From: Bacteroidota bacterium
GTDB lineage: Bacteria > Bacteroidota > Bacteroidia > JABEUT01
Reading direction: 5' to 3'
Assembly (NCBI GenBank): GCA_013288205.1
Contig: JABDCH010000005.1
Location: 1-49,649 of the forward strand
Length of the DNA: 49,649 bases
Shown here: positions 1-49,649 of the stretch, piece by piece
How the letters are laid out: each line of letters starts with the position of its first letter
How positions within the stretch are numbered: position 1 is the first letter of the stretch
Position numbers and translations under genes: made by a program
The notes under the pieces: generated by a model
The model's input: only the letters and a program-made list of their open reading frames with translations
What the model was told of the DNA's origin: nothing
Database searches by the model: none

Positions 1-544
1 GCTGGTAGCAATCTGTGTTCCCCGAAAACATAATAGGTTCCGGCTTCCAGCTTGGTTTTTGAAAGAGTTCTTCTAATAATTGCGGTGCATTTTTCTTAAT
101 TAATATTTTTTGCTCAAACTCCATGCCTGCGCTATATCCCCAGTATTCATGCGAGTTGCGGGCATAGCAATAAAGGCATCCATGTTCGCATCCCTGGTAA
201 GGGTTCATGGAGTAGCCGTTAATATCAGGACTATCTACCTTATTGACAATGGTTTTGGGAAATACCTCAATATATTGTGTGTGCTTATTTTCTAGTAAAG
301 AATCTTCATCAATAGCTTCCCAATGTTCTTGTACATAAGAAGTCTTTAAAAACTTATTAGCCGGATTAACCTGCGCGCCACGTCCTCCGAAATACTCTTT
401 AACAGGAGGAGCCGTTTCACCACCAATGCCCTCTTTTCGCTTGGTAAGCGGTGAAGAGTATTTTTTATCCTTAGCCCTTATTTTCTCGTTTGCCTGTAGC
501 GGAAGAGATGGTTCTGATGTAAGCATAGATATTTCCTCAGTCAT
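1..544 (-). CDS. PA0069-family radical SAM protein, partial (C-terminus beyond window)
   Basis: This gene is not in the ORF track because its stop lies outside the window; I found it by translating the minus strand. About 181 codons are visible, starting MTEEISMLTSE. Residues 54-61 read GRGAQVNP, which resembles the GRGA..NP signature of PA0069-like proteins. The radical SAM cluster motif follows as CEHGCLYC (C119, C123, C126), inside MNPYQGCEHGCLYCYARN, typical of the spore-photoproduct-lyase-like branch. The family binds a 4Fe-4S cluster and S-adenosylmethionine; its substrate is not established. The start ATG overlaps the rsgA stop by 8 bp (ATGACTGA). It is preceded by a strong AGGAGG site that also encodes the Glu run at the RsgA C-terminus, so the two are probably translationally coupled. 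Family call is confident; function is unknown. Confidence 0.85.
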   Translation of the reverse strand, partial: MTEEISMLTSEPSLPLQANEKIRAKDKKYSSPLTKRKEGIGGETAPPVKEYFGGRGAQVNPANKFLKTSYVQEHWEAIDEDSLLENKHTQYIEVFPKTIVNKVDSPDINGYSMNPYQGCEHGCLYCYARNSHEYWGYSAGMEFEQKILIKKNAPQLLEELFQKPSWKPEPIMFSGNTDCYQ

Positions 545-1475
545 AACGTACCTCCTCCTCGCCTTCGTTAAACAACATGCTCAAATAGCTTTCATATCGC
601 GAAACGGCTATTTTACCCTCATTCACTGCTTCCATTACAGCACAACCCGGTTCGTTAGTATGCAAACAGCTATTAAACTTGCATTGGTTCCTGTACAAAT
701 TCATCTCGCGGAAATATTGTGAAAGCTCATATTTACTGATGTCTGCCAGGCCGAATTCCTGTATCCCTGGCGTATCTACCACAAATCCTCCTTCCGGCAG
801 TGGAATCATTTCAGAAAAAGTGGTCATGTGTGTCCCCTTTTTATGAGCCTTGGAAATAGCGCCTGTCTTCCTGTTTATACCCGGAACCAGGTAATTAATG
901 AGTGTTGATTTACCTGTGCCCGACATTCCACAGATAAGAGATACTTTATCGATAAATAATTTCTTCAATGAATCAACCTGTTGGTTATCCAGCAGTGAAA
1001 CAATATGACATGGATAGCCAATCTGAGTGTATGTAGTAAGCCTTTCTTCGGCATCCGCCTTATTTTTTTCGGAATATAAATCGATTTTGTTAAAAATAAG
1101 ATGTGCATCTATTTGGTATGCCTCGGCGGTAGTAAGTATACGGTCAATAAAAGAATTCTGGGTTTTGGGATGTGTAATGGTAACCATGACAAACACCCTG
1201 TCTATATTCGATGCAATTATCTGAAACTGCTTAGAAAGCTTTTTAGAGCGACGAATAATATAATTCTTGCGAGTTGCAATTTCAGTAATTACATATTCCC
1301 CGGGAGCAACTTCGTCAATAGTAACTGTATCACCCACCACAACAGGGTTGGTAGTAGATATATCTTTCATCCGCAAATTACCTTTCAGGGTACAAGTTAC
1401 CTTATCTCCATTAGTAAGAAGCACATCATATAACTGTCCGAGTGATTTTAAAACTATTCCTGGTTGCATGGCCAT
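537..1475 (-). CDS. rsgA: Ribosome small-subunit-dependent GTPase A
   Basis: RsgA is a late 30S assembly GTPase that checks the decoding centre. The 312 residues show the expected circular permutation: an N-terminal OB-like domain (about 1-70), G4 NKID (129-132), then G1 GMSGTGKST (183-191), then G3 DTPG (234-237). A zinc-binding tail follows with C265, C270, H272 and C278. Length matches the family. Start is ATG 1475; a second ATG two codons later (MAMQPG) is equally possible. The gene follows the methyltransferase by 55 bp and overlaps the radical SAM gene downstream. A weak TAnnTTTG-like box (TAGTTTTG) lies 1485-1492, so it could be transcribed separately or from the upstream unit. Confidence 0.96.
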   Translation of the reverse strand: MAMQPGIVLKSLGQLYDVLLTNGDKVTCTLKGNLRMKDISTTNPVVVGDTVTIDEVAPGEYVITEIATRKNYIIRRSKKLSKQFQIIASNIDRVFVMVTITHPKTQNSFIDRILTTAEAYQIDAHLIFNKIDLYSEKNKADAEERLTTYTQIGYPCHIVSLLDNQQVDSLKKLFIDKVSLICGMSGTGKSTLINYLVPGINRKTGAISKAHKKGTHMTTFSEMIPLPEGGFVVDTPGIQEFGLADISKYELSQYFREMNLYRNQCKFNSCLHTNEPGCAVMEAVNEGKIAVSRYESYLSMLFNEGEEEVRYD

Positions 1476-1530
1476 CTATTATTACAAAACTACGCAAAGG
1501 AATGCATCCGCCTGACTACAAAACATAGTA

Positions 1531-2292
1531 TTACTGGGCAGACTTATAAATTATAACCCAGGGGAAAAGCTTGCTACGGCTTATTTTTTCGAGCAACGAC
1601 GGTTTGATTAGACTAAATTTATAACTTTTGAGAAATGAAGGAGTGTGGTGAAAATAGTATTGACTCATGGAAGACGAACCTTGCTTTAAGAAATACTCAG
1701 CACTACGTTTGTTTGCTTCTTCCGATTCCTTTTCCGACTTATACAGTGGGCTATCGATAATATGTATTTCTCCGTTTTTGGTAAGCATTGATAATAATCG
1801 GTTAATTAATTTTTTGGGTTCGGGAAAGTACTGTATAGCAGCCGCCATAACAATCATATCAAACTTCTTCCCATCAAACCAGGTATCGAATATATCAGCA
1901 TATATAAATTGTAGATTTGAGTGGCCACTAAATACCCTTGCCGCCTGCTCTAATTCAGTCAAATTTATATCAAGCCCTGTAACTTCAGAATTGGCAATTT
2001 TTGCTAGACTATGACTTAACCATCCATTTCCGCAGCCTATTTCCAGTATAGTTAAGGGTAATTTTTTAGTAGAAAGGTAATTGACCAATTTCTCGCTGCT
2101 TTTCTTACGAACCTTCCATTCAAAAGCAAGAGGGTGATTGAAAGGAATATTTGGGAGAAGTTTCACTTCTTCGTCACTATATACTCTACCCTCATGCTCG
2201 CGCAATTCTATGTATATCCTTTCCTTCTCTGAAAAAATTTCAGGATTGGTAACAATTAAAGGAGATCTATAACTAGTATTGTTTGTTGCCAA
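1531..2292 (-). CDS. Class I SAM-dependent methyltransferase
   Basis: The 253-residue protein has a Rossmann-type methyltransferase core. Motif I is LEIGCGNGW (83-91), the acidic residue at the end of beta-2 is in VTGLDIN (D108), and FDMIVMAAAIQYF (144-156) followed by LTKNGEIHIID matches motifs IV-VI of the Methyltransf_11/25 families. The flanking N-terminal 60 residues and the C-terminal 70 residues show no domain I recognise. The start codon lies 2 bp after the pyk stop, so it is co-transcribed with pyk. Substrate cannot be inferred: no quinone or tRNA methyltransferase signatures are visible, and the neighbours are housekeeping genes. Confidence 0.85.
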   Translation of the reverse strand: MATNNTSYRSPLIVTNPEIFSEKERIYIELREHEGRVYSDEEVKLLPNIPFNHPLAFEWKVRKKSSEKLVNYLSTKKLPLTILEIGCGNGWLSHSLAKIANSEVTGLDINLTELEQAARVFSGHSNLQFIYADIFDTWFDGKKFDMIVMAAAIQYFPEPKKLINRLLSMLTKNGEIHIIDSPLYKSEKESEEANKRSAEYFLKQGSSSMSQYYFHHTPSFLKSYKFSLIKPSLLEKISRSKLFPWVIIYKSAQ

Positions 2293-2294
2293 TT

Positions 2295-3725
2295 TTATTC
2301 AATCAAACTAAGCTTAAGGGTATTCGCCCTGCCCCTTTCTTTAATAGGTGTACTTGCAATGTTAATTACAAAATCATCTTTGATTACATGTCCTTCCTGC
2401 CGCAAGATATTTTGTATATCCTGGATGGTATCATCCGTACTTTCATATTTGTCGTAATAGAAGCCATATACACCCCACACCAGGCTAAGGGTAGTAAGCA
2501 GCGAAGGATTATCGGTAAATGTGAATATGTTGGCCTTGGGTCGGTGACTTGAAATTTTGAAAGCTGTATACCCCGAATTGGTCATGGTAGATATAGCAGT
2601 AACCCCCGCATGTTTGGCCATTACACAAGCATTGTAACAAATAGAATCGGAAATAAATGTGATGTTATGCAATTCAGGATGATGTTCCCGGAAATAAATG
2701 CTTTTTTCATGTGCTTCAATATAACTTACTATGTTGTGCATATGTTGAACAGTTCGTACCGGGTATTTTCCAACCGAAGTTTCTTCACTTAACATAACCG
2801 CATCGGCACCGTCTAATACTGCATTCGCTACATCATTTACTTCAGCCCGTGTCGGTGATTGATTTGTCAACATGCTCTCCATCATCTGAGTGGCAATTAT
2901 CACCGGCCTCGATTGTTGGATGCATTTCCGTACCAGCATTTTCTGAATGGTAGGGACTTGTTCGAGCGGTAATTCAACACCTAAATCGCCCCGTGCTACC
3001 ATTACGGCATCGGTGGCTTCAATAATCTCATCTATTTCCAGCAAGGCTTCGGGCTTTTCAATTTTAGCGACAATCCGCGCTGTAGAATCGGCCGCTTTGA
3101 TGCGCTGCCTTAAATCCATAATATCAGTCACAGAACGAACGAACGAAAGCCCTATCCATTCCACTTTATTCTTTAAGGCAAAATCCAGGTCCTTGATATC
3201 TTTCTCCGTCAAACATGGGAGTGATATTTTTGTATTGGGCAGGTTAACTCCTTTACGCGAGCTTAAGGTACCGCCTTGTACTACCAGTGCTTTCACTTCT
3301 TTATCTTTATCGCTGGCTATTACTTTCAGCAATAATTTGCCATCATCTATCAGCACATTTTCTCCTACCACTACATCCTTCGGAAATTCAGGATAGGTGA
3401 TATATATCCGTTCAGCGGTGCTGATAGCTGGAACAGTCGTAATAATTACTTCCTTACCAGCAACGAGTTCAACTGATTTATCCTGTACTTCGCCAATACG
3501 TAGCTTAGGGCCCTGCAAATCTGCTAAAATGCCAACATAGGTCTCCATTTCCACATTCAATTCACGCAAGTTTGATATGGTTTCCGTTACAGTATCGTAA
3601 TTGCCGTGCGAAAAATTAATACGACAAATATTCATACCTGCATTAATCATCTCACGCAATACTTCTTTAGCCGTTGAGGCCGGACCTATAGTAGCAACTA
3701 TCTTTGTTTTATTTCCCGTTTTCAT
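2295..3725 (-). CDS. pyk: Pyruvate kinase
   Basis: This enzyme catalyses the last step of glycolysis, phosphoenolpyruvate plus ADP to pyruvate plus ATP. The 476 residues begin with KTKIVATIGPAS and the nucleotide/K+ region NICRINFSHG (R36, N38, S40 area). The family active-site signature is at 219-231 (AKIEKPEALLEID, catalytic K221). The metal and PEP-binding ARGDLGVE is at 244-251, and the ATQMMESM segment follows at 278-285. The B domain lies around 70-165 and the allosteric C domain after about 345. Length is normal for a bacterial enzyme. It sits 3 bp downstream of the IPExxxVDY gene and 2 bp before the methyltransferase, in the rnc-led unit. Confidence 0.97.
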   Translation of the reverse strand: MKTGNKTKIVATIGPASTAKEVLREMINAGMNICRINFSHGNYDTVTETISNLRELNVEMETYVGILADLQGPKLRIGEVQDKSVELVAGKEVIITTVPAISTAERIYITYPEFPKDVVVGENVLIDDGKLLLKVIASDKDKEVKALVVQGGTLSSRKGVNLPNTKISLPCLTEKDIKDLDFALKNKVEWIGLSFVRSVTDIMDLRQRIKAADSTARIVAKIEKPEALLEIDEIIEATDAVMVARGDLGVELPLEQVPTIQKMLVRKCIQQSRPVIIATQMMESMLTNQSPTRAEVNDVANAVLDGADAVMLSEETSVGKYPVRTVQHMHNIVSYIEAHEKSIYFREHHPELHNITFISDSICYNACVMAKHAGVTAISTMTNSGYTAFKISSHRPKANIFTFTDNPSLLTTLSLVWGVYGFYYDKYESTDDTIQDIQNILRQEGHVIKDDFVINIASTPIKERGRANTLKLSLIE

Positions 3726-3728
3726 GGT

Positions 3729-4133
3729 TTAAAATATCAGGTTTTGTTTCGATTTCAACGTTTCAACATCAATGATATATGCCGCAGAAACTGTGTTTAT
3801 CTTTTTTATTTGTTCAGCAAAATACTTCTTTTCCTCGTCATCCATTTCACCTTTCATCAATAAAAAGTAATCGGTATGTTGGTGTTCTTCCAGTAATAGT
3901 TTACCTGTATCTGTCTTGTTCACAATAAGATAATACTCCCGCATAAGGTGTTCATCGGCAAACGAAAATAAGGAGTGCATTCCTATTCCCGACGTATGAT
4001 CTTCCATTTTTGCCAGTTTTAACCCTAACTGGTTATTCAGCATCCAGCATAAGCGAAAATCTTTTTCGGAGCAAACAATTCCAATAAGACAAAAATCAAA
4101 ATCGTACTCTACATTAAGCTTGGTTTTCGACAT
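3729..4133 (-). CDS. IPExxxVDY family protein
   Basis: This 134-residue protein resembles a Bacteroidota-specific family named for a mid-protein IPExxxVDY motif. Here the motif is degenerate: LEEHQHTDYFLL at 81-92 keeps E, D and Y but has L for I, E for P and T for V. The N-terminal YDFDFCLIGIVCSEKDFRLCW and the C-terminal SKQNLIF also fit the family as I know it. There is no signal peptide or membrane segment, so it is probably cytoplasmic. The rnc - this gene - pyk order with 3-4 bp gaps is a recurring Bacteroidota arrangement and supports the call. Function is unknown. Confidence 0.8.
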   Translation of the reverse strand: MSKTKLNVEYDFDFCLIGIVCSEKDFRLCWMLNNQLGLKLAKMEDHTSGIGMHSLFSFADEHLMREYYLIVNKTDTGKLLLEEHQHTDYFLLMKGEMDDEEKKYFAEQIKKINTVSAAYIIDVETLKSKQNLIF

Positions 4134-4137
4134 TACG

Positions 4138-4863
4138 TTATTCCGTTTTTTCCTGCTGCATTATAGAAGCCCAGGCCTTTTCGGCTGCAAGCTGTTCCGC
4201 CCTCTTTTTGGAAGGATGACTTGCCTGGGATACAAGAGATTTCCCAACTAATACACCCACATGGAAACCCCTGTCATTTGAATGTTGCGGGTCTTGCAAT
4301 ACTTTAAATTCGAGTTCCTGTTTTTCTTTCTGCGACCACTCAGTGAGCCGGCTTTTAAAATCGGTTTCAAGAGCTTCCAATTCATGAACATCGACATATA
4401 ACCCAAAAAACCGATTTAAAATAAATTCTTTGGCCTTTTTATAACCCTTATCAAGGTATATGCTTCCTATCAGGGCTTCCAACGCATTTCCATAGATAGA
4501 ACTCCCTTCAAAACCAGCTTCGTTCATATTCATTATCTGCGGAATGCCCATTTTCCTGGCAATGTTGTTAAGATGGTGCCTGCTCACTACTTTCGAACGG
4601 AGTTTAGTAAGAAACCCCTCATCTTCAAACGGGAAGGTGGAAAATAAATGTTCGGCCACAATAGCTCCTAAAATAGCATCGCCCAAAAACTCAAGTCGTT
4701 CATTGCTTTCGTTTATCTTATCAGGTGAACTTTGAGTAGATGATTTATGGCGAAAAGCCATCCTATATAGGGATACATTGTTAGGATAAAACCCCAAAAG
4801 GCTTTTCAATGTCCCTGAAAATTGCCTGTCAGTTGATACCCAATGGCGAATTACTGCTCTCAA
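4138..4863 (-). CDS. rnc: Ribonuclease III
   Basis: RNase III cuts double-stranded RNA in rRNA maturation and mRNA turnover. The signature NERLEFLGDA is at 54-63, with catalytic acidic residues in it. The second catalytic cluster EALIGSIYLDKGY is at 129-141 (E129). A double-stranded RNA-binding domain covers about 168-236. The ORF opens with TTG immediately after an in-frame TGA, so TTG 4863 is the most upstream start possible; no ATG lies before the conserved LLGFYPNN segment. A TAnnTTTG box (4887-4894) sits 23 nt upstream and makes this the operon head. The usual partner genes acpP/fabF are not adjacent here; hldD is divergent instead. Confidence 0.95.
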   Translation of the reverse strand: MRAVIRHWVSTDRQFSGTLKSLLGFYPNNVSLYRMAFRHKSSTQSSPDKINESNERLEFLGDAILGAIVAEHLFSTFPFEDEGFLTKLRSKVVSRHHLNNIARKMGIPQIMNMNEAGFEGSSIYGNALEALIGSIYLDKGYKKAKEFILNRFFGLYVDVHELEALETDFKSRLTEWSQKEKQELEFKVLQDPQHSNDRGFHVGVLVGKSLVSQASHPSKKRAEQLAAEKAWASIMQQEKTE

Positions 4864-4886
4864 TCAGTTTTTTATTTGCATTAACG

Positions 4887-4894
4887 CAAAATTA
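4887..4894 (-). promoter_or_regulatory. Predicted -7 promoter box for the rnc operon
   Basis: Minus strand reads TAATTTTG, matching the Bacteroidota -7 consensus TAnnTTTG, 23 nt before the TTG start of rnc. No clear -33 TTG is visible. It is back to back with the hldD box at 4937-4944. Confidence 0.55.
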
Positions 4895-4936
4895 ATAAAA
4901 ACAGAACTCATATAGCACCCTATGCTAATGCTTCCT

Positions 4937-4944
4937 TATCTTTG
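4937..4944 (+). promoter_or_regulatory. Predicted -7 promoter box for hldD
   Basis: TATCTTTG followed by C matches TAnnTTTG exactly, 15 nt before ATG 4960. The ORF-track start TTG at 4942 lies inside this box, which argues that translation starts at 4960 instead. Confidence 0.65.
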
Positions 4945-4959
4945 CTGAAATATTTCGGT

Positions 4960-5925
4960 ATGATTGTTGTAACAGGTGCAGCAGGATTTATTGGCAGTTG
5001 CCTCGTGAGAAAGCTAAATGACGAGCGCTTTTTTGACGTGGTGGTGGTGGACGATTTTTCCAATAATGAGAAAGCCCCTAACCTGGAAGGAAAGAGATTC
5101 TCTGCCAAAGTACATCGTGATGAATTTGCGACCTGGTTAAAACAAAACCATCGGTTTGTACAGTTTGTTTTCCATATTGGTGCACGCACCGATACTACGG
5201 AAATGAGCACGGAGATATTCGACCGTCTCAACTTGAACTACACTAAAACAGTTTGGAACTTATGTATTGAGTATGGTTTACCCTTGGTGTATGCCTCATC
5301 AGCAGCTACATACGGAGCTGGTGAACTGGGCTATGACGACGATGAATCGCTTATCCCGAAGCTGAAGCCGCTCAACCCTTATGGAGTATCGAAAAATGAA
5401 TTTGATAAATGGGCGTTGAAAGAAGAAAAGTCGCCTTATTTCTGGGCTGGCTTGAAGTTCTTTAACGTTTATGGCCCTAATGAGTACCATAAGGGAAGAA
5501 TGGCATCGGTAATTCTTCATGCTTACAACCAGATACAAAAATCGGGCGAGATGAAACTGTTCCGCTCCCACCGGCCTGATTATAAAGACGGAGAACAAAA
5601 ACGTGATTTTGTATATGTAAAAGATGTAGTAGATGTATGTTATTTTTTGATGCACCACAGGCGCGATTCAGGCATATATAACTTAGGTTCGGGTATAGCG
5701 CGGACCTTTCTCGATTTGGCGAAAAATATTTTTTACGCCCTTGATAAAGAACCTACCATTAAGTTTATTGATACTCCTCTTGATATCCGCGATACATACC
5801 AATATTTTACTGAGGCAAACATGAGGAAACTTATTTCCATTGGCTATGATTTGCCTTTCCACCCACTGGAACAAGGTGTGCAAGACTATGTGCAGAATTA
5901 TTTAGTACCGGGAAAATACTTTTAG
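4960..5925 (+). CDS. hldD: ADP-L-glycero-D-manno-heptose-6-epimerase
   Basis: HldD (RfaD) inverts C6 of ADP-heptose, the last step in making the heptose donor for the LPS core. It is an extended short-chain dehydrogenase. Numbering from ATG 4960 (321 aa), the NAD(P)-binding GAAGFIG is at 6-12, the active-site serine region ASSAATYG at 112-119, and the catalytic YGVSK at 141-145. The segment FNVYGPNEYHKGRMASV is characteristic of the HldD branch. I moved the start from the ORF-track TTG 4942 to ATG 4960 because homologues begin M-(I/V)-(I/V)-V-T-G and the TTG sits inside a promoter box. The stop codon overlaps that of the convergent helicase gene (TTAG). Confidence 0.94.
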   Translation: MIVVTGAAGFIGSCLVRKLNDERFFDVVVVDDFSNNEKAPNLEGKRFSAKVHRDEFATWLKQNHRFVQFVFHIGARTDTTEMSTEIFDRLNLNYTKTVWNLCIEYGLPLVYASSAATYGAGELGYDDDESLIPKLKPLNPYGVSKNEFDKWALKEEKSPYFWAGLKFFNVYGPNEYHKGRMASVILHAYNQIQKSGEMKLFRSHRPDYKDGEQKRDFVYVKDVVDVCYFLMHHRRDSGIYNLGSGIARTFLDLAKNIFYALDKEPTIKFIDTPLDIRDTYQYFTEANMRKLISIGYDLPFHPLEQGVQDYVQNYLVPGKYF

Positions 5926-8360
5926 TTCTTAGTCTCTTTCTGCAACCAGGCTAACACTATTCTCAGCTTACCATAAGAAACATGGGCAGGAACTTTTTCC
6001 TTAATTCCTATTAATGATACGTTTCCGGTATTTGAAGTAAGATAACCGGAGATAATCTTCACCTCCGCCATTGGCATTACTTCCTCAATATTTATAAGTC
6101 CATTATCTATGGCCTTAGCAAGGTGAGTTTCAATCGTGCTTTCAGCCAGTTTTCTTTCTATAGCAATTTCTGCAATAGTCTTACCACTTCTATATAATGC
6201 GAGTGTTTCACCAACCGTATCATTTATTTTTTTTGGTTCAATATCTTTCTCTTTGCAATACGCATTCACAATTTGTACAATATCATTGGCGTATGAGCTT
6301 ATTTTAACTTTGCTTATGCCTTTAATATTGACCAATGAATCGTTATCGCAAGGCAACGCTTCGCATATTTTATCTATAACCTTATTACTAAAAACACGGG
6401 AAATTGGAATTCCGTTTTCTCTTGCCAGTTTTTTTCGTAATTCATTAAGCCTGTTGTATAGATTACCATGTTCAATACCTGTCGCACTCAAGCTATCTAT
6501 ATTGGAAGAGCGGATTTTCTCTATAGCTATGCTTGTCTTTTTACTATTTTCCAGGTAAGCATTTAATATAAATCCTTCCTTACAAAAACTTATTTTCTGT
6601 AAAATTTCTACCACAACAATATTTACTTCCTCCAGGGGAACATTAATCTTTCGGGAGACTTTTTTTGTTTTGATACTGAAAGGATGTTTAGAGAACTTTT
6701 CTTTCCATTTTTCTATTTCCTTTGAAAAATAATGGGCCGCATCTTTTATTCTTTTTTGCAGCGCGTGGTTTGTCTCCACATCCAGATTTTGGCTGAAAAG
6801 GCCAAGCATATATTCTTTAAACTTATTTGCTACACCGTCCAGTGAATGCTGTTCTTTAGTCAGCGTATCAATCCATATAAAACATTCAGGAGAAACATGT
6901 TCTCTGTTTTCCTGCATTACTCTATTTAGCTCTCTTAATTCGTAAAGCCAATTTTTAAAGGTGAAAATATTTTGCAATTCTTTCTGAATAAATAATTGCC
7001 TTGATTCTTCGAACCTCTGTTTTAGGTTTTTTGCATTCTGTTTTTTTTCGGTCCACTCTTTCAGGTTTTGATGTGCCCCTAAAAATCGCTGGTTTACGGG
7101 CGATGTAAGTACCAACCCCTCCAACGTAGTGCATCGGCTCAACGCCACATATACCTGTCCGTTGGCAAAGGCATTTTCCGCATCTATTATCAATTTATCA
7201 AAAGTTAGCCCCTGGCTTTTATGTATCGTTATTGCCCAAGCAAGGCGCAAGGGATATTGCCTGAAACTGCCTAACTCCTCCTCTTGTATTTGCCTGGTAT
7301 TAGGGTTAAGCGTATAGTTAGTGTTTTTCCATTCATACTTCTGTACCTCAATTTCATATTCTTCTCCCTTGCATTTTACTTTTATTCTATCTTCTTCAAG
7401 TGATGTGATTGTCCCAATTTTCCCATTAAAATATTTGCGTTCTTCTGTATCGTTTTTTAAAAACATAACTTGCGCCCCTTCTTTCAATTCGAGATATTGT
7501 TCAGCAGGGAAAATGTGTTCGGGAAAACTGCCATCGATACTAGCATGGTAGGTATGCTGGAATGATGATAACATTTTCTGTTTGCCTTTATTTATCGCAT
7601 CTGACTGGGAATTGTGCGTAGTTAATGTAATGTATCCATCTTCCTCAGTAACATAGTTGCGCTTGAGACGTGAGTTCAATAAATCGAAACTTTCCTGGCT
7701 AAGGTTATTATTTCGTACCCCATTTAATATTTCTATAAAGGAATTATCTTGCTGCCGAAATATTTCCTTGAGTTCCACCATCACAGGCACATTCTCTTTT
7801 AAAACAAGGCTGTCAAAAAAGAAAATAGAGGAATAATAATTTCGTAAAAACTCCCACTCTTCTTTTTTCACCACCGGCGGAAGCTGGTGTAAGTCGCCTA
7901 TAAATAGTACTTGTACACCACCAAAAGGCTCCTGGTATTTTCTTCGTATGCTTCTCAAAATGGTATCTATTGCATCTATGGTGTGAGAAGCTACCATGCT
8001 TGTTTCATCAATAATCAGCAATTCCAGCTTTCTCAGTAAATCGAGCTTTTGTTTATTGTAATGGATCTGCGATAAAAGAGAATGGCTGTTAACGGCATCC
8101 GCATGTGCGGAATCTCGTGATGGTACAAAAGGAGCAAACGGCAGATGAAATAAGGAGTGTAAGGTAACTCCGCCCGCATTGATGGCAGCTACTCCTGTAG
8201 GTGCGGCCACTAGCATATTTTTACTGCTATTCTGCCGTAAATATTTTAGAAAAGTGGTTTTACCTGTTCCGGCTTTTCCTGTCAAAAAGATATTTTGATT
8301 CGTTTCTGTTACAAAACGATAAGCCAGGTTAAATTCCTCTGTTAGCTTTATTTCCATCAC
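5922..8360 (-). CDS. Pif1-family helicase with HRDC and HTH (RecQ-like) tail
   Basis: This 812-residue protein is an SF1 helicase of the Pif1/RecD type. Walker A GKAGTGKTT is at 28-36, Walker B LLIIDETSM at 114-122, and GDLHQLPPV (motif III) at 155-163. Later motifs include AWAITIHKSQGLTFD and VYVALSRCTTLEGL, the Pif1/RecD2-type motif VI region. After a charged middle part, an HRDC-like domain lies around 635-705 (LARENGIPISRVFSN, then LVNIKGISKVK). A helix-turn-helix_40-like domain starts near 714 (SGKTIAEIAIERKLAESTIETHLAKAI). HRDC plus HTH_40 are usual tails of RecQ helicases, here attached to a Pif1 core. It probably acts on G-quadruplex, R-loop or stalled-fork DNA. Its first 32 bp overlap the glycosyltransferase gene. 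Confidence 0.9.
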   Translation of the reverse strand: MMEIKLTEEFNLAYRFVTETNQNIFLTGKAGTGKTTFLKYLRQNSSKNMLVAAPTGVAAINAGGVTLHSLFHLPFAPFVPSRDSAHADAVNSHSLLSQIHYNKQKLDLLRKLELLIIDETSMVASHTIDAIDTILRSIRRKYQEPFGGVQVLFIGDLHQLPPVVKKEEWEFLRNYYSSIFFFDSLVLKENVPVMVELKEIFRQQDNSFIEILNGVRNNNLSQESFDLLNSRLKRNYVTEEDGYITLTTHNSQSDAINKGKQKMLSSFQHTYHASIDGSFPEHIFPAEQYLELKEGAQVMFLKNDTEERKYFNGKIGTITSLEEDRIKVKCKGEEYEIEVQKYEWKNTNYTLNPNTRQIQEEELGSFRQYPLRLAWAITIHKSQGLTFDKLIIDAENAFANGQVYVALSRCTTLEGLVLTSPVNQRFLGAHQNLKEWTEKKQNAKNLKQRFEESRQLFIQKELQNIFTFKNWLYELRELNRVMQENREHVSPECFIWIDTLTKEQHSLDGVANKFKEYMLGLFSQNLDVETNHALQKRIKDAAHYFSKEIEKWKEKFSKHPFSIKTKKVSRKINVPLEEVNIVVVEILQKISFCKEGFILNAYLENSKKTSIAIEKIRSSNIDSLSATGIEHGNLYNRLNELRKKLARENGIPISRVFSNKVIDKICEALPCDNDSLVNIKGISKVKISSYANDIVQIVNAYCKEKDIEPKKINDTVGETLALYRSGKTIAEIAIERKLAESTIETHLAKAIDNGLINIEEVMPMAEVKIISGYLTSNTGNVSLIGIKEKVPAHVSYGKLRIVLAWLQKETKN

Positions 8361-9678
8361 TAATAATATTCAACACTTCAGCCACCTCTCCTGTTAGCAT
8401 TTTGCGGGAATATTTTTCAATATTCACACTTTCACTTGGTAAATCACCTAATTTATATTTATTGTAGAAATACATAATGTTCGCCTCTAGCGTTTGGCTG
8501 TCTTCATAGCCGGAAATAAGTCCTCCTTTTGTTTCGGTAAGTATCTTATCGGCATCTCCCCCATTCGGACCAATACATAAAATGGGTCGTTCAGCGGCAA
8601 GGTATTCAAACAACTTCCCGGTAGTTATTCCCATAGCGTTGGGAGTATTGTTAATCAGCAGTAATAATACTTGCGATTTTTTTTGAACTTCCGTTACCTC
8701 TGCATGTGTCAGGTATGGAGTTTTTTCCATGTATGGCAAAAGGCCATTATTTTCTATATCCTCCGTAACGGCAATATCTGTTTTACCTACCAGTTTTATT
8801 TGCAAATCAGCAGCAAACATTGCACTTTTCTTTGCAATTCCTGAAAGTGTTTTCCACAAAATATCGGGGTTGCGGCTTTTATCCAACGTGCCTACATATA
8901 CAATGCTGAACTTCCTGTCCATCTCCATTTTTTCCTGGGTGAAATCATCGGGGTCGTATCCATTGGAAATAAAACGGAATTTGGAATCATTTCCTTCAGC
9001 ATTCTTTCCTTTCTTCCATAATTCCTTTAACTCATCCAGCCACGTTTGCCCTACACAAGCAACAACATCTGCTTTATTCAAAACTTCCAACTCAAGCCGC
9101 TTGTGTTTATGGTCGGCCATGGGCGTAAGCATCAGCTTGGAATAGAAATCAATATTCGTCCAGGGGTCCCTAAAATCAGCCATCCAGGGAATATTTAATT
9201 TCTTTTTTAATCCGAGTGCAATAAGGTGCATGCTATGCGGAGGGCCTGTTGAGATAACCGCTTCTATTGGATTTCGTCTTAAATAATCAGAGAGGAACTT
9301 AATAGAATGTTTAACCCAAAATTTACGTGCATCAGGAATAAAAAAATTACCTCTTATCCATACAGCAGCTTTTTCAAATTTCTTTGGCTTCTTTGATTCC
9401 GTAAGGAAAGCAGCATTTATTTTTTGGTCCTTTTTTTGCCCGATAAATACTTTATAAAACGTATAAGGTTCCCAAATTTTAGTTTTTATAACTGTTAAAT
9501 CTTTGGGAATATCTTTCTGCAAAGAAGAATCATTGTTAGGCGATTCCGGGTTTTCAGGCGTATAGATAATAGGTTCCCAGCCATATTCGCGCAGGTATTT
9601 GGTGAATTTTAACCAACGCTGAACTCCCGCTCCGCCGCTGGGAGGCCAATAATAGGTTATAATAAGAACCTTTTTCAT
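8329..9678 (-). CDS. Family 4-type glycosyltransferase
   Basis: The 449-residue protein starts MKKVLIITYYWPPSGGAGVQ, a typical GT4 opening with the glycine-rich donor loop. MADFRDPWTN is near residue 165, followed by a second Rossmann domain with FSIVYVGTLDKSRNPDILW. The segment TTGKLFEYLAAERPILCIGPNGGDA carries the family EX7E-like nucleotide-sugar-binding region (F-E-Y-L-A-x-x-R-P). It has no signal peptide or long membrane helix, so it acts on the cytoplasmic face. The donor and acceptor sugars cannot be deduced. It lies 22 bp after the YfhO-type gene and overlaps the helicase gene by 32 bp. A role in LPS or surface polysaccharide synthesis is an inference. Confidence 0.88.
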   Translation of the reverse strand: MKKVLIITYYWPPSGGAGVQRWLKFTKYLREYGWEPIIYTPENPESPNNDSSLQKDIPKDLTVIKTKIWEPYTFYKVFIGQKKDQKINAAFLTESKKPKKFEKAAVWIRGNFFIPDARKFWVKHSIKFLSDYLRRNPIEAVISTGPPHSMHLIALGLKKKLNIPWMADFRDPWTNIDFYSKLMLTPMADHKHKRLELEVLNKADVVACVGQTWLDELKELWKKGKNAEGNDSKFRFISNGYDPDDFTQEKMEMDRKFSIVYVGTLDKSRNPDILWKTLSGIAKKSAMFAADLQIKLVGKTDIAVTEDIENNGLLPYMEKTPYLTHAEVTEVQKKSQVLLLLINNTPNAMGITTGKLFEYLAAERPILCIGPNGGDADKILTETKGGLISGYEDSQTLEANIMYFYNKYKLGDLPSESVNIEKYSRKMLTGEVAEVLNIISDGNKANRGI

Positions 9679-9700
9679 TTTAAAAACAGAGTCAACTGTT

Positions 9701-12331
9701 TCAGGCAGCAGATTTATGATCGTCCTGCTTCTTTCTGAATTGCATAAACAGGAATCCTATACAGCCTGCAAAAAGTATGAGAGAACTTGCCAATGAAATT
9801 TTCTCTCCTATGTAATAGTGCGAAGGATGGAATTTGAATTCTATTTTATGATCTCCGGCAGGTATAACCATAGCCCTTAACACATAATCTACTTGTATAT
9901 GATCGGCAGGTTGGCCATCGATATATGCTTGCCAGCCATCCTTGTAATATATCTCCGAGAATACAGCCAACCGCTCAGCAGAAGAATGCGATATGTAATT
10001 AAGGTCGTTCGGCTCATACGAGGTCATCTTAACGAAAGCAGTCGAATCATGTGGTTGATTAACATTTACTTTGTCTACATAATTATCAAACTTCTTATCT
10101 AAAATAGCCATAGTACCCGGAGTGAAATTACTCAAAGCCACCATTTCCGAATCGGCATTAGGAACTGTTCTATAGTTATCCACAAACCAGGCATTGCCCA
10201 AGGCGCCGGGAACAGGAACGGCCACTTGTTGCCCTCCTTTCATCTCTACAATAGCATATTTTGTATTCAGCATATTTAATACGCTCAGGTAAGCGGGTTG
10301 TCCATTAAGGGCCTGGTAAATCCCCCTTAACTCCTTATCAATTTGGTACGAAATTAATTGGTCATAGCGTTTCATTTTGGCCCCGCTATAACCACCTATT
10401 GATTTATGAAAATAGGAAGTAGCTCCATCCTGGAACCACTCGGTAGTGGTATTTATTACCCGATAATCAAGAGAAGTATCTTTCATTATTTCCTGGTCGG
10501 CCTCCGAAGGCTGGAATTGGTCGCTGACAGACCGTTTTCCCTGGAAATTATCATCGTCCAGGTATCGTTTATCCAACGGATATAAATCAGCAAGCATAAA
10601 TACACCCATTACAACGGTAAACCATTTCCAGTCAATTATCTTTTTCATATAGCACCAGGTAAGTAACGCTGCAAGAATGATGAAAATACTACTACGGGCC
10701 GCATCAGCAGTAAATACTTTCGTCCTGGCTTGTATTACATAGGGCATAATCTGCTGTATCGATTCCCTGTATTGTTTTAATTCACCGGCAGGTAATTGCT
10801 TCCCCGCCTCTTGCTGAATGCGCTCCAGTTTTTGATTGGCCTCATCCGTTTTTTGCATGCTGGTGAAGCTAGTGGGCATGATATAAGCAAGTACCGTAAA
10901 CCCTCCTACAATGATGAGTGAACCAAAAAATACATTCTGGCCCGACAGCTCTTTTTTGCCTATTACAGGTATTTTTTCTTCCAGGAATTTTTTGCTTTTA
11001 AAAATCCTATCTATAGCCAGGATTGCCAGCAAAGGAATAGCCAATTCAGCTATTACAAGAATCATAGATACTGACCGGAATTTATTATAGCCGGGGAAAT
11101 ATTGAAAAAATAAATCGGTAAGCGATTGAAAGTTACTACCCCATGATAGCATGACAGATAGTATAGTGCTTAGAAAAACAAACCACTTTAAAGGCCCTTT
11201 GATGATAAAAAGCCCCAGGAAGGCAAAAAAACAAATAATGGCACCCATGTAAATTGGACCGGAAGTGCCCGGCTGATCTCCCCAGTATTTACCGAAACTG
11301 GCAACACTTTCAGCATATTGCGGATCTTGCCCGCTGGTTACCTGCGTTACGGCTGTTTCCCAATTTTTTTGTTCATTCCTGGTTACCGGATCACCACCAC
11401 CCTGGTAATTTGGAATGAGAAATGAAAATGTTTCAGGAACACCATAACTCCATTGCGTGGCATAGCTTACAGTTAATCCCCCGGTTTTGTTTTCACCATT
11501 TAACGTAAGTTCTGATTTTCCGCGGGTAGAAACTTTCCCATAGTCGTATGTCAACCATAAATTAGTAATATCTGTACCGACTGCTAAAAATGCAGCTATT
11601 CCGAGAATAACAACTGTTTTAAAATAATCGGGAAGCAACTTATCTTTTATGGCTTTAAAAAACTCAAGAGCCCCGTATATTACTACCATCATCAGGAGGT
11701 AATAGGTTATTTGAGGGTGATCGGAATATAGTTCCAGCGCTAATGAAAGGCCAGTAAGGATAGCTCCCTGTATGCGTTTTTCTTTTTTAAATGCAAGGAT
11801 AACACCCGCAAGTACAGGTGCCATAAAGGCAATGGCATTGGCTTTAGAATTATGTCCTACTGCCAATATGATAAAAAAGTACGACGAAAAGCCATACGCC
11901 AGTGAGCCGACAATAGAAATCCATTCATTTACTTCCAATACACGGAGTAAAATATAAAACCCGATACAGAATAGGAAAAATTCACTGCATGGAAAAGGTA
12001 TCCATTTTAATAAGATGGCAAAAAGATATTGAACAAGATTAGAAGGATAGCTAACCGATATGGGATAGGCCGGCATACCGCCGAACATAGAGTTGGTCCA
12101 AAGTGGTTCGGTATGATATTTAGCACGAAACGTTTGCATTTCATGCACGGCCCCTTGAAATTGCGTAATATCACTTTGTGAAAGTACCATTCCCTTTAAA
12201 GCCGGCAGGAAATAAATAATACCGACCAGGGCAAAAACTACAATCGCTATTATGGTTGGAAGTATCTTACTCCATAAACTTGGGGGAGATACAACTTTCT
12301 TGTATGATGATGACTTAGTGGTGCTATTCAT
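9701..12331 (-). CDS. YfhO family multi-pass membrane protein
   Basis: This 876-residue integral membrane protein has roughly a dozen hydrophobic helices. One is at about 23-47, many lie between 95 and 480, one is at about 550, and a last one is near 845. A large extracytoplasmic domain follows, ending with YKDGWQAYIDGQPADHIQVDYVLRA and a final helix. The motif of Y-x-x-G-W-x-A-Y-x-D-G-x-x followed by VxRAxxxPxGxHxIxxxFxP is the hallmark of the YfhO family. The family has a GT-C-like fold and has been linked to glycosylation of teichoic or surface polymers in Firmicutes; its role in Bacteroidota is not settled. It heads a unit with the GT4 and helicase genes and has a TAnnTTTG box 17 nt upstream. 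Confidence 0.87.
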   Translation of the reverse strand: MNSTTKSSSYKKVVSPPSLWSKILPTIIAIVVFALVGIIYFLPALKGMVLSQSDITQFQGAVHEMQTFRAKYHTEPLWTNSMFGGMPAYPISVSYPSNLVQYLFAILLKWIPFPCSEFFLFCIGFYILLRVLEVNEWISIVGSLAYGFSSYFFIILAVGHNSKANAIAFMAPVLAGVILAFKKEKRIQGAILTGLSLALELYSDHPQITYYLLMMVVIYGALEFFKAIKDKLLPDYFKTVVILGIAAFLAVGTDITNLWLTYDYGKVSTRGKSELTLNGENKTGGLTVSYATQWSYGVPETFSFLIPNYQGGGDPVTRNEQKNWETAVTQVTSGQDPQYAESVASFGKYWGDQPGTSGPIYMGAIICFFAFLGLFIIKGPLKWFVFLSTILSVMLSWGSNFQSLTDLFFQYFPGYNKFRSVSMILVIAELAIPLLAILAIDRIFKSKKFLEEKIPVIGKKELSGQNVFFGSLIIVGGFTVLAYIMPTSFTSMQKTDEANQKLERIQQEAGKQLPAGELKQYRESIQQIMPYVIQARTKVFTADAARSSIFIILAALLTWCYMKKIIDWKWFTVVMGVFMLADLYPLDKRYLDDDNFQGKRSVSDQFQPSEADQEIMKDTSLDYRVINTTTEWFQDGATSYFHKSIGGYSGAKMKRYDQLISYQIDKELRGIYQALNGQPAYLSVLNMLNTKYAIVEMKGGQQVAVPVPGALGNAWFVDNYRTVPNADSEMVALSNFTPGTMAILDKKFDNYVDKVNVNQPHDSTAFVKMTSYEPNDLNYISHSSAERLAVFSEIYYKDGWQAYIDGQPADHIQVDYVLRAMVIPAGDHKIEFKFHPSHYYIGEKISLASSLILFAGCIGFLFMQFRKKQDDHKSAA

Positions 12332-12348
12332 AGAATTGTTTAAAAAAG

Positions 12349-12356
12349 CAAAGATA
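12349..12356 (-). promoter_or_regulatory. Predicted -7 promoter box for the yfhO-GT4-helicase unit
   Basis: Minus strand TATCTTTG followed by C, a full match to TAnnTTTG, 17 nt before the start ATG at 12331. No clear -33 TTG is visible. Confidence 0.65.
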
Positions 12357-12421
12357 GAATTCTTTTATTTCCAGTATTGCACACCTCTCCCACCCCCTTT
12401 CGTCCGATTCTTATATTTTAA

Positions 12422-13936
12422 CTATACATTCTCCTTGGGAGGAGGAATTTCATCTAAATGGGATGTATGGAGTTTGCTATGCGTACGGCTATAGAGGAAA
12501 TAAATAAATAACCCGGCTATCATCCAGCCAAAAGCTGTTAAAAGTGTACTTGCACCCAACGATGCAACCATAGCTCCGCATACTATTATTCCAAGGATGG
12601 GGAATACCGGGACAAATGGTGTTCTGAAAGGACGTGGACGGTCCGGGTCTTTCTTACGCAGAATAATAATCCCTAAGCAAACCAGTACAAATGCGAGCAA
12701 TGTACCAATGGAAGTTAAATCGCCCGCTACGCTTTCAGGAACAAATGCAGCGAATATCCCTACGAATAGGAACAGGATAATATTTGATTTGTAAGGGGTG
12801 CGGAATTTAGGATGCAGGTCTGAGAATGTTTTGGGCAGCAATCCGTCATTCGACATGGAATAAAACACCCTTGATTGCCCGAGTAACATGACCAAAATAA
12901 CGGATGAAAACCCGCCAAGTATAGCAATGGTTATCAAAGGTGAAAGCCAATGGAAGCCACTCATATAAGTTTCAATAGCGTAAGAAATAGAAGCCTCCTT
13001 GCCCGCTTTTACAAAATCGGTATAGGGGGCAACTCCAGTAAGAACATATGAAAACAAAATATAAAGCACAGTACATATTGCCAGCGAACCAAGAATGCCA
13101 ATAGGCATATCCCGCTTAGGGTTTTTAGTTTCCTGGGCCGCGGTAGATACCGCATCAAAGCCTATGAATGCAAAAAACACAACGGCAGCGCCTCTCAGCA
13201 CCCCAAGCCATCCGTGGTTTTCTGCAGGAGAGTAATCATATAATACCTTCCCTTTTGCATCAAGTATTGGTGGGGCATTGGCAGGAATAAGAAGTGAAGC
13301 ATGATTAGCAGCTTGCATAAAATGCCAGCCAATAGCTACGAATACTAAAACTATGCTGACTTTTACAAATACTATAACAGCATTCACCTTTGCACTTTCT
13401 GATGTGCCTTTAATGAGTAAAAGCGATAATATAAGGAGTATTAACAGAGCTGGCAAATTCATAATTCCATGTACTCCATCAGTGGATGTTTGAAAAGGTG
13501 AATGACACCACTGATAAGGTATTACTTCGTTGAGTAATTTATTAAGGTATTCACTCCATGCAATAGATACGGTGGCAGCGCCCAAGGCATATTCCAATAC
13601 CAATGCCCACCCGATAATCCATGCTACCAATTCGCCCATAGTAGTGTATGCGTACGTATATGCACTGCCTGCAATCGGAATCATAGATGCAAACTCGGCA
13701 TAGCATAAACCTGCAAACAAGCAACCTACTGCAGCAATAATGAAGGAAAGCGTAACAGCATTTCCGGCATGTTCACCGGCGGCAGCGGCGGTACGCACAA
13801 ATAAGCCGGCCCCTATAATAGCGCCAATACCCAACGCCACAAGCGAAGGGGCTGATAATGTCTTTTTTAATCCGTGTTCCGAATTATCGGCATCGGCCAA
13901 TAATTTAGTGATAGATTTTTTTCTCCAAAGCGACAT
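12422..13936 (-). CDS. APC-family amino acid permease (cationic-type)
   Basis: The protein, 504 residues from ATG 13936, is a 12- to 13-helix transporter of the amino acid-polyamine-organocation superfamily. LGIGAIIGAGLFVRTAAAAG is the substrate-binding broken helix 1. AGLCYAEFASMIPIAGSAYTYAYTTMGE is the conserved TM2-TM3 region. FFAFIGFDAVSTAAQETKNPKRDMPIGI matches the TM6 region of the cationic amino acid transporter/YfnA branch. Substrate is probably one or more amino acids, not definable here. I moved the start from the ORF-track codon 13975 because MSLWRKKS is a better N-terminus, and 13975 lies upstream of the predicted promoter box at 13964-13971. It is divergent from nuoG. Confidence 0.92.
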   Translation of the reverse strand: MSLWRKKSITKLLADADNSEHGLKKTLSAPSLVALGIGAIIGAGLFVRTAAAAGEHAGNAVTLSFIIAAVGCLFAGLCYAEFASMIPIAGSAYTYAYTTMGELVAWIIGWALVLEYALGAATVSIAWSEYLNKLLNEVIPYQWCHSPFQTSTDGVHGIMNLPALLILLILSLLLIKGTSESAKVNAVIVFVKVSIVLVFVAIGWHFMQAANHASLLIPANAPPILDAKGKVLYDYSPAENHGWLGVLRGAAVVFFAFIGFDAVSTAAQETKNPKRDMPIGILGSLAICTVLYILFSYVLTGVAPYTDFVKAGKEASISYAIETYMSGFHWLSPLITIAILGGFSSVILVMLLGQSRVFYSMSNDGLLPKTFSDLHPKFRTPYKSNIILFLFVGIFAAFVPESVAGDLTSIGTLLAFVLVCLGIIILRKKDPDRPRPFRTPFVPVFPILGIIVCGAMVASLGASTLLTAFGWMIAGLFIYFLYSRTHSKLHTSHLDEIPPPKENV

Positions 13937-13963
13937 ATTAGTAGAGTTTATAAAGTTAAAAGA

Positions 13964-13971
13964 CAAAAGTA
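13964..13971 (-). promoter_or_regulatory. Predicted -7 promoter box for the APC permease
   Basis: Minus strand TACTTTTG followed by T, matching TAnnTTTG, 27 nt before ATG 13936. It rules out translation from the ORF-track start at 13975 if used. Confidence 0.6.
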
Positions 13972-14058
13972 ACATTAAAATAATACGAAGCTAAAAACCC
14001 AAAAAGGTCCAATATTTTTCACTCTTATTATTCCATCGTTTGCATTTCCAAAAAAGAA

Positions 14059-14066
14059 TAACTTTG
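14059..14066 (+). promoter_or_regulatory. Predicted promoter for the nuoG-N operon
   Basis: TAACTTTG followed by C is a full -7 match. A TTTG at 14039-14042 lies 16 nt upstream, roughly placed for the -33 element. The start ATG is 52 nt downstream, giving one of the longer leaders in this window. Confidence 0.65.
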
Positions 14067-14118
14067 CGCCACTTTAATGTGAAGTGTGCTGTTGCTCTAC
14101 TTCATATCAAAATAAGAT

Positions 14119-15105
14119 ATGCCAAAAGTAACGATAGACGGTATAGAGATAGAGGTGCCTGATGGCACAACCATTCTGAACGCAGCCCGCATGATAGGCG
14201 GGAAGATTGTGCCCCCGGCCATGTGCTATTATTCCAAGCTTAAAACCACAGGCGGTTATTGCCGTACCTGTTTGGTAAAAGTGGTTCAGGGTTCTGCGAA
14301 AGATCCCCGCCCTATGCCTAAACTGATGGTTTCATGCTCCACTACAGTTCAGGATGGTATGGTAGTTCAGAATATTACCTCGCCTGAAGTAATGGAAGCC
14401 CGCAGGGGAGTGGTAGAATTCCTGCTTATTAATCACCCGCTCGATTGCCCTATCTGCGACCAGGCAGGAGAATGCAAATTGCAGGATTTAGGCTATGAGC
14501 ACGGCCTGCAAAAAACAAGATACGAGTTTCCACGGAGGACATTTGAAAAAGAAGATATAGGCGACAAAATCAAGTTGCACATGACCCGTTGCATACTATG
14601 TTATCGTTGTGTAAAGGTTGCTGAACAGCTCACACCCAAAAGAGTGCATGGTGTTATGAACCGGGGCGATGTGGCTGAAATAAGCACCTATATAAAGAAT
14701 AGCATTGATAATGATTTCTCCGGGAATATGATAGACGTATGTCCTGTAGGAGCACTGACAGATAAGACCTTCCGGTTTCAAAGCCGCGTGTGGTATGTAA
14801 AACCAATGGATGCCCACCGCGATTGCAAAAAATGTTCCGGCAAAGTGGTAGTGTGGATGAAAGACGAAGAAATATTGAGGGTAACAGCCCGCATGGATAA
14901 AAATAATGAGGTAGAGGAGTTTATATGCAACGAATGCCGTTTCGAGAAAAAGGATCCGGCTGACTGGGTTATTGAAAAACCTACCCACATTGACCGTCAT
15001 TCGGTAATTGCACAAAATCATTACGAAGATGAAAAACAGCTTCAGTTGGGCAAGTTTACCGATCCTAAAATGATACCTAAAGCAGAACCAAAACTCAAAA
15101 AGTAA
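14119..15105 (+). CDS. nuoG: NADH-quinone oxidoreductase subunit G, short form
   Basis: NuoG carries iron-sulfur clusters of the complex I peripheral arm. The 2Fe-2S ligands are C36, C48, C51 and C73. The N5-type cluster is H106/C110/C113/C119 (DCPICDQAGEC). The N4-type cluster is C158/C161/C164 plus C208. At 328 residues it lacks the large molybdopterin-oxidoreductase-like domain of E. coli NuoG. A stub remains with CxxC pairs C236/C239 and C270/C273, which could hold zinc or an extra cluster. This short form is usual in Bacteroidota. It is the first gene of this nuo block and is preceded by a promoter and a divergent permease, so nuoA-F are not upstream here. Confidence 0.92.
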   Translation: MPKVTIDGIEIEVPDGTTILNAARMIGGKIVPPAMCYYSKLKTTGGYCRTCLVKVVQGSAKDPRPMPKLMVSCSTTVQDGMVVQNITSPEVMEARRGVVEFLLINHPLDCPICDQAGECKLQDLGYEHGLQKTRYEFPRRTFEKEDIGDKIKLHMTRCILCYRCVKVAEQLTPKRVHGVMNRGDVAEISTYIKNSIDNDFSGNMIDVCPVGALTDKTFRFQSRVWYVKPMDAHRDCKKCSGKVVVWMKDEEILRVTARMDKNNEVEEFICNECRFEKKDPADWVIEKPTHIDRHSVIAQNHYEDEKQLQLGKFTDPKMIPKAEPKLKK

Positions 15106-15114
15106 TTTTGCAGC

Positions 15115-16146
15115 ATGGGTATTTCATTGTTCATATTATATAAGGTAATTTTAGTAGTAGCAGTATTTGCCATATCGCTAGTTATTGCCATGTATTCCAC
15201 CTATGCAGAGCGCAAAGTAGCTGCCTTTATGCAAGATAGGCTTGGCCCTAACCGGGCCGGACCTTTTGGCATTCTGCAACCGCTTGCCGATGGTGTAAAA
15301 ATGTTCATGAAAGAAGAAATTATCCCACAAGTATCTAATAAGTTTTTGTTTATTCTTGGTCCGAGCATTGCTATGTTTACTTCTTGCATAACCGGAGCTG
15401 TTATTCCATGGGGTACCTCTTTGCACATTGCAGGGCATGACTTTACCTTACAGGTTACGGATATTAATATTGGTATTTTATATGTAATGGCCATAACTTC
15501 TATTGGTGTATACGGTATCATGATTGGCGGTTGGGCTTCCAATAACAAATATTCCTTATTGGGCGCCTTACGGGCATCCTCCCAAATGATTAGTTACGAG
15601 GTTGCTATGGGGCTTGCCATTATTGCCTTGGTAATGACAACTGGAACCCTTAGCCTGAGAGATATTGCAGCACAACAAACAGGCTGGCATTGGAACCTTT
15701 TTTATCAGCCCCTTGGGTTCATTATTTTCCTTATTTGCGCTTTTGCCGAAACCAACCGTACCCCCTTCGATTTACCTGAAAGTGATTCGGAACTGATTGG
15801 CGGATATCATACCGAATACAGCAGTATGAAGTTGGGCTTCTATCTTTTTGCTGAATACATTAATATGTTTATTTCATCAGCTATTATATCTACCCTTTAT
15901 TTTGGAGGATACAATATGCCATTTATAGGCAGACTGGGGCTATCGCATAACCTCGAAGCTATTTTAGGTATCGTATTCCTCTTTGCAAAAATCTTTTTCT
16001 TCATCTTTTTCTTTATGTGGGTACGCTGGACGGTACCTCGTTTTCGTTTCGACCAATTGATGAATTTAGGCTGGAAAATACTCATACCTTTGTCCATATT
16101 TAATGTCGCTATCACCGGATTTATTATATTAATGTTTCACAGATAA
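15115..16146 (+). CDS. nuoH: NADH-quinone oxidoreductase subunit H
   Basis: NuoH forms the membrane-embedded junction where quinone is reduced and coupling to proton pumping starts. The 343 residues contain about eight to nine helices. The first conserved loop ERKVAAFMQDRLGPNRAGPFGILQPLADGVKMFMKEE follows helix 1. The second, FAETNRTPFDLPESDSELIGGYHTEYSSMKLGFYLFAEY, carries the conserved acidic residues lining the quinone cavity. The gene begins 9 bp after nuoG. Length and motifs are complete. Confidence 0.97.
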   Translation: MGISLFILYKVILVVAVFAISLVIAMYSTYAERKVAAFMQDRLGPNRAGPFGILQPLADGVKMFMKEEIIPQVSNKFLFILGPSIAMFTSCITGAVIPWGTSLHIAGHDFTLQVTDINIGILYVMAITSIGVYGIMIGGWASNNKYSLLGALRASSQMISYEVAMGLAIIALVMTTGTLSLRDIAAQQTGWHWNLFYQPLGFIIFLICAFAETNRTPFDLPESDSELIGGYHTEYSSMKLGFYLFAEYINMFISSAIISTLYFGGYNMPFIGRLGLSHNLEAILGIVFLFAKIFFFIFFFMWVRWTVPRFRFDQLMNLGWKILIPLSIFNVAITGFIILMFHR

Positions 16147-16151
16147 ACCTC

Positions 16152-16745
16152 ATGCAAGCACTCACTACCAGAAGTAAAGTAGCTTCCAACAAAAAGATGA
16201 CTTTTGTTGAGAAACTTTATATTCCTGCTATTTTGGGTGGACTGCGGATTACATTGAACCACTTCTTCAAAAAGAAAGTTACTATACAATATCCTGAACA
16301 AAAGCGTGAATTTGCTCCCGTTTTCCGTGGGCAACATGTATTGAAACGCGATGAAAATGGTGCTGAACGCTGCACCGCTTGCGGACTTTGTGCGGTAGCA
16401 TGTCCTGCGGAAGCTATTACCATGACAGCAGCCGAAAGAAAACCGGGAGAAGAAAGTTTATACAGGGAAGAAAAATATGCGTCTGTTTATGAAATAAATA
16501 TGCTGCGTTGCATCTTTTGCGGATTATGCGAAGAAGCCTGCCCTAAAGAAGCCATTTTCCTGACCGACCGGATAGTAGATACTGAGTATGTTCGCCAAAA
16601 TCTTGTTTTTGGAAAAGATAAGCTGGTTGAACCAATCAATAACAGGATAGATGTTTCAGTGCGAGAAACTAAAGAAACAAGAGAGTTTAAAACTCACCCC
16701 GGATACGCCCACAATAAACTTTATACCAAACCATCAAAGGCATGA
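16152..16745 (+). CDS. nuoI: NADH-quinone oxidoreductase subunit I (2x 4Fe-4S)
   Basis: NuoI holds clusters N6a and N6b, which pass electrons toward N2 and quinone. Two ferredoxin-type motifs are present: C74-x2-C77-x2-C80-x3-C84 and C120-x2-C123-x2-C126-x3-C130, each followed by P. The 197-residue length is slightly longer than the E. coli protein because of a longer N-terminal part, which carries the amphipathic membrane-associated segment (KLYIPAILGGLRITLNHFF). It starts 5 bp after nuoH and overlaps nuoJ by 4 bp (ATGA). Confidence 0.96.
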   Translation: MQALTTRSKVASNKKMTFVEKLYIPAILGGLRITLNHFFKKKVTIQYPEQKREFAPVFRGQHVLKRDENGAERCTACGLCAVACPAEAITMTAAERKPGEESLYREEKYASVYEINMLRCIFCGLCEEACPKEAIFLTDRIVDTEYVRQNLVFGKDKLVEPINNRIDVSVRETKETREFKTHPGYAHNKLYTKPSKA

Positions 16746-17236
16746 CAGTTTATTTATTCGCTATTCTGGGCTTTTTTGCTATTTTATCTGCGCTGATGGT
16801 GGTGCTTACTAAAAATCCCATTCATAGTATTTTATATTTGGTTCTTACCTTTTTCGCGATAGCAGGCGAATACGTTTTGCTAAATGCTCAATTCCTGGCT
16901 ATTGTAAATATCATTGTATATGCCGGAGCCATTATGGTGTTGTTCCTGTTTGTGGTAATGTTGCTTAACCTGAACGAGGAAACTGAACCCCACAAAAGCG
17001 TATTACGAAAGCTGATTGCCGTAATTGCAGCGGGATTATTGCTTGTGGTGCTGGTTGGTTCTTTGAAAGGCGCCGATAATATGTCCATCAAACCCTTCAG
17101 TCAAAATACAGGATTAATAGAAAACCTGGGTAAAGTATTATTTAACGACTTTTTATTGCCCTTTGAAGTGTCTGCCGTATTATTTTTGGCAGCGATGGTG
17201 GGCGCAGTAATGTTAGGTAAAAAAGATATTAAATGA
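16742..17236 (+). CDS. nuoJ: NADH-quinone oxidoreductase subunit J
   Basis: NuoJ is a small membrane-arm subunit next to NuoK and NuoA. The 164 residues show about five hydrophobic helices. The family motif region [43 protein letters not shown] includes the broken helix 3 with its pi-bulge ([10 protein letters not shown]). The start ATG overlaps the nuoI stop and the gene's own stop overlaps nuoK by 4 bp, as expected for coupled translation in the nuo operon. Confidence 0.95.
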
Positions 17237-17556
17237 TGAATCAAGCTATCCATACTATTCCATTAGACTGGTATACCCTGCTAAGCAGTATTTTATTCTG
17301 CATTGGTGTAATGGGAGTACTGTTTCGCCGGAATGCCATAATCATATTCATGTCTATCGAACTTATGCTGAATGCAGTAAATCTGTTGCTGGTAGCTTTT
17401 TCAGCTTACCACAACGATGCCGCAGGGCAGGTATTTGTGTTTTTCACTATGGCTGTTGCTGCCGCAGAAATTGCAGTGGGGCTTGCCATATTGGTAGTGG
17501 TATATAGAAATACCAAGTCGACAGATATTGATGTACTTAACAGGCTTAAAGGATAG
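17233..17556 (+). CDS. nuoK: NADH-quinone oxidoreductase subunit K
   Basis: NuoK is an Mrp-like membrane subunit with three helices that contributes buried glutamates to the proton path. The 107 residues contain [16 protein letters not shown] (first conserved Glu) and [21 protein letters not shown] (second conserved Glu). Two adjacent ATG codons open the gene; the first forms the ATGA overlap with nuoJ. Length is normal for the family (about 100 residues). Confidence 0.95.
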
Positions 17557-17565
17557 AGAAAGGAT

Positions 17566-19458
17566 ATGATGCAGTTAGCCGCTTTAATTCCATTTTTTCC
17601 ACTTGCGGGATTCATCATCATTGGCCTGCTGAATAAAAGGATGCCTAAAAATATGGCCGCCATGTTTGCATGCGCCATGTTGCTTATATCATTTGGGTTA
17701 TCAGTATCGGTGTTTATGAATATTTCGGGGCATGCCACCGAAATCCAACTCTTTTCCTGGATAAATGCAGGCACGTTCTCCGCTTCTTTCAACTTTTTGC
17801 TCGACCCGCTTTCATCCATCTTCTTATTAATCATAACCGGGGTAGGTTTCCTCATACATATATATTCTATAGGGTATATGCATGATGATGAAAAACACAA
17901 TATCTTTTTCGCCTATTTAAATCTGTTTATATTCTTTATGTTAGTGCTTGTGTTAGGCTCCAGCTATCTGCTCATGTTCGTAGGTTGGGAAGGTGTAGGA
18001 TTATCCTCATACCTGCTTATCGGCTTCTGGTTCAAAAACAACTCCTATAACAATGCGGCTAAAAAGGCTTTCATAATGAACCGCATCGGCGACCTTGGCT
18101 TTTTATTGGGAATCATTTTACTATTTATCACCTTCGGAAGTTCTGATTATGCCACCATCTTCCCAAAAGCACAGGGCTTCATGACCGGCGATAGCATGAT
18201 TACTACTATCACCTTATTGTTATTTGTCGGCGCCATAGGTAAGAGCGCTCAAATACCCTTGTACACCTGGTTGCCCGATGCAATGGCCGGCCCTACACCT
18301 GTATCGGCGCTTATACACGCAGCCACTATGGTTACAGCAGGTATATACATGGTTGCCCGTTCGGGAATTTTATATGCCTTGGCGCCTGTATCGATGTATG
18401 TGGTAGCATTGATAGGGGTTGTAACGGCTGTATTTGCAGCCACCATAGCTCTCACTCAAAATGATATTAAAAAAGTATTGGCCTATTCTACAGTCAGCCA
18501 ATTAGGTTATATGTTTTTAGGATTGGGCGTTGGAGCCTTCTCCGCTTCTGTATTCCATGTGATGACACACGCATTCTTCAAAGCACTGCTTTTCCTGGGT
18601 GCGGGTAGCGTTATCCACGGATTAGGGGGAGAACAAGACATCCGCAACATGGGCGGATTACGGAAAAAACTGCCTATAACATTCATTACCTTTTTGCTGG
18701 CAACACTTGCTATTTCAGGTATACCGCCTTTCTCAGGTTTCTTCTCTAAAGATGAAATACTGGCACATGCATTTGCATCCAACAAAATTTTCTGGGTATT
18801 GGGCGTAATTGGCTCCATGATGACGGCCTTTTATATGTTCCGCTTGTTATTCCTTACCTTTTATGGAACGTATCGCGGTGATGAACATAAAGTACATCCA
18901 CACGAATCGCCTAGTTCAATGACTGTACCGTTAATTATACTGGCCATACTTTCTACCATTGGTGGATTTGTAGGAGTGCCTGAATCATTAGGTGGAACAT
19001 CGCAAATCAGTAAATTCCTTGACCCGGTATTTCAACCGGCACAAGCGAAAATGATGATGATAGAAAATTCATCGTCCATTTCTGAAATAGCATTGATGGG
19101 TATAACGGTTGCCGTTGTGTTGGCTTCTATTCTGCTGGCATGGTATTTTTATGTTTCCCGCAAACGGGTTCCCTCACCCGAAGGAACAAAACTTCCTGTG
19201 CTTACCAATCTCTCTTATCACAAATACTATGTAGATGAAATTTATAATGCACTCATCACAAAACCGCTCGATGCCATTTCCCTATTCCTTAAAAACATCG
19301 TGGACAATAAATTGATTGACGGCATTGTAAATGCCACCGGAAAACTTACCGAATGGCTTAGCGGTTTAATGCGTTTTGTGCAAACCGGCAATGTAGATTT
19401 CTATTTGCTGGCTATGGTTATTGGTATGGCCTGTATAATCTTTTTTAAGCTAATGTAA
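17566..19458 (+). CDS. nuoL: NADH-quinone oxidoreductase subunit L
   Basis: NuoL is the distal antiporter-like proton-pumping subunit. The 630 residues include the conserved Glu in FVGWEGVGLSSYLLIGFWF and the broken-helix lysine region GKSAQIPLYTWLPDAMAGPTPVSALIHAATMVTAGIYMVAR. A second Lys/His region is HVMTHAFFKALLFLGAGSVIH, followed by GIPPFSGFFSKDEIL. The long lateral helix and terminal anchor lie in the last 130 residues. Start is 9 bp after nuoK; the ORF opens ATGATG, either codon possible. Confidence 0.97.
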   Translation: MMQLAALIPFFPLAGFIIIGLLNKRMPKNMAAMFACAMLLISFGLSVSVFMNISGHATEIQLFSWINAGTFSASFNFLLDPLSSIFLLIITGVGFLIHIYSIGYMHDDEKHNIFFAYLNLFIFFMLVLVLGSSYLLMFVGWEGVGLSSYLLIGFWFKNNSYNNAAKKAFIMNRIGDLGFLLGIILLFITFGSSDYATIFPKAQGFMTGDSMITTITLLLFVGAIGKSAQIPLYTWLPDAMAGPTPVSALIHAATMVTAGIYMVARSGILYALAPVSMYVVALIGVVTAVFAATIALTQNDIKKVLAYSTVSQLGYMFLGLGVGAFSASVFHVMTHAFFKALLFLGAGSVIHGLGGEQDIRNMGGLRKKLPITFITFLLATLAISGIPPFSGFFSKDEILAHAFASNKIFWVLGVIGSMMTAFYMFRLLFLTFYGTYRGDEHKVHPHESPSSMTVPLIILAILSTIGGFVGVPESLGGTSQISKFLDPVFQPAQAKMMMIENSSSISEIALMGITVAVVLASILLAWYFYVSRKRVPSPEGTKLPVLTNLSYHKYYVDEIYNALITKPLDAISLFLKNIVDNKLIDGIVNATGKLTEWLSGLMRFVQTGNVDFYLLAMVIGMACIIFFKLM

Positions 19459-19461
19459 AGT

Positions 19462-20907
19462 ATGCCAACGATTACACTCCTCATATTAACCTTTGCAGCA
19501 GCTTTTATCGCTCTATTTATGCCCATACGCTATGGGAACCGTTTTGCGTTTGCCTCCTCCTTAGTCATATTTGCATACTCGGTCTACTTGTTTATCACAT
19601 TCCCCATTAGCCCCGATTATCAAAATGTAGTTGATTATCCCTGGATTGAATCGCTCGGCATACATTTTAAAGTAGGGATGGACGGCATTTCCATTTTAAT
19701 GGTTATGCTCACCACCTTTTTAACACCACTGATTATTTTCTCCGTTCGTAAGAGCGAACCCCGTCCCCGTGCATTTTATTCGCTATTGTTATTTATGGAA
19801 ATGGCGCTCATTGGAGTTTTCGTTTCAATGGATGGCTTTATGTTCTATATTTTCTGGGAAATAGCGCTCATCCCGATTTATTTCATCTGCCTGCTGTGGG
19901 GAGGAAAAGATCGCGTAAAAATCACATTGAAATTTTTTATTTATACACTCACAGGTAGCTTGTTCATGTTGGTAGGGTTGATCTATTTATATCTCCACAC
20001 ATCCGGACAACACAGTTTCGATATACAGTCATTATATGCAGCCGGAAAATCACTCGATGCCCAACATCAGTGCATCCTGTTTTGGTTTTTCTTTCTTGCT
20101 TTTGGTATCAAGATGCCTATTTTTCCGTTGCACACCTGGCAGCCTGATACTTATACCGAAGCACCTGCACAAGGTACGATGATGCTTTCGGGTATTATGC
20201 TTAAAATGGGTATTTACGGACTTATCCGTTGGATGATACCCATGTTGCCGCTTGGCTTTTCACAAAACTCGCAATATGCCATGTGGTTAGCTGTTATAGG
20301 TGTTATTTATGCGGGCATTATTGCCTTCACCCAAAAAGACATGAAACGGTTGCTGGCTTACTCGTCTATTTCTCACGTTGGGTTAATTGCAGCCGGTATT
20401 TTTGCATTCAATGCACAGGGTTTGCAGGGTAGTATTATACAAATGCTAAGCCACGGTATTAACGTAGTGGGATTATTCTTTGTGGTAGATATTATTCAAT
20501 CGCGTACCGGAACAAGAGACCTTGGCTCGCTTGGAGGCATCCGGCTAAAAGCACCTTACCTGGCTACCGTATTTGCTATTATTATGTTGGGCGCAGTAGC
20601 TCTCCCATTAACAGATGGTTTCCCCGGTGAGTTTTTATTAATTAGCGGCGTGTTTAAATTCGACAACATTATGGGTGCCATTGCAGGACTTACCATTATT
20701 ATTGGAGCCGTATATATGCTTCGTGCTTATCAACGCAGTATGTTGGGTGAAACTTCTACATGGACCGATAGCTTCAGCGATATTACCATGGCAGAAAAAA
20801 CAGTATTGATACCAATTGTAATCATGGTTATTGTAATTGGGGTTTGCCCTAACCTGTTTTTACGGGTAAGCGAACCGGCCATTATGAAACTATTAAGCGG
20901 AATGTGA
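19462..20907 (+). CDS. nuoM: NADH-quinone oxidoreductase subunit M
   Basis: NuoM is the middle antiporter-like subunit. The 481 residues carry the conserved Glu in FYIFWEIALIPIYFICLLWGG. The broken-helix region is KMPIFPLHTWQPDTYTEAPAQGTMMLSGIMLKMGIYGLIRW. The motif QKDMKRLLAYSSISHVGLI is shared with Mrp antiporters. One detail differs from many NuoM proteins: helix 7 reads WQPD rather than WLPD. It starts 3 bp after nuoL and is followed by a 63-bp gap of short repeats before nuoN. Confidence 0.97.
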   Translation: MPTITLLILTFAAAFIALFMPIRYGNRFAFASSLVIFAYSVYLFITFPISPDYQNVVDYPWIESLGIHFKVGMDGISILMVMLTTFLTPLIIFSVRKSEPRPRAFYSLLLFMEMALIGVFVSMDGFMFYIFWEIALIPIYFICLLWGGKDRVKITLKFFIYTLTGSLFMLVGLIYLYLHTSGQHSFDIQSLYAAGKSLDAQHQCILFWFFFLAFGIKMPIFPLHTWQPDTYTEAPAQGTMMLSGIMLKMGIYGLIRWMIPMLPLGFSQNSQYAMWLAVIGVIYAGIIAFTQKDMKRLLAYSSISHVGLIAAGIFAFNAQGLQGSIIQMLSHGINVVGLFFVVDIIQSRTGTRDLGSLGGIRLKAPYLATVFAIIMLGAVALPLTDGFPGEFLLISGVFKFDNIMGAIAGLTIIIGAVYMLRAYQRSMLGETSTWTDSFSDITMAEKTVLIPIVIMVIVIGVCPNLFLRVSEPAIMKLLSGM

Positions 20908-20970
20908 GAAATTAGAAATTAAAAAAGACGAATTGAACTTTAAGAACTTGATAAACTTGACGAACTAACT
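20908..20970. repeat. Short-period repeat tract between nuoM and nuoN
   Basis: The gap starts with two perfect copies of the heptamer GAAATTA (20908-20921). It continues with degenerate units of about 9-10 nt built on AACTTGA/AACTTTA/AACTAAC. No hairpin, box or ORF is apparent. It interrupts an otherwise tightly packed operon. Confidence 0.6.
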
Positions 20971-22338
20971 GTGAATACTCTCATAATACTTTCCGTACTT
21001 GGTGTAATAACACTTTTCGCCGAAATATTCCGGTTCAGGAAAGGTCTTTTCCCCTTGATATTGATCGGGCTTGCTGCTGCATTTACATTCACCGTGATGG
21101 ATTATAACAATCCGCAAGTGTATTTCGGCATGATGAATTTCGATAATTATGCGGTTGTCTTTTCATCAGCCATTTTAGTGATAGCTTTCCTTTGGTTTAT
21201 GATGGCGCAAAACTATTTTCTGCAGGAAACCAGCGTTACTGACCATTTTGCACTAATACTCTTCTCGCTCGTGGGTGCTGTTGTAATGGTGTCGTTCAAC
21301 AACCTTACCATGCTTTTCCTCGGAATTGAAATATTGTCTGTATCCGTTTATGTATTGGCTGCAAGCGATAAAAGCAACGTGCTGTCAAACGAATCGGGGT
21401 TCAAATATTTCCTTATGGGTTCATTCGCCACCGGGTTCCTTTTATTTGGAATCACCTTGATTTATGGCGTTACAGGCTCATTCGATTTAACTACCATACA
21501 TCAACATATTTCAACCGGAAACCAAACTGGCATGGCATTAGCAGGGGTTCTGCTGTTATTAGTGGGGTTAAGCTTTAAATCATCCCTGGCCCCATTCCAT
21601 TTTTGGGCTCCCGATGTATATGAAGGCGCGCCTACCACTATAACTACCTATATGGCAACGGTAGTAAAAATGGCTGCTTTTGCTGCTTTCTTCAGGCTGT
21701 TCTCTACCTGTTTTGCAGAGATTGCGGGGCATTGGACCCAAGTTCTCTGGTGGATGGTAATAATCACCTTATTCATAGGGAATGTCAGTGCTGTTAGGCA
21801 AAAGAGCCTCAAGCGCATGCTTGCTTATTCCAGCGTGGCACATGCCGGATATATTGCCATTGCCATCGTTTCCATGAGTGCGACTTCCGCATCAGCCATA
21901 TTCTATTACACGCTCACCTACTCCATCTCCAGCATCACTGCCTTTACCATTTTATTCATTGTTTCAAGACATAAGAACAGTAAAGATATTTCCGCATTTG
22001 AAGGCATTTCGAAAGCCAATCCATTAGTGTCATTCGCTATGACAGTAGCCATGTTATCGCTGGCAGGTATACCACCCACAGCAGGTTTCTTTGCAAAATA
22101 TTTTATTTTCTTCACAGCCATCCACAGTGGCTATACCTTATTGGTGCTGATTGCCATTGTGGCTGCATTAATTGGTATTTACTATTATTTCCGGGTGATC
22201 ATTGCCATGTACTTTAAACCGGAACAACAACTTGTACCTATTAAAGTGGGTATCCTGCACCGCATCGTGCTTATCATCACCACCATTCTTACCATTCTAT
22301 TGGGGATATTCCCCGATCTGATAATGGGGTGGCTATAA
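20971..22338 (+). CDS. nuoN: NADH-quinone oxidoreductase subunit N
   Basis: NuoN is the proximal antiporter-like subunit. The 455 residues show about 13-14 helices, the conserved glutamate in NLTMLFLGIEILSVSVYVLAA, and the broken-helix motif KSSLAPFHFWAPDVYEGAPTTITTYMATVVKMAAF. Another shared motif is QKSLKRMLAYSSVAHAGYIAI. The start is GTG at 20971; no nearby ATG fits, since the first hydrophobic helix begins right after the MNT N-terminus. It is the last nuo gene, and the unit ends here. Confidence 0.96.
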   Translation: MNTLIILSVLGVITLFAEIFRFRKGLFPLILIGLAAAFTFTVMDYNNPQVYFGMMNFDNYAVVFSSAILVIAFLWFMMAQNYFLQETSVTDHFALILFSLVGAVVMVSFNNLTMLFLGIEILSVSVYVLAASDKSNVLSNESGFKYFLMGSFATGFLLFGITLIYGVTGSFDLTTIHQHISTGNQTGMALAGVLLLLVGLSFKSSLAPFHFWAPDVYEGAPTTITTYMATVVKMAAFAAFFRLFSTCFAEIAGHWTQVLWWMVIITLFIGNVSAVRQKSLKRMLAYSSVAHAGYIAIAIVSMSATSASAIFYYTLTYSISSITAFTILFIVSRHKNSKDISAFEGISKANPLVSFAMTVAMLSLAGIPPTAGFFAKYFIFFTAIHSGYTLLVLIAIVAALIGIYYYFRVIIAMYFKPEQQLVPIKVGILHRIVLIITTILTILLGIFPDLIMGWL

Positions 22339-22408
22339 TCTCACTTTTCACATTTTGATTTCTTACCGGGAATTTAAGAGATTGGAGAATTTTATTTATC
22401 TTCGTTCG

Positions 22409-22443
22409 TAACTCTCAGTTCTTAGTCCTAACCTCTTAATCCG
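22409..22443. repeat. Degenerate heptamer repeat upstream of the DinB-family gene
   Basis: Five consecutive 7-nt units can be read: TAACTCT, CAGTTCT, TAGTCCT, AACCTCT, TAATCCG. They lie directly before the start codon of the next gene, within the 112-bp gap after nuoN. Confidence 0.5.
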
Positions 22444-22450
22444 TTTTCCC

Positions 22451-22969
22451 ATGAGACGATCTGACATAAAAACTATGCCCGACAGCCAGTCGACCAATAT
22501 CCATGAGGTAGAGGATATTGAAGTATTAGAGGCCTTGGAAAAATATGGAAAGAAGTATATAGAACCTGAAAGAGAACAACTGATTGCATTGAGAGAAAAA
22601 GTATATGCTCCCGGTAAGTGGACTGCCAAAGATATTATCCAGCATTTGATAGATGCGGAAAGAGTATTCTCATACCGCGCCATGCGTTTTGCCCGGAATG
22701 ATAAAACTCAACTTCCGGGTTTTGAAGAAAACGATTATGCAGTAACCGCAAACGCATCAAAAAGAAACATGGACGACCTACTGGATGAATATTACCTGGT
22801 GAGGAATTCTACTATCAAGCTTTTCAAAAGCTTTACCGATGAAATGCTGATGCGGGAAGGAGTAATACCCAGTGGTAATGTATCGGTGCTTGCCATCGGT
22901 TTTATAATGCCGGGGCATACTATTCATCACTTAAATGTGCTGAAGGAAAGATATTACAGGCTGCTGTAA
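22451..22969 (+). CDS. DinB family protein
   Basis: The 172-residue protein resembles the DinB/YfiT four-helix-bundle metal-binding family. WTAKDIIQHLIDAERVFSYRAMRFA supplies the first metal-ligand histidine. GHTIHHLNVLKERYY near the C-terminus supplies the HxxxH pair (spacing GHTIHH). The family includes thiol-dependent transferases and many uncharacterised proteins, so no reaction is assigned. A second ATG (MPDSQSTN) 11 codons downstream is a possible alternative start. It is convergent with the mutase gene with no gap between their stop codons. Confidence 0.85.
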   Translation: MRRSDIKTMPDSQSTNIHEVEDIEVLEALEKYGKKYIEPEREQLIALREKVYAPGKWTAKDIIQHLIDAERVFSYRAMRFARNDKTQLPGFEENDYAVTANASKRNMDDLLDEYYLVRNSTIKLFKSFTDEMLMREGVIPSGNVSVLAIGFIMPGHTIHHLNVLKERYYRLL

Positions 22970-22970
22970 T
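22953..22970. terminator. Possible bidirectional terminator hairpin
   Basis: ATTACAG-GCTG-CTGTAAT is a perfect 7-bp stem with a 4-nt loop that spans the convergent stop codons of the DinB and mutase genes. It lacks a clear U-tract on either side, so termination is only a suggestion. Confidence 0.3.
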
Positions 22971-24535
22971 TAGCCTTTATACATACCAAAGACCCTGCGG
23001 AAAGTATCAGAAATTTCACCCAGTGAAACATAATTTTCGCAGGCGTCTACAATAGCGGGCATCAGGTTCGTATCGCTCTTGGCCTCACTTTCCAGGCGTA
23101 GCAAGCAAGCTTTCACTTTCTCCTGGTCGCGTTCTGCTTTTACCTTTTTCAGCTTGTCTATTTGGAACTGCCTGATGGAATCATCTACCCGCAATAGGTT
23201 TTCAGGCATTTTTTCTTCTACCGCAAACTTATTCACGCCTACAATTATTTTTTCTTCTTTCTCTATCTTATCCTGGTATTCAAAAGCAGAAGCGGCAATT
23301 TCATTTTGTATATAACTCTTTTCAAGCGCTTTTACAGCGCCACCCATTTTTTCAATTTTATCTAAATACTCCCAGGCAGCTTTCTCTACTTGGTTGGTGA
23401 GGGTCTCTATAAAATAAGAGCCTGCCAGCGGATCTACTGTATCCGGAACGCCACTTTCATACGCAATTACCTGTTGTGTGCGCAAGGCCAATCGTGCAGC
23501 TTCTTCCGTAGGTAAGGCAAGGGCCTCGTCAAACCCATTGGTATGAAGCGATTGTGTACCGCCCATCACTGCTGAGAGCGCTTGTATAGTTACCCGTATA
23601 ATGTTGTTATAAGGTTGTTGTGCCGTAAGCGTAGAGCCCGCCGTTTGTGTATGGAAGCGCAGCATCTGTGCTTGTGCCTCAGTCGCACCTAAATCCTTGG
23701 TGATTTTCGCCCACATCCTTCGTGCAGCCCTGAATTTGGCTACTTCTTCGAACAGGTTGTTATGAGCATTGAAGAAGAAGGATAATCGTTTAGCAAATAC
23801 ATTTATATCGAGACCTTTTTTTTGAGCGGCACGGCAATATTCACGTCCGTTAGCAAGGGTAAATGCCAATTCCTGCACAGCGGTAGAGCCTGCTTCGCGT
23901 ATATGGTAGCCCGATATGGAAATGGTGTTCCACTTGGGAACTTCCTTGCTGCAATATTCAAAAATATCGGTAATGATGCGCATAGATGGTTCAGGCGGAT
24001 AAATATAGGTTCCGCGTGCCGCATACTCCTTTAGTATATCATTTTGAATGGTGCCCGAAATCTTTTTAATGTCAGCTCCTTGCTTTCTTGCAAGCGCAAT
24101 GTACATGCCAAGCAGTGTAGATGCGGTAGAATTGATAGTCATGGATGTAGAAATATTTTCCATCTTAATGCCATCAAATAATATTTCCATATCGCGCAGG
24201 GTATCTATTGCCACACCTGATTTGCCTACTTCGCCTTCCGATAAATCATGGTCGGAATCATAACCCATTTGTGTGGGAAGGTCAAACGCTACAGAAAGTC
24301 CAGTAGTTCCGTTATTGAGAAGATAATGATACCGTTTATTTGATTCTTCAGCCGTGGAGAACCCGGCATATTGGCGCATGGTCCATAACTTACTTCTATA
24401 CATATCAGGATGCACTCCTCTGGTAAAAGGATAAACGCCAGGCTGCTCATTTGATGCTGCAACAGGTGGGTAACAACGTTCTATTTCAATTCCGGAATCG
24501 GTATAAAATTTCTTGCATTCGTCTAGTTTGCTCAT
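22970..24535 (-). CDS. Methylmalonyl-CoA mutase-type catalytic (large) subunit
   Basis: This 521-residue protein is the TIM-barrel catalytic part of a coenzyme B12-dependent acyl-CoA mutase. Motifs include [27 protein letters not shown] (the Tyr that favours methylmalonyl-CoA over isobutyryl-CoA), [14 protein letters not shown] (catalytic His region), and [17 protein letters not shown]. There is no C-terminal B12-binding domain (no DxHxxG), so a separate small subunit must supply cobalamin binding. Such two-gene forms are annotated as the acyl-CoA mutase large subunit family. I chose ATG 24535 ([11 protein letters not shown]) over the ORF-track 24619, because 24619 lies beyond the promoter box at 24561-24568 and its extension looks non-coding. 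The exact substrate remains open. Confidence 0.9.
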
Positions 24536-24560
24536 GTTTAATTCAATTGATAACGATAGA

Positions 24561-24568
24561 CAAAGATA
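24561..24568 (-). promoter_or_regulatory. Predicted -7 promoter box for the mutase gene
   Basis: Minus strand TATCTTTG followed by T, a full TAnnTTTG match, 25 nt before ATG 24535. It is back to back with the box at 24589-24596, so the two upstream regions overlap. Confidence 0.65.
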
Positions 24569-24588
24569 GGGAATGCATGAAAGTAAGG

Positions 24589-24596
24589 TATCTTTG
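24589..24596 (+). promoter_or_regulatory. Predicted -7 promoter box for the flavoprotein gene
   Basis: TATCTTTG followed by T, a full match, 13 nt before ATG 24610. It lies within the ORF-track extension 24451-24609, which argues that this extension is not translated. Confidence 0.65.
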
Positions 24597-24609
24597 TATC
24601 GAAGCCAAT

Positions 24610-25782
24610 ATGAATTCAACCGCTAAAACAAAAATTGCCATTATAGGAGGCGGCCCCGCAGGATTAATGCTTGCCGCCAAGTTGGATGAAGCTAAGTTTG
24701 AAGTCAGCATCTATGAAAAGAACAACGCACCTGCACGTAAGTTTTTGGTCGCAGGGCATGGTGGTTTTAATTTAACTCATTCAGAACCCATTGAACAATT
24801 CATTAAACGCTATACGCCTTCTTCCTTCTTTGAGCCTTTACTCCGCTCGTTTTCAAACACCGATTTGCAGGCTTGGTTGAACACCATCGGCATTCCTACA
24901 TTTACCGGAACCAGTAAACGTATCTTTCCTCAAAAAGGGATTAAACCGATACAAGTACTGAATACCATCTTAAAGGTTTTAAAAGATAAGAACGTAAAAC
25001 TGCATACTGAATATAACTGGCAGGGCGAAAAAATGGATGCTGATATAACCGTGTTTGCCCTAGGTGGATCGAGCTGGAAAATAACCGGCTCAGATGGAAG
25101 TTGGACCAACTATTTTCAAGATAAGGGGATTGAAATTATTCCCTTCCAGGCCTCTAACTGTGCCTTTCAAATCAATTGGCCAAAAAACCTGATTAGTCTT
25201 GCAGCAGGGTTACCCTTGAAAAACATTGCTTTAAAATCACTTGATGTCATTAAGAATGGAGAAGTAGTTATAACTGAATTTGGCATGGAAGGAAGCGGAA
25301 TTTATGCACTTAGTCCGCAAATTCGCCAGCAACTTAATGAACAAGGGAAAGCGATATGTTACATTGACTTAAAGCCATCGTTGAGTATGGATAAATTGGT
25401 TCAGCTTTTGGAAGAGAAGCCGGGTAATTATACCATAACAAAATATTTAGACAGCAATCTAAATCTTTCCAAAGCTCAATTGGCACTCTTGAAAAATCTT
25501 ACTACAAAAGAAGACTTCCTGAAGCCTGAAACACTTGCAGTTAAAATAAAAGAACTTCCCCTACAAATAACAGGGCTGGCCTCGATTGATGAGGCAATCT
25601 CAACAACCGGGGGAGTATCCTTAAATGAAATTGACAGCAGTTTTCAACTTAAAAAATGGCCTAATCACTATGCAATTGGCGAAATGCTTGATTGGGATGC
25701 GCCCACGGGCGGCTACTTGCTGCAAGGCTGCTTCAGTATGGGATACAATTTGGCTGAATGTTTGAATAAATCAGTAGAATAG
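24610..25782 (+). CDS. BaiN/HI0933-like NAD(P)/FAD-dependent oxidoreductase
   Basis: The 390-residue flavoprotein starts [21 protein letters not shown], an FAD dinucleotide-binding fold (GGGPAG). It continues [25 protein letters not shown], the signature of the HI0933/BaiN family and in particular of the PP_4765-type branch (TIGR03862, to my recollection). SKRIFPQKG, the middle [16 protein letters not shown] and the C-terminal [20 protein letters not shown] support this. Family members are mostly uncharacterised; BaiN-related proteins are reductases. Start ATG 24610 is chosen over ORF-track 24451, because the extra 53 residues lie across the promoter. No operon partner is evident; lepA has its own box. 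Confidence 0.85.
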
Positions 25783-25848
25783 TGCGATTTTAATAAAAAA
25801 ATAGCACGCATACCACATACAAGTATCAAATAAATTGCAAAATTAGGC

Positions 25849-25856
25849 TACTTTTG
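25849..25856 (+). promoter_or_regulatory. Predicted -7 promoter box for lepA
   Basis: TACTTTTG followed by C, matching TAnnTTTG, 15 nt before ATG 25872. A GCAAAA...TTTTGC inverted repeat overlaps it; its meaning is unclear. Confidence 0.6.
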
Positions 25857-25871
25857 CGCCCCGTATAAAAA

Positions 25872-27680
25872 ATGCGGCTACCCTTTATGTCGAAAATGGA
25901 AAACATACGTAACTTTTGCATTATTGCACACATTGATCATGGCAAAAGTACCCTGGCTGACAGGCTATTGGAGTTCACTAAAACCATTAGCTCAAGGGAT
26001 ATGCAGGCACAGGTACTGGATGATATGGACTTGGAAAGAGAACGTGGTATCACCATCAAGAGCCATGCTATACAAATGAACTTTGCCTATAAGGGGCAAC
26101 AATATGTACTTAATCTTATCGATACTCCCGGCCACGTGGATTTTTCGTACGAAGTATCCCGTTCTATTGCTGCTTGTGAAGGAGCCTTATTATTGGTTGA
26201 CTCTACACAGGGTATACAAGCACAAACTATATCGAATTTATATTTAGCGTTGGATAATGACCTTACGGTTATTCCAGTGTTGAACAAGGTGGATATGCCC
26301 AATGCCATGATTGAAGAGGTAAAGGATCAAATGGTGGAGATTATAGGGTGCAGAAGAGAAGAAATATTGCTGGCAAGTGGTAAAACAGGGCAGGGCGTTA
26401 ATGAAGTATTGGAAGCTATTATAGAAAGAATTGCCGCTCCGAAAGGAGACCCCGAAGCTCCACTTCAAGCCCTCATTTTTGACTCTGTATTCAATATTTT
26501 CCGCGGGATTGTTGCTTATTACAAAGTAGTTAATGGCACTATAAAAAAAGGTGACCTGGTTAAATTTGTCTCTACTGAAACGGAATATATAGCGGAAGAA
26601 GTTGGTGTACAAAGATTGGCCTATGAACCTCGTAAGGAAGTAGGTGCAGGCGATGTTGGATATATTATTTCTGGTATAAAAGCCGCAAAAGAAGTGCGTG
26701 TAGGAGATACTATTACTAATGTTGCAAATCCGTGCAAAGAAGGCATACAAGGCTTTAAAGAAGTAAAACCCATGGTGTTTGCAGGGATCTACCCTATAGA
26801 CACGGATGATTATGAAGAACTGCGTGGTGCAATGGGCAAACTGCAATTGAATGACGCTGCGTTGGTTTATGAACCGGAATCTACCGCTGCATTGGGTTTT
26901 GGTTTTCGCTGTGGTTTTTTAGGAATGTTGCATTTGGAAATTATACAGGAGCGTTTGGATAGGGAGTTCAACATGAATGTAATTACCACTGTTCCTAACG
27001 TATCTTATAAAGCTTATGATACCAAAGGGGAAATGCTGATTATAAACAACCCCAGTGATATGCCCGACCCCACCATGCTCGACCATGTGGAGGAACCTTA
27101 TATTCAAGCCAATATCATTACCAAAACAGAATTTGTCGGTTCTATTATGTCCCTGTGTATTGAAAAAAGAGGATTCATAAAAAACCAGCATTATCTTACT
27201 ACCGACCGGGTGGAAATGGTTTTTGAAATGCCCCTTGCCGAAATTGTATTTGATTTTTACGACCGTCTGAAAAGTATCTCCAAAGGCTATGCATCGTTCG
27301 ATTATACGCCTATCGATTACAGATCATCTGAATTGGTAAAACTGGATATCATCCTGAACGGAGAATTGGTAGATGCTTTGGCAGCCCTGATACACAGAGA
27401 CCACGCACAGGAGTTTGGCAGAAAAATTTGTGAGAAATTAAAAGAATTAATCCCCCGTCAGCAATTCCAGATAGCCATACAGGCTGCAATTGGAGCCAAA
27501 ATTATTGCCCGCGAAAACATAAGTGCCATACGGAAAGACGTGACTGCCAAATGCTATGGTGGCGATATTTCACGTAAACGTAAACTGCTTGAAAAGCAAA
27601 AGAAAGGTAAAAAACGGATGAAACAAGTAGGCAATGTTGAAATCCCACAATCGGCATTTATGGCGGTACTGAAACTCTAA
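25872..27680 (+). CDS. lepA: Elongation factor 4 (back-translocase)
   Basis: LepA is a ribosome-bound translational GTPase that helps 30S biogenesis and handles stalled ribosomes. G1 AHIDHGKST lies near residue 20 and the G2 region carries the RERGITI segment. G3 DTPGHVDF, G4 NKVD and G5 ASGKTGQG follow. The EF-G-like domains III and V include [16 protein letters not shown], and the C-terminal LepA-specific domain carries [30 protein letters not shown]. The ORF has three possible starts, ATG 25872, 25887 and 25896; homologues usually begin near [14 protein letters not shown], so the later ones are plausible. Length (602) is typical. Confidence 0.97.
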
Positions 27681-27689
27681 TTAATAATG

Positions 27690-27757
27690 AAGAATTAATA
27701 ATTAAAAATCTCATACACATCAGCTATTATTAATTCCTAATTATTAATTCTTAATTA
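27690..27757. repeat. AT-rich inverted/heptamer repeat between lepA and rsmE
   Basis: AAGAATTAATAATTA (27690-27704) is perfectly inverted as TAATTATTAATTCTT (27738-27752), with a 33-nt loop. The right side also reads as four 7-nt units (TTAATTC, CTAATTA, TTAATTC, TTAATTA; 27730-27757). It could form an all-A/T hairpin after lepA; whether it terminates is unclear. Confidence 0.6.
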
Positions 27758-27763
27758 AATAAA

Positions 27764-28468
27764 GTGCATCGTTTCTACGTTTCTGAAGTATCAGGAGATA
27801 TATGTAAGCTGAGCGAAGAAGAATCTAAGCACTGTATACGGGTTTTGCGCCTCCAACAGAACGATAGTGTGGAAATATTAAATGGCAAAGGGAAGAGCTT
27901 TTCGGCGATTATTGAAAATGCCAATTCCAAAGCCTGCTTATTGAAGATAATGGCTCAAAATTTTGAGCCATTATCAATGTGGGAATTGCACGTGGCTGTA
28001 GCTCCTACCAAAAACATGGCACGCATGGAATGGCTGGTTGAAAAACTGACGGAAATAGGAATTACTAAATTTATTCCCGTAGAGTGCCATAATTCTGAGC
28101 GAACTATTGTAAAAACAGAGCGATTGAAAAAAATTGCCATAGAGGCTATGAAACAATCAGGGAATCTTTATTTACCAGAGATTGGGGAATTAATTCCGCT
28201 GGAAAACCTGTTTGATAAATATAACTCCTATCAGGGGCAAAAATTTATTCCACATTGTAACGATTCTGAGCGTAAAACGCTATCCTCAGTGTATCAAAAA
28301 GGACAAAATGCGCTTATTTTGATAGGCCCGGAAGGCGATTTTACCAAAGAAGAAGTGAATACAGCTATTAACCAGTCATTTATACCTGTTGTTCTAAATG
28401 AAGCTACCCTTCGCACAGAAACCGCCGCCCTGGTATCTGCCATCGCGTTGAAAACATTCAATACATAG
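27764..28468 (+). CDS. rsmE: 16S rRNA (uracil-1498-N3)-methyltransferase
   Basis: RsmE methylates N3 of U1498 in 16S rRNA. The 234 residues have an N-terminal PUA-like domain (about 1-65) and a SPOUT methyltransferase domain with its knotted motifs: ALILIGPEGDFTKEEVNTA (about 180-200) and LNEATLRTETAALVSAIAL near the C-terminus. MEWLVEKLTEIGITKFIPVEC matches the conserved K-x-E-LG segment in the middle. Start is GTG 27764 (MHRFYVSE). A perfect 30-bp palindrome at 27946-27975 encodes residues 61-71 in the linker between the two domains. The gene follows lepA across a repeat-filled 83-bp gap, and no clear promoter box is seen. Confidence 0.94.
   Translation: MHRFYVSEVSGDICKLSEEESKHCIRVLRLQQNDSVEILNGKGKSFSAIIENANSKACLLKIMAQNFEPLSMWELHVAVAPTKNMARMEWLVEKLTEIGITKFIPVECHNSERTIVKTERLKKIAIEAMKQSGNLYLPEIGELIPLENLFDKYNSYQGQKFIPHCNDSERKTLSSVYQKGQNALILIGPEGDFTKEEVNTAINQSFIPVVLNEATLRTETAALVSAIALKTFNT
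27946..27975. repeat. Perfect 30-bp palindrome inside rsmE
   Basis: GATAATGGCTCAAAA is followed directly by its exact reverse complement, 15 bp per arm with no spacer. It stays in frame and encodes I-M-A-Q-N-F-E-P-L in the linker between the PUA-like and SPOUT domains. No U-tract follows, so it is not an obvious terminator. Confidence 0.95.
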
Positions 28469-28484
28469 TTTAATTTTATTTTTT

Positions 28485-28492
28485 TATATTTG
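28485..28492 (+). promoter_or_regulatory. Possible -7 box upstream of the ECF sigma operon
   Basis: TATATTTG matches TAnnTTTG but sits in an A/T-rich run, 110 nt before the sigma ATG. The distance gives an unusually long leader for this window, so an alternative ECF-dependent promoter nearer the gene is possible. Confidence 0.4.
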
Positions 28493-28602
28493 ATATCCAG
28501 CTAGATATGAAATACATGATACGTTGCGTCATTTATGACCAACCTTTTAATTATTTTTCCCGTATCAGTACATTATAAAAGTTGCCGGTAAAGCTAATGT
28601 GA

Positions 28603-29139
28603 ATGAACATAGAGATTGACTTAATAACTGCTTGCATCAGGAAGGAGAGGAAGGCGCAGTATGACCTTTACAAGCTGGTATTCCGTTATCTGATGAGCAT
28701 TTGCGTAAGGTACACTCATTCTTACGAAGAAGCAAATGAAGCATTAAACACCGGTTTCTTAAAAATACTCAATAACCTTGAAAAATATAAGGCTGATGTG
28801 CCTTTTAAGGCATGGATAAGAAAAATTATGGTAAATGTGCTGATAGATGAGTACCGGAAACAAAAAAAGGAAAGGGAGAATACTAAAATGATGCTGGAAT
28901 ACGTTGAACATACACCTATGGTGGAAATAAATAATGCCATTGCAAAAATGGATGCTGAACGAATACATAGGCTGATCATGGAGTTACCTATTGTAAGTCA
29001 GCGGGTGTTTAATTTATTTGTAATTGACGGATTTGACCATAAAGAAATAGCAGCCATGTTAGGAATAAGCGAAGGCACCTCCAAATGGCACTTACATAAC
29101 TCGAGGGAATTACTGAAAGAAAAACTAGTTAACGCATAG
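28603..29139 (+). CDS. ECF-type RNA polymerase sigma factor
   Basis: The 178-residue protein has sigma region 2 (LYKLVFRYLMSICVRYTHSYEEANEALNTGFLKILNNLEKY, then FKAWIRKIMVNVLIDEYRK) and region 4 (IMELPIVSQRVFNLFVIDGFDHKEIAAMLGISEGTSKWHLHNSRELLKEKL). It has no region 1 or 3, as in extracytoplasmic-function sigma factors. The next gene starts 8 bp downstream and has the layout of a membrane-spanning anti-sigma factor. The sigma is therefore probably held inactive at the inner membrane until a signal arrives. Target promoters are unknown. The ECF21-type group that pairs with such partners in Bacteroides is a possible classification, but I cannot assign it without alignment. Confidence 0.93.
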   Translation: MNIEIDLITACIRKERKAQYDLYKLVFRYLMSICVRYTHSYEEANEALNTGFLKILNNLEKYKADVPFKAWIRKIMVNVLIDEYRKQKKERENTKMMLEYVEHTPMVEINNAIAKMDAERIHRLIMELPIVSQRVFNLFVIDGFDHKEIAAMLGISEGTSKWHLHNSRELLKEKLVNA

Positions 29140-29147
29140 GATTAATC

Positions 29148-30653
29148 ATGAACGACGAGGAAAAATTTGATAAGATACTGCGCTTTAAACTGTCGGAAAG
29201 AGAGTACCCTTTTGACGAGTTAAATTGGGAGGAGGCCGAACGTTTAATCATACGCCAGGAAACAAAAAGAAAAGCTGTCCGCTTTTCGATAATTTTCTCC
29301 GCCGGTATTGTTGCCGGAGCACTTATCATGTTGCCATTTATCACAAACAATCGTAACGCATTATCTAACACTATTACAACCCATACAACTACTCTTCAAA
29401 ATTCTGTTGCCCAAAATAGCAGTTTGTCAAAAAGTTCATCAGCACAAACAAATTCATCTATTGGTAATACAACCGAAAAGGCTCCCCTGCCCGTGCAACC
29501 TGCTTTTGTCGAAAAGGATATCCGCACGGGCGTAGGGGGGAATTCCTCCCAACCATTGGCTACCGTTGCCAAAACATCTAAGCAACAAACTGCTTCATTG
29601 GTTGCTTATACGGATGCAAACAAGCAAAAACCAAGTTCCAGTACAGTAACCCAATATACAAGGGAAACACAAACAAATCAACCAACGGGATCCATTACGG
29701 CATCTGTTATAACGCCAAAAGAAGGCGAGGCTAACAGCAATAACAACTTAGCAGCCAATTTAGCCCCATCAGCAGATAATGCTGCTCCTGAAAATTCAGC
29801 GCCACCAAATACCTCCGAAAAACCGGGCGTTAATGCACCCATCAATACAGTTAAAAATTCCAACAATAACATTACCTCAAATACTTCCTCCGAATCGAAT
29901 AAAAATACTTCAGCCATAACTACCACTTCAATTAATAACCATATCGGCAAGAGCGACAGCATCAAGAATGAAGTGCTGCCCCCATTGCTCCCTGGAACAA
30001 CGCCTTATATCCACAGCGATTATTCAGCGAACGCATTTTCAATATACGCTGGAGGCGATTATTCACTTGGATGGAAAAATCAAGGTTCGTCTGAAAGCAA
30101 CAACGTTAAGCAAGCTATTGGAACGACACTGCTTGGAGGGATTTATTACACTCATTACTTTGGCAACATATCCGCCTCACTTGGCATAGGATATTCAGAA
30201 CTGACGGGGTTGAACAAAACCTATACCAGTAGCGTAACGCAATATGATTTCGGAGCTAATGAAATGGTAACAACCGTAACACCACAAACTGTTTATTATA
30301 TGGCATTCCCTTTAAAACTGCAATATGATATAGACAGTAAAGATATTGTAGGCATTAACTGCAATTACCTGATAATGCTTACCACATATAGCACCTTAGC
30401 GACATATCAGCAAACGTATTTTGGTCAAACTTCCATTTCCTCTCAAAAACAAAATGGCTTTACCCGGGGATTTTCGAATTCTGACTGGCAACTTGGATTA
30501 TCCTATACGAGGATGCTCACCGGCAGGCTTGGATTAAGCGCTGAATTTTATTACGACCTCGGCTATGTTGAAAATAACTCTATCTCCATCCTCACTCAAA
30601 ATACAAAGAACTCAGGCTTCAAGCTTGTTCTTTCTTATCAGTTAATACACTAA
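29148..30653 (+). CDS. Putative dual membrane-spanning anti-sigma factor (Dma-like)
   Basis: The 501-residue protein has four parts. A charged cytoplasmic N-terminus (1-45) contains EKFDKILRFKLSEREYPFDELNWEEAERLI, resembling a short anti-sigma region. One hydrophobic helix follows (about 47-65, FSIIFSAGIVAGALIMLPFI). Next comes a roughly 230-residue Ser/Thr/Asn/Gln/Pro-rich disordered stretch (66-296). A C-terminal outer-membrane beta-barrel-like domain (297-501) shows alternating hydrophobic/aromatic strands. There is no cleavable signal peptide. This matches the dual membrane-spanning anti-sigma (Dma) family described in Bacteroides thetaiotaomicron, where one chain spans inner and outer membranes and controls a neighbouring ECF sigma factor. 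Gene order (sigma then this, 8 bp gap) fits. The chain ends in LSYQLIH rather than the aromatic residue usual for barrels. The anti-sigma role is inferred. Confidence 0.75.
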   Translation: MNDEEKFDKILRFKLSEREYPFDELNWEEAERLIIRQETKRKAVRFSIIFSAGIVAGALIMLPFITNNRNALSNTITTHTTTLQNSVAQNSSLSKSSSAQTNSSIGNTTEKAPLPVQPAFVEKDIRTGVGGNSSQPLATVAKTSKQQTASLVAYTDANKQKPSSSTVTQYTRETQTNQPTGSITASVITPKEGEANSNNNLAANLAPSADNAAPENSAPPNTSEKPGVNAPINTVKNSNNNITSNTSSESNKNTSAITTTSINNHIGKSDSIKNEVLPPLLPGTTPYIHSDYSANAFSIYAGGDYSLGWKNQGSSESNNVKQAIGTTLLGGIYYTHYFGNISASLGIGYSELTGLNKTYTSSVTQYDFGANEMVTTVTPQTVYYMAFPLKLQYDIDSKDIVGINCNYLIMLTTYSTLATYQQTYFGQTSISSQKQNGFTRGFSNSDWQLGLSYTRMLTGRLGLSAEFYYDLGYVENNSISILTQNTKNSGFKLVLSYQLIH

Positions 30654-30660
30654 ACAGTTC

Positions 30661-31854
30661 ATGAAAAAAGTCACACATATTGTATTATTTCCCCTTATTG
30701 CACTAATTTTTGTTACCTGCAAAAAGCAGGAATTGGCTCCAAGTACAGTAGAAAATCAACCTATCTTCTCGTTCTATGGAAACATGGGAGGAAACATTTT
30801 GAATGTACAAGCCGGTGTAAATAATTATTACATGTTTTCTTCTGATTCATTGATAAAGGATTCCAGTCAAGGCGGATATGTAGTTAATTCTTTTACAGGA
30901 ACCCTTCGAAATACATCGACTGCCAATAACAGTATCCAGATTACTATAAATGACGATAGTCCTGTATCCTCAAATAACCCATCCGATATTTCTAATTCCA
31001 TTATCAACGGCAATAGCTATTATTACAATACACCTAATGGAACCCGAATATGGGATTCGGTATATTTTACACCTAAGTTATATTTGGGAAAATCTTCTTC
31101 ATTTTCCTATAAGTTTGGAGACGGAACTACTGCTACTGCAACAAGTGTAGCCCCAATTGGCCATTTATATAAAAAATTGCAAGACTATCATACACAGATG
31201 CACGTTACTTTTGATAGCGGAACACCGGATACTATGACCATATCTAATTTTCTTCAGCTTACCAGTCAAAGTACCGCTCCACTTGAAGTAAATTCTGTTC
31301 GCACTTTCTTAATAGCAGACTATAGCTATAAACATGAAGTTTCTTTCTGGGCTTATGTAAGCGGGGGTACTTCGCCTTACACATACCAATGGAGTTTTGA
31401 TACCATACAACAATTCACATCGGGTAGTGCGATAAATACAATACATACATTTAGTACCGAACCTGCTGATAGTTTTCTGGTTACATTAAAGGTAACGGAC
31501 CACACAAAAAAAGACACCGCCTATTTTCAATACTACTACACAGATACGCTTTCTAGCAATAACTCTGCAGCGTATTCCATGGCTGTACATCCTGTCGCAA
31601 ATCCTTACGGGCTTTCTACCGTTACTGTTAACTACACAGATGCCCAGGGACACCAGTATACTTCGAAGAATTCATCGCAATCAAGAAATAGCACTTTCCA
31701 AGTTACTTCTGTTTCCAATTATCAGAATAATAAGGATAATAACCCTACAAAAATGCTGAAGGTATCCTTCAATTGCATGTTATATAATGCGGCTCTGCAC
31801 GACTCCATTACTGCTACCAATTGTACGGCAGTAATTGCTGTGGCATATCATTAA
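30661..31854 (+). CDS. PKD-domain lipoprotein of the sigma/anti-sigma operon
   Basis: The 397-residue product begins with a lipoprotein-type signal (MKKVTHIVLFPLIALIFVTC, Cys20, with Thr at -1, atypical but tolerated in Bacteroidota). Two PKD-like beta-sandwich domains are visible: about 146-195 (YKFGDGTTAT then PIGHLYKK) and about 216-293 (YVSGGTSPYTYQWSFD then VTLKVTDHTKKD). The C-terminal 90 residues are unassigned. It lies 7 bp downstream of the Dma-like gene and ahead of the terminator, so it is probably the third gene of that operon. A role as a surface-exposed partner or ligand-binding subunit of the barrel domain is inference. It has no acidic surface-export motif after the Cys (KKQE). 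Confidence 0.75.
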   Translation: MKKVTHIVLFPLIALIFVTCKKQELAPSTVENQPIFSFYGNMGGNILNVQAGVNNYYMFSSDSLIKDSSQGGYVVNSFTGTLRNTSTANNSIQITINDDSPVSSNNPSDISNSIINGNSYYYNTPNGTRIWDSVYFTPKLYLGKSSSFSYKFGDGTTATATSVAPIGHLYKKLQDYHTQMHVTFDSGTPDTMTISNFLQLTSQSTAPLEVNSVRTFLIADYSYKHEVSFWAYVSGGTSPYTYQWSFDTIQQFTSGSAINTIHTFSTEPADSFLVTLKVTDHTKKDTAYFQYYYTDTLSSNNSAAYSMAVHPVANPYGLSTVTVNYTDAQGHQYTSKNSSQSRNSTFQVTSVSNYQNNKDNNPTKMLKVSFNCMLYNAALHDSITATNCTAVIAVAYH

Positions 31855-31876
31855 TATCTATTCTATTATTTGAATC

Positions 31877-31912
31877 AAAAAGTCTGGTGAAATTATCCGG
31901 ACTTTTTTATTT
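31877..31912 (+). terminator. Intrinsic terminator after the lipoprotein gene
   Basis: AAAAAGTCTGG (31877-31887) pairs with CCGGACTTTTT (31897-31907) through 11 pairs including one G-U, with a 9-nt loop and a T-rich tail. It ends the sigma/anti-sigma/lipoprotein unit. Confidence 0.8.
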
Positions 31913-31915
31913 TCA

Positions 31916-31923
31916 TAAATTTG
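31916..31923 (+). promoter_or_regulatory. Predicted -7 promoter box for the T9SS cargo gene
   Basis: TAAATTTG followed by T matches TAnnTTTG, right after the terminator and 65 nt before ATG 31989, so the next gene is probably a separate transcription unit. Confidence 0.5.
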
Positions 31924-31988
31924 TCTTGATGTAAAGAGATACTGTAAACCATGAGGCTTCAACTATATCTAACCATTTATTTAACCTT

Positions 31989-33590
31989 ATGATAAAAAGA
32001 GCCATCCTCCTCCCCTGTCTTCTGTTTGTTTTATGTTCAACGTCATATATATCCTATGCACAAAACATAAATCTTTCTAATTCCCCTTATTGGGACGGGG
32101 AATGTTACCTCGCAGTAAATCCGCAAAATCCGAAACACCTGGTTTCTGCATGGATGTACTTTTCAACAACCAACCTGAAAAATGCCATAGCAACCCGTAG
32201 TTCCTTCGATGGTGGAAAAATATGGAGCAAATTGCAAATCCTGCCTCATGTATATTCCACTTTTACTTGTGCTGATCCGAGCATTTATTTTGGTAAAGAC
32301 AGTTGTGTTTATCTCGCTTATATCGATTTATCAGGTTTAAAAAGCAGCGATTCGGGATATGATATGGTAGCCCGTTCGGTGAATGGAGGGATAAACTGGA
32401 GAACACCGGTGAAGGCAATAGCATGGAATGCACAACCCAACTTACCCATTGACCGGCCCTGGATTGCTGCCGACCAAAGCAATGGCAAATATTCGGGACG
32501 TGTTTATCTTACCAGTCAGACTGCTTATTTTACACCGCAACCGCATCACCCCTGGTTTACATATTCATCAGATAGTGGAGCTACATGGGCTCCCGTCAAA
32601 CAGTTAGATGATAGCATACCATCAGGAGCCATAACAGACGCTACCGCCTTTATGACAGTTTCGTCAAGCGGAACATTATACTGCACTTATTTTTCATACT
32701 ACATTTCATATAGTGTCTATCCGCGGCTTGTTTTAGTGAAATCCTATAATGGCGGAAATAGTTTTATAACGCATGCGGCTATTAGTTTTACCGCAGCTGA
32801 TGAAGTGCCACAGGCTGATTCGCTTTTGAAAGATGGCAGGTGCCTTTCTTCCAACCCGGCGGATACAAATAATTTAATTACGATAGGTTGCTCGAATCAT
32901 TTTGGAGAACCAGATATTGTTTCCTATAATTCACACGACGGTGGAATGACATGGGGCGCACCGGTGCGTGTAAATGATGATTTGGTTGGAGCCTATGACA
33001 CCGCTCACGATTTAACCTGGGGCGGCTTTTCTGCTAATGGAAAATATGGAGTTGTATGGCGCGACAGGCGTCACACAGGTACCGGAGATACAGTGCCCTT
33101 TCAAATTTATGGCTCCACCTCTACCAATGGGGGAAAGAGTTTTACACCGAACTTTCTTATCAGTGATAGCATTTCACCCTTTATTGACCTGGAACGCGGC
33201 GATGATTTCCTGGGATGCGCGGTAACCGATTCGGCAGTATATGCCTTGTGGAGCGATATGCGCACCGGAAGAGAAAATACATTTTTCAATGCCACTCCAT
33301 CCGGCAAAATTCCGGCGGGAGTATTCTCGGTTTCGGACAATTCAACCATCAAGGTAGAAGCATACCCTAATCCGTTTCATAACGGAACGAACATTGTTGT
33401 GAATGCTACCGTACCACTGCAAAATTGCAAGCTCGAAATATTTGACATTACCGGGAAGAAAGAAGAAGAACTACAGATACCTGGTAATGGTTCGTATAAA
33501 CTCAACTTAAATTATCCTGCAGGTACCTATATCTGGTCGTTAATTGAAAATAACAACCCTGTAGCAAATGGAAAATGGGTTATTGAGTAG
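31989..33590 (+). CDS. Secreted Asp-box (sialidase-like) protein with T9SS sorting domain
   Basis: The 533-residue protein has an N-terminal signal peptide (cleavage near SYAQ). A beta-propeller-like body carries at least five Asp-box motifs of the S-x-D/N-x-G-x-x-W/F type: SSFDGGKIW, SVNGGINW, SSDSGATW, NSHDGGMTW and STNGGKSF. The last 75 residues form a type A T9SS sorting domain: AYPNPFHNGTNIVV, LEIFDITGKKEEEL, ending GKWVIE. The protein should cross the outer membrane through the type IX system and be released or attached to A-LPS. Asp-boxes occur in sialidases and many other BNR proteins, and I cannot confirm an active site, so glycosidase activity is not claimed. Confidence 0.85.
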   Translation: MIKRAILLPCLLFVLCSTSYISYAQNINLSNSPYWDGECYLAVNPQNPKHLVSAWMYFSTTNLKNAIATRSSFDGGKIWSKLQILPHVYSTFTCADPSIYFGKDSCVYLAYIDLSGLKSSDSGYDMVARSVNGGINWRTPVKAIAWNAQPNLPIDRPWIAADQSNGKYSGRVYLTSQTAYFTPQPHHPWFTYSSDSGATWAPVKQLDDSIPSGAITDATAFMTVSSSGTLYCTYFSYYISYSVYPRLVLVKSYNGGNSFITHAAISFTAADEVPQADSLLKDGRCLSSNPADTNNLITIGCSNHFGEPDIVSYNSHDGGMTWGAPVRVNDDLVGAYDTAHDLTWGGFSANGKYGVVWRDRRHTGTGDTVPFQIYGSTSTNGGKSFTPNFLISDSISPFIDLERGDDFLGCAVTDSAVYALWSDMRTGRENTFFNATPSGKIPAGVFSVSDNSTIKVEAYPNPFHNGTNIVVNATVPLQNCKLEIFDITGKKEEELQIPGNGSYKLNLNYPAGTYIWSLIENNNPVANGKWVIE

Positions 33591-33595
33591 GCAAA

Positions 33596-35416
33596 TCAAT
33601 TTACCGGAGGCGCATCGTCTTTCACCAACTGCCGATACCTGTCGCGGGTTTGTTCTACATAAAAACTGCCCGGATATTTTAAAATAAGTTGCTTATAAAG
33701 TTCGGCTGCCTTCTTCTCATCGTGGAGCTTGGTATCTTCCAATTTTGCCGAGAGATACAACGCTTTATCGGGCAGCATCCCGGCAGGATATGTATTCTGT
33801 TCTTCTGTATAAAAATCTAATGCTTTCTGGTAATCGCCTTTTTTTTCAGCCACACCGGCGCGCATCAGCAACACTTCTTCTTTCAATGTAGTGGTTCCGC
33901 TAATATTGTAAACAGAATCGAGCAAAGCAGAAACGCTGTCTTCATAATTCTGAAAATCTAACAACTGCACATGGGCAAAAAGCAATAAAGCACGTTGCAT
34001 AACAGAGTCCTGCATATTATCGGAAATCACTAACGATAGCGCCATTGCATCGTTTGCAATAAGCTTATCCGTAGCTGCACGTAAAATTTTCAGTTCTGCT
34101 TCCGCCCATTTAAAGTTTCCTGTGTAGTAATAGATAGTCGCATTTTTAAACTTCGCTTCATCACCAATAGGTTCTTCTTTAAAATCATTTTCCACTTTGC
34201 TATAAAGCAATGAGGCCTCCCAGGTTTGTCCTGAGGCGAGCATTAGGTCAGCAAGCTCCATCCTGCAACCCGCTTGTGACTGTGGCGAAATACCCGGCAT
34301 ATTAACTGCCTCCTGCATAATGGCAATGGCACCCGAATCGTGATGGAGGTAAAAACCCTGCAAATGCGCCAATCTCTGCATCAGGCCAATACTGCCTGTT
34401 GTTCCAACCTCATTCAATTCTGCTTTAAACTTGCTCTCAAGCGATATTAATTCATCATGGGAATATGTTCCTCCTTCTACTAGTTTTTGATACATCACAC
34501 TTAGCTGCTCTATTTTCGCCTCGGTATAATTATCACCTTTGGGGCCTTTATCTATTATATATTGGTATGCTTGTATGGCGGGATCGTAAGCGTCTGCATT
34601 CACGCAGGTAGCCGCAAAAGCCATTAATCTCACTCCTCCTTCGTTCTGTCTCCTGTCAAGAGCCTTTACCTGCACCAGTGCATCGTTATAATCTTTTACT
34701 TGTATAAATATCCATATCAATAATTCAGGATAGACTTCTTTATCGGGATATCGCTGAATATATTTTAACAGCTCTGTTCTTATAATATTATTCTGTGTAT
34801 TGTCCACATAGTTGCCTACACTAAGCTGCAAAGCCTCTTGAACATACGGTAAATAGTTGGGGGCCATTGAAAGCATTTCCAAATAGGCATCAATCATGGC
34901 GTTGGTATTGCCCTGCGCCTTATATACTGCTCCTATCTCCGCAACAAAAGGATATGAATCACCCAACAAGTTTTTGCCTTGTTTATAGGTTTCAAGAGCA
35001 TACTCGTATTCCTTTACGGTTAAAAAATAATTACCCAGGTTGCGTATCTCATCCAGGTCGGGCGCCAGTTTATGTATAGCCTTGTTAAATGCATCTTTAG
35101 CCTGTTTATCATCACCATCGAACTTATATACCATACCTAAATCGGCATACAGCGTAACCTTGGCAGGGTCTTCTTTTATTTCCTTCTTTACAACTTTTTC
35201 AGCCTCATTGTAGTCTTTAGTCTGCACAAGGCAATCGAGATAATTATGGTAATTTACGGGAGAGGGATTCTTTGGGAATACCTTTGCATAATAAACAATA
35301 GCCCTGTCATATTGCTTATTCTGGTAGTATTGGTTGGCAAGCTGTTCATCCGTACTCTGTGAATAAGCCTGTCCGAAGAAGCATAGTAGCAGCCAACATA
35401 AAATAAGCCTCTTCAT
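33596..35416 (-). CDS. Exported tetratricopeptide repeat protein
   Basis: The 606-residue protein has a cleavable signal peptide (MKRLILCWLLLCFFGQAYSQ) and many TPR-like helix pairs. Examples near the N-terminus are LANQYYQNKQYDRAIVYYAKVFPKNP and ALETYKQGKNLLGDSYPFVAEIGAVYKAQG. Later repeats include AGVAEKKGDYQKALDFYTEEQNTYPA, close to the end, with YKQLILKYPGSFYVEQTRDRYRQL resembling the BamD/YbgF type. It is probably a periplasmic scaffold; no enzyme domain is seen. It lies 18 bp downstream of the small lipoprotein gene, in the E1 unit. Its role there is unknown. Confidence 0.85.
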   Translation of the reverse strand: MKRLILCWLLLCFFGQAYSQSTDEQLANQYYQNKQYDRAIVYYAKVFPKNPSPVNYHNYLDCLVQTKDYNEAEKVVKKEIKEDPAKVTLYADLGMVYKFDGDDKQAKDAFNKAIHKLAPDLDEIRNLGNYFLTVKEYEYALETYKQGKNLLGDSYPFVAEIGAVYKAQGNTNAMIDAYLEMLSMAPNYLPYVQEALQLSVGNYVDNTQNNIIRTELLKYIQRYPDKEVYPELLIWIFIQVKDYNDALVQVKALDRRQNEGGVRLMAFAATCVNADAYDPAIQAYQYIIDKGPKGDNYTEAKIEQLSVMYQKLVEGGTYSHDELISLESKFKAELNEVGTTGSIGLMQRLAHLQGFYLHHDSGAIAIMQEAVNMPGISPQSQAGCRMELADLMLASGQTWEASLLYSKVENDFKEEPIGDEAKFKNATIYYYTGNFKWAEAELKILRAATDKLIANDAMALSLVISDNMQDSVMQRALLLFAHVQLLDFQNYEDSVSALLDSVYNISGTTTLKEEVLLMRAGVAEKKGDYQKALDFYTEEQNTYPAGMLPDKALYLSAKLEDTKLHDEKKAAELYKQLILKYPGSFYVEQTRDRYRQLVKDDAPPVN

Positions 35417-35434
35417 CGTGTTATGAAAGAAAAA

Positions 35435-35998
35435 TTAAAACTTCTTATGCTCTTGCAGCAAGTTCATCAGTGAATCAGTTTTGGGCAAAAGAATTGTATA
35501 AATAGCTGTTTGCTTACTCACATCATTTATTGAAATATCAGCTACCTCTATTAACTCAGAGGCTCTCTTCGTTTCAAATGAAACATAAAAAGCAGCACTG
35601 TCAGCTTTGATGGAATTATGTTGTAAATCATGAGAAAGGCGGGTTATTTGTTGCTGCGATTTTTCAAGTTCACGAATTAGCGGACCTCTTTTCCCGGCTG
35701 CCGTTAATAAGGACCAGCGAACCATATTAAAATTACGGAAAATATCAGTAGCTACGGAACTCATGCTATCTACTTTAGCCATCTTTATCAATTCATCGTC
35801 CTTCTCCACCTGGTGGGCATAATTAGAAATTTTAACTGAATCCATCGTCTTTACAGCCGAGTCAGCCTTCGCAACAAAAACCAGCATACTGTCGAGCATC
35901 CGGGTTTCTTTCACATACTTATTCCCCCAAGTGCATGAAGTAGTTTGGAACCCGATAAAAAGAACAAATAATACTAATGCGAACGAAGTGTGTTTCAT
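35435..35998 (-). CDS. Hypothetical lipoprotein
   Basis: I do not recognise this 187-residue protein. It begins MKHTSFALVLFVLFIGFQTTSC, a lipoprotein signal with a lipobox-like TTSC. The mature part is predicted helical and rich in Lys, Asp and Ser, with stretches such as LIRELEKSQQQITRLSHDLQ that could form a coiled coil. It starts 8 bp after the E1 stop and precedes the TPR gene, so the three are probably one operon. A role as an outer-membrane-anchored partner of the TPR protein is a guess from adjacency only. Confidence 0.7.
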   Translation of the reverse strand: MKHTSFALVLFVLFIGFQTTSCTWGNKYVKETRMLDSMLVFVAKADSAVKTMDSVKISNYAHQVEKDDELIKMAKVDSMSSVATDIFRNFNMVRWSLLTAAGKRGPLIRELEKSQQQITRLSHDLQHNSIKADSAAFYVSFETKRASELIEVADISINDVSKQTAIYTILLPKTDSLMNLLQEHKKF

Positions 35999-36006
35999 AA
36001 ATAATT

Positions 36007-38088
36007 TTAGTAGGATAAAAGTTTTTCAATAGCAGCGGAAACCTTGTCGGCATTAGGCAGCATGGTAAACTCCAAAATAGAATTGAGTGGAACTGCCGGC
36101 ATATTTTCTGAACCGATAACCGTAACAGGAGCATCTAAATATTCAAAACAGTTTTGCTGGATGCGCGATGCAACCGATTGTGCAAAGCTATTATTCACCG
36201 GTTCTTCTGTCACCACCAAACAACGGCTGTGCTTCTGGACTGATGCATAAATCATTTCTTCATCAAGGGGAAACAGGGTGCGTAAATCAATTATTTCAAT
36301 CTTGCCAGGAAATTTTTTAGCAGCATTTTTAGCCCAATAAACTCCCATGCCGTATGTAATGACCGATAATGTATTATTACCCGGCTCCACACTTTGAACC
36401 ATCCTGCCTTTGCCAAACGGAATAATATAATCGGCATTAGGTTCTATGGTTTTAGCATCTTCCGTTCCTTTAATCTTCGACCAGTAGAGCCCTTTATGTT
36501 CCAGCATTACAACCGGGTTCGGATCATAATAGGCTGCTTTCAGCAAGCCCTTCAAATCAGCCCCGGTGGATGGATATGCAATTTTTATTCCGCGAATATT
36601 AGTCAATATAGATTCAACGCTTGAGGAGTGATAAGGTCCCCCGCTTCCGTATGCACCTATGGGAACTCTTACAATACAACTCACGGGCCATTTCCCATTC
36701 GTTAAATAACAGGAACGGCTTACTTCGGTAAAAAGCTGGTTTAGCCCGGGCCATATATAATCGGCAAATTGTATTTCCACAATGGGCTTGCAACCCGTAG
36801 CAGACATTCCCACTGTGCTGCCCACTATAAATGCTTCCTGTATGGGAGTATTAAATACCCTGTCATCGCCAAATTTTTGGGCCAATGTAGCTGCCTCTCT
36901 GAATACTCCACCTAATCGTCCTCCTACATCCTGCCCGTAAAACAAACATTCAGGATGTTTCTCCATTAGTTCCTGTATGGCAAAAAGAGCACAGTCTACC
37001 ATCACCTTCTTCTCTCTTCCTTCCGGTTCACGTATTCCTTTTTCTTCGGTAACTGGAGTAGGAGCAAAATCGTGTTTAAAAAGATCTTCGGGCAATGGAT
37101 CCTTAGCTTGTAATGCCTTTTCGTAATCCGCAGCTACCACAGCCGCTTCCTTTTCTTCTATTTGTTTGATCTTATCAGATGTGAATCCGGCAATTATCAG
37201 TTGGCTTCTAAGTCTTGGAAAGGGGTCGCGTTTGGCTGCTTCTTCCAAATCAGCCCGGTACCATTCTTTCCTTACACCGGAAGTATGATGGTTAAGTAAC
37301 GGAACCTTGGCATGCACCAAAAAAGGTCTGCGTTCTTCGCGGATAGTATGAATAACATCCCTCAATACCTGGAAGCTGCGCATAAAATCTGTACCATCAA
37401 TGCTTCGGGTTTCCAGTCCTTTGAATCCGCGGGCATATTCAACGGCATCCATGGCCCTTGTTTCTTTTCCGGTAGCGGAAATGTCCCAATCGTTATCCTG
37501 CACCAGGTAAAGAATAGGCAGCTTTTTAAGCACCGCCATCTGGAATGCTTCAGCTACTTCTCCCTCTGTAATCGAACCATCACCCAGCGAACAAACCACT
37601 ACTGGTTTTCCGTCAGCGTAGTTCGGTAATAACCCTTGCCTTTCCTGGTATTGTATACCCATTGCGATACCCGTTGTAGGTATGGCCTGCATACCCGTAG
37701 CCGATGACTGGTGGGGTATTTTAGGCATATTGTCTCTTCTCAGGCTGGGGTGGGAATAATAAGTCCTTCCTCCTGAAAAAGGATCGTCGGCTTTTGCCAT
37801 CAGTTGCAACATAAGCTCGTAAGGTGTTATACCTATGGAAAGCAGAATGCTATCATCACGATAATACGCACTTAAATAATCCTGGGGTTTAAGTTGCATT
37901 CCGAGGGCAATTTGCACCGCCTCGTGCCCCCTGGAAGTAGCATGAACATATTTACTGGTTATAGCAGCATTTTTCTCATATAATTCTGTCATGGCTTTGG
38001 CACAGCACATCAGTTCAAATGCCCTGATAACAGAGTTTACAGGTACAGAGCCAATCGATTCGGTTTTGGCAGTCATAGTTGTCGGCAT
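36007..38088 (-). CDS. Fused alpha/beta 2-oxoacid dehydrogenase E1
   Basis: This 693-residue thiamine diphosphate enzyme joins the E1 alpha and beta subunits of the branched-chain 2-oxoacid or pyruvate dehydrogenase type. The alpha part (about 20-330) has the TPP motif GDGSITEGE (169-177) ending at NDWDIS. A phosphorylation-loop-like YYSHPSLRRDNMPKIP lies at 110-125. The beta part (about 365-693) has GQDVGGRLGGVFREA, FNTPIQEAFIVGS (Glu that activates TPP) and ADYIWPGLNQL. Fused E1 proteins of this kind are common in Bacteroidota and usually annotated as alpha-ketoacid dehydrogenase subunit alpha/beta. E2 and E3 are not next to it. Start MPTTMTAK has a second ATG four codons later. Confidence 0.92.
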   Translation of the reverse strand: MPTTMTAKTESIGSVPVNSVIRAFELMCCAKAMTELYEKNAAITSKYVHATSRGHEAVQIALGMQLKPQDYLSAYYRDDSILLSIGITPYELMLQLMAKADDPFSGGRTYYSHPSLRRDNMPKIPHQSSATGMQAIPTTGIAMGIQYQERQGLLPNYADGKPVVVCSLGDGSITEGEVAEAFQMAVLKKLPILYLVQDNDWDISATGKETRAMDAVEYARGFKGLETRSIDGTDFMRSFQVLRDVIHTIREERRPFLVHAKVPLLNHHTSGVRKEWYRADLEEAAKRDPFPRLRSQLIIAGFTSDKIKQIEEKEAAVVAADYEKALQAKDPLPEDLFKHDFAPTPVTEEKGIREPEGREKKVMVDCALFAIQELMEKHPECLFYGQDVGGRLGGVFREAATLAQKFGDDRVFNTPIQEAFIVGSTVGMSATGCKPIVEIQFADYIWPGLNQLFTEVSRSCYLTNGKWPVSCIVRVPIGAYGSGGPYHSSSVESILTNIRGIKIAYPSTGADLKGLLKAAYYDPNPVVMLEHKGLYWSKIKGTEDAKTIEPNADYIIPFGKGRMVQSVEPGNNTLSVITYGMGVYWAKNAAKKFPGKIEIIDLRTLFPLDEEMIYASVQKHSRCLVVTEEPVNNSFAQSVASRIQQNCFEYLDAPVTVIGSENMPAVPLNSILEFTMLPNADKVSAAIEKLLSY

Positions 38089-38108
38089 ATCCGCTTGTCG
38101 TTAAAGCG

Positions 38109-38116
38109 CAAATGTA
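38109..38116 (-). promoter_or_regulatory. Predicted -7 promoter box for the E1 unit
   Basis: Minus strand TACATTTG followed by C, matching TAnnTTTG, 20 nt before ATG 38088. Confidence 0.6.
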
Positions 38117-38137
38117 GTAATTAGTTGTAAGTATTAT

Positions 38138-38156
38138 GGAGTAAGGTTTTTACTCC
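38138..38156. promoter_or_regulatory. Inverted repeat upstream of the E1 promoter
   Basis: GGAGTAA-GGTTT-TTACTCC, a perfect 7-bp inverted repeat with 5-nt spacer, 22-40 bp upstream of the E1 -7 box. That position suits an operator; a plus-strand hairpin followed by TTTT is the alternative reading, but nothing upstream on that strand needs terminating. Confidence 0.4.
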
Positions 38157-38425
38157 TTTTCAAAATTATTCGCATCCTTAGTTTCTCCATGTTTGGCAGA
38201 TAGAGAGGGAAGAGGGTAAGCATATTATATTTTTTCCTTTACATGCAACATAATGGGCTTAACCATTTCAAATATAGGCTGTTGGCAAGTAAATTTAAAT
38301 TTTACTGCAAGTAATTGGGCAGGGCATCGTCTAATTAGCCATTAACCTCTAAGCATAAGATTATTAAAATGTTATGGTTTGGTATCTGAGAGTCCTGTCA
38401 GGTCTGTTATTTTTTGTAAATATGC

Positions 38426-38433
38426 TACCTTTG
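38426..38433 (+). promoter_or_regulatory. Predicted -7 promoter box for the efflux operon
   Basis: TACCTTTG followed by G, matching TAnnTTTG, 35 nt before ATG 38469 (92 nt before the alternative ATG 38526). Confidence 0.6.
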
Positions 38434-38468
38434 GCGCAAGTTCCCGGACTGATATTTCATAATAACAC

Positions 38469-39884
38469 ATGTTCAACAAATTAAAAGAATATATACTTCC
38501 AGACATAAAAATTATAAAACGATTAATGAGCAGGCCGGGGCAGATAAAAAAACGTATCCTTTTTATTATAGCAGGTATTACCTATAGTGTATTTAGTGTG
38601 CATGCTCAAAATAAAAGACCGGATACTATTCCATCTCTAAATCTGGACCAATGTATTGCTTATGGATTGGAGAACCAGCCGAGTGTGTTGCAATCGACCA
38701 TTGGTATAACCATAGCAAAAAAGAGCAATTTCATAGCCCTTTCAACGTGGCTTCCACAAGTTAATGCAGGGGCTGACTATTACCACTATTTCCAATTGCC
38801 TACCGGTTTTTCCACCAACGCAGAAGGTGCCCCTGTTCCAATAAGAACAGGTATTTATAATTCTGTTAACCCGGAAATAACGGTATCTGAAAATTTATTT
38901 AGCCCCGGTCTTTTGTATGCAGCCAGCAGCGCTCATTTAATTGTTCAGCAGGCCAGACAAGCTAATGATAGTAGTAAAATAAGCCTTGTCGCTAATCTCA
39001 GCACGGCATTTTATAATCTATTAAATACGTTGGAACAGATAAATGTATTGAAAGAAGATACGGCTGAGTTTGCCAAGAATCAAAGGGATGCCTATCATCA
39101 ATACATAGGCGGCATAGTAGATAAAACAGATTATGAAGAGGCAAGCATTACGCTGAATAATGCCAAAGCGCAATTGAAACAGGCCATTGAAAATGTAGTG
39201 CCCGAATATGCCACGCTGAAGCAACAAATGGGTTTTCCGCCCGAAAAGCAGTTCAACGTAAACTTTGATACGGCCCAGATGGTTCGTGAAATAGTGATAG
39301 ATACCACACAGCAATTGCAATATAAAAACAGGATAGAATATCAATTGCTTGAAACCCAAAGAGGGCTGCAAGAACAAAGCATAAACTATTACAGGTTTCA
39401 ATTTTTGCCCACCCTATCTGCATTTTATACATATGATTATGAATATGAAAGTAATGTTCCTTCTAGTCTCTTTTCGCAGGCATATCCGTATTCTTATATA
39501 GGAGCCTCGCTTACCATCCCCTTATTTACGGGCTTCGGGAGGATAGAAAATGTACAAAAAGCAAAACTGCAGGGGCAGATACTTGAATTGAGTGAGATTA
39601 ACCTGAAGTCGATTATTTACGAACAATATACAACCGCCACAGCAAATTATAAAAGCAACATTTATAACATGGCGGAGCAGAGGCAAAATGTAGCTATGGC
39701 AAAGGATGTATATGGTATTGTGTCTGTACAATATAAGCAGGGTATTGTTCCTTACCTGAATGTAATAACGGCTGAAGATAATTTAACATCCTCGGAAATA
39801 AATTATTTAAACTCCCTGTTCCAGGTATTACTAAGCAAAGTAGAATTGGAAAAAGCAACAGGAACGATTCCTGTTAGTCATTAA
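38469..39884 (+). CDS. TolC family outer-membrane efflux protein
   Basis: The 471-residue protein is the trimeric channel that passes RND substrates through the outer membrane. Two tandem outer-membrane-efflux repeats are visible. LNLDQCIAYGLENQPSVLQS opens the first, and LQYKNRIEYQLLETQRGLQEQSINYYRFQFLPTLSAFYTYDYE opens the second. VQYKQGIVPYLNVITAEDNLTSSEINYL near the end matches the conserved C-terminal helix. A signal sequence (KKRILFIIAGITYSVFSVHAQ) begins about 26 residues in, so ATG 38526 (MSRPGQIKK) is a serious alternative start. I keep 38469 because its distance to the promoter box is typical here. It heads the efflux operon, with the adaptor 20 bp downstream. Confidence 0.9.
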   Translation: MFNKLKEYILPDIKIIKRLMSRPGQIKKRILFIIAGITYSVFSVHAQNKRPDTIPSLNLDQCIAYGLENQPSVLQSTIGITIAKKSNFIALSTWLPQVNAGADYYHYFQLPTGFSTNAEGAPVPIRTGIYNSVNPEITVSENLFSPGLLYAASSAHLIVQQARQANDSSKISLVANLSTAFYNLLNTLEQINVLKEDTAEFAKNQRDAYHQYIGGIVDKTDYEEASITLNNAKAQLKQAIENVVPEYATLKQQMGFPPEKQFNVNFDTAQMVREIVIDTTQQLQYKNRIEYQLLETQRGLQEQSINYYRFQFLPTLSAFYTYDYEYESNVPSSLFSQAYPYSYIGASLTIPLFTGFGRIENVQKAKLQGQILELSEINLKSIIYEQYTTATANYKSNIYNMAEQRQNVAMAKDVYGIVSVQYKQGIVPYLNVITAEDNLTSSEINYLNSLFQVLLSKVELEKATGTIPVSH

Positions 39885-39904
39885 TGAAATAAAGCATTTC
39901 TGTT

Positions 39905-41101
39905 ATGAATAGAAAGAACATCTTGGTATTATTGATAGTTTGTGCGGCATTTATCCGGTGCACCGATAAAAAGCCCCAGCAGAGTAATGTTGTTCCGGTG
40001 AATCTATACACCGTTAAAACACAAAAGGTATTTTATTACGACAAGTATCCAGCCAACACGGTTGCACTTAGCCAGGTCGATCTTCGCCCAGAAGTGCAAG
40101 GCTATATTACGGCGATGGATTTTAAGGAAGGCGACCATGTGAAAAAAGGACAGAAATTGTACGAAATTGACCAGCGTTTATTCCAGCAAGCTTACGATCA
40201 GGCAAAAGCCAACCTGGATGTAGCAAAAGGTAATTTGACAGAGGCCCAACAAGATGCTGACCGTTATACATACCTGAACAAAACAGATGCAATTGCCAAA
40301 CAAACGCTCGACCATGCCATTATAACATTAGACAATGCAAAAAATTCTGTTAAAGCTGCGGAGGAAGCTGTGAAAACAACGGAAACCAACCTGACCTATT
40401 CTACTATTTCAGCTCCCTTCGACGGAACCATTGGCATCAGCCAGGTTAGGCTTGGTAATATGGTTACAGTAGGTACGAGCGTATTAAATACCATTTCGAC
40501 AGATGACCCGATGGGGGTTGATTTTTTAATATCGGAAAAACAATTACAACATTTTGAAGATATAAAAGATAACAACCAACAAGCTGTTGATTCGCTGTTT
40601 ACTATTGTAACGCCCGATGGCTCGCTATATCCTTACACTGGAAAGATATTAATAATAGACCGTGCCGTAAATACACAAACCGGTACCATAGATGTACGGT
40701 TAACATTCCCTAACCCCAAATACTCGCTGAGGCCGGGACTAAGCTGCGTGGTAAGGGTGCATAACCAGGATACTACCCCGGAAATGGTAGTGCCTAACAA
40801 AGCCGTAGTAGAGCTAATGGGAGAATATTTTGTTTACCTGGCAAAAGACACGGTAGCACGCAATCAGGATGATTCTACAAAAACACATCCTGTTATGATA
40901 GCTCTGCAAAGAAAAATACAACCGGGCCGGATTATAGACCCCAACATCATTATAAAAGGCGGTATTAAACCGGGCGACCGCATAGTAGTCGACGGGGTGC
41001 AGTCATTGCATACTGGGTCTGTGATATCGGCAGGGCAAAAGCCTGATGGTGCCGGTAAGGCAGCAGATCATGGTAAAAAAGATAGCGCTAAAAAGAATTA
41101 G
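39905..41101 (+). CDS. RND efflux periplasmic adaptor (MFP)
   Basis: This 398-residue membrane-fusion protein links the inner-membrane RND pump to TolC. It starts with a probable lipoprotein signal (LLIVCAAFIRC, Cys followed by TDKK; Arg at -1 is unusual). The lipoyl-like half-motifs VDLRPEVQGYITAMDFKEGDHVKKGQKLYEID and LTYSTISAPFDGTIGISQVRLGNMV flank an alpha-hairpin with KANLDVAKGNLTEAQQDADRYTYLNKTDAIAKQTLD. The beta-barrel and membrane-proximal domains follow, then a Lys/Gly-rich tail. Only one adaptor exists for two downstream permeases. Confidence 0.93.
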   Translation: MNRKNILVLLIVCAAFIRCTDKKPQQSNVVPVNLYTVKTQKVFYYDKYPANTVALSQVDLRPEVQGYITAMDFKEGDHVKKGQKLYEIDQRLFQQAYDQAKANLDVAKGNLTEAQQDADRYTYLNKTDAIAKQTLDHAIITLDNAKNSVKAAEEAVKTTETNLTYSTISAPFDGTIGISQVRLGNMVTVGTSVLNTISTDDPMGVDFLISEKQLQHFEDIKDNNQQAVDSLFTIVTPDGSLYPYTGKILIIDRAVNTQTGTIDVRLTFPNPKYSLRPGLSCVVRVHNQDTTPEMVVPNKAVVELMGEYFVYLAKDTVARNQDDSTKTHPVMIALQRKIQPGRIIDPNIIIKGGIKPGDRIVVDGVQSLHTGSVISAGQKPDGAGKAADHGKKDSAKKN

Positions 41102-41122
41102 GAATTATTAATTAGGATTTTT
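41102..41122. repeat. Heptamer-type short repeat before the first RND permease
   Basis: The 22-bp gap reads GAATTAT TAATTAG GATTTTT, three 7-nt units of the same style as those between lepA and rsmE. Confidence 0.4.
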
Positions 41123-41123
41123 C

Positions 41124-44100
41124 ATGATTGCAGATGTATTTATAAGAAGACCGGTTACTGCCATAGTAGTTTCTCTTGTATTGGCTATACTGGGCGCTAT
41201 ATGCATTCTGAATCTTCCGGTAAATCAATATCCTGATATTACTCCTCCCGTGGTGCAGGTTACGGCACAATATACCGGGGCCGATGCCGAGACGGTGGAG
41301 CAGACCGTTGCCACTCCTATTGAGGAACAAATCAATGGCGCGCATGGTATGGAGTATATGCAAAGCAACAGCGCGAATAATGGGCTGATGACCATAAACA
41401 CCACATTTAAAGTTGGAACCAATATTGACATTGCCACACTGGATGTTCAAAACCGGGTAAGCATAGCTACTCCATTACTGCCTGCGGCTGTGAGCCGTTT
41501 AGGACTTCCTGTACGTGCCTTAAACCCCAGCGCATTAATGCTAGTGGCCTTATATTCTCCAAAAGGCACACACGCCATTACCTTTTTAGATAATTACACC
41601 AACATATTTATCATGGATGCTCTGTTGCGCGTGCCTGGTGTGGGTGCTATTACAACAGGGGCCGATAATTTCAGTATGCGCGTATGGCTGAACCCTGATA
41701 AAATGGCAGCATATTCATTAACGCCTACCGACGTAATTAGTGCATTGAATGAACAGAATTTACAGGTAGCTGCGGGTTCTGCGGGTGTGCCACCCCAGCA
41801 AAAAACACAAACCTATGAATTAAGTATTCTTGTAAATGGCCGCTTGAACAAGGTGGCGGACTTTGGAAACATCATTGTAAAAACCTTGCCTGATTCGGGT
41901 AAGATGGTTTACCTGAAAGATGTAGGCCAAGTGGAACTGGGTAAATTCACCTATTCGAATAATTCTTACGTAGATGATAAACGTGCTTCTATTCTTACTC
42001 TCTATCAAACCCCCGGAAGCAATGCCTTGCAAACGGCTGCTGCTATAATTAAAGAACTTGACCAGTTAAAGACATCGTTCCCAAGTGATGTCGATTACAC
42101 CATTCCTTATGAAACAGTAACCGTTGTTAAAGTATCTATGCGCGAGGTGGTGGAAACACTTCTTATTGCTCTTTGTTTGGTGGCCTTTGTGGTTTACCTG
42201 TTTCTTCAGAATTGGCGCGCCACGCTTATTCCCGTATTGGCTATACCTGTTTCCATCCTGGGTACGTTTGCCTTTTTCATTCCGCTCGACTTCACCATTA
42301 ATACGTTAACCATGTTTGGTTTTGTATTAGCCATCGGCATTGTGGTGGACGATGCTATTATTGTGGTGGAGGCCGTGCAACACTATATGGATACAGAAAA
42401 ACTTCCGGTGAAAGAAGCTACTACCCGCGCCATGCAAGACATATCTGCACCCGTAATTGCCATTGCCCTCATCCTGGCTTCGGTATTTGTTCCCGTAGGG
42501 TTTATTCCCGGTATCGTAGGTCGCCTCTATCAACAATTTGCAATCACCATAGCAGTGTCTATTGTGCTTTCCGCTTTCATTGCCCTTTCGTTAACGCCAG
42601 CGCTGTGTACACTCTTGTTAAAACCGCATGATGCCCGCGAGCGTGAACACGGCTTAGGCAAACTCTTTTTCCGTTTCAATACATGGTTCGATTCTGTTAC
42701 CAACCGCTACTCCCATGGTGTAAAAAGGGGTATTGAAAAATCAAAATATGTTATCATACTATTATTGTGTATCGGTATCGCCACATTCTTTTTATTTCAA
42801 CATAAGCCATCAGGATTTATTCCGAGTGAAGATGATGGACTGGTATATGTTACCTATGAATTGCCCGAAGCATCTTCTACCATTGAATCGGTAAATGTAA
42901 TGCAGCAGTTAATGAAGGTGGTTTCATCTACGCCAGGTGTGGAACACTATGCCGCATTGGCAGGGTTTAACGTAATAACCGGGGCCACTAAATCAAACAG
43001 CGGCACCATTTATGTGCAGCTTAAACCCTGGGAAGAGCGTACGGAAGCAGGCCAGCGTATACCCGGGTTGATAAATGTAGTCCGTCAAAAAATTGCAGAG
43101 GCCAACATCAAAAATGCCGATATAGTTGTTATCCCCCCAGCGCCAATACCAGGTATTGGGCAAACGGCGGGATTCAGCTTCCAGATTGAACAACAAAATA
43201 CAAATGACGATGTACACCAATTTGAAGCGGTAGTTAAGAATTTTGTTGCCGAAGCCAATAAAAACCCTGCTATAACAGATGCATTCAGTTATTATTCGGC
43301 GCACACACCAAGTTACAATCTTACGGTGGATAGAGAACGCTGCGAAAAGATGGGTGTTAATGTTTCCGATGTGTTTACAGCCATCCAGGTGTATATGGGC
43401 AGTTATTATGTGAACGACTTTACCTTATATAACCGTACTTTCCACGTAGTTGTGCAGGCCGATACCACCTACCGGAAAATGATAACAAATATGGATAAGT
43501 ATTATGTGCGAAACCAGTCGGGGCAAATGTTACCGTTGAGCTCGTTTATCAGTTATAAACCTTCTGAAACAGCGCCGCTTTTATCGCACTTTGATATTTT
43601 CCGTTCGGCTGAAGTAGATGGTTCTTCACCGGAAGGATATAGCAGCGGCCAGTCTATAGATGCGCTAAAACAAATCGCAACCAAAGTATTACCGCAAGGA
43701 TATGGATATGATTTCTCCGGGTTGAGCTATGAAGAAATACAGGCAGGTACATTGACGATATATATATTCATGTTCTCCCTTTTATTTGTGTTTCTCTTCC
43801 TGGCTGCCTTATACGAGAGCTGGTCAGTTCCTTTCTCTGTATTGCTGGCAGTGCCTATCGGTGCTTTTGGCGCCATACTTACCTTAATTTGTATTCCAAG
43901 CCTCACCGATAATGTATATGCACAAATCGGGTTGATAACGCTGATAGGGCTTGCCGCGAAGAATGCCATATTAATTGTAGAGTATGCCAAAGTACGTGTA
44001 GATACAGGTGAAGACCTGATACAATCAACACTGGATGCAGTGAAATTGAGGTTACGCCCCATAATAATGACATCCCTGGCCTTTATATTGGGTGTAATGC

Positions 44101-44330
44101 CGTTGGTGTTTGCATCCGGTGCAGGCGCTGTTGCCCGCCGTACCATTGGGGTTACCGTATTGGGCGGGATGGTGGCTGCTTCATCCATTGCTATATTTAT
44201 TGTGCCGGTATTATTTGTGGTAATTGTAAAAATAGCATACGGTAAAACCCAATTAGAATATTTGGCAGCACATAGGGATGAATTGGTAGCGAAAGCAAAA
44301 GAAGAGAGTGAAGGGAAGAATAACAAATGA
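41124..44330 (+). CDS. RND efflux permease (HAE1/AcrB type), first copy
   Basis: This 1068-residue inner-membrane pump uses the proton gradient to expel hydrophobic compounds. It opens MIADVFIRRPVTAIVVS, the usual HAE1 N-terminus. The TM4 proton-relay aspartates are in FGFVLAIGIVVDDAIIVVEA and the TM10 lysine in IGLAAKNAILIVEYAK. Twelve helices with two large periplasmic loops are evident. GFIPSEDDGLVYVTYELPEASS and FDGT-like porter segments are intact. It starts 22 bp after the adaptor. Roughly two thirds of residues match the second copy downstream (by-eye comparison of the N-terminal third). Substrate is unknown. Confidence 0.95.
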   Translation: MIADVFIRRPVTAIVVSLVLAILGAICILNLPVNQYPDITPPVVQVTAQYTGADAETVEQTVATPIEEQINGAHGMEYMQSNSANNGLMTINTTFKVGTNIDIATLDVQNRVSIATPLLPAAVSRLGLPVRALNPSALMLVALYSPKGTHAITFLDNYTNIFIMDALLRVPGVGAITTGADNFSMRVWLNPDKMAAYSLTPTDVISALNEQNLQVAAGSAGVPPQQKTQTYELSILVNGRLNKVADFGNIIVKTLPDSGKMVYLKDVGQVELGKFTYSNNSYVDDKRASILTLYQTPGSNALQTAAAIIKELDQLKTSFPSDVDYTIPYETVTVVKVSMREVVETLLIALCLVAFVVYLFLQNWRATLIPVLAIPVSILGTFAFFIPLDFTINTLTMFGFVLAIGIVVDDAIIVVEAVQHYMDTEKLPVKEATTRAMQDISAPVIAIALILASVFVPVGFIPGIVGRLYQQFAITIAVSIVLSAFIALSLTPALCTLLLKPHDAREREHGLGKLFFRFNTWFDSVTNRYSHGVKRGIEKSKYVIILLLCIGIATFFLFQHKPSGFIPSEDDGLVYVTYELPEASSTIESVNVMQQLMKVVSSTPGVEHYAALAGFNVITGATKSNSGTIYVQLKPWEERTEAGQRIPGLINVVRQKIAEANIKNADIVVIPPAPIPGIGQTAGFSFQIEQQNTNDDVHQFEAVVKNFVAEANKNPAITDAFSYYSAHTPSYNLTVDRERCEKMGVNVSDVFTAIQVYMGSYYVNDFTLYNRTFHVVVQADTTYRKMITNMDKYYVRNQSGQMLPLSSFISYKPSETAPLLSHFDIFRSAEVDGSSPEGYSSGQSIDALKQIATKVLPQGYGYDFSGLSYEEIQAGTLTIYIFMFSLLFVFLFLAALYESWSVPFSVLLAVPIGAFGAILTLICIPSLTDNVYAQIGLITLIGLAAKNAILIVEYAKVRVDTGEDLIQSTLDAVKLRLRPIIMTSLAFILGVMPLVFASGAGAVARRTIGVTVLGGMVAASSIAIFIVPVLFVVIVKIAYGKTQLEYLAAHRDELVAKAKEESEGKNNK

Positions 44331-44354
44331 CCCTAAATAAAAAAATACAGACAC

Positions 44355-44753
44355 ATGAAACGGGTTCAACTGTTGGTTCTATTTTTTTTGCTCATCATTT
44401 CAAAATCTTCCACTGGGCAAAGTCAGAGAGATATGAACTATGATGCAGGAGTTAAATATCATGCAGCAGATAGCGAACTGAATGCAGTGTATCATCAAAT
44501 ACTCACCACCTATTCTGACGATACGCTATTTATTAAAGAAATTAAAATTGCGCAAGGACTATGGTTGCAATTGCGCGAAGCGGAAATAAATGTGATGTAT
44601 CTGCCTGGTAAGTTTTATGGCTCGGTTGAGCCTATGTGCCAACTAATGTTGCTTGAAGATTTAACAAGAGAACGAACAAAATACTTAAGACAATGGATTG
44701 ATGGAGATGAAGAAGGAGACGTTTGTGAAGGAACAATAAAAAGAAAAAAATAA
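44355..44753 (+). CDS. LprI/DUF1311-like exported protein
   Basis: The 132-residue protein has a signal peptide (MKRVQLLVLFFLLIISKSSTGQ). Its body has the DUF1311 pattern of the lysozyme-inhibitor LprI family: ADSELNAVYHQILTTYSDD, IKIAQGLWLQLREAEINVMY, and LLEDLTRERTKYLRQWIDG. Only two mature cysteines are present (in EPMCQLM and DVCEG), which could form one disulfide; many family members have four. It is wedged between the two RND permease genes, 24 bp after the first. Whether it inhibits lysozyme or does something else in the periplasm is not known. Confidence 0.75.
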   Translation: MKRVQLLVLFFLLIISKSSTGQSQRDMNYDAGVKYHAADSELNAVYHQILTTYSDDTLFIKEIKIAQGLWLQLREAEINVMYLPGKFYGSVEPMCQLMLLEDLTRERTKYLRQWIDGDEEGDVCEGTIKRKK

Positions 44754-44837
44754 CGACTAAAAGTCTCATAAAGGTTAATACTCCTAATACAAGATGAAAG
44801 TAATGGTAAAAGAAAAAAAAGCGAACGCCTTTTCATT

Positions 44838-44865
44838 CATAACTTATAATTCATAACTCATAACT
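44838..44865. repeat. Tandem heptamer repeat upstream of the second RND permease
   Basis: Four consecutive 7-nt units: CATAACT, TATAATT, CATAACT, CATAACT, ending 4 nt before ATG 44870. No TAnnTTTG box is seen in the 116-bp gap, so the second permease is probably read through. Confidence 0.75.
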
Positions 44866-44869
44866 GCCG

Positions 44870-47800
44870 ATGATTGCTGATGTATTTATAAGAAGGCCCG
44901 TTACCGCAATCGTTATAGCTATTGTAATAGTTCTATTGGGAGGTGTTTGCATTTTAACCCTTCCCATTAACCAATATCCTAACATTACTCCGCCGGGTGT
45001 TTCCGTTAGTACCTCCTACACCGGTGCCGATGCCCAAACCCTGGAGCAAAATGTCACCATTCCTTTAGAAGAAGCAATTAATGGTGTAAAGGGTATGGAA
45101 TACATTACCAGCAACAGTACCAATTCAGGTTCATTATCCATCAACACCACGTTTAAAGTAGGTACTAACGTAGATATTGCCGCGTTGGATGTTCAGAACC
45201 GGGTAGGTATTGCGGCGCCTATGCTGCCTTCGGTAGTAAGCCAATTAGGGGTAACGGTGCGTGCAAAAAACACCAGTATGCTAATGCTCATAGCGCTGTA
45301 CTCTCCTAAAAAAACACACGACATTACCTTTCTCGATAATTATAATAATATTTACCTGATGGATGCGCTGCTGCGTGTTCCAGGGGTAGGTGACGTTACT
45401 ACCCGTGCCGATAATTTCAGCATGCGGATATGGATGGATCCGCAAAAGATGGCTTCTTATTCCCTGACTCCTTCTGATGTGGCCACGGCATTAAACGGCC
45501 AAAATGTTGAGGTGGCGGCCGGTTCAGTAGGTGCTCCTCCCCAACAATCATCGCAAACAAATGAATTAACTGTACTTGTAAACGGCAGGTTGAATAAGGT
45601 TTCTGATTTTGAAAACATTGTTGTAAAAACAATGCCTGCCACCGGCCAGATGGTTTATATGAAAGATATTGCCAGGGTTGAGCTGGGTAAATTCACTTTT
45701 TCAAGCAATTCGTATGTAGATGGCAATCGGGCATCTTTCCTGCAAATTTTCCAGCTCCCTACAGCGAATGCCCTGGATGTGGCAAACGGCGTATATGCAG
45801 AGCTTGCAAAACTAAAAAAAACATTCCCCGAAGATGTAGATTATAAAGTACCGTTTGAATCGGTTACTATTGTAAAAGTTTCCGTGCAGGAAGTGGTTAA
45901 AACACTCATCATTGCTCTTATCCTCGTCGTATTTGTAGTGTTTTTATTTCTGCAAAACTGGCGCAATGCACTTATCCCTGTATTGGCTATTCCGGTTTCT
46001 ATTATCGGTACGTTCATCTTTTTTGTTCCCTTAGGATTTACGATTAATACACTCACCCTATTTGGTTTTGTACTGGCAATCGGAATAGTAGTGGATGATG
46101 CCATTATAGTGGTGGAGGCGGCGCAGCATTATATTGATGTAGAAAAAATGTCGGCCATAGATGCTACCAAACATGCTATGAAAGACATAAGCGCACCGGT
46201 AATTGCAGTTGCATTAATACTCGCTGCCGTATTTGTTCCTGTGGCTTTTATTCCGGGTATTGTAGGCCGCTTGTATCAGCAGTTTGCCATCACTATAGCT
46301 GTGTCGATACTTATTTCTGCTTTCGTAGCTCTTTCCTTAACACCTGCCCTGTGCACCCTGCTTTTAAAACCACACCATATCGACGATAAATCCAATGGAA
46401 TAAACCGGTTCTTCTATCTCTTTAATAACCGTTTTGCCCGGTTTACACATAGGTATGCAAACGGGGTAAAAAGAGGTATTAAAAATTCGAAATATGTAGT
46501 TGTTCTGCTGATATGTATTGGTGTTGTTACCTATATTCTATTTTATATTAAACCCAGGGGGTTTATTCCGAATGAAGATTCCGGGCGCGTATTCATTACA
46601 TATGAATTACCTGAGGCTTCATCCACCATCCAGTCTGTTCAATTTATCAATAAGCTGATGAGAGTAATAGGTGGAACCCCGGGTGTAGCAGACTATTCAG
46701 CCCTATCAGGATTAAATATAAGTAATGGTGCGGCTAAATCAAACAGCGGCACTATATTTTGCCAGCTAAAGCCCTGGGATGAACGTACCAAGCCCAGTGA
46801 GCAGATGCCTGGTATCATAATGGAAATGTATAAACGTATACAACAGGATACTTTGAAGAATGGGAAGGTGGTGGTTATGCAACCTGCTCCTATACCGGGA
46901 ATAGGAATATCGGCCGGTTTTACATTTATGATTGAGCAACGAAGTACCACTGACGATTTGCAGCAGTTTGAAGCTGTGGTGAAAAAATTTGTAGCAGAAG
47001 CCAATAAGAATCCTGCTATCGGCCATGCAGTAAGTTACTATTCGGCACATACACCCAGCTATGAGCTCACCGTAGACAGGGAGAAGTGCAAAAAAATGGG
47101 AGTCAATATTGCTGATGTATTTCAAACCATTGAAGCATACATGGGCAGTTTATTTGTAAACAATTTTACGTTGTACAACCGTACCTACCATGTGGTTATA
47201 CAGGCTGATACCGTATATCGCCGCTTTGTATCGGATATAGATAAATATTATGTACGCAACCAGGCAGGGCAAATGCTACCGCTTAATTCCCTGGTTTCAT
47301 ATAAGCCTATTGCAGCCGCTCCGGTGATACCTCACTTTAATATTTTCCGCTCGGCCGAGGTAGATGGCGGTTCAGGACCGGGATATAGCAGCGGACAAAC
47401 GATGGATGCCCTGGAGGAAGTCGCTGCCAAAGTATTGCCCCGCGGATATGGATATGAATGGTCAGGATTAAGTTATGAGGAATTGGTAGCCGGCTCACAA
47501 ACCATTTACATTTTTATGTTCTCACTGATTTTTGTTTTTCTCTTCCTGGCAGCATTATACGAAAGCTGGTCGGTGCCATTTTCTGTGATGTTGGCAGTGC
47601 CTATTGCCGCTTTTGGGGCCATCCTTACACTTATATGTATTCCCCCACTCAGCAATAATGTGTATGCACAAATAGGACTAATAACGCTTATAGGCCTTGC
47701 CGCCAAAAATGCTATATTGATTGTAGAATATGCCAAAGTGCGGGTAGATGCGGGCGAAGACCTGATACAATCTACCATTGATGCAGTAAGCCTTAGATTA

Positions 47801-48088
47801 AGGCCCATACTTATGACATCGTTTGCTTTTATTTTTGGAGTACTTCCATTGGCATTTGCCAGTGGGGCAGGCGCTGTTTCCCGTAAAACTATCGGGTTCA
47901 CCGTATTGGGTGGAATGATTGCGGCTTCTTCCATTGCTATCTTTATTGTTCCGGTGCTGTTTGTTGTAATTGTTAAAATTGCCTATGGCAAAAAGAAACT
48001 GGCCTACCTGACAGAACATCGCGATGAACTGATGGCCAAAGCCGACCTGCCCAAGTCGGAATTAACGAACGATGATAAAGCCGAATAG
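44870..48088 (+). CDS. RND efflux permease (HAE1/AcrB type), second copy
   Basis: The 1072-residue protein is a close paralogue of the upstream permease, with the same N-terminus (MIADVFIRRPVTAIVI), TM4 DD motif (GIVVDDAIIVVEAAQHY), TM10 lysine (GLAAKNAILIVEYAKV), and nearly identical membrane helices. Divergence is greatest in the porter domain loops; for example GFNVITGATKSNSGT here reads GLNISNGAAKSNSGT. It has no adaptor or TolC of its own in this window. It may use the upstream adaptor and channel, as a second homotrimer or as part of a mixed trimer. It is convergent with tsaD, with an 11-bp gap. Confidence 0.95.
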   Translation: MIADVFIRRPVTAIVIAIVIVLLGGVCILTLPINQYPNITPPGVSVSTSYTGADAQTLEQNVTIPLEEAINGVKGMEYITSNSTNSGSLSINTTFKVGTNVDIAALDVQNRVGIAAPMLPSVVSQLGVTVRAKNTSMLMLIALYSPKKTHDITFLDNYNNIYLMDALLRVPGVGDVTTRADNFSMRIWMDPQKMASYSLTPSDVATALNGQNVEVAAGSVGAPPQQSSQTNELTVLVNGRLNKVSDFENIVVKTMPATGQMVYMKDIARVELGKFTFSSNSYVDGNRASFLQIFQLPTANALDVANGVYAELAKLKKTFPEDVDYKVPFESVTIVKVSVQEVVKTLIIALILVVFVVFLFLQNWRNALIPVLAIPVSIIGTFIFFVPLGFTINTLTLFGFVLAIGIVVDDAIIVVEAAQHYIDVEKMSAIDATKHAMKDISAPVIAVALILAAVFVPVAFIPGIVGRLYQQFAITIAVSILISAFVALSLTPALCTLLLKPHHIDDKSNGINRFFYLFNNRFARFTHRYANGVKRGIKNSKYVVVLLICIGVVTYILFYIKPRGFIPNEDSGRVFITYELPEASSTIQSVQFINKLMRVIGGTPGVADYSALSGLNISNGAAKSNSGTIFCQLKPWDERTKPSEQMPGIIMEMYKRIQQDTLKNGKVVVMQPAPIPGIGISAGFTFMIEQRSTTDDLQQFEAVVKKFVAEANKNPAIGHAVSYYSAHTPSYELTVDREKCKKMGVNIADVFQTIEAYMGSLFVNNFTLYNRTYHVVIQADTVYRRFVSDIDKYYVRNQAGQMLPLNSLVSYKPIAAAPVIPHFNIFRSAEVDGGSGPGYSSGQTMDALEEVAAKVLPRGYGYEWSGLSYEELVAGSQTIYIFMFSLIFVFLFLAALYESWSVPFSVMLAVPIAAFGAILTLICIPPLSNNVYAQIGLITLIGLAAKNAILIVEYAKVRVDAGEDLIQSTIDAVSLRLRPILMTSFAFIFGVLPLAFASGAGAVSRKTIGFTVLGGMIAASSIAIFIVPVLFVVIVKIAYGKKKLAYLTEHRDELMAKADLPKSELTNDDKAE

Positions 48089-48099
48089 TAAATAAAAGA

Positions 48100-49149
48100 T
48101 TATTCCTTTATACGGCTGCTGCTAAATTCAAATCTTGCTTTAGGAACTAGATCATATTCTGCAAATTCTTTGCGGAGAAATTTGAAATATCCTGTTATTG
48201 CAATCATGGCAGCATTGTCTGTACAATATTGCATTTTAGGTATATATATCTTCCAGTCATATTTATTGGCAGATTCCTGTAGGGCCTTACGCAAGCCGGA
48301 ATTAGCAGCAACACCCCCGGCAATGGCAATTTGTTTTACACCTGTTTGTTCAGATGCTTTTGTAATCTTATCAACCAGAATAGAAACAATTCTATGCTGG
48401 AAGGAGGCACACAGATCATGTATGTGTGTTTTTACAAAATCGGGGGCATTTATTTTTCCATCTCTGATAAGATAAAGGAAAGATGTTTTAAGTCCGCTGA
48501 AACTAAAATTTAATCCCTGGACATTGGGTATAGGAAATGAAAACGCTGAAGGATTTCCTGCATCTGCCATAGCGTCAATTAATGGTCCGCCCGGATAAGG
48601 CAGAGTAAGTATTTTAGCTGCTTTATCGAAAGCTTCTCCGGCAGCATCGTCCAAGGTTTCACCTAATACTTCCATATCGAAATAATCTCGCACCAATACA
48701 ATTTGAGTATGTCCGCCTGAAACGGTAAGGCAAAGAAAAGGGAATGAAGGAGGAGCATAAGCTTCTCCGGGAGTTTGTATGAAATGTGATAAGATATGTG
48801 CCTGCATGTGATTAACTTCAATCAGGGGTTTATTTAACCCAAGACTCAACGCTTTAGCAAATGAAATACCTACTAATAACGAGCCCATCAGCCCGGGCCC
48901 CCTGGTTAGTGCAACAGCATCAATTTCTTCTCTTTTAATACCTGCTTTTTTAAGAGCAATATCCACCACGGGAACAATATTTTGCTGGTGGGCGCGCGAA
49001 GCTAATTCAGGCACCACTCCTCCATAATCGCGGTGTACTTGTTGCCCCGCTACTACATTTGAAAGTAATGTGGTACCGGATAGTACAGCAGCACAAGTAT
49101 CGTCGCAGGAAGATTCGATACCTAAAATCTTCACATTAAGCTCATCCAT
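48100..49149 (-). CDS. tsaD: tRNA N6-adenosine threonylcarbamoyltransferase
   Basis: TsaD transfers the threonylcarbamoyl group to A37 of ANN-decoding tRNAs, working with TsaB and TsaE. It is an ASKHA-fold protein. KILGIESSCDDTCAAVL at 7-23 and the metal-binding histidines in VNHMQAHI (H114, H118) are present, as are VSGGHTQIVLV, DDAAGEAFDKAAKIL and the C-terminal IAGGVAANSGLR and CTDNAAMI. Length 349 is normal. Start ATG 49149 (MDELNVKILG) is used; the in-frame GTG at Val6 is an alternative. It is divergent from the tamB-like gene, an arrangement often kept in Bacteroidota. Confidence 0.96.
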   Translation of the reverse strand: MDELNVKILGIESSCDDTCAAVLSGTTLLSNVVAGQQVHRDYGGVVPELASRAHQQNIVPVVDIALKKAGIKREEIDAVALTRGPGLMGSLLVGISFAKALSLGLNKPLIEVNHMQAHILSHFIQTPGEAYAPPSFPFLCLTVSGGHTQIVLVRDYFDMEVLGETLDDAAGEAFDKAAKILTLPYPGGPLIDAMADAGNPSAFSFPIPNVQGLNFSFSGLKTSFLYLIRDGKINAPDFVKTHIHDLCASFQHRIVSILVDKITKASEQTGVKQIAIAGGVAANSGLRKALQESANKYDWKIYIPKMQYCTDNAAMIAITGYFKFLRKEFAEYDLVPKARFEFSSSRIKE

Positions 49150-49155
49150 TATTTC

Positions 49156-49163
49156 TAACTTTG
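49156..49163 (+). promoter_or_regulatory. Predicted -7 promoter box for the tamB-like gene
   Basis: TAACTTTG followed by C is a full TAnnTTTG match, 25 nt before the proposed ATT start. It faces the tsaD box at 49182-49189, 18 bp away. Confidence 0.6.
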
Positions 49164-49181
49164 CTGGTTGTAATTAATTCT

Positions 49182-49189
49182 CAAAGGTA
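49182..49189 (-). promoter_or_regulatory. Predicted -7 promoter box for tsaD
   Basis: Minus strand TACCTTTG followed by A, matching TAnnTTTG, 32 nt before ATG 49149. It overlaps the first base of the proposed tamB-like start codon. Confidence 0.6.
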
Positions 49190-49649
49190 TTAAAAAGCTT
49201 AGAAAGATAATAACGGTTCTTCTTACAGTAATAGCAGTGCTATTGCTCTTTCTAAACCTTTTGCTCAATTTTCCTTTTGTTCAGACTGGGCTTACACATG
49301 CCATTGCAGGGTATTATTCCAACAAATTACACACTAAAATCCATATCGGCAGGGTCGATTTTGAATTGTTGAAAAAACTGGTGCTTCGCGATGTTTATAT
49401 CCAAGACCAACATGCTGATACGCTCTTATATGCCGGTGAATTGAAATTTGATATAGGGCAGATGAGTTTTAAAAATCATCAATTATATGTTACCAATATA
49501 GATATTGAAGAGGCAAAAGTTCACCTGGTAACGTATAAAAATGAAAATAGCCTGAATCTTCAATTTCTTATTGATGCATTTGCTTCATCAGATACTGTAA
49601 AAAGCGCCGGCCAAAAATGGGATATAGCTTTTGGAAAACTCACACTGAA
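49189..49649 (+). CDS. TamB/AsmA-like translocation and assembly protein, partial N-terminus
   Basis: The ORF track misses this gene because it runs off the window and lacks a standard start. The frame reads (I/M)KKLRKIITVLLTVIAVLLLFLNLLLNFPFVQTGLTHAIAGYYSNKLHTKIHIGRVDF, then LVLRDVYIQDQHADTLLYAGELKFDI. This is the inner-membrane anchor and first beta-rich repeats of the TamB/AsmA-like family in Bacteroidota. Such proteins bridge inner and outer membranes and move lipids or assist barrel assembly. In-frame stop TAA lies 18 nt upstream and no ATG, GTG or TTG precedes the hydrophobic helix, so ATT 49189 is the best start candidate. About 153 codons are visible; the full protein should exceed 1000 residues. 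Confidence 0.75.
   Translation, partial: MKKLRKIITVLLTVIAVLLLFLNLLLNFPFVQTGLTHAIAGYYSNKLHTKIHIGRVDFELLKKLVLRDVYIQDQHADTLLYAGELKFDIGQMSFKNHQLYVTNIDIEEAKVHLVTYKNENSLNLQFLIDAFASSDTVKSAGQKWDIAFGKLTL

Follow-up and report, generated by a model that had tools for sequence, protein, structure and literature searches.

A conserved ECF sigma, Dma-type anti-sigma and lipoprotein operon of Bacteroidia with a predicted link to type IX secretion cargo

Described systems closest to the locus

Dual membrane-spanning anti-sigma (Dma) proteins have been described as a Bacteroidota-wide family whose loss, in the case of Dma1 or Dma2, leads to hypervesiculation; the published Dma work considered here concerns Bacteroides thetaiotaomicron (PMC13088901). 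The Dma2 operon of that organism comprises three genes, BT_1557-BT_1559, with an ECF sigma factor followed by an anti-sigma factor (N-terminal domain, one transmembrane helix, disordered tether and C-terminal barrel) and by a third gene encoding the DUF4943 protein BT_1557 (PMC13088901). The operon studied here has the same layout, and its sigma factor, N-terminal domain and barrel are homologous to those of the Dma2/Das2 operon. The third genes differ, however, since the DUF4943 protein, which is lipoprotein-like in two Bacteroides-like loci of our dataset (L249 and L250), has no detectable homology to the lipoprotein of our operon. Autoinduction of the Dma2/Das2 operon in the mutant (PMC13088901) is a further parallel, as autoregulation is predicted here from a promoter motif. 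The outputs reported for that operon are vesiculation and loci for polysaccharides (PMC13088901), whereas the predicted output here is cargo of type IX secretion (T9SS).

Three other systems offer partial parallels. SigP of the PorXY-SigP pathway in Porphyromonas gingivalis is likewise an autoregulated ECF sigma factor with ties to a surface signal as well as to type IX secretion, but its activator is a two-component system and its targets are secretion machinery genes (PMC4800418, PMC7712824), in contrast to the transenvelope anti-sigma factor and exported cargo predicted here. The SM6 promoters of Flavobacterium psychrophilum are ECF-type, carry a CGT -10 box and include a sigma/anti-sigma pair and T9SS genes; their named targets belong to the T9SS machinery (GldN, PorU), and they carry no sigma assignment (PMC9723704). 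Signalling through TonB-dependent transducers and FecR-type proteins also couples an outer-membrane event to an ECF sigma factor via an anti-sigma factor, although barrel and anti-sigma factor are separate proteins in that case (PMC9249621), while here a single chain is predicted to span both membranes.

The operon and its Dma-family protein

The window, which is the entire 49,649-nucleotide stretch of Bacteroidota DNA that was analyzed, contains three consecutive genes separated by gaps of 8 bp (sigma to Dma-like gene) and 7 bp (Dma-like gene to lipoprotein); their features are listed in the table. The first-pass annotation had proposed a three-gene operon that begins with an ECF sigma gene and ends at a strong terminator, and both the open reading frames and the hairpin were recovered as claimed. 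The identity of the sigma factor is likewise borne out by matches to Pfam Sigma70_r2 (region 2, 2e-12), Sigma70_r4_2 (region 4, 8e-13) and NCBIfam sigma70-ECF (2e-23). The same gene order recurs at 11 of the genus's 14 loci and at most of those sampled across the class, which excludes a chance origin of the arrangement. A scan for sigma-70 promoters within the operon returned a chance-level number of sites (17, against 12.1 +/- 3.2 expected). Viral origin or spread of the locus was considered and ruled out, as a search of viral contigs found no relative of it.

Table. Coordinates (window positions) and basis of the features of the operon
Feature	Position	Strand	Basis
Predicted autoregulatory ECF promoter	28539..28569	+	-35 CCAACC 28539-28544, 16-nt spacer, -10 CGTATCAGT 28561-28569
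ECF sigma factor gene	28603..29139	+	178 aa; Pfam and NCBIfam matches
Dma-like gene	29148..30653	+	501 aa; AlphaFold model; profiles and hhalign against Bacteroides Dma2-type protein
Predicted cytoplasmic helical N-terminal anti-sigma domain, aa 1-45	29148..29282	+	conserved FD..L...K......FDE..W..A; model helices
Predicted inner-membrane helix, ~aa 48-66	29289..29345	+	hydropathy; within model helix 24-66
Disordered linker, aa 67-291	29346..30020	+	low pLDDT
Predicted C-terminal outer-membrane eight-stranded beta-barrel, aa 292-501	30021..30650	+	model, Foldseek
Lipoprotein gene	30661..31854	+	397 aa; AlphaFold pLDDT 87.6, pTM 0.78; Cys20 58/58; PKD matches
Lipoprotein N-domain, ~aa 33-142	30757..31086	+	conserved core; no family match
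Two PKD-like domains, ~aa 143-300	31087..31560	+	Pfam PKD_4, PKD; missing in some orthologues
Lipoprotein C-domain, aa 302-397	31564..31851	+	core conserved and without family match; 295 genomes searched by profile
Rho-independent-type terminator hairpin with T-run	31877..31907	+	dG -13.4 kcal/mol, z -4.25 against shuffles

The AlphaFold model of the 501-residue protein places helices at residues 3-16 and 24-66, followed by a stretch of about 220 disordered residues (pLDDT mostly below 55 across 73-290) and a barrel at 295-500 modelled with pLDDT mostly above 90. Across 66 homologous sequences, Trp27 of the N-terminal domain is nearly invariant. The putative inner-membrane helix has a hydropathy of 2.28 over 19 residues starting at residue 48, and a value of at least 1.6 is attained in 63 of the 66 homologues; linker length varies among homologues from 129 to 279 residues (median 193.5). 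Foldseek relates the modelled barrel to OmpA, Ail, OmpX and NspA (E 5e-8 to 3e-5), and for three of the homologues Pfam gives a match to OMP_b-brl_2, at E 7.5e-6 for the best. Model, hydropathy and fold comparison thus agree with the architecture of N-terminus, single transmembrane helix, long linker and C-terminal barrel proposed in the first-pass annotation, so that anti-sigma domain, transmembrane helix, disordered tether and beta-barrel are predicted to lie in one chain, as in Dma proteins.

Both ends of the protein are homologous to Dma2, as judged from the Dma2-type proteins of L249 and L250, which were taken as das2-dma2-DUF4943 loci by their operon layout and not by name. The N-domain profile matches these two proteins at E 1e-7 and 5e-5 and the barrel profile at 1e-3 and 1e-2, while hhalign pairs the barrel with a Bacteroides Dma2-type protein at probability 98 and E 2e-13; the sigma profile, for its part, matches the das2 homologue of a Bacteroides-like locus at E 6.5e-33. 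The 501-residue protein is therefore, on sequence grounds, a member of the Dma family. Dma proteins are characteristically encoded beside an ECF (ECF21) sigma factor, and an ECF neighbour is the rule here too: the open reading frame following sigma encodes a Dma protein in all 72 sigma-anchored loci that have one (both ends matched in 68), and an ECF sigma gene lies adjacent in 56 of 60 Dma-anchored loci. The earlier assignment to a Dma-type system with a sigma neighbour accordingly gains support from architecture and homology alike; its placement outside the gut Bacteroides is correct but not new, given the breadth already reported for the family (PMC13088901).

The lipoprotein and its linkage to the sigma-Dma pair

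The third gene encodes a signal peptide with an invariant lipobox cysteine, Cys20, followed by an N-domain, two PKD domains and a C-domain. The two PKD-like domains noted previously were recovered by Pfam PKD at 225-285 (23.6 bits, just above the cut-off of 23.5) and PKD_4 at 144-191, with further support from PDB profile matches; PKD_4 is also matched by all 13 homologues of the genus. The lipoproteins of loci L189, L199 and L202 retain the N-domain and lack the PKD domains, and they match no Pfam family. Fold and sequence searches with the N- and C-domains returned generic Ig-like matches and PKD domains only, and a single homologue gives a DUF5025 match (E 0.026). Equivalence to the DUF4943 third gene was considered and rejected: neither the lipoprotein nor its homologues match PF16301 in Pfam, the lipoprotein profile does not match the DUF4943 proteins of L249 and L250, and a search of the window's own genome found no DUF4943 protein. 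The known surface-export signal C-X-K-(D/E)2 is absent from the N-terminus CKKQELAPS, and two adjacent acidic residues near the cysteine occur in only 11 of 58 homologues; a periplasm-facing position in the outer membrane is therefore predicted to be at least as likely as surface exposure.

Linkage was surveyed at the level of the class, because this genus is the sole member of its order among the retained genomes. The lipoprotein gene directly follows the pair in 59 of 69 informative sigma-anchored loci, the remaining 10 having a pair with no adjacent lipoprotein, and 54 of the 56 strong C-domain matches (E <= 1e-9) across 295 genomes lie beside a sigma-Dma pair; raw matches that the full lipoprotein profile gave elsewhere than in the operon were PKD-only and were left out of these counts. 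The suggestion that the lipoprotein is a conserved extra component thus stands, and a lipoprotein third component new to Dma systems is, as a reading of sequence data, well supported.

The role of surface sensor or ligand-binding partner that the first-pass annotation suggested for this component is more conjectural. The lipoprotein could be a mere output of the sigma factor, a regulated envelope protein kept in the operon for its expression while the barrel senses alone, which we consider possible if somewhat doubtful. In the dma2 mutant, BT_1557 is induced by 6 log2 units, yet vesiculation does not require it (PMC13088901), so that a third gene can be output only; the pairs lacking an adjacent lipoprotein, the tandem copies present at some loci and the isolated lipoproteins that carry the same C-domain far from any sigma gene point the same way. 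Against this stands the near-exclusive linkage to the pair, together with the observation that the lipoprotein adjoins none of the 10 Dma proteins whose C-terminus fails the barrel profile, compared with 42 of 50 otherwise (p 6e-7, with a profile partly trained on these loci). Lipoprotein divergence also tracks that of the barrel more closely than that of the anti-sigma domain: distances of the lipoprotein N-domain correlate with those of the barrel at r 0.80 (0.59 given sigma) and with those of the anti-sigma domain at 0.61 (0.21), a mirror-tree comparison confounded by common ancestry and fragment length and hence weak support. An arrangement resembling RcsF-OmpA, in which the lipoprotein is lodged within the barrel or lies against it and failed barrel assembly or lipoprotein transport is itself the signal, would make the system a sensor of outer-membrane assembly stress. 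The eight-stranded OmpA-type barrel, the obligate outer-membrane-type lipoprotein and its lack of a known surface-export signal would fit such a device, but the analogy to RcsF is a general one and the genes predicted as targets encode secreted surface proteins rather than chaperones or assembly factors, and we regard it as unlikely.

Promoter motif, predicted regulon and proposed switch

The sigma gene is preceded by CCAACC-N16-CGTA, a newly found motif that we predict to be an autoregulatory promoter. Its CCAAC and CGT columns are invariant upstream of sigma in 12 loci of the genus, and CAAC-N17-CGT occurs upstream of sigma in 50 of 75 class loci, against 2 of 75 for the reversed pattern. 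The motif accompanies the Dma protein, with 51 sites in 31 Dma-bearing genomes (6 for the reversed pattern) compared with none in 15 genomes that lack a match to this Dma profile (1 reversed); no CCAACC/CGTA site was found in the two DUF4943-bearing genomes tested. Within the genus there are 30 sites against 4 reversed. In the window's own genome, which is 62% complete, the sole site found is the operon's own promoter, and the downstream neighbour gene in the window (31989) lacks the motif.

Among the 44 non-sigma targets scanned, 18 matched T9SS type A and 13 type B. Within the genus, 20 of 22 intact targets are T9SS-exported surface proteins, compared with a background estimated at no more than 16% (p ~2e-14); outside the genus, about half of the intact targets are (9 of 19 by signature). 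In relatives, the motif thus precedes genes for T9SS-exported surface proteins, a link that is new, and it is precise enough for regulon prediction. Neither the autoregulatory promoter nor the T9SS-cargo regulon appeared in the first-pass annotation.

We read the operon as a new, widespread form of Dma system with an additional lipoprotein and a predicted T9SS-cargo regulon; it is probably a transenvelope switch from outer membrane to transcription that appears to activate the operon itself and also, in relatives, genes encoding large surface proteins that are secreted. At rest, by inference from the Dma family, the cytoplasmic N-terminus of the 501-residue protein would bind and hold the ECF sigma factor, with one helix inserted in the inner membrane, the disordered tether crossing the periplasm and the OmpA-like barrel inserted in the outer membrane. 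An outer-membrane event, presumably sensed by barrel and lipoprotein in contact with each other, would release the sigma factor, and control would then run from the freed factor to its own operon, transcribed from CCAACC-N16-CGTA, and also, where relatives have such sites, to genes whose large secreted products bear C-terminal T9SS signals. More tentatively, lipoprotein and barrel may co-sense the status of either the cell surface or type IX secretion throughout the class Bacteroidia, the tether freeing sigma to switch on T9SS surface proteins; the lipoprotein would then be a core component not described before. If true, this would connect the outer membrane directly with the expression of surface proteins. 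One-chain transenvelope anti-sigma factors are now, at the level of prediction, linked to type IX secretion cargo, and the Dma form with a conserved lipoprotein partner is far more widespread than the Bacteroides thetaiotaomicron case; together with a predictive promoter, these features make three questions directly testable, namely the signal of the barrel, the role of the lipoprotein as co-sensor and the choice by Bacteroidia of giant surface proteins to export.

The T9SS genes might instead be controlled by another ECF sigma factor, if the motif is common to several factors of overlapping specificity. A second sigma-Dma pair is indeed present in the window's own genome and in related genomes, and in Flavobacterium psychrophilum several ECF factors may make use of the CGT-box promoters (PMC9723704). 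We nevertheless judge this improbable compared with control by the cognate sigma factor, given the absence of sites from genomes without a match to this Dma profile and the different promoter variant of the second pairs, CCAACATTT / CGTT (CCAACATT/CGTT). Furthermore, and also new here, at L029 and L031, which are paralogous loci, the promoter of sigma and those of the adjacent T9SS genes share a variant of their own.

The Dma-like operon

Re-reading of the sequence recovered the three open reading frames, their gaps of 8 and 7 bp and the terminator exactly as the first-pass annotation had placed them, and ECF regions 2 and 4 were detected in the sigma factor. The 501-residue protein itself matched no Pfam family, and three of 15 homologues matched OMP_b-brl_2 (best E 7.5e-6). 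An AlphaFold model built on an alignment of 66 homologues predicts N-terminal helices continuing into the membrane segment, a disordered stretch (residues 73-290) and an eight-stranded barrel modelled with confidence (residues 295-500). Because OmpA, Ail, NspA and OmpX are the closest PDB structures to this model, the C-terminal 200 residues are unlikely to form a soluble domain, the outcome that the annotation had set against its own reading.

Dma proteins, described only in Bacteroidota, are defined by this same four-part layout with an ECF21 sigma factor alongside (PMC13088901). In two Bacteroides-like genomes (loci L249 and L250), recognised from layout and not from name, the order is sigma, Dma, DUF4943, a protein in the DUF4858 position and a BT_1555-like protein. 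Searched against these two Dma proteins, a small search space, the N-terminal profile gave E values of 1e-7 and 5e-5 and the barrel profile 1e-3 and 1e-2; profile-profile comparison of the barrels gave a probability of 98 (E 2e-13). This architecture and the homology at both ends support the proposed, model- and sequence-based assignment to the Dma type. The system would work like Dma and shows the testable defining features, sigma binding and dual localisation being predicted. The operon is a variant of the Dma system with an added lipoprotein and a predicted type IX secretion (T9SS) regulon, both undescribed as far as the literature searched shows.

Coordinates of the features, in the window unless a contig or locus is named
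Feature	Position	Basis or remark
ECF sigma factor gene	28603-29139	
Dma-like protein gene	29148-30653	
PKD lipoprotein gene	30661-31854	
Terminator hairpin	31877-31907	folding energy -13.4 kcal/mol, z -4.25
Secreted BNR-repeat protein	31989-33590	T9SS type A tail; directly past terminator
Outer-membrane channel-like gene	38469	upstream of RND-like pair
Adaptor-like gene	39905	upstream of RND-like pair
RND-type efflux pump-like gene	41124-44330	
Consecutive paralogue	44870-48088	near-identical start
Second-type sigma-Dma pair, own genome (L138)	G000:C46:12251-13648	no lipoprotein
Tandem duplicate lipoprotein genes 3' of Dma	L023:5281-7689	with PKD domains
Tandem duplicate lipoprotein genes 3' of Dma	L386:3455-4722	without PKD domains

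Conservation and possible role of the lipoprotein

The annotation had also raised the question of whether the lipoprotein gene is conserved beside the pair, and this proved to be so. The 11 genomes of the genus, which alone represents its order in the sample, have 14 Dma loci; 11 of these carry the triplet and three are sigma-Dma pairs of a second type, which lack the lipoprotein and carry the promoter variant CCAACATTT/CGTT before sigma. The Dma profile was matched in 84 of 295 class genomes. Among the 80 best GTDB relatives of the sigma factor, which represent its nearest relatives and not all ECF factors, the next reading frame encodes a Dma protein at all 72 loci where one is visible and the lipoprotein follows at 59 of 69 with a visible third gene (median gaps -4 and +3 bp), the profiles having been iterated on the same loci that they count. 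Anchoring on Dma instead (n=60) gave sigma in 56 and the lipoprotein in 42.

Of 56 matches to the lipoprotein C-domain profile at E <= 1e-9 in the 295 genomes, 54 adjoin a sigma-Dma pair, as counted by coordinates with five doubtful loci checked individually; the exceptions are a fragment of 54 residues located where a contig ends and genome G060, where the lipoprotein (G060:C3, L377) is unlinked from the pair (G060:C1, L141). Weaker matches include further triplets and stand-alone lipoproteins of ~200-290 aa without sigma nearby. Seven stand-alone lipoproteins (L382, L384, L385, L387, L388, L389 and L390; ~210-220 aa) share the C-domain, some also having the N-domain, and their surroundings contain neither a sigma nor a Dma gene; a few of the N-termini are acidic and export-signal-like, such as CKKDDDSDDD.

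The lipoprotein model is confident (pLDDT 87.6, pTM 0.78) and Cys20 is invariant (58/58). The PKD domains are missing from three orthologues (210-214 aa) that retain the N- and C-domains, so these two domains form the core and the PKD pair is optional. Neither core domain matched a Pfam family or a solved structure. The surface-export signal C-X-K-(D/E)2, established in Capnocytophaga (PMC5080379), was not found in the window lipoprotein or most homologues.

As to its role, the linkage of the lipoprotein to the barrel-bearing form of Dma and their correlated divergence favour a partner, which may be a co-sensor, while the precedent of BT_1557, the third gene of the Bacteroides-type operons, would by analogy favour an output only of the sigma switch. 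The annotation is confirmed in what it observed and supported in part in its interpretation.

Predicted sigma promoter and T9SS regulon

Upstream of sigma, CCAAC and CGT occur at fixed spacing at 12 of 12 genus loci, and CAAC-N17-CGT at 50 of 75 class loci (the reversed pattern at 2 of 75), the spacer being 17 in 53 of 55 class sites; a CGT -10 box is typical for ECF promoters (cited in PMC9723704). Across the 11 genus genomes a strict pattern occurred 30 times and its reversed form 4 times. A second pattern gave 51 sites against 6 reversed in 31 Dma-bearing genomes and none in 15 genomes without a match to this Dma profile, which take in both Bacteroides-like genomes.

The first genes downstream encode mostly large secreted proteins, and 44 scanned C-termini included 18 T9SS type A and 13 type B signals. 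Among the targets in the genus that are intact, 20 of 22 carry a T9SS signal (19 by signature, L299 by eye). As these genomes are rich in T9SS cargo (per genome, at least 150 type A matches from 360-485 candidates, and 40-44 of type B), a generous background of 16% was chosen, an estimate with gene number inferred, against which enrichment gave p of about 2e-14. Outside the genus about half of the intact targets (9 of 19) are T9SS-type, and the others look like chance sites.

An adjacent T9SS cargo gene has its own motif copy 29-145 bp upstream once each in L023, L025, L026, L027, L030 and L031 and in two cases in L029. A distinct variant (CCAACATT..TTCGTTTT; CGTRTTGTAAT) is common to the sigma and cargo promoters of the paralogous loci L029 and L031. 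At sequence level, these matching copies and variants tie sigma to cargo. The simplest reading would be an autoregulated sigma switch, gated at the outer membrane, with outputs including T9SS cargo. No motif site precedes the window's adjacent T9SS protein, and the only site found in its own, incomplete genome is the operon's own promoter. In G010 and G004, relatives of this adjacent protein, at 66-71% identity, are encoded close to the triplet.

Two consecutive motif copies stand ahead of sigma and of the cargo gene in G108 (L105 on C65, L319 on C51); at a further double site on C51, no reading frame of at least 80 aa starts within 350 bp. The second-type pairs at L138 in the own genome and at L032, L033 and L034 in relatives all have the CCAACATTT...CGTT variant before sigma and an additional CCAACGTTT site ~2.2 kb further downstream, on the far side of the Dma gene.
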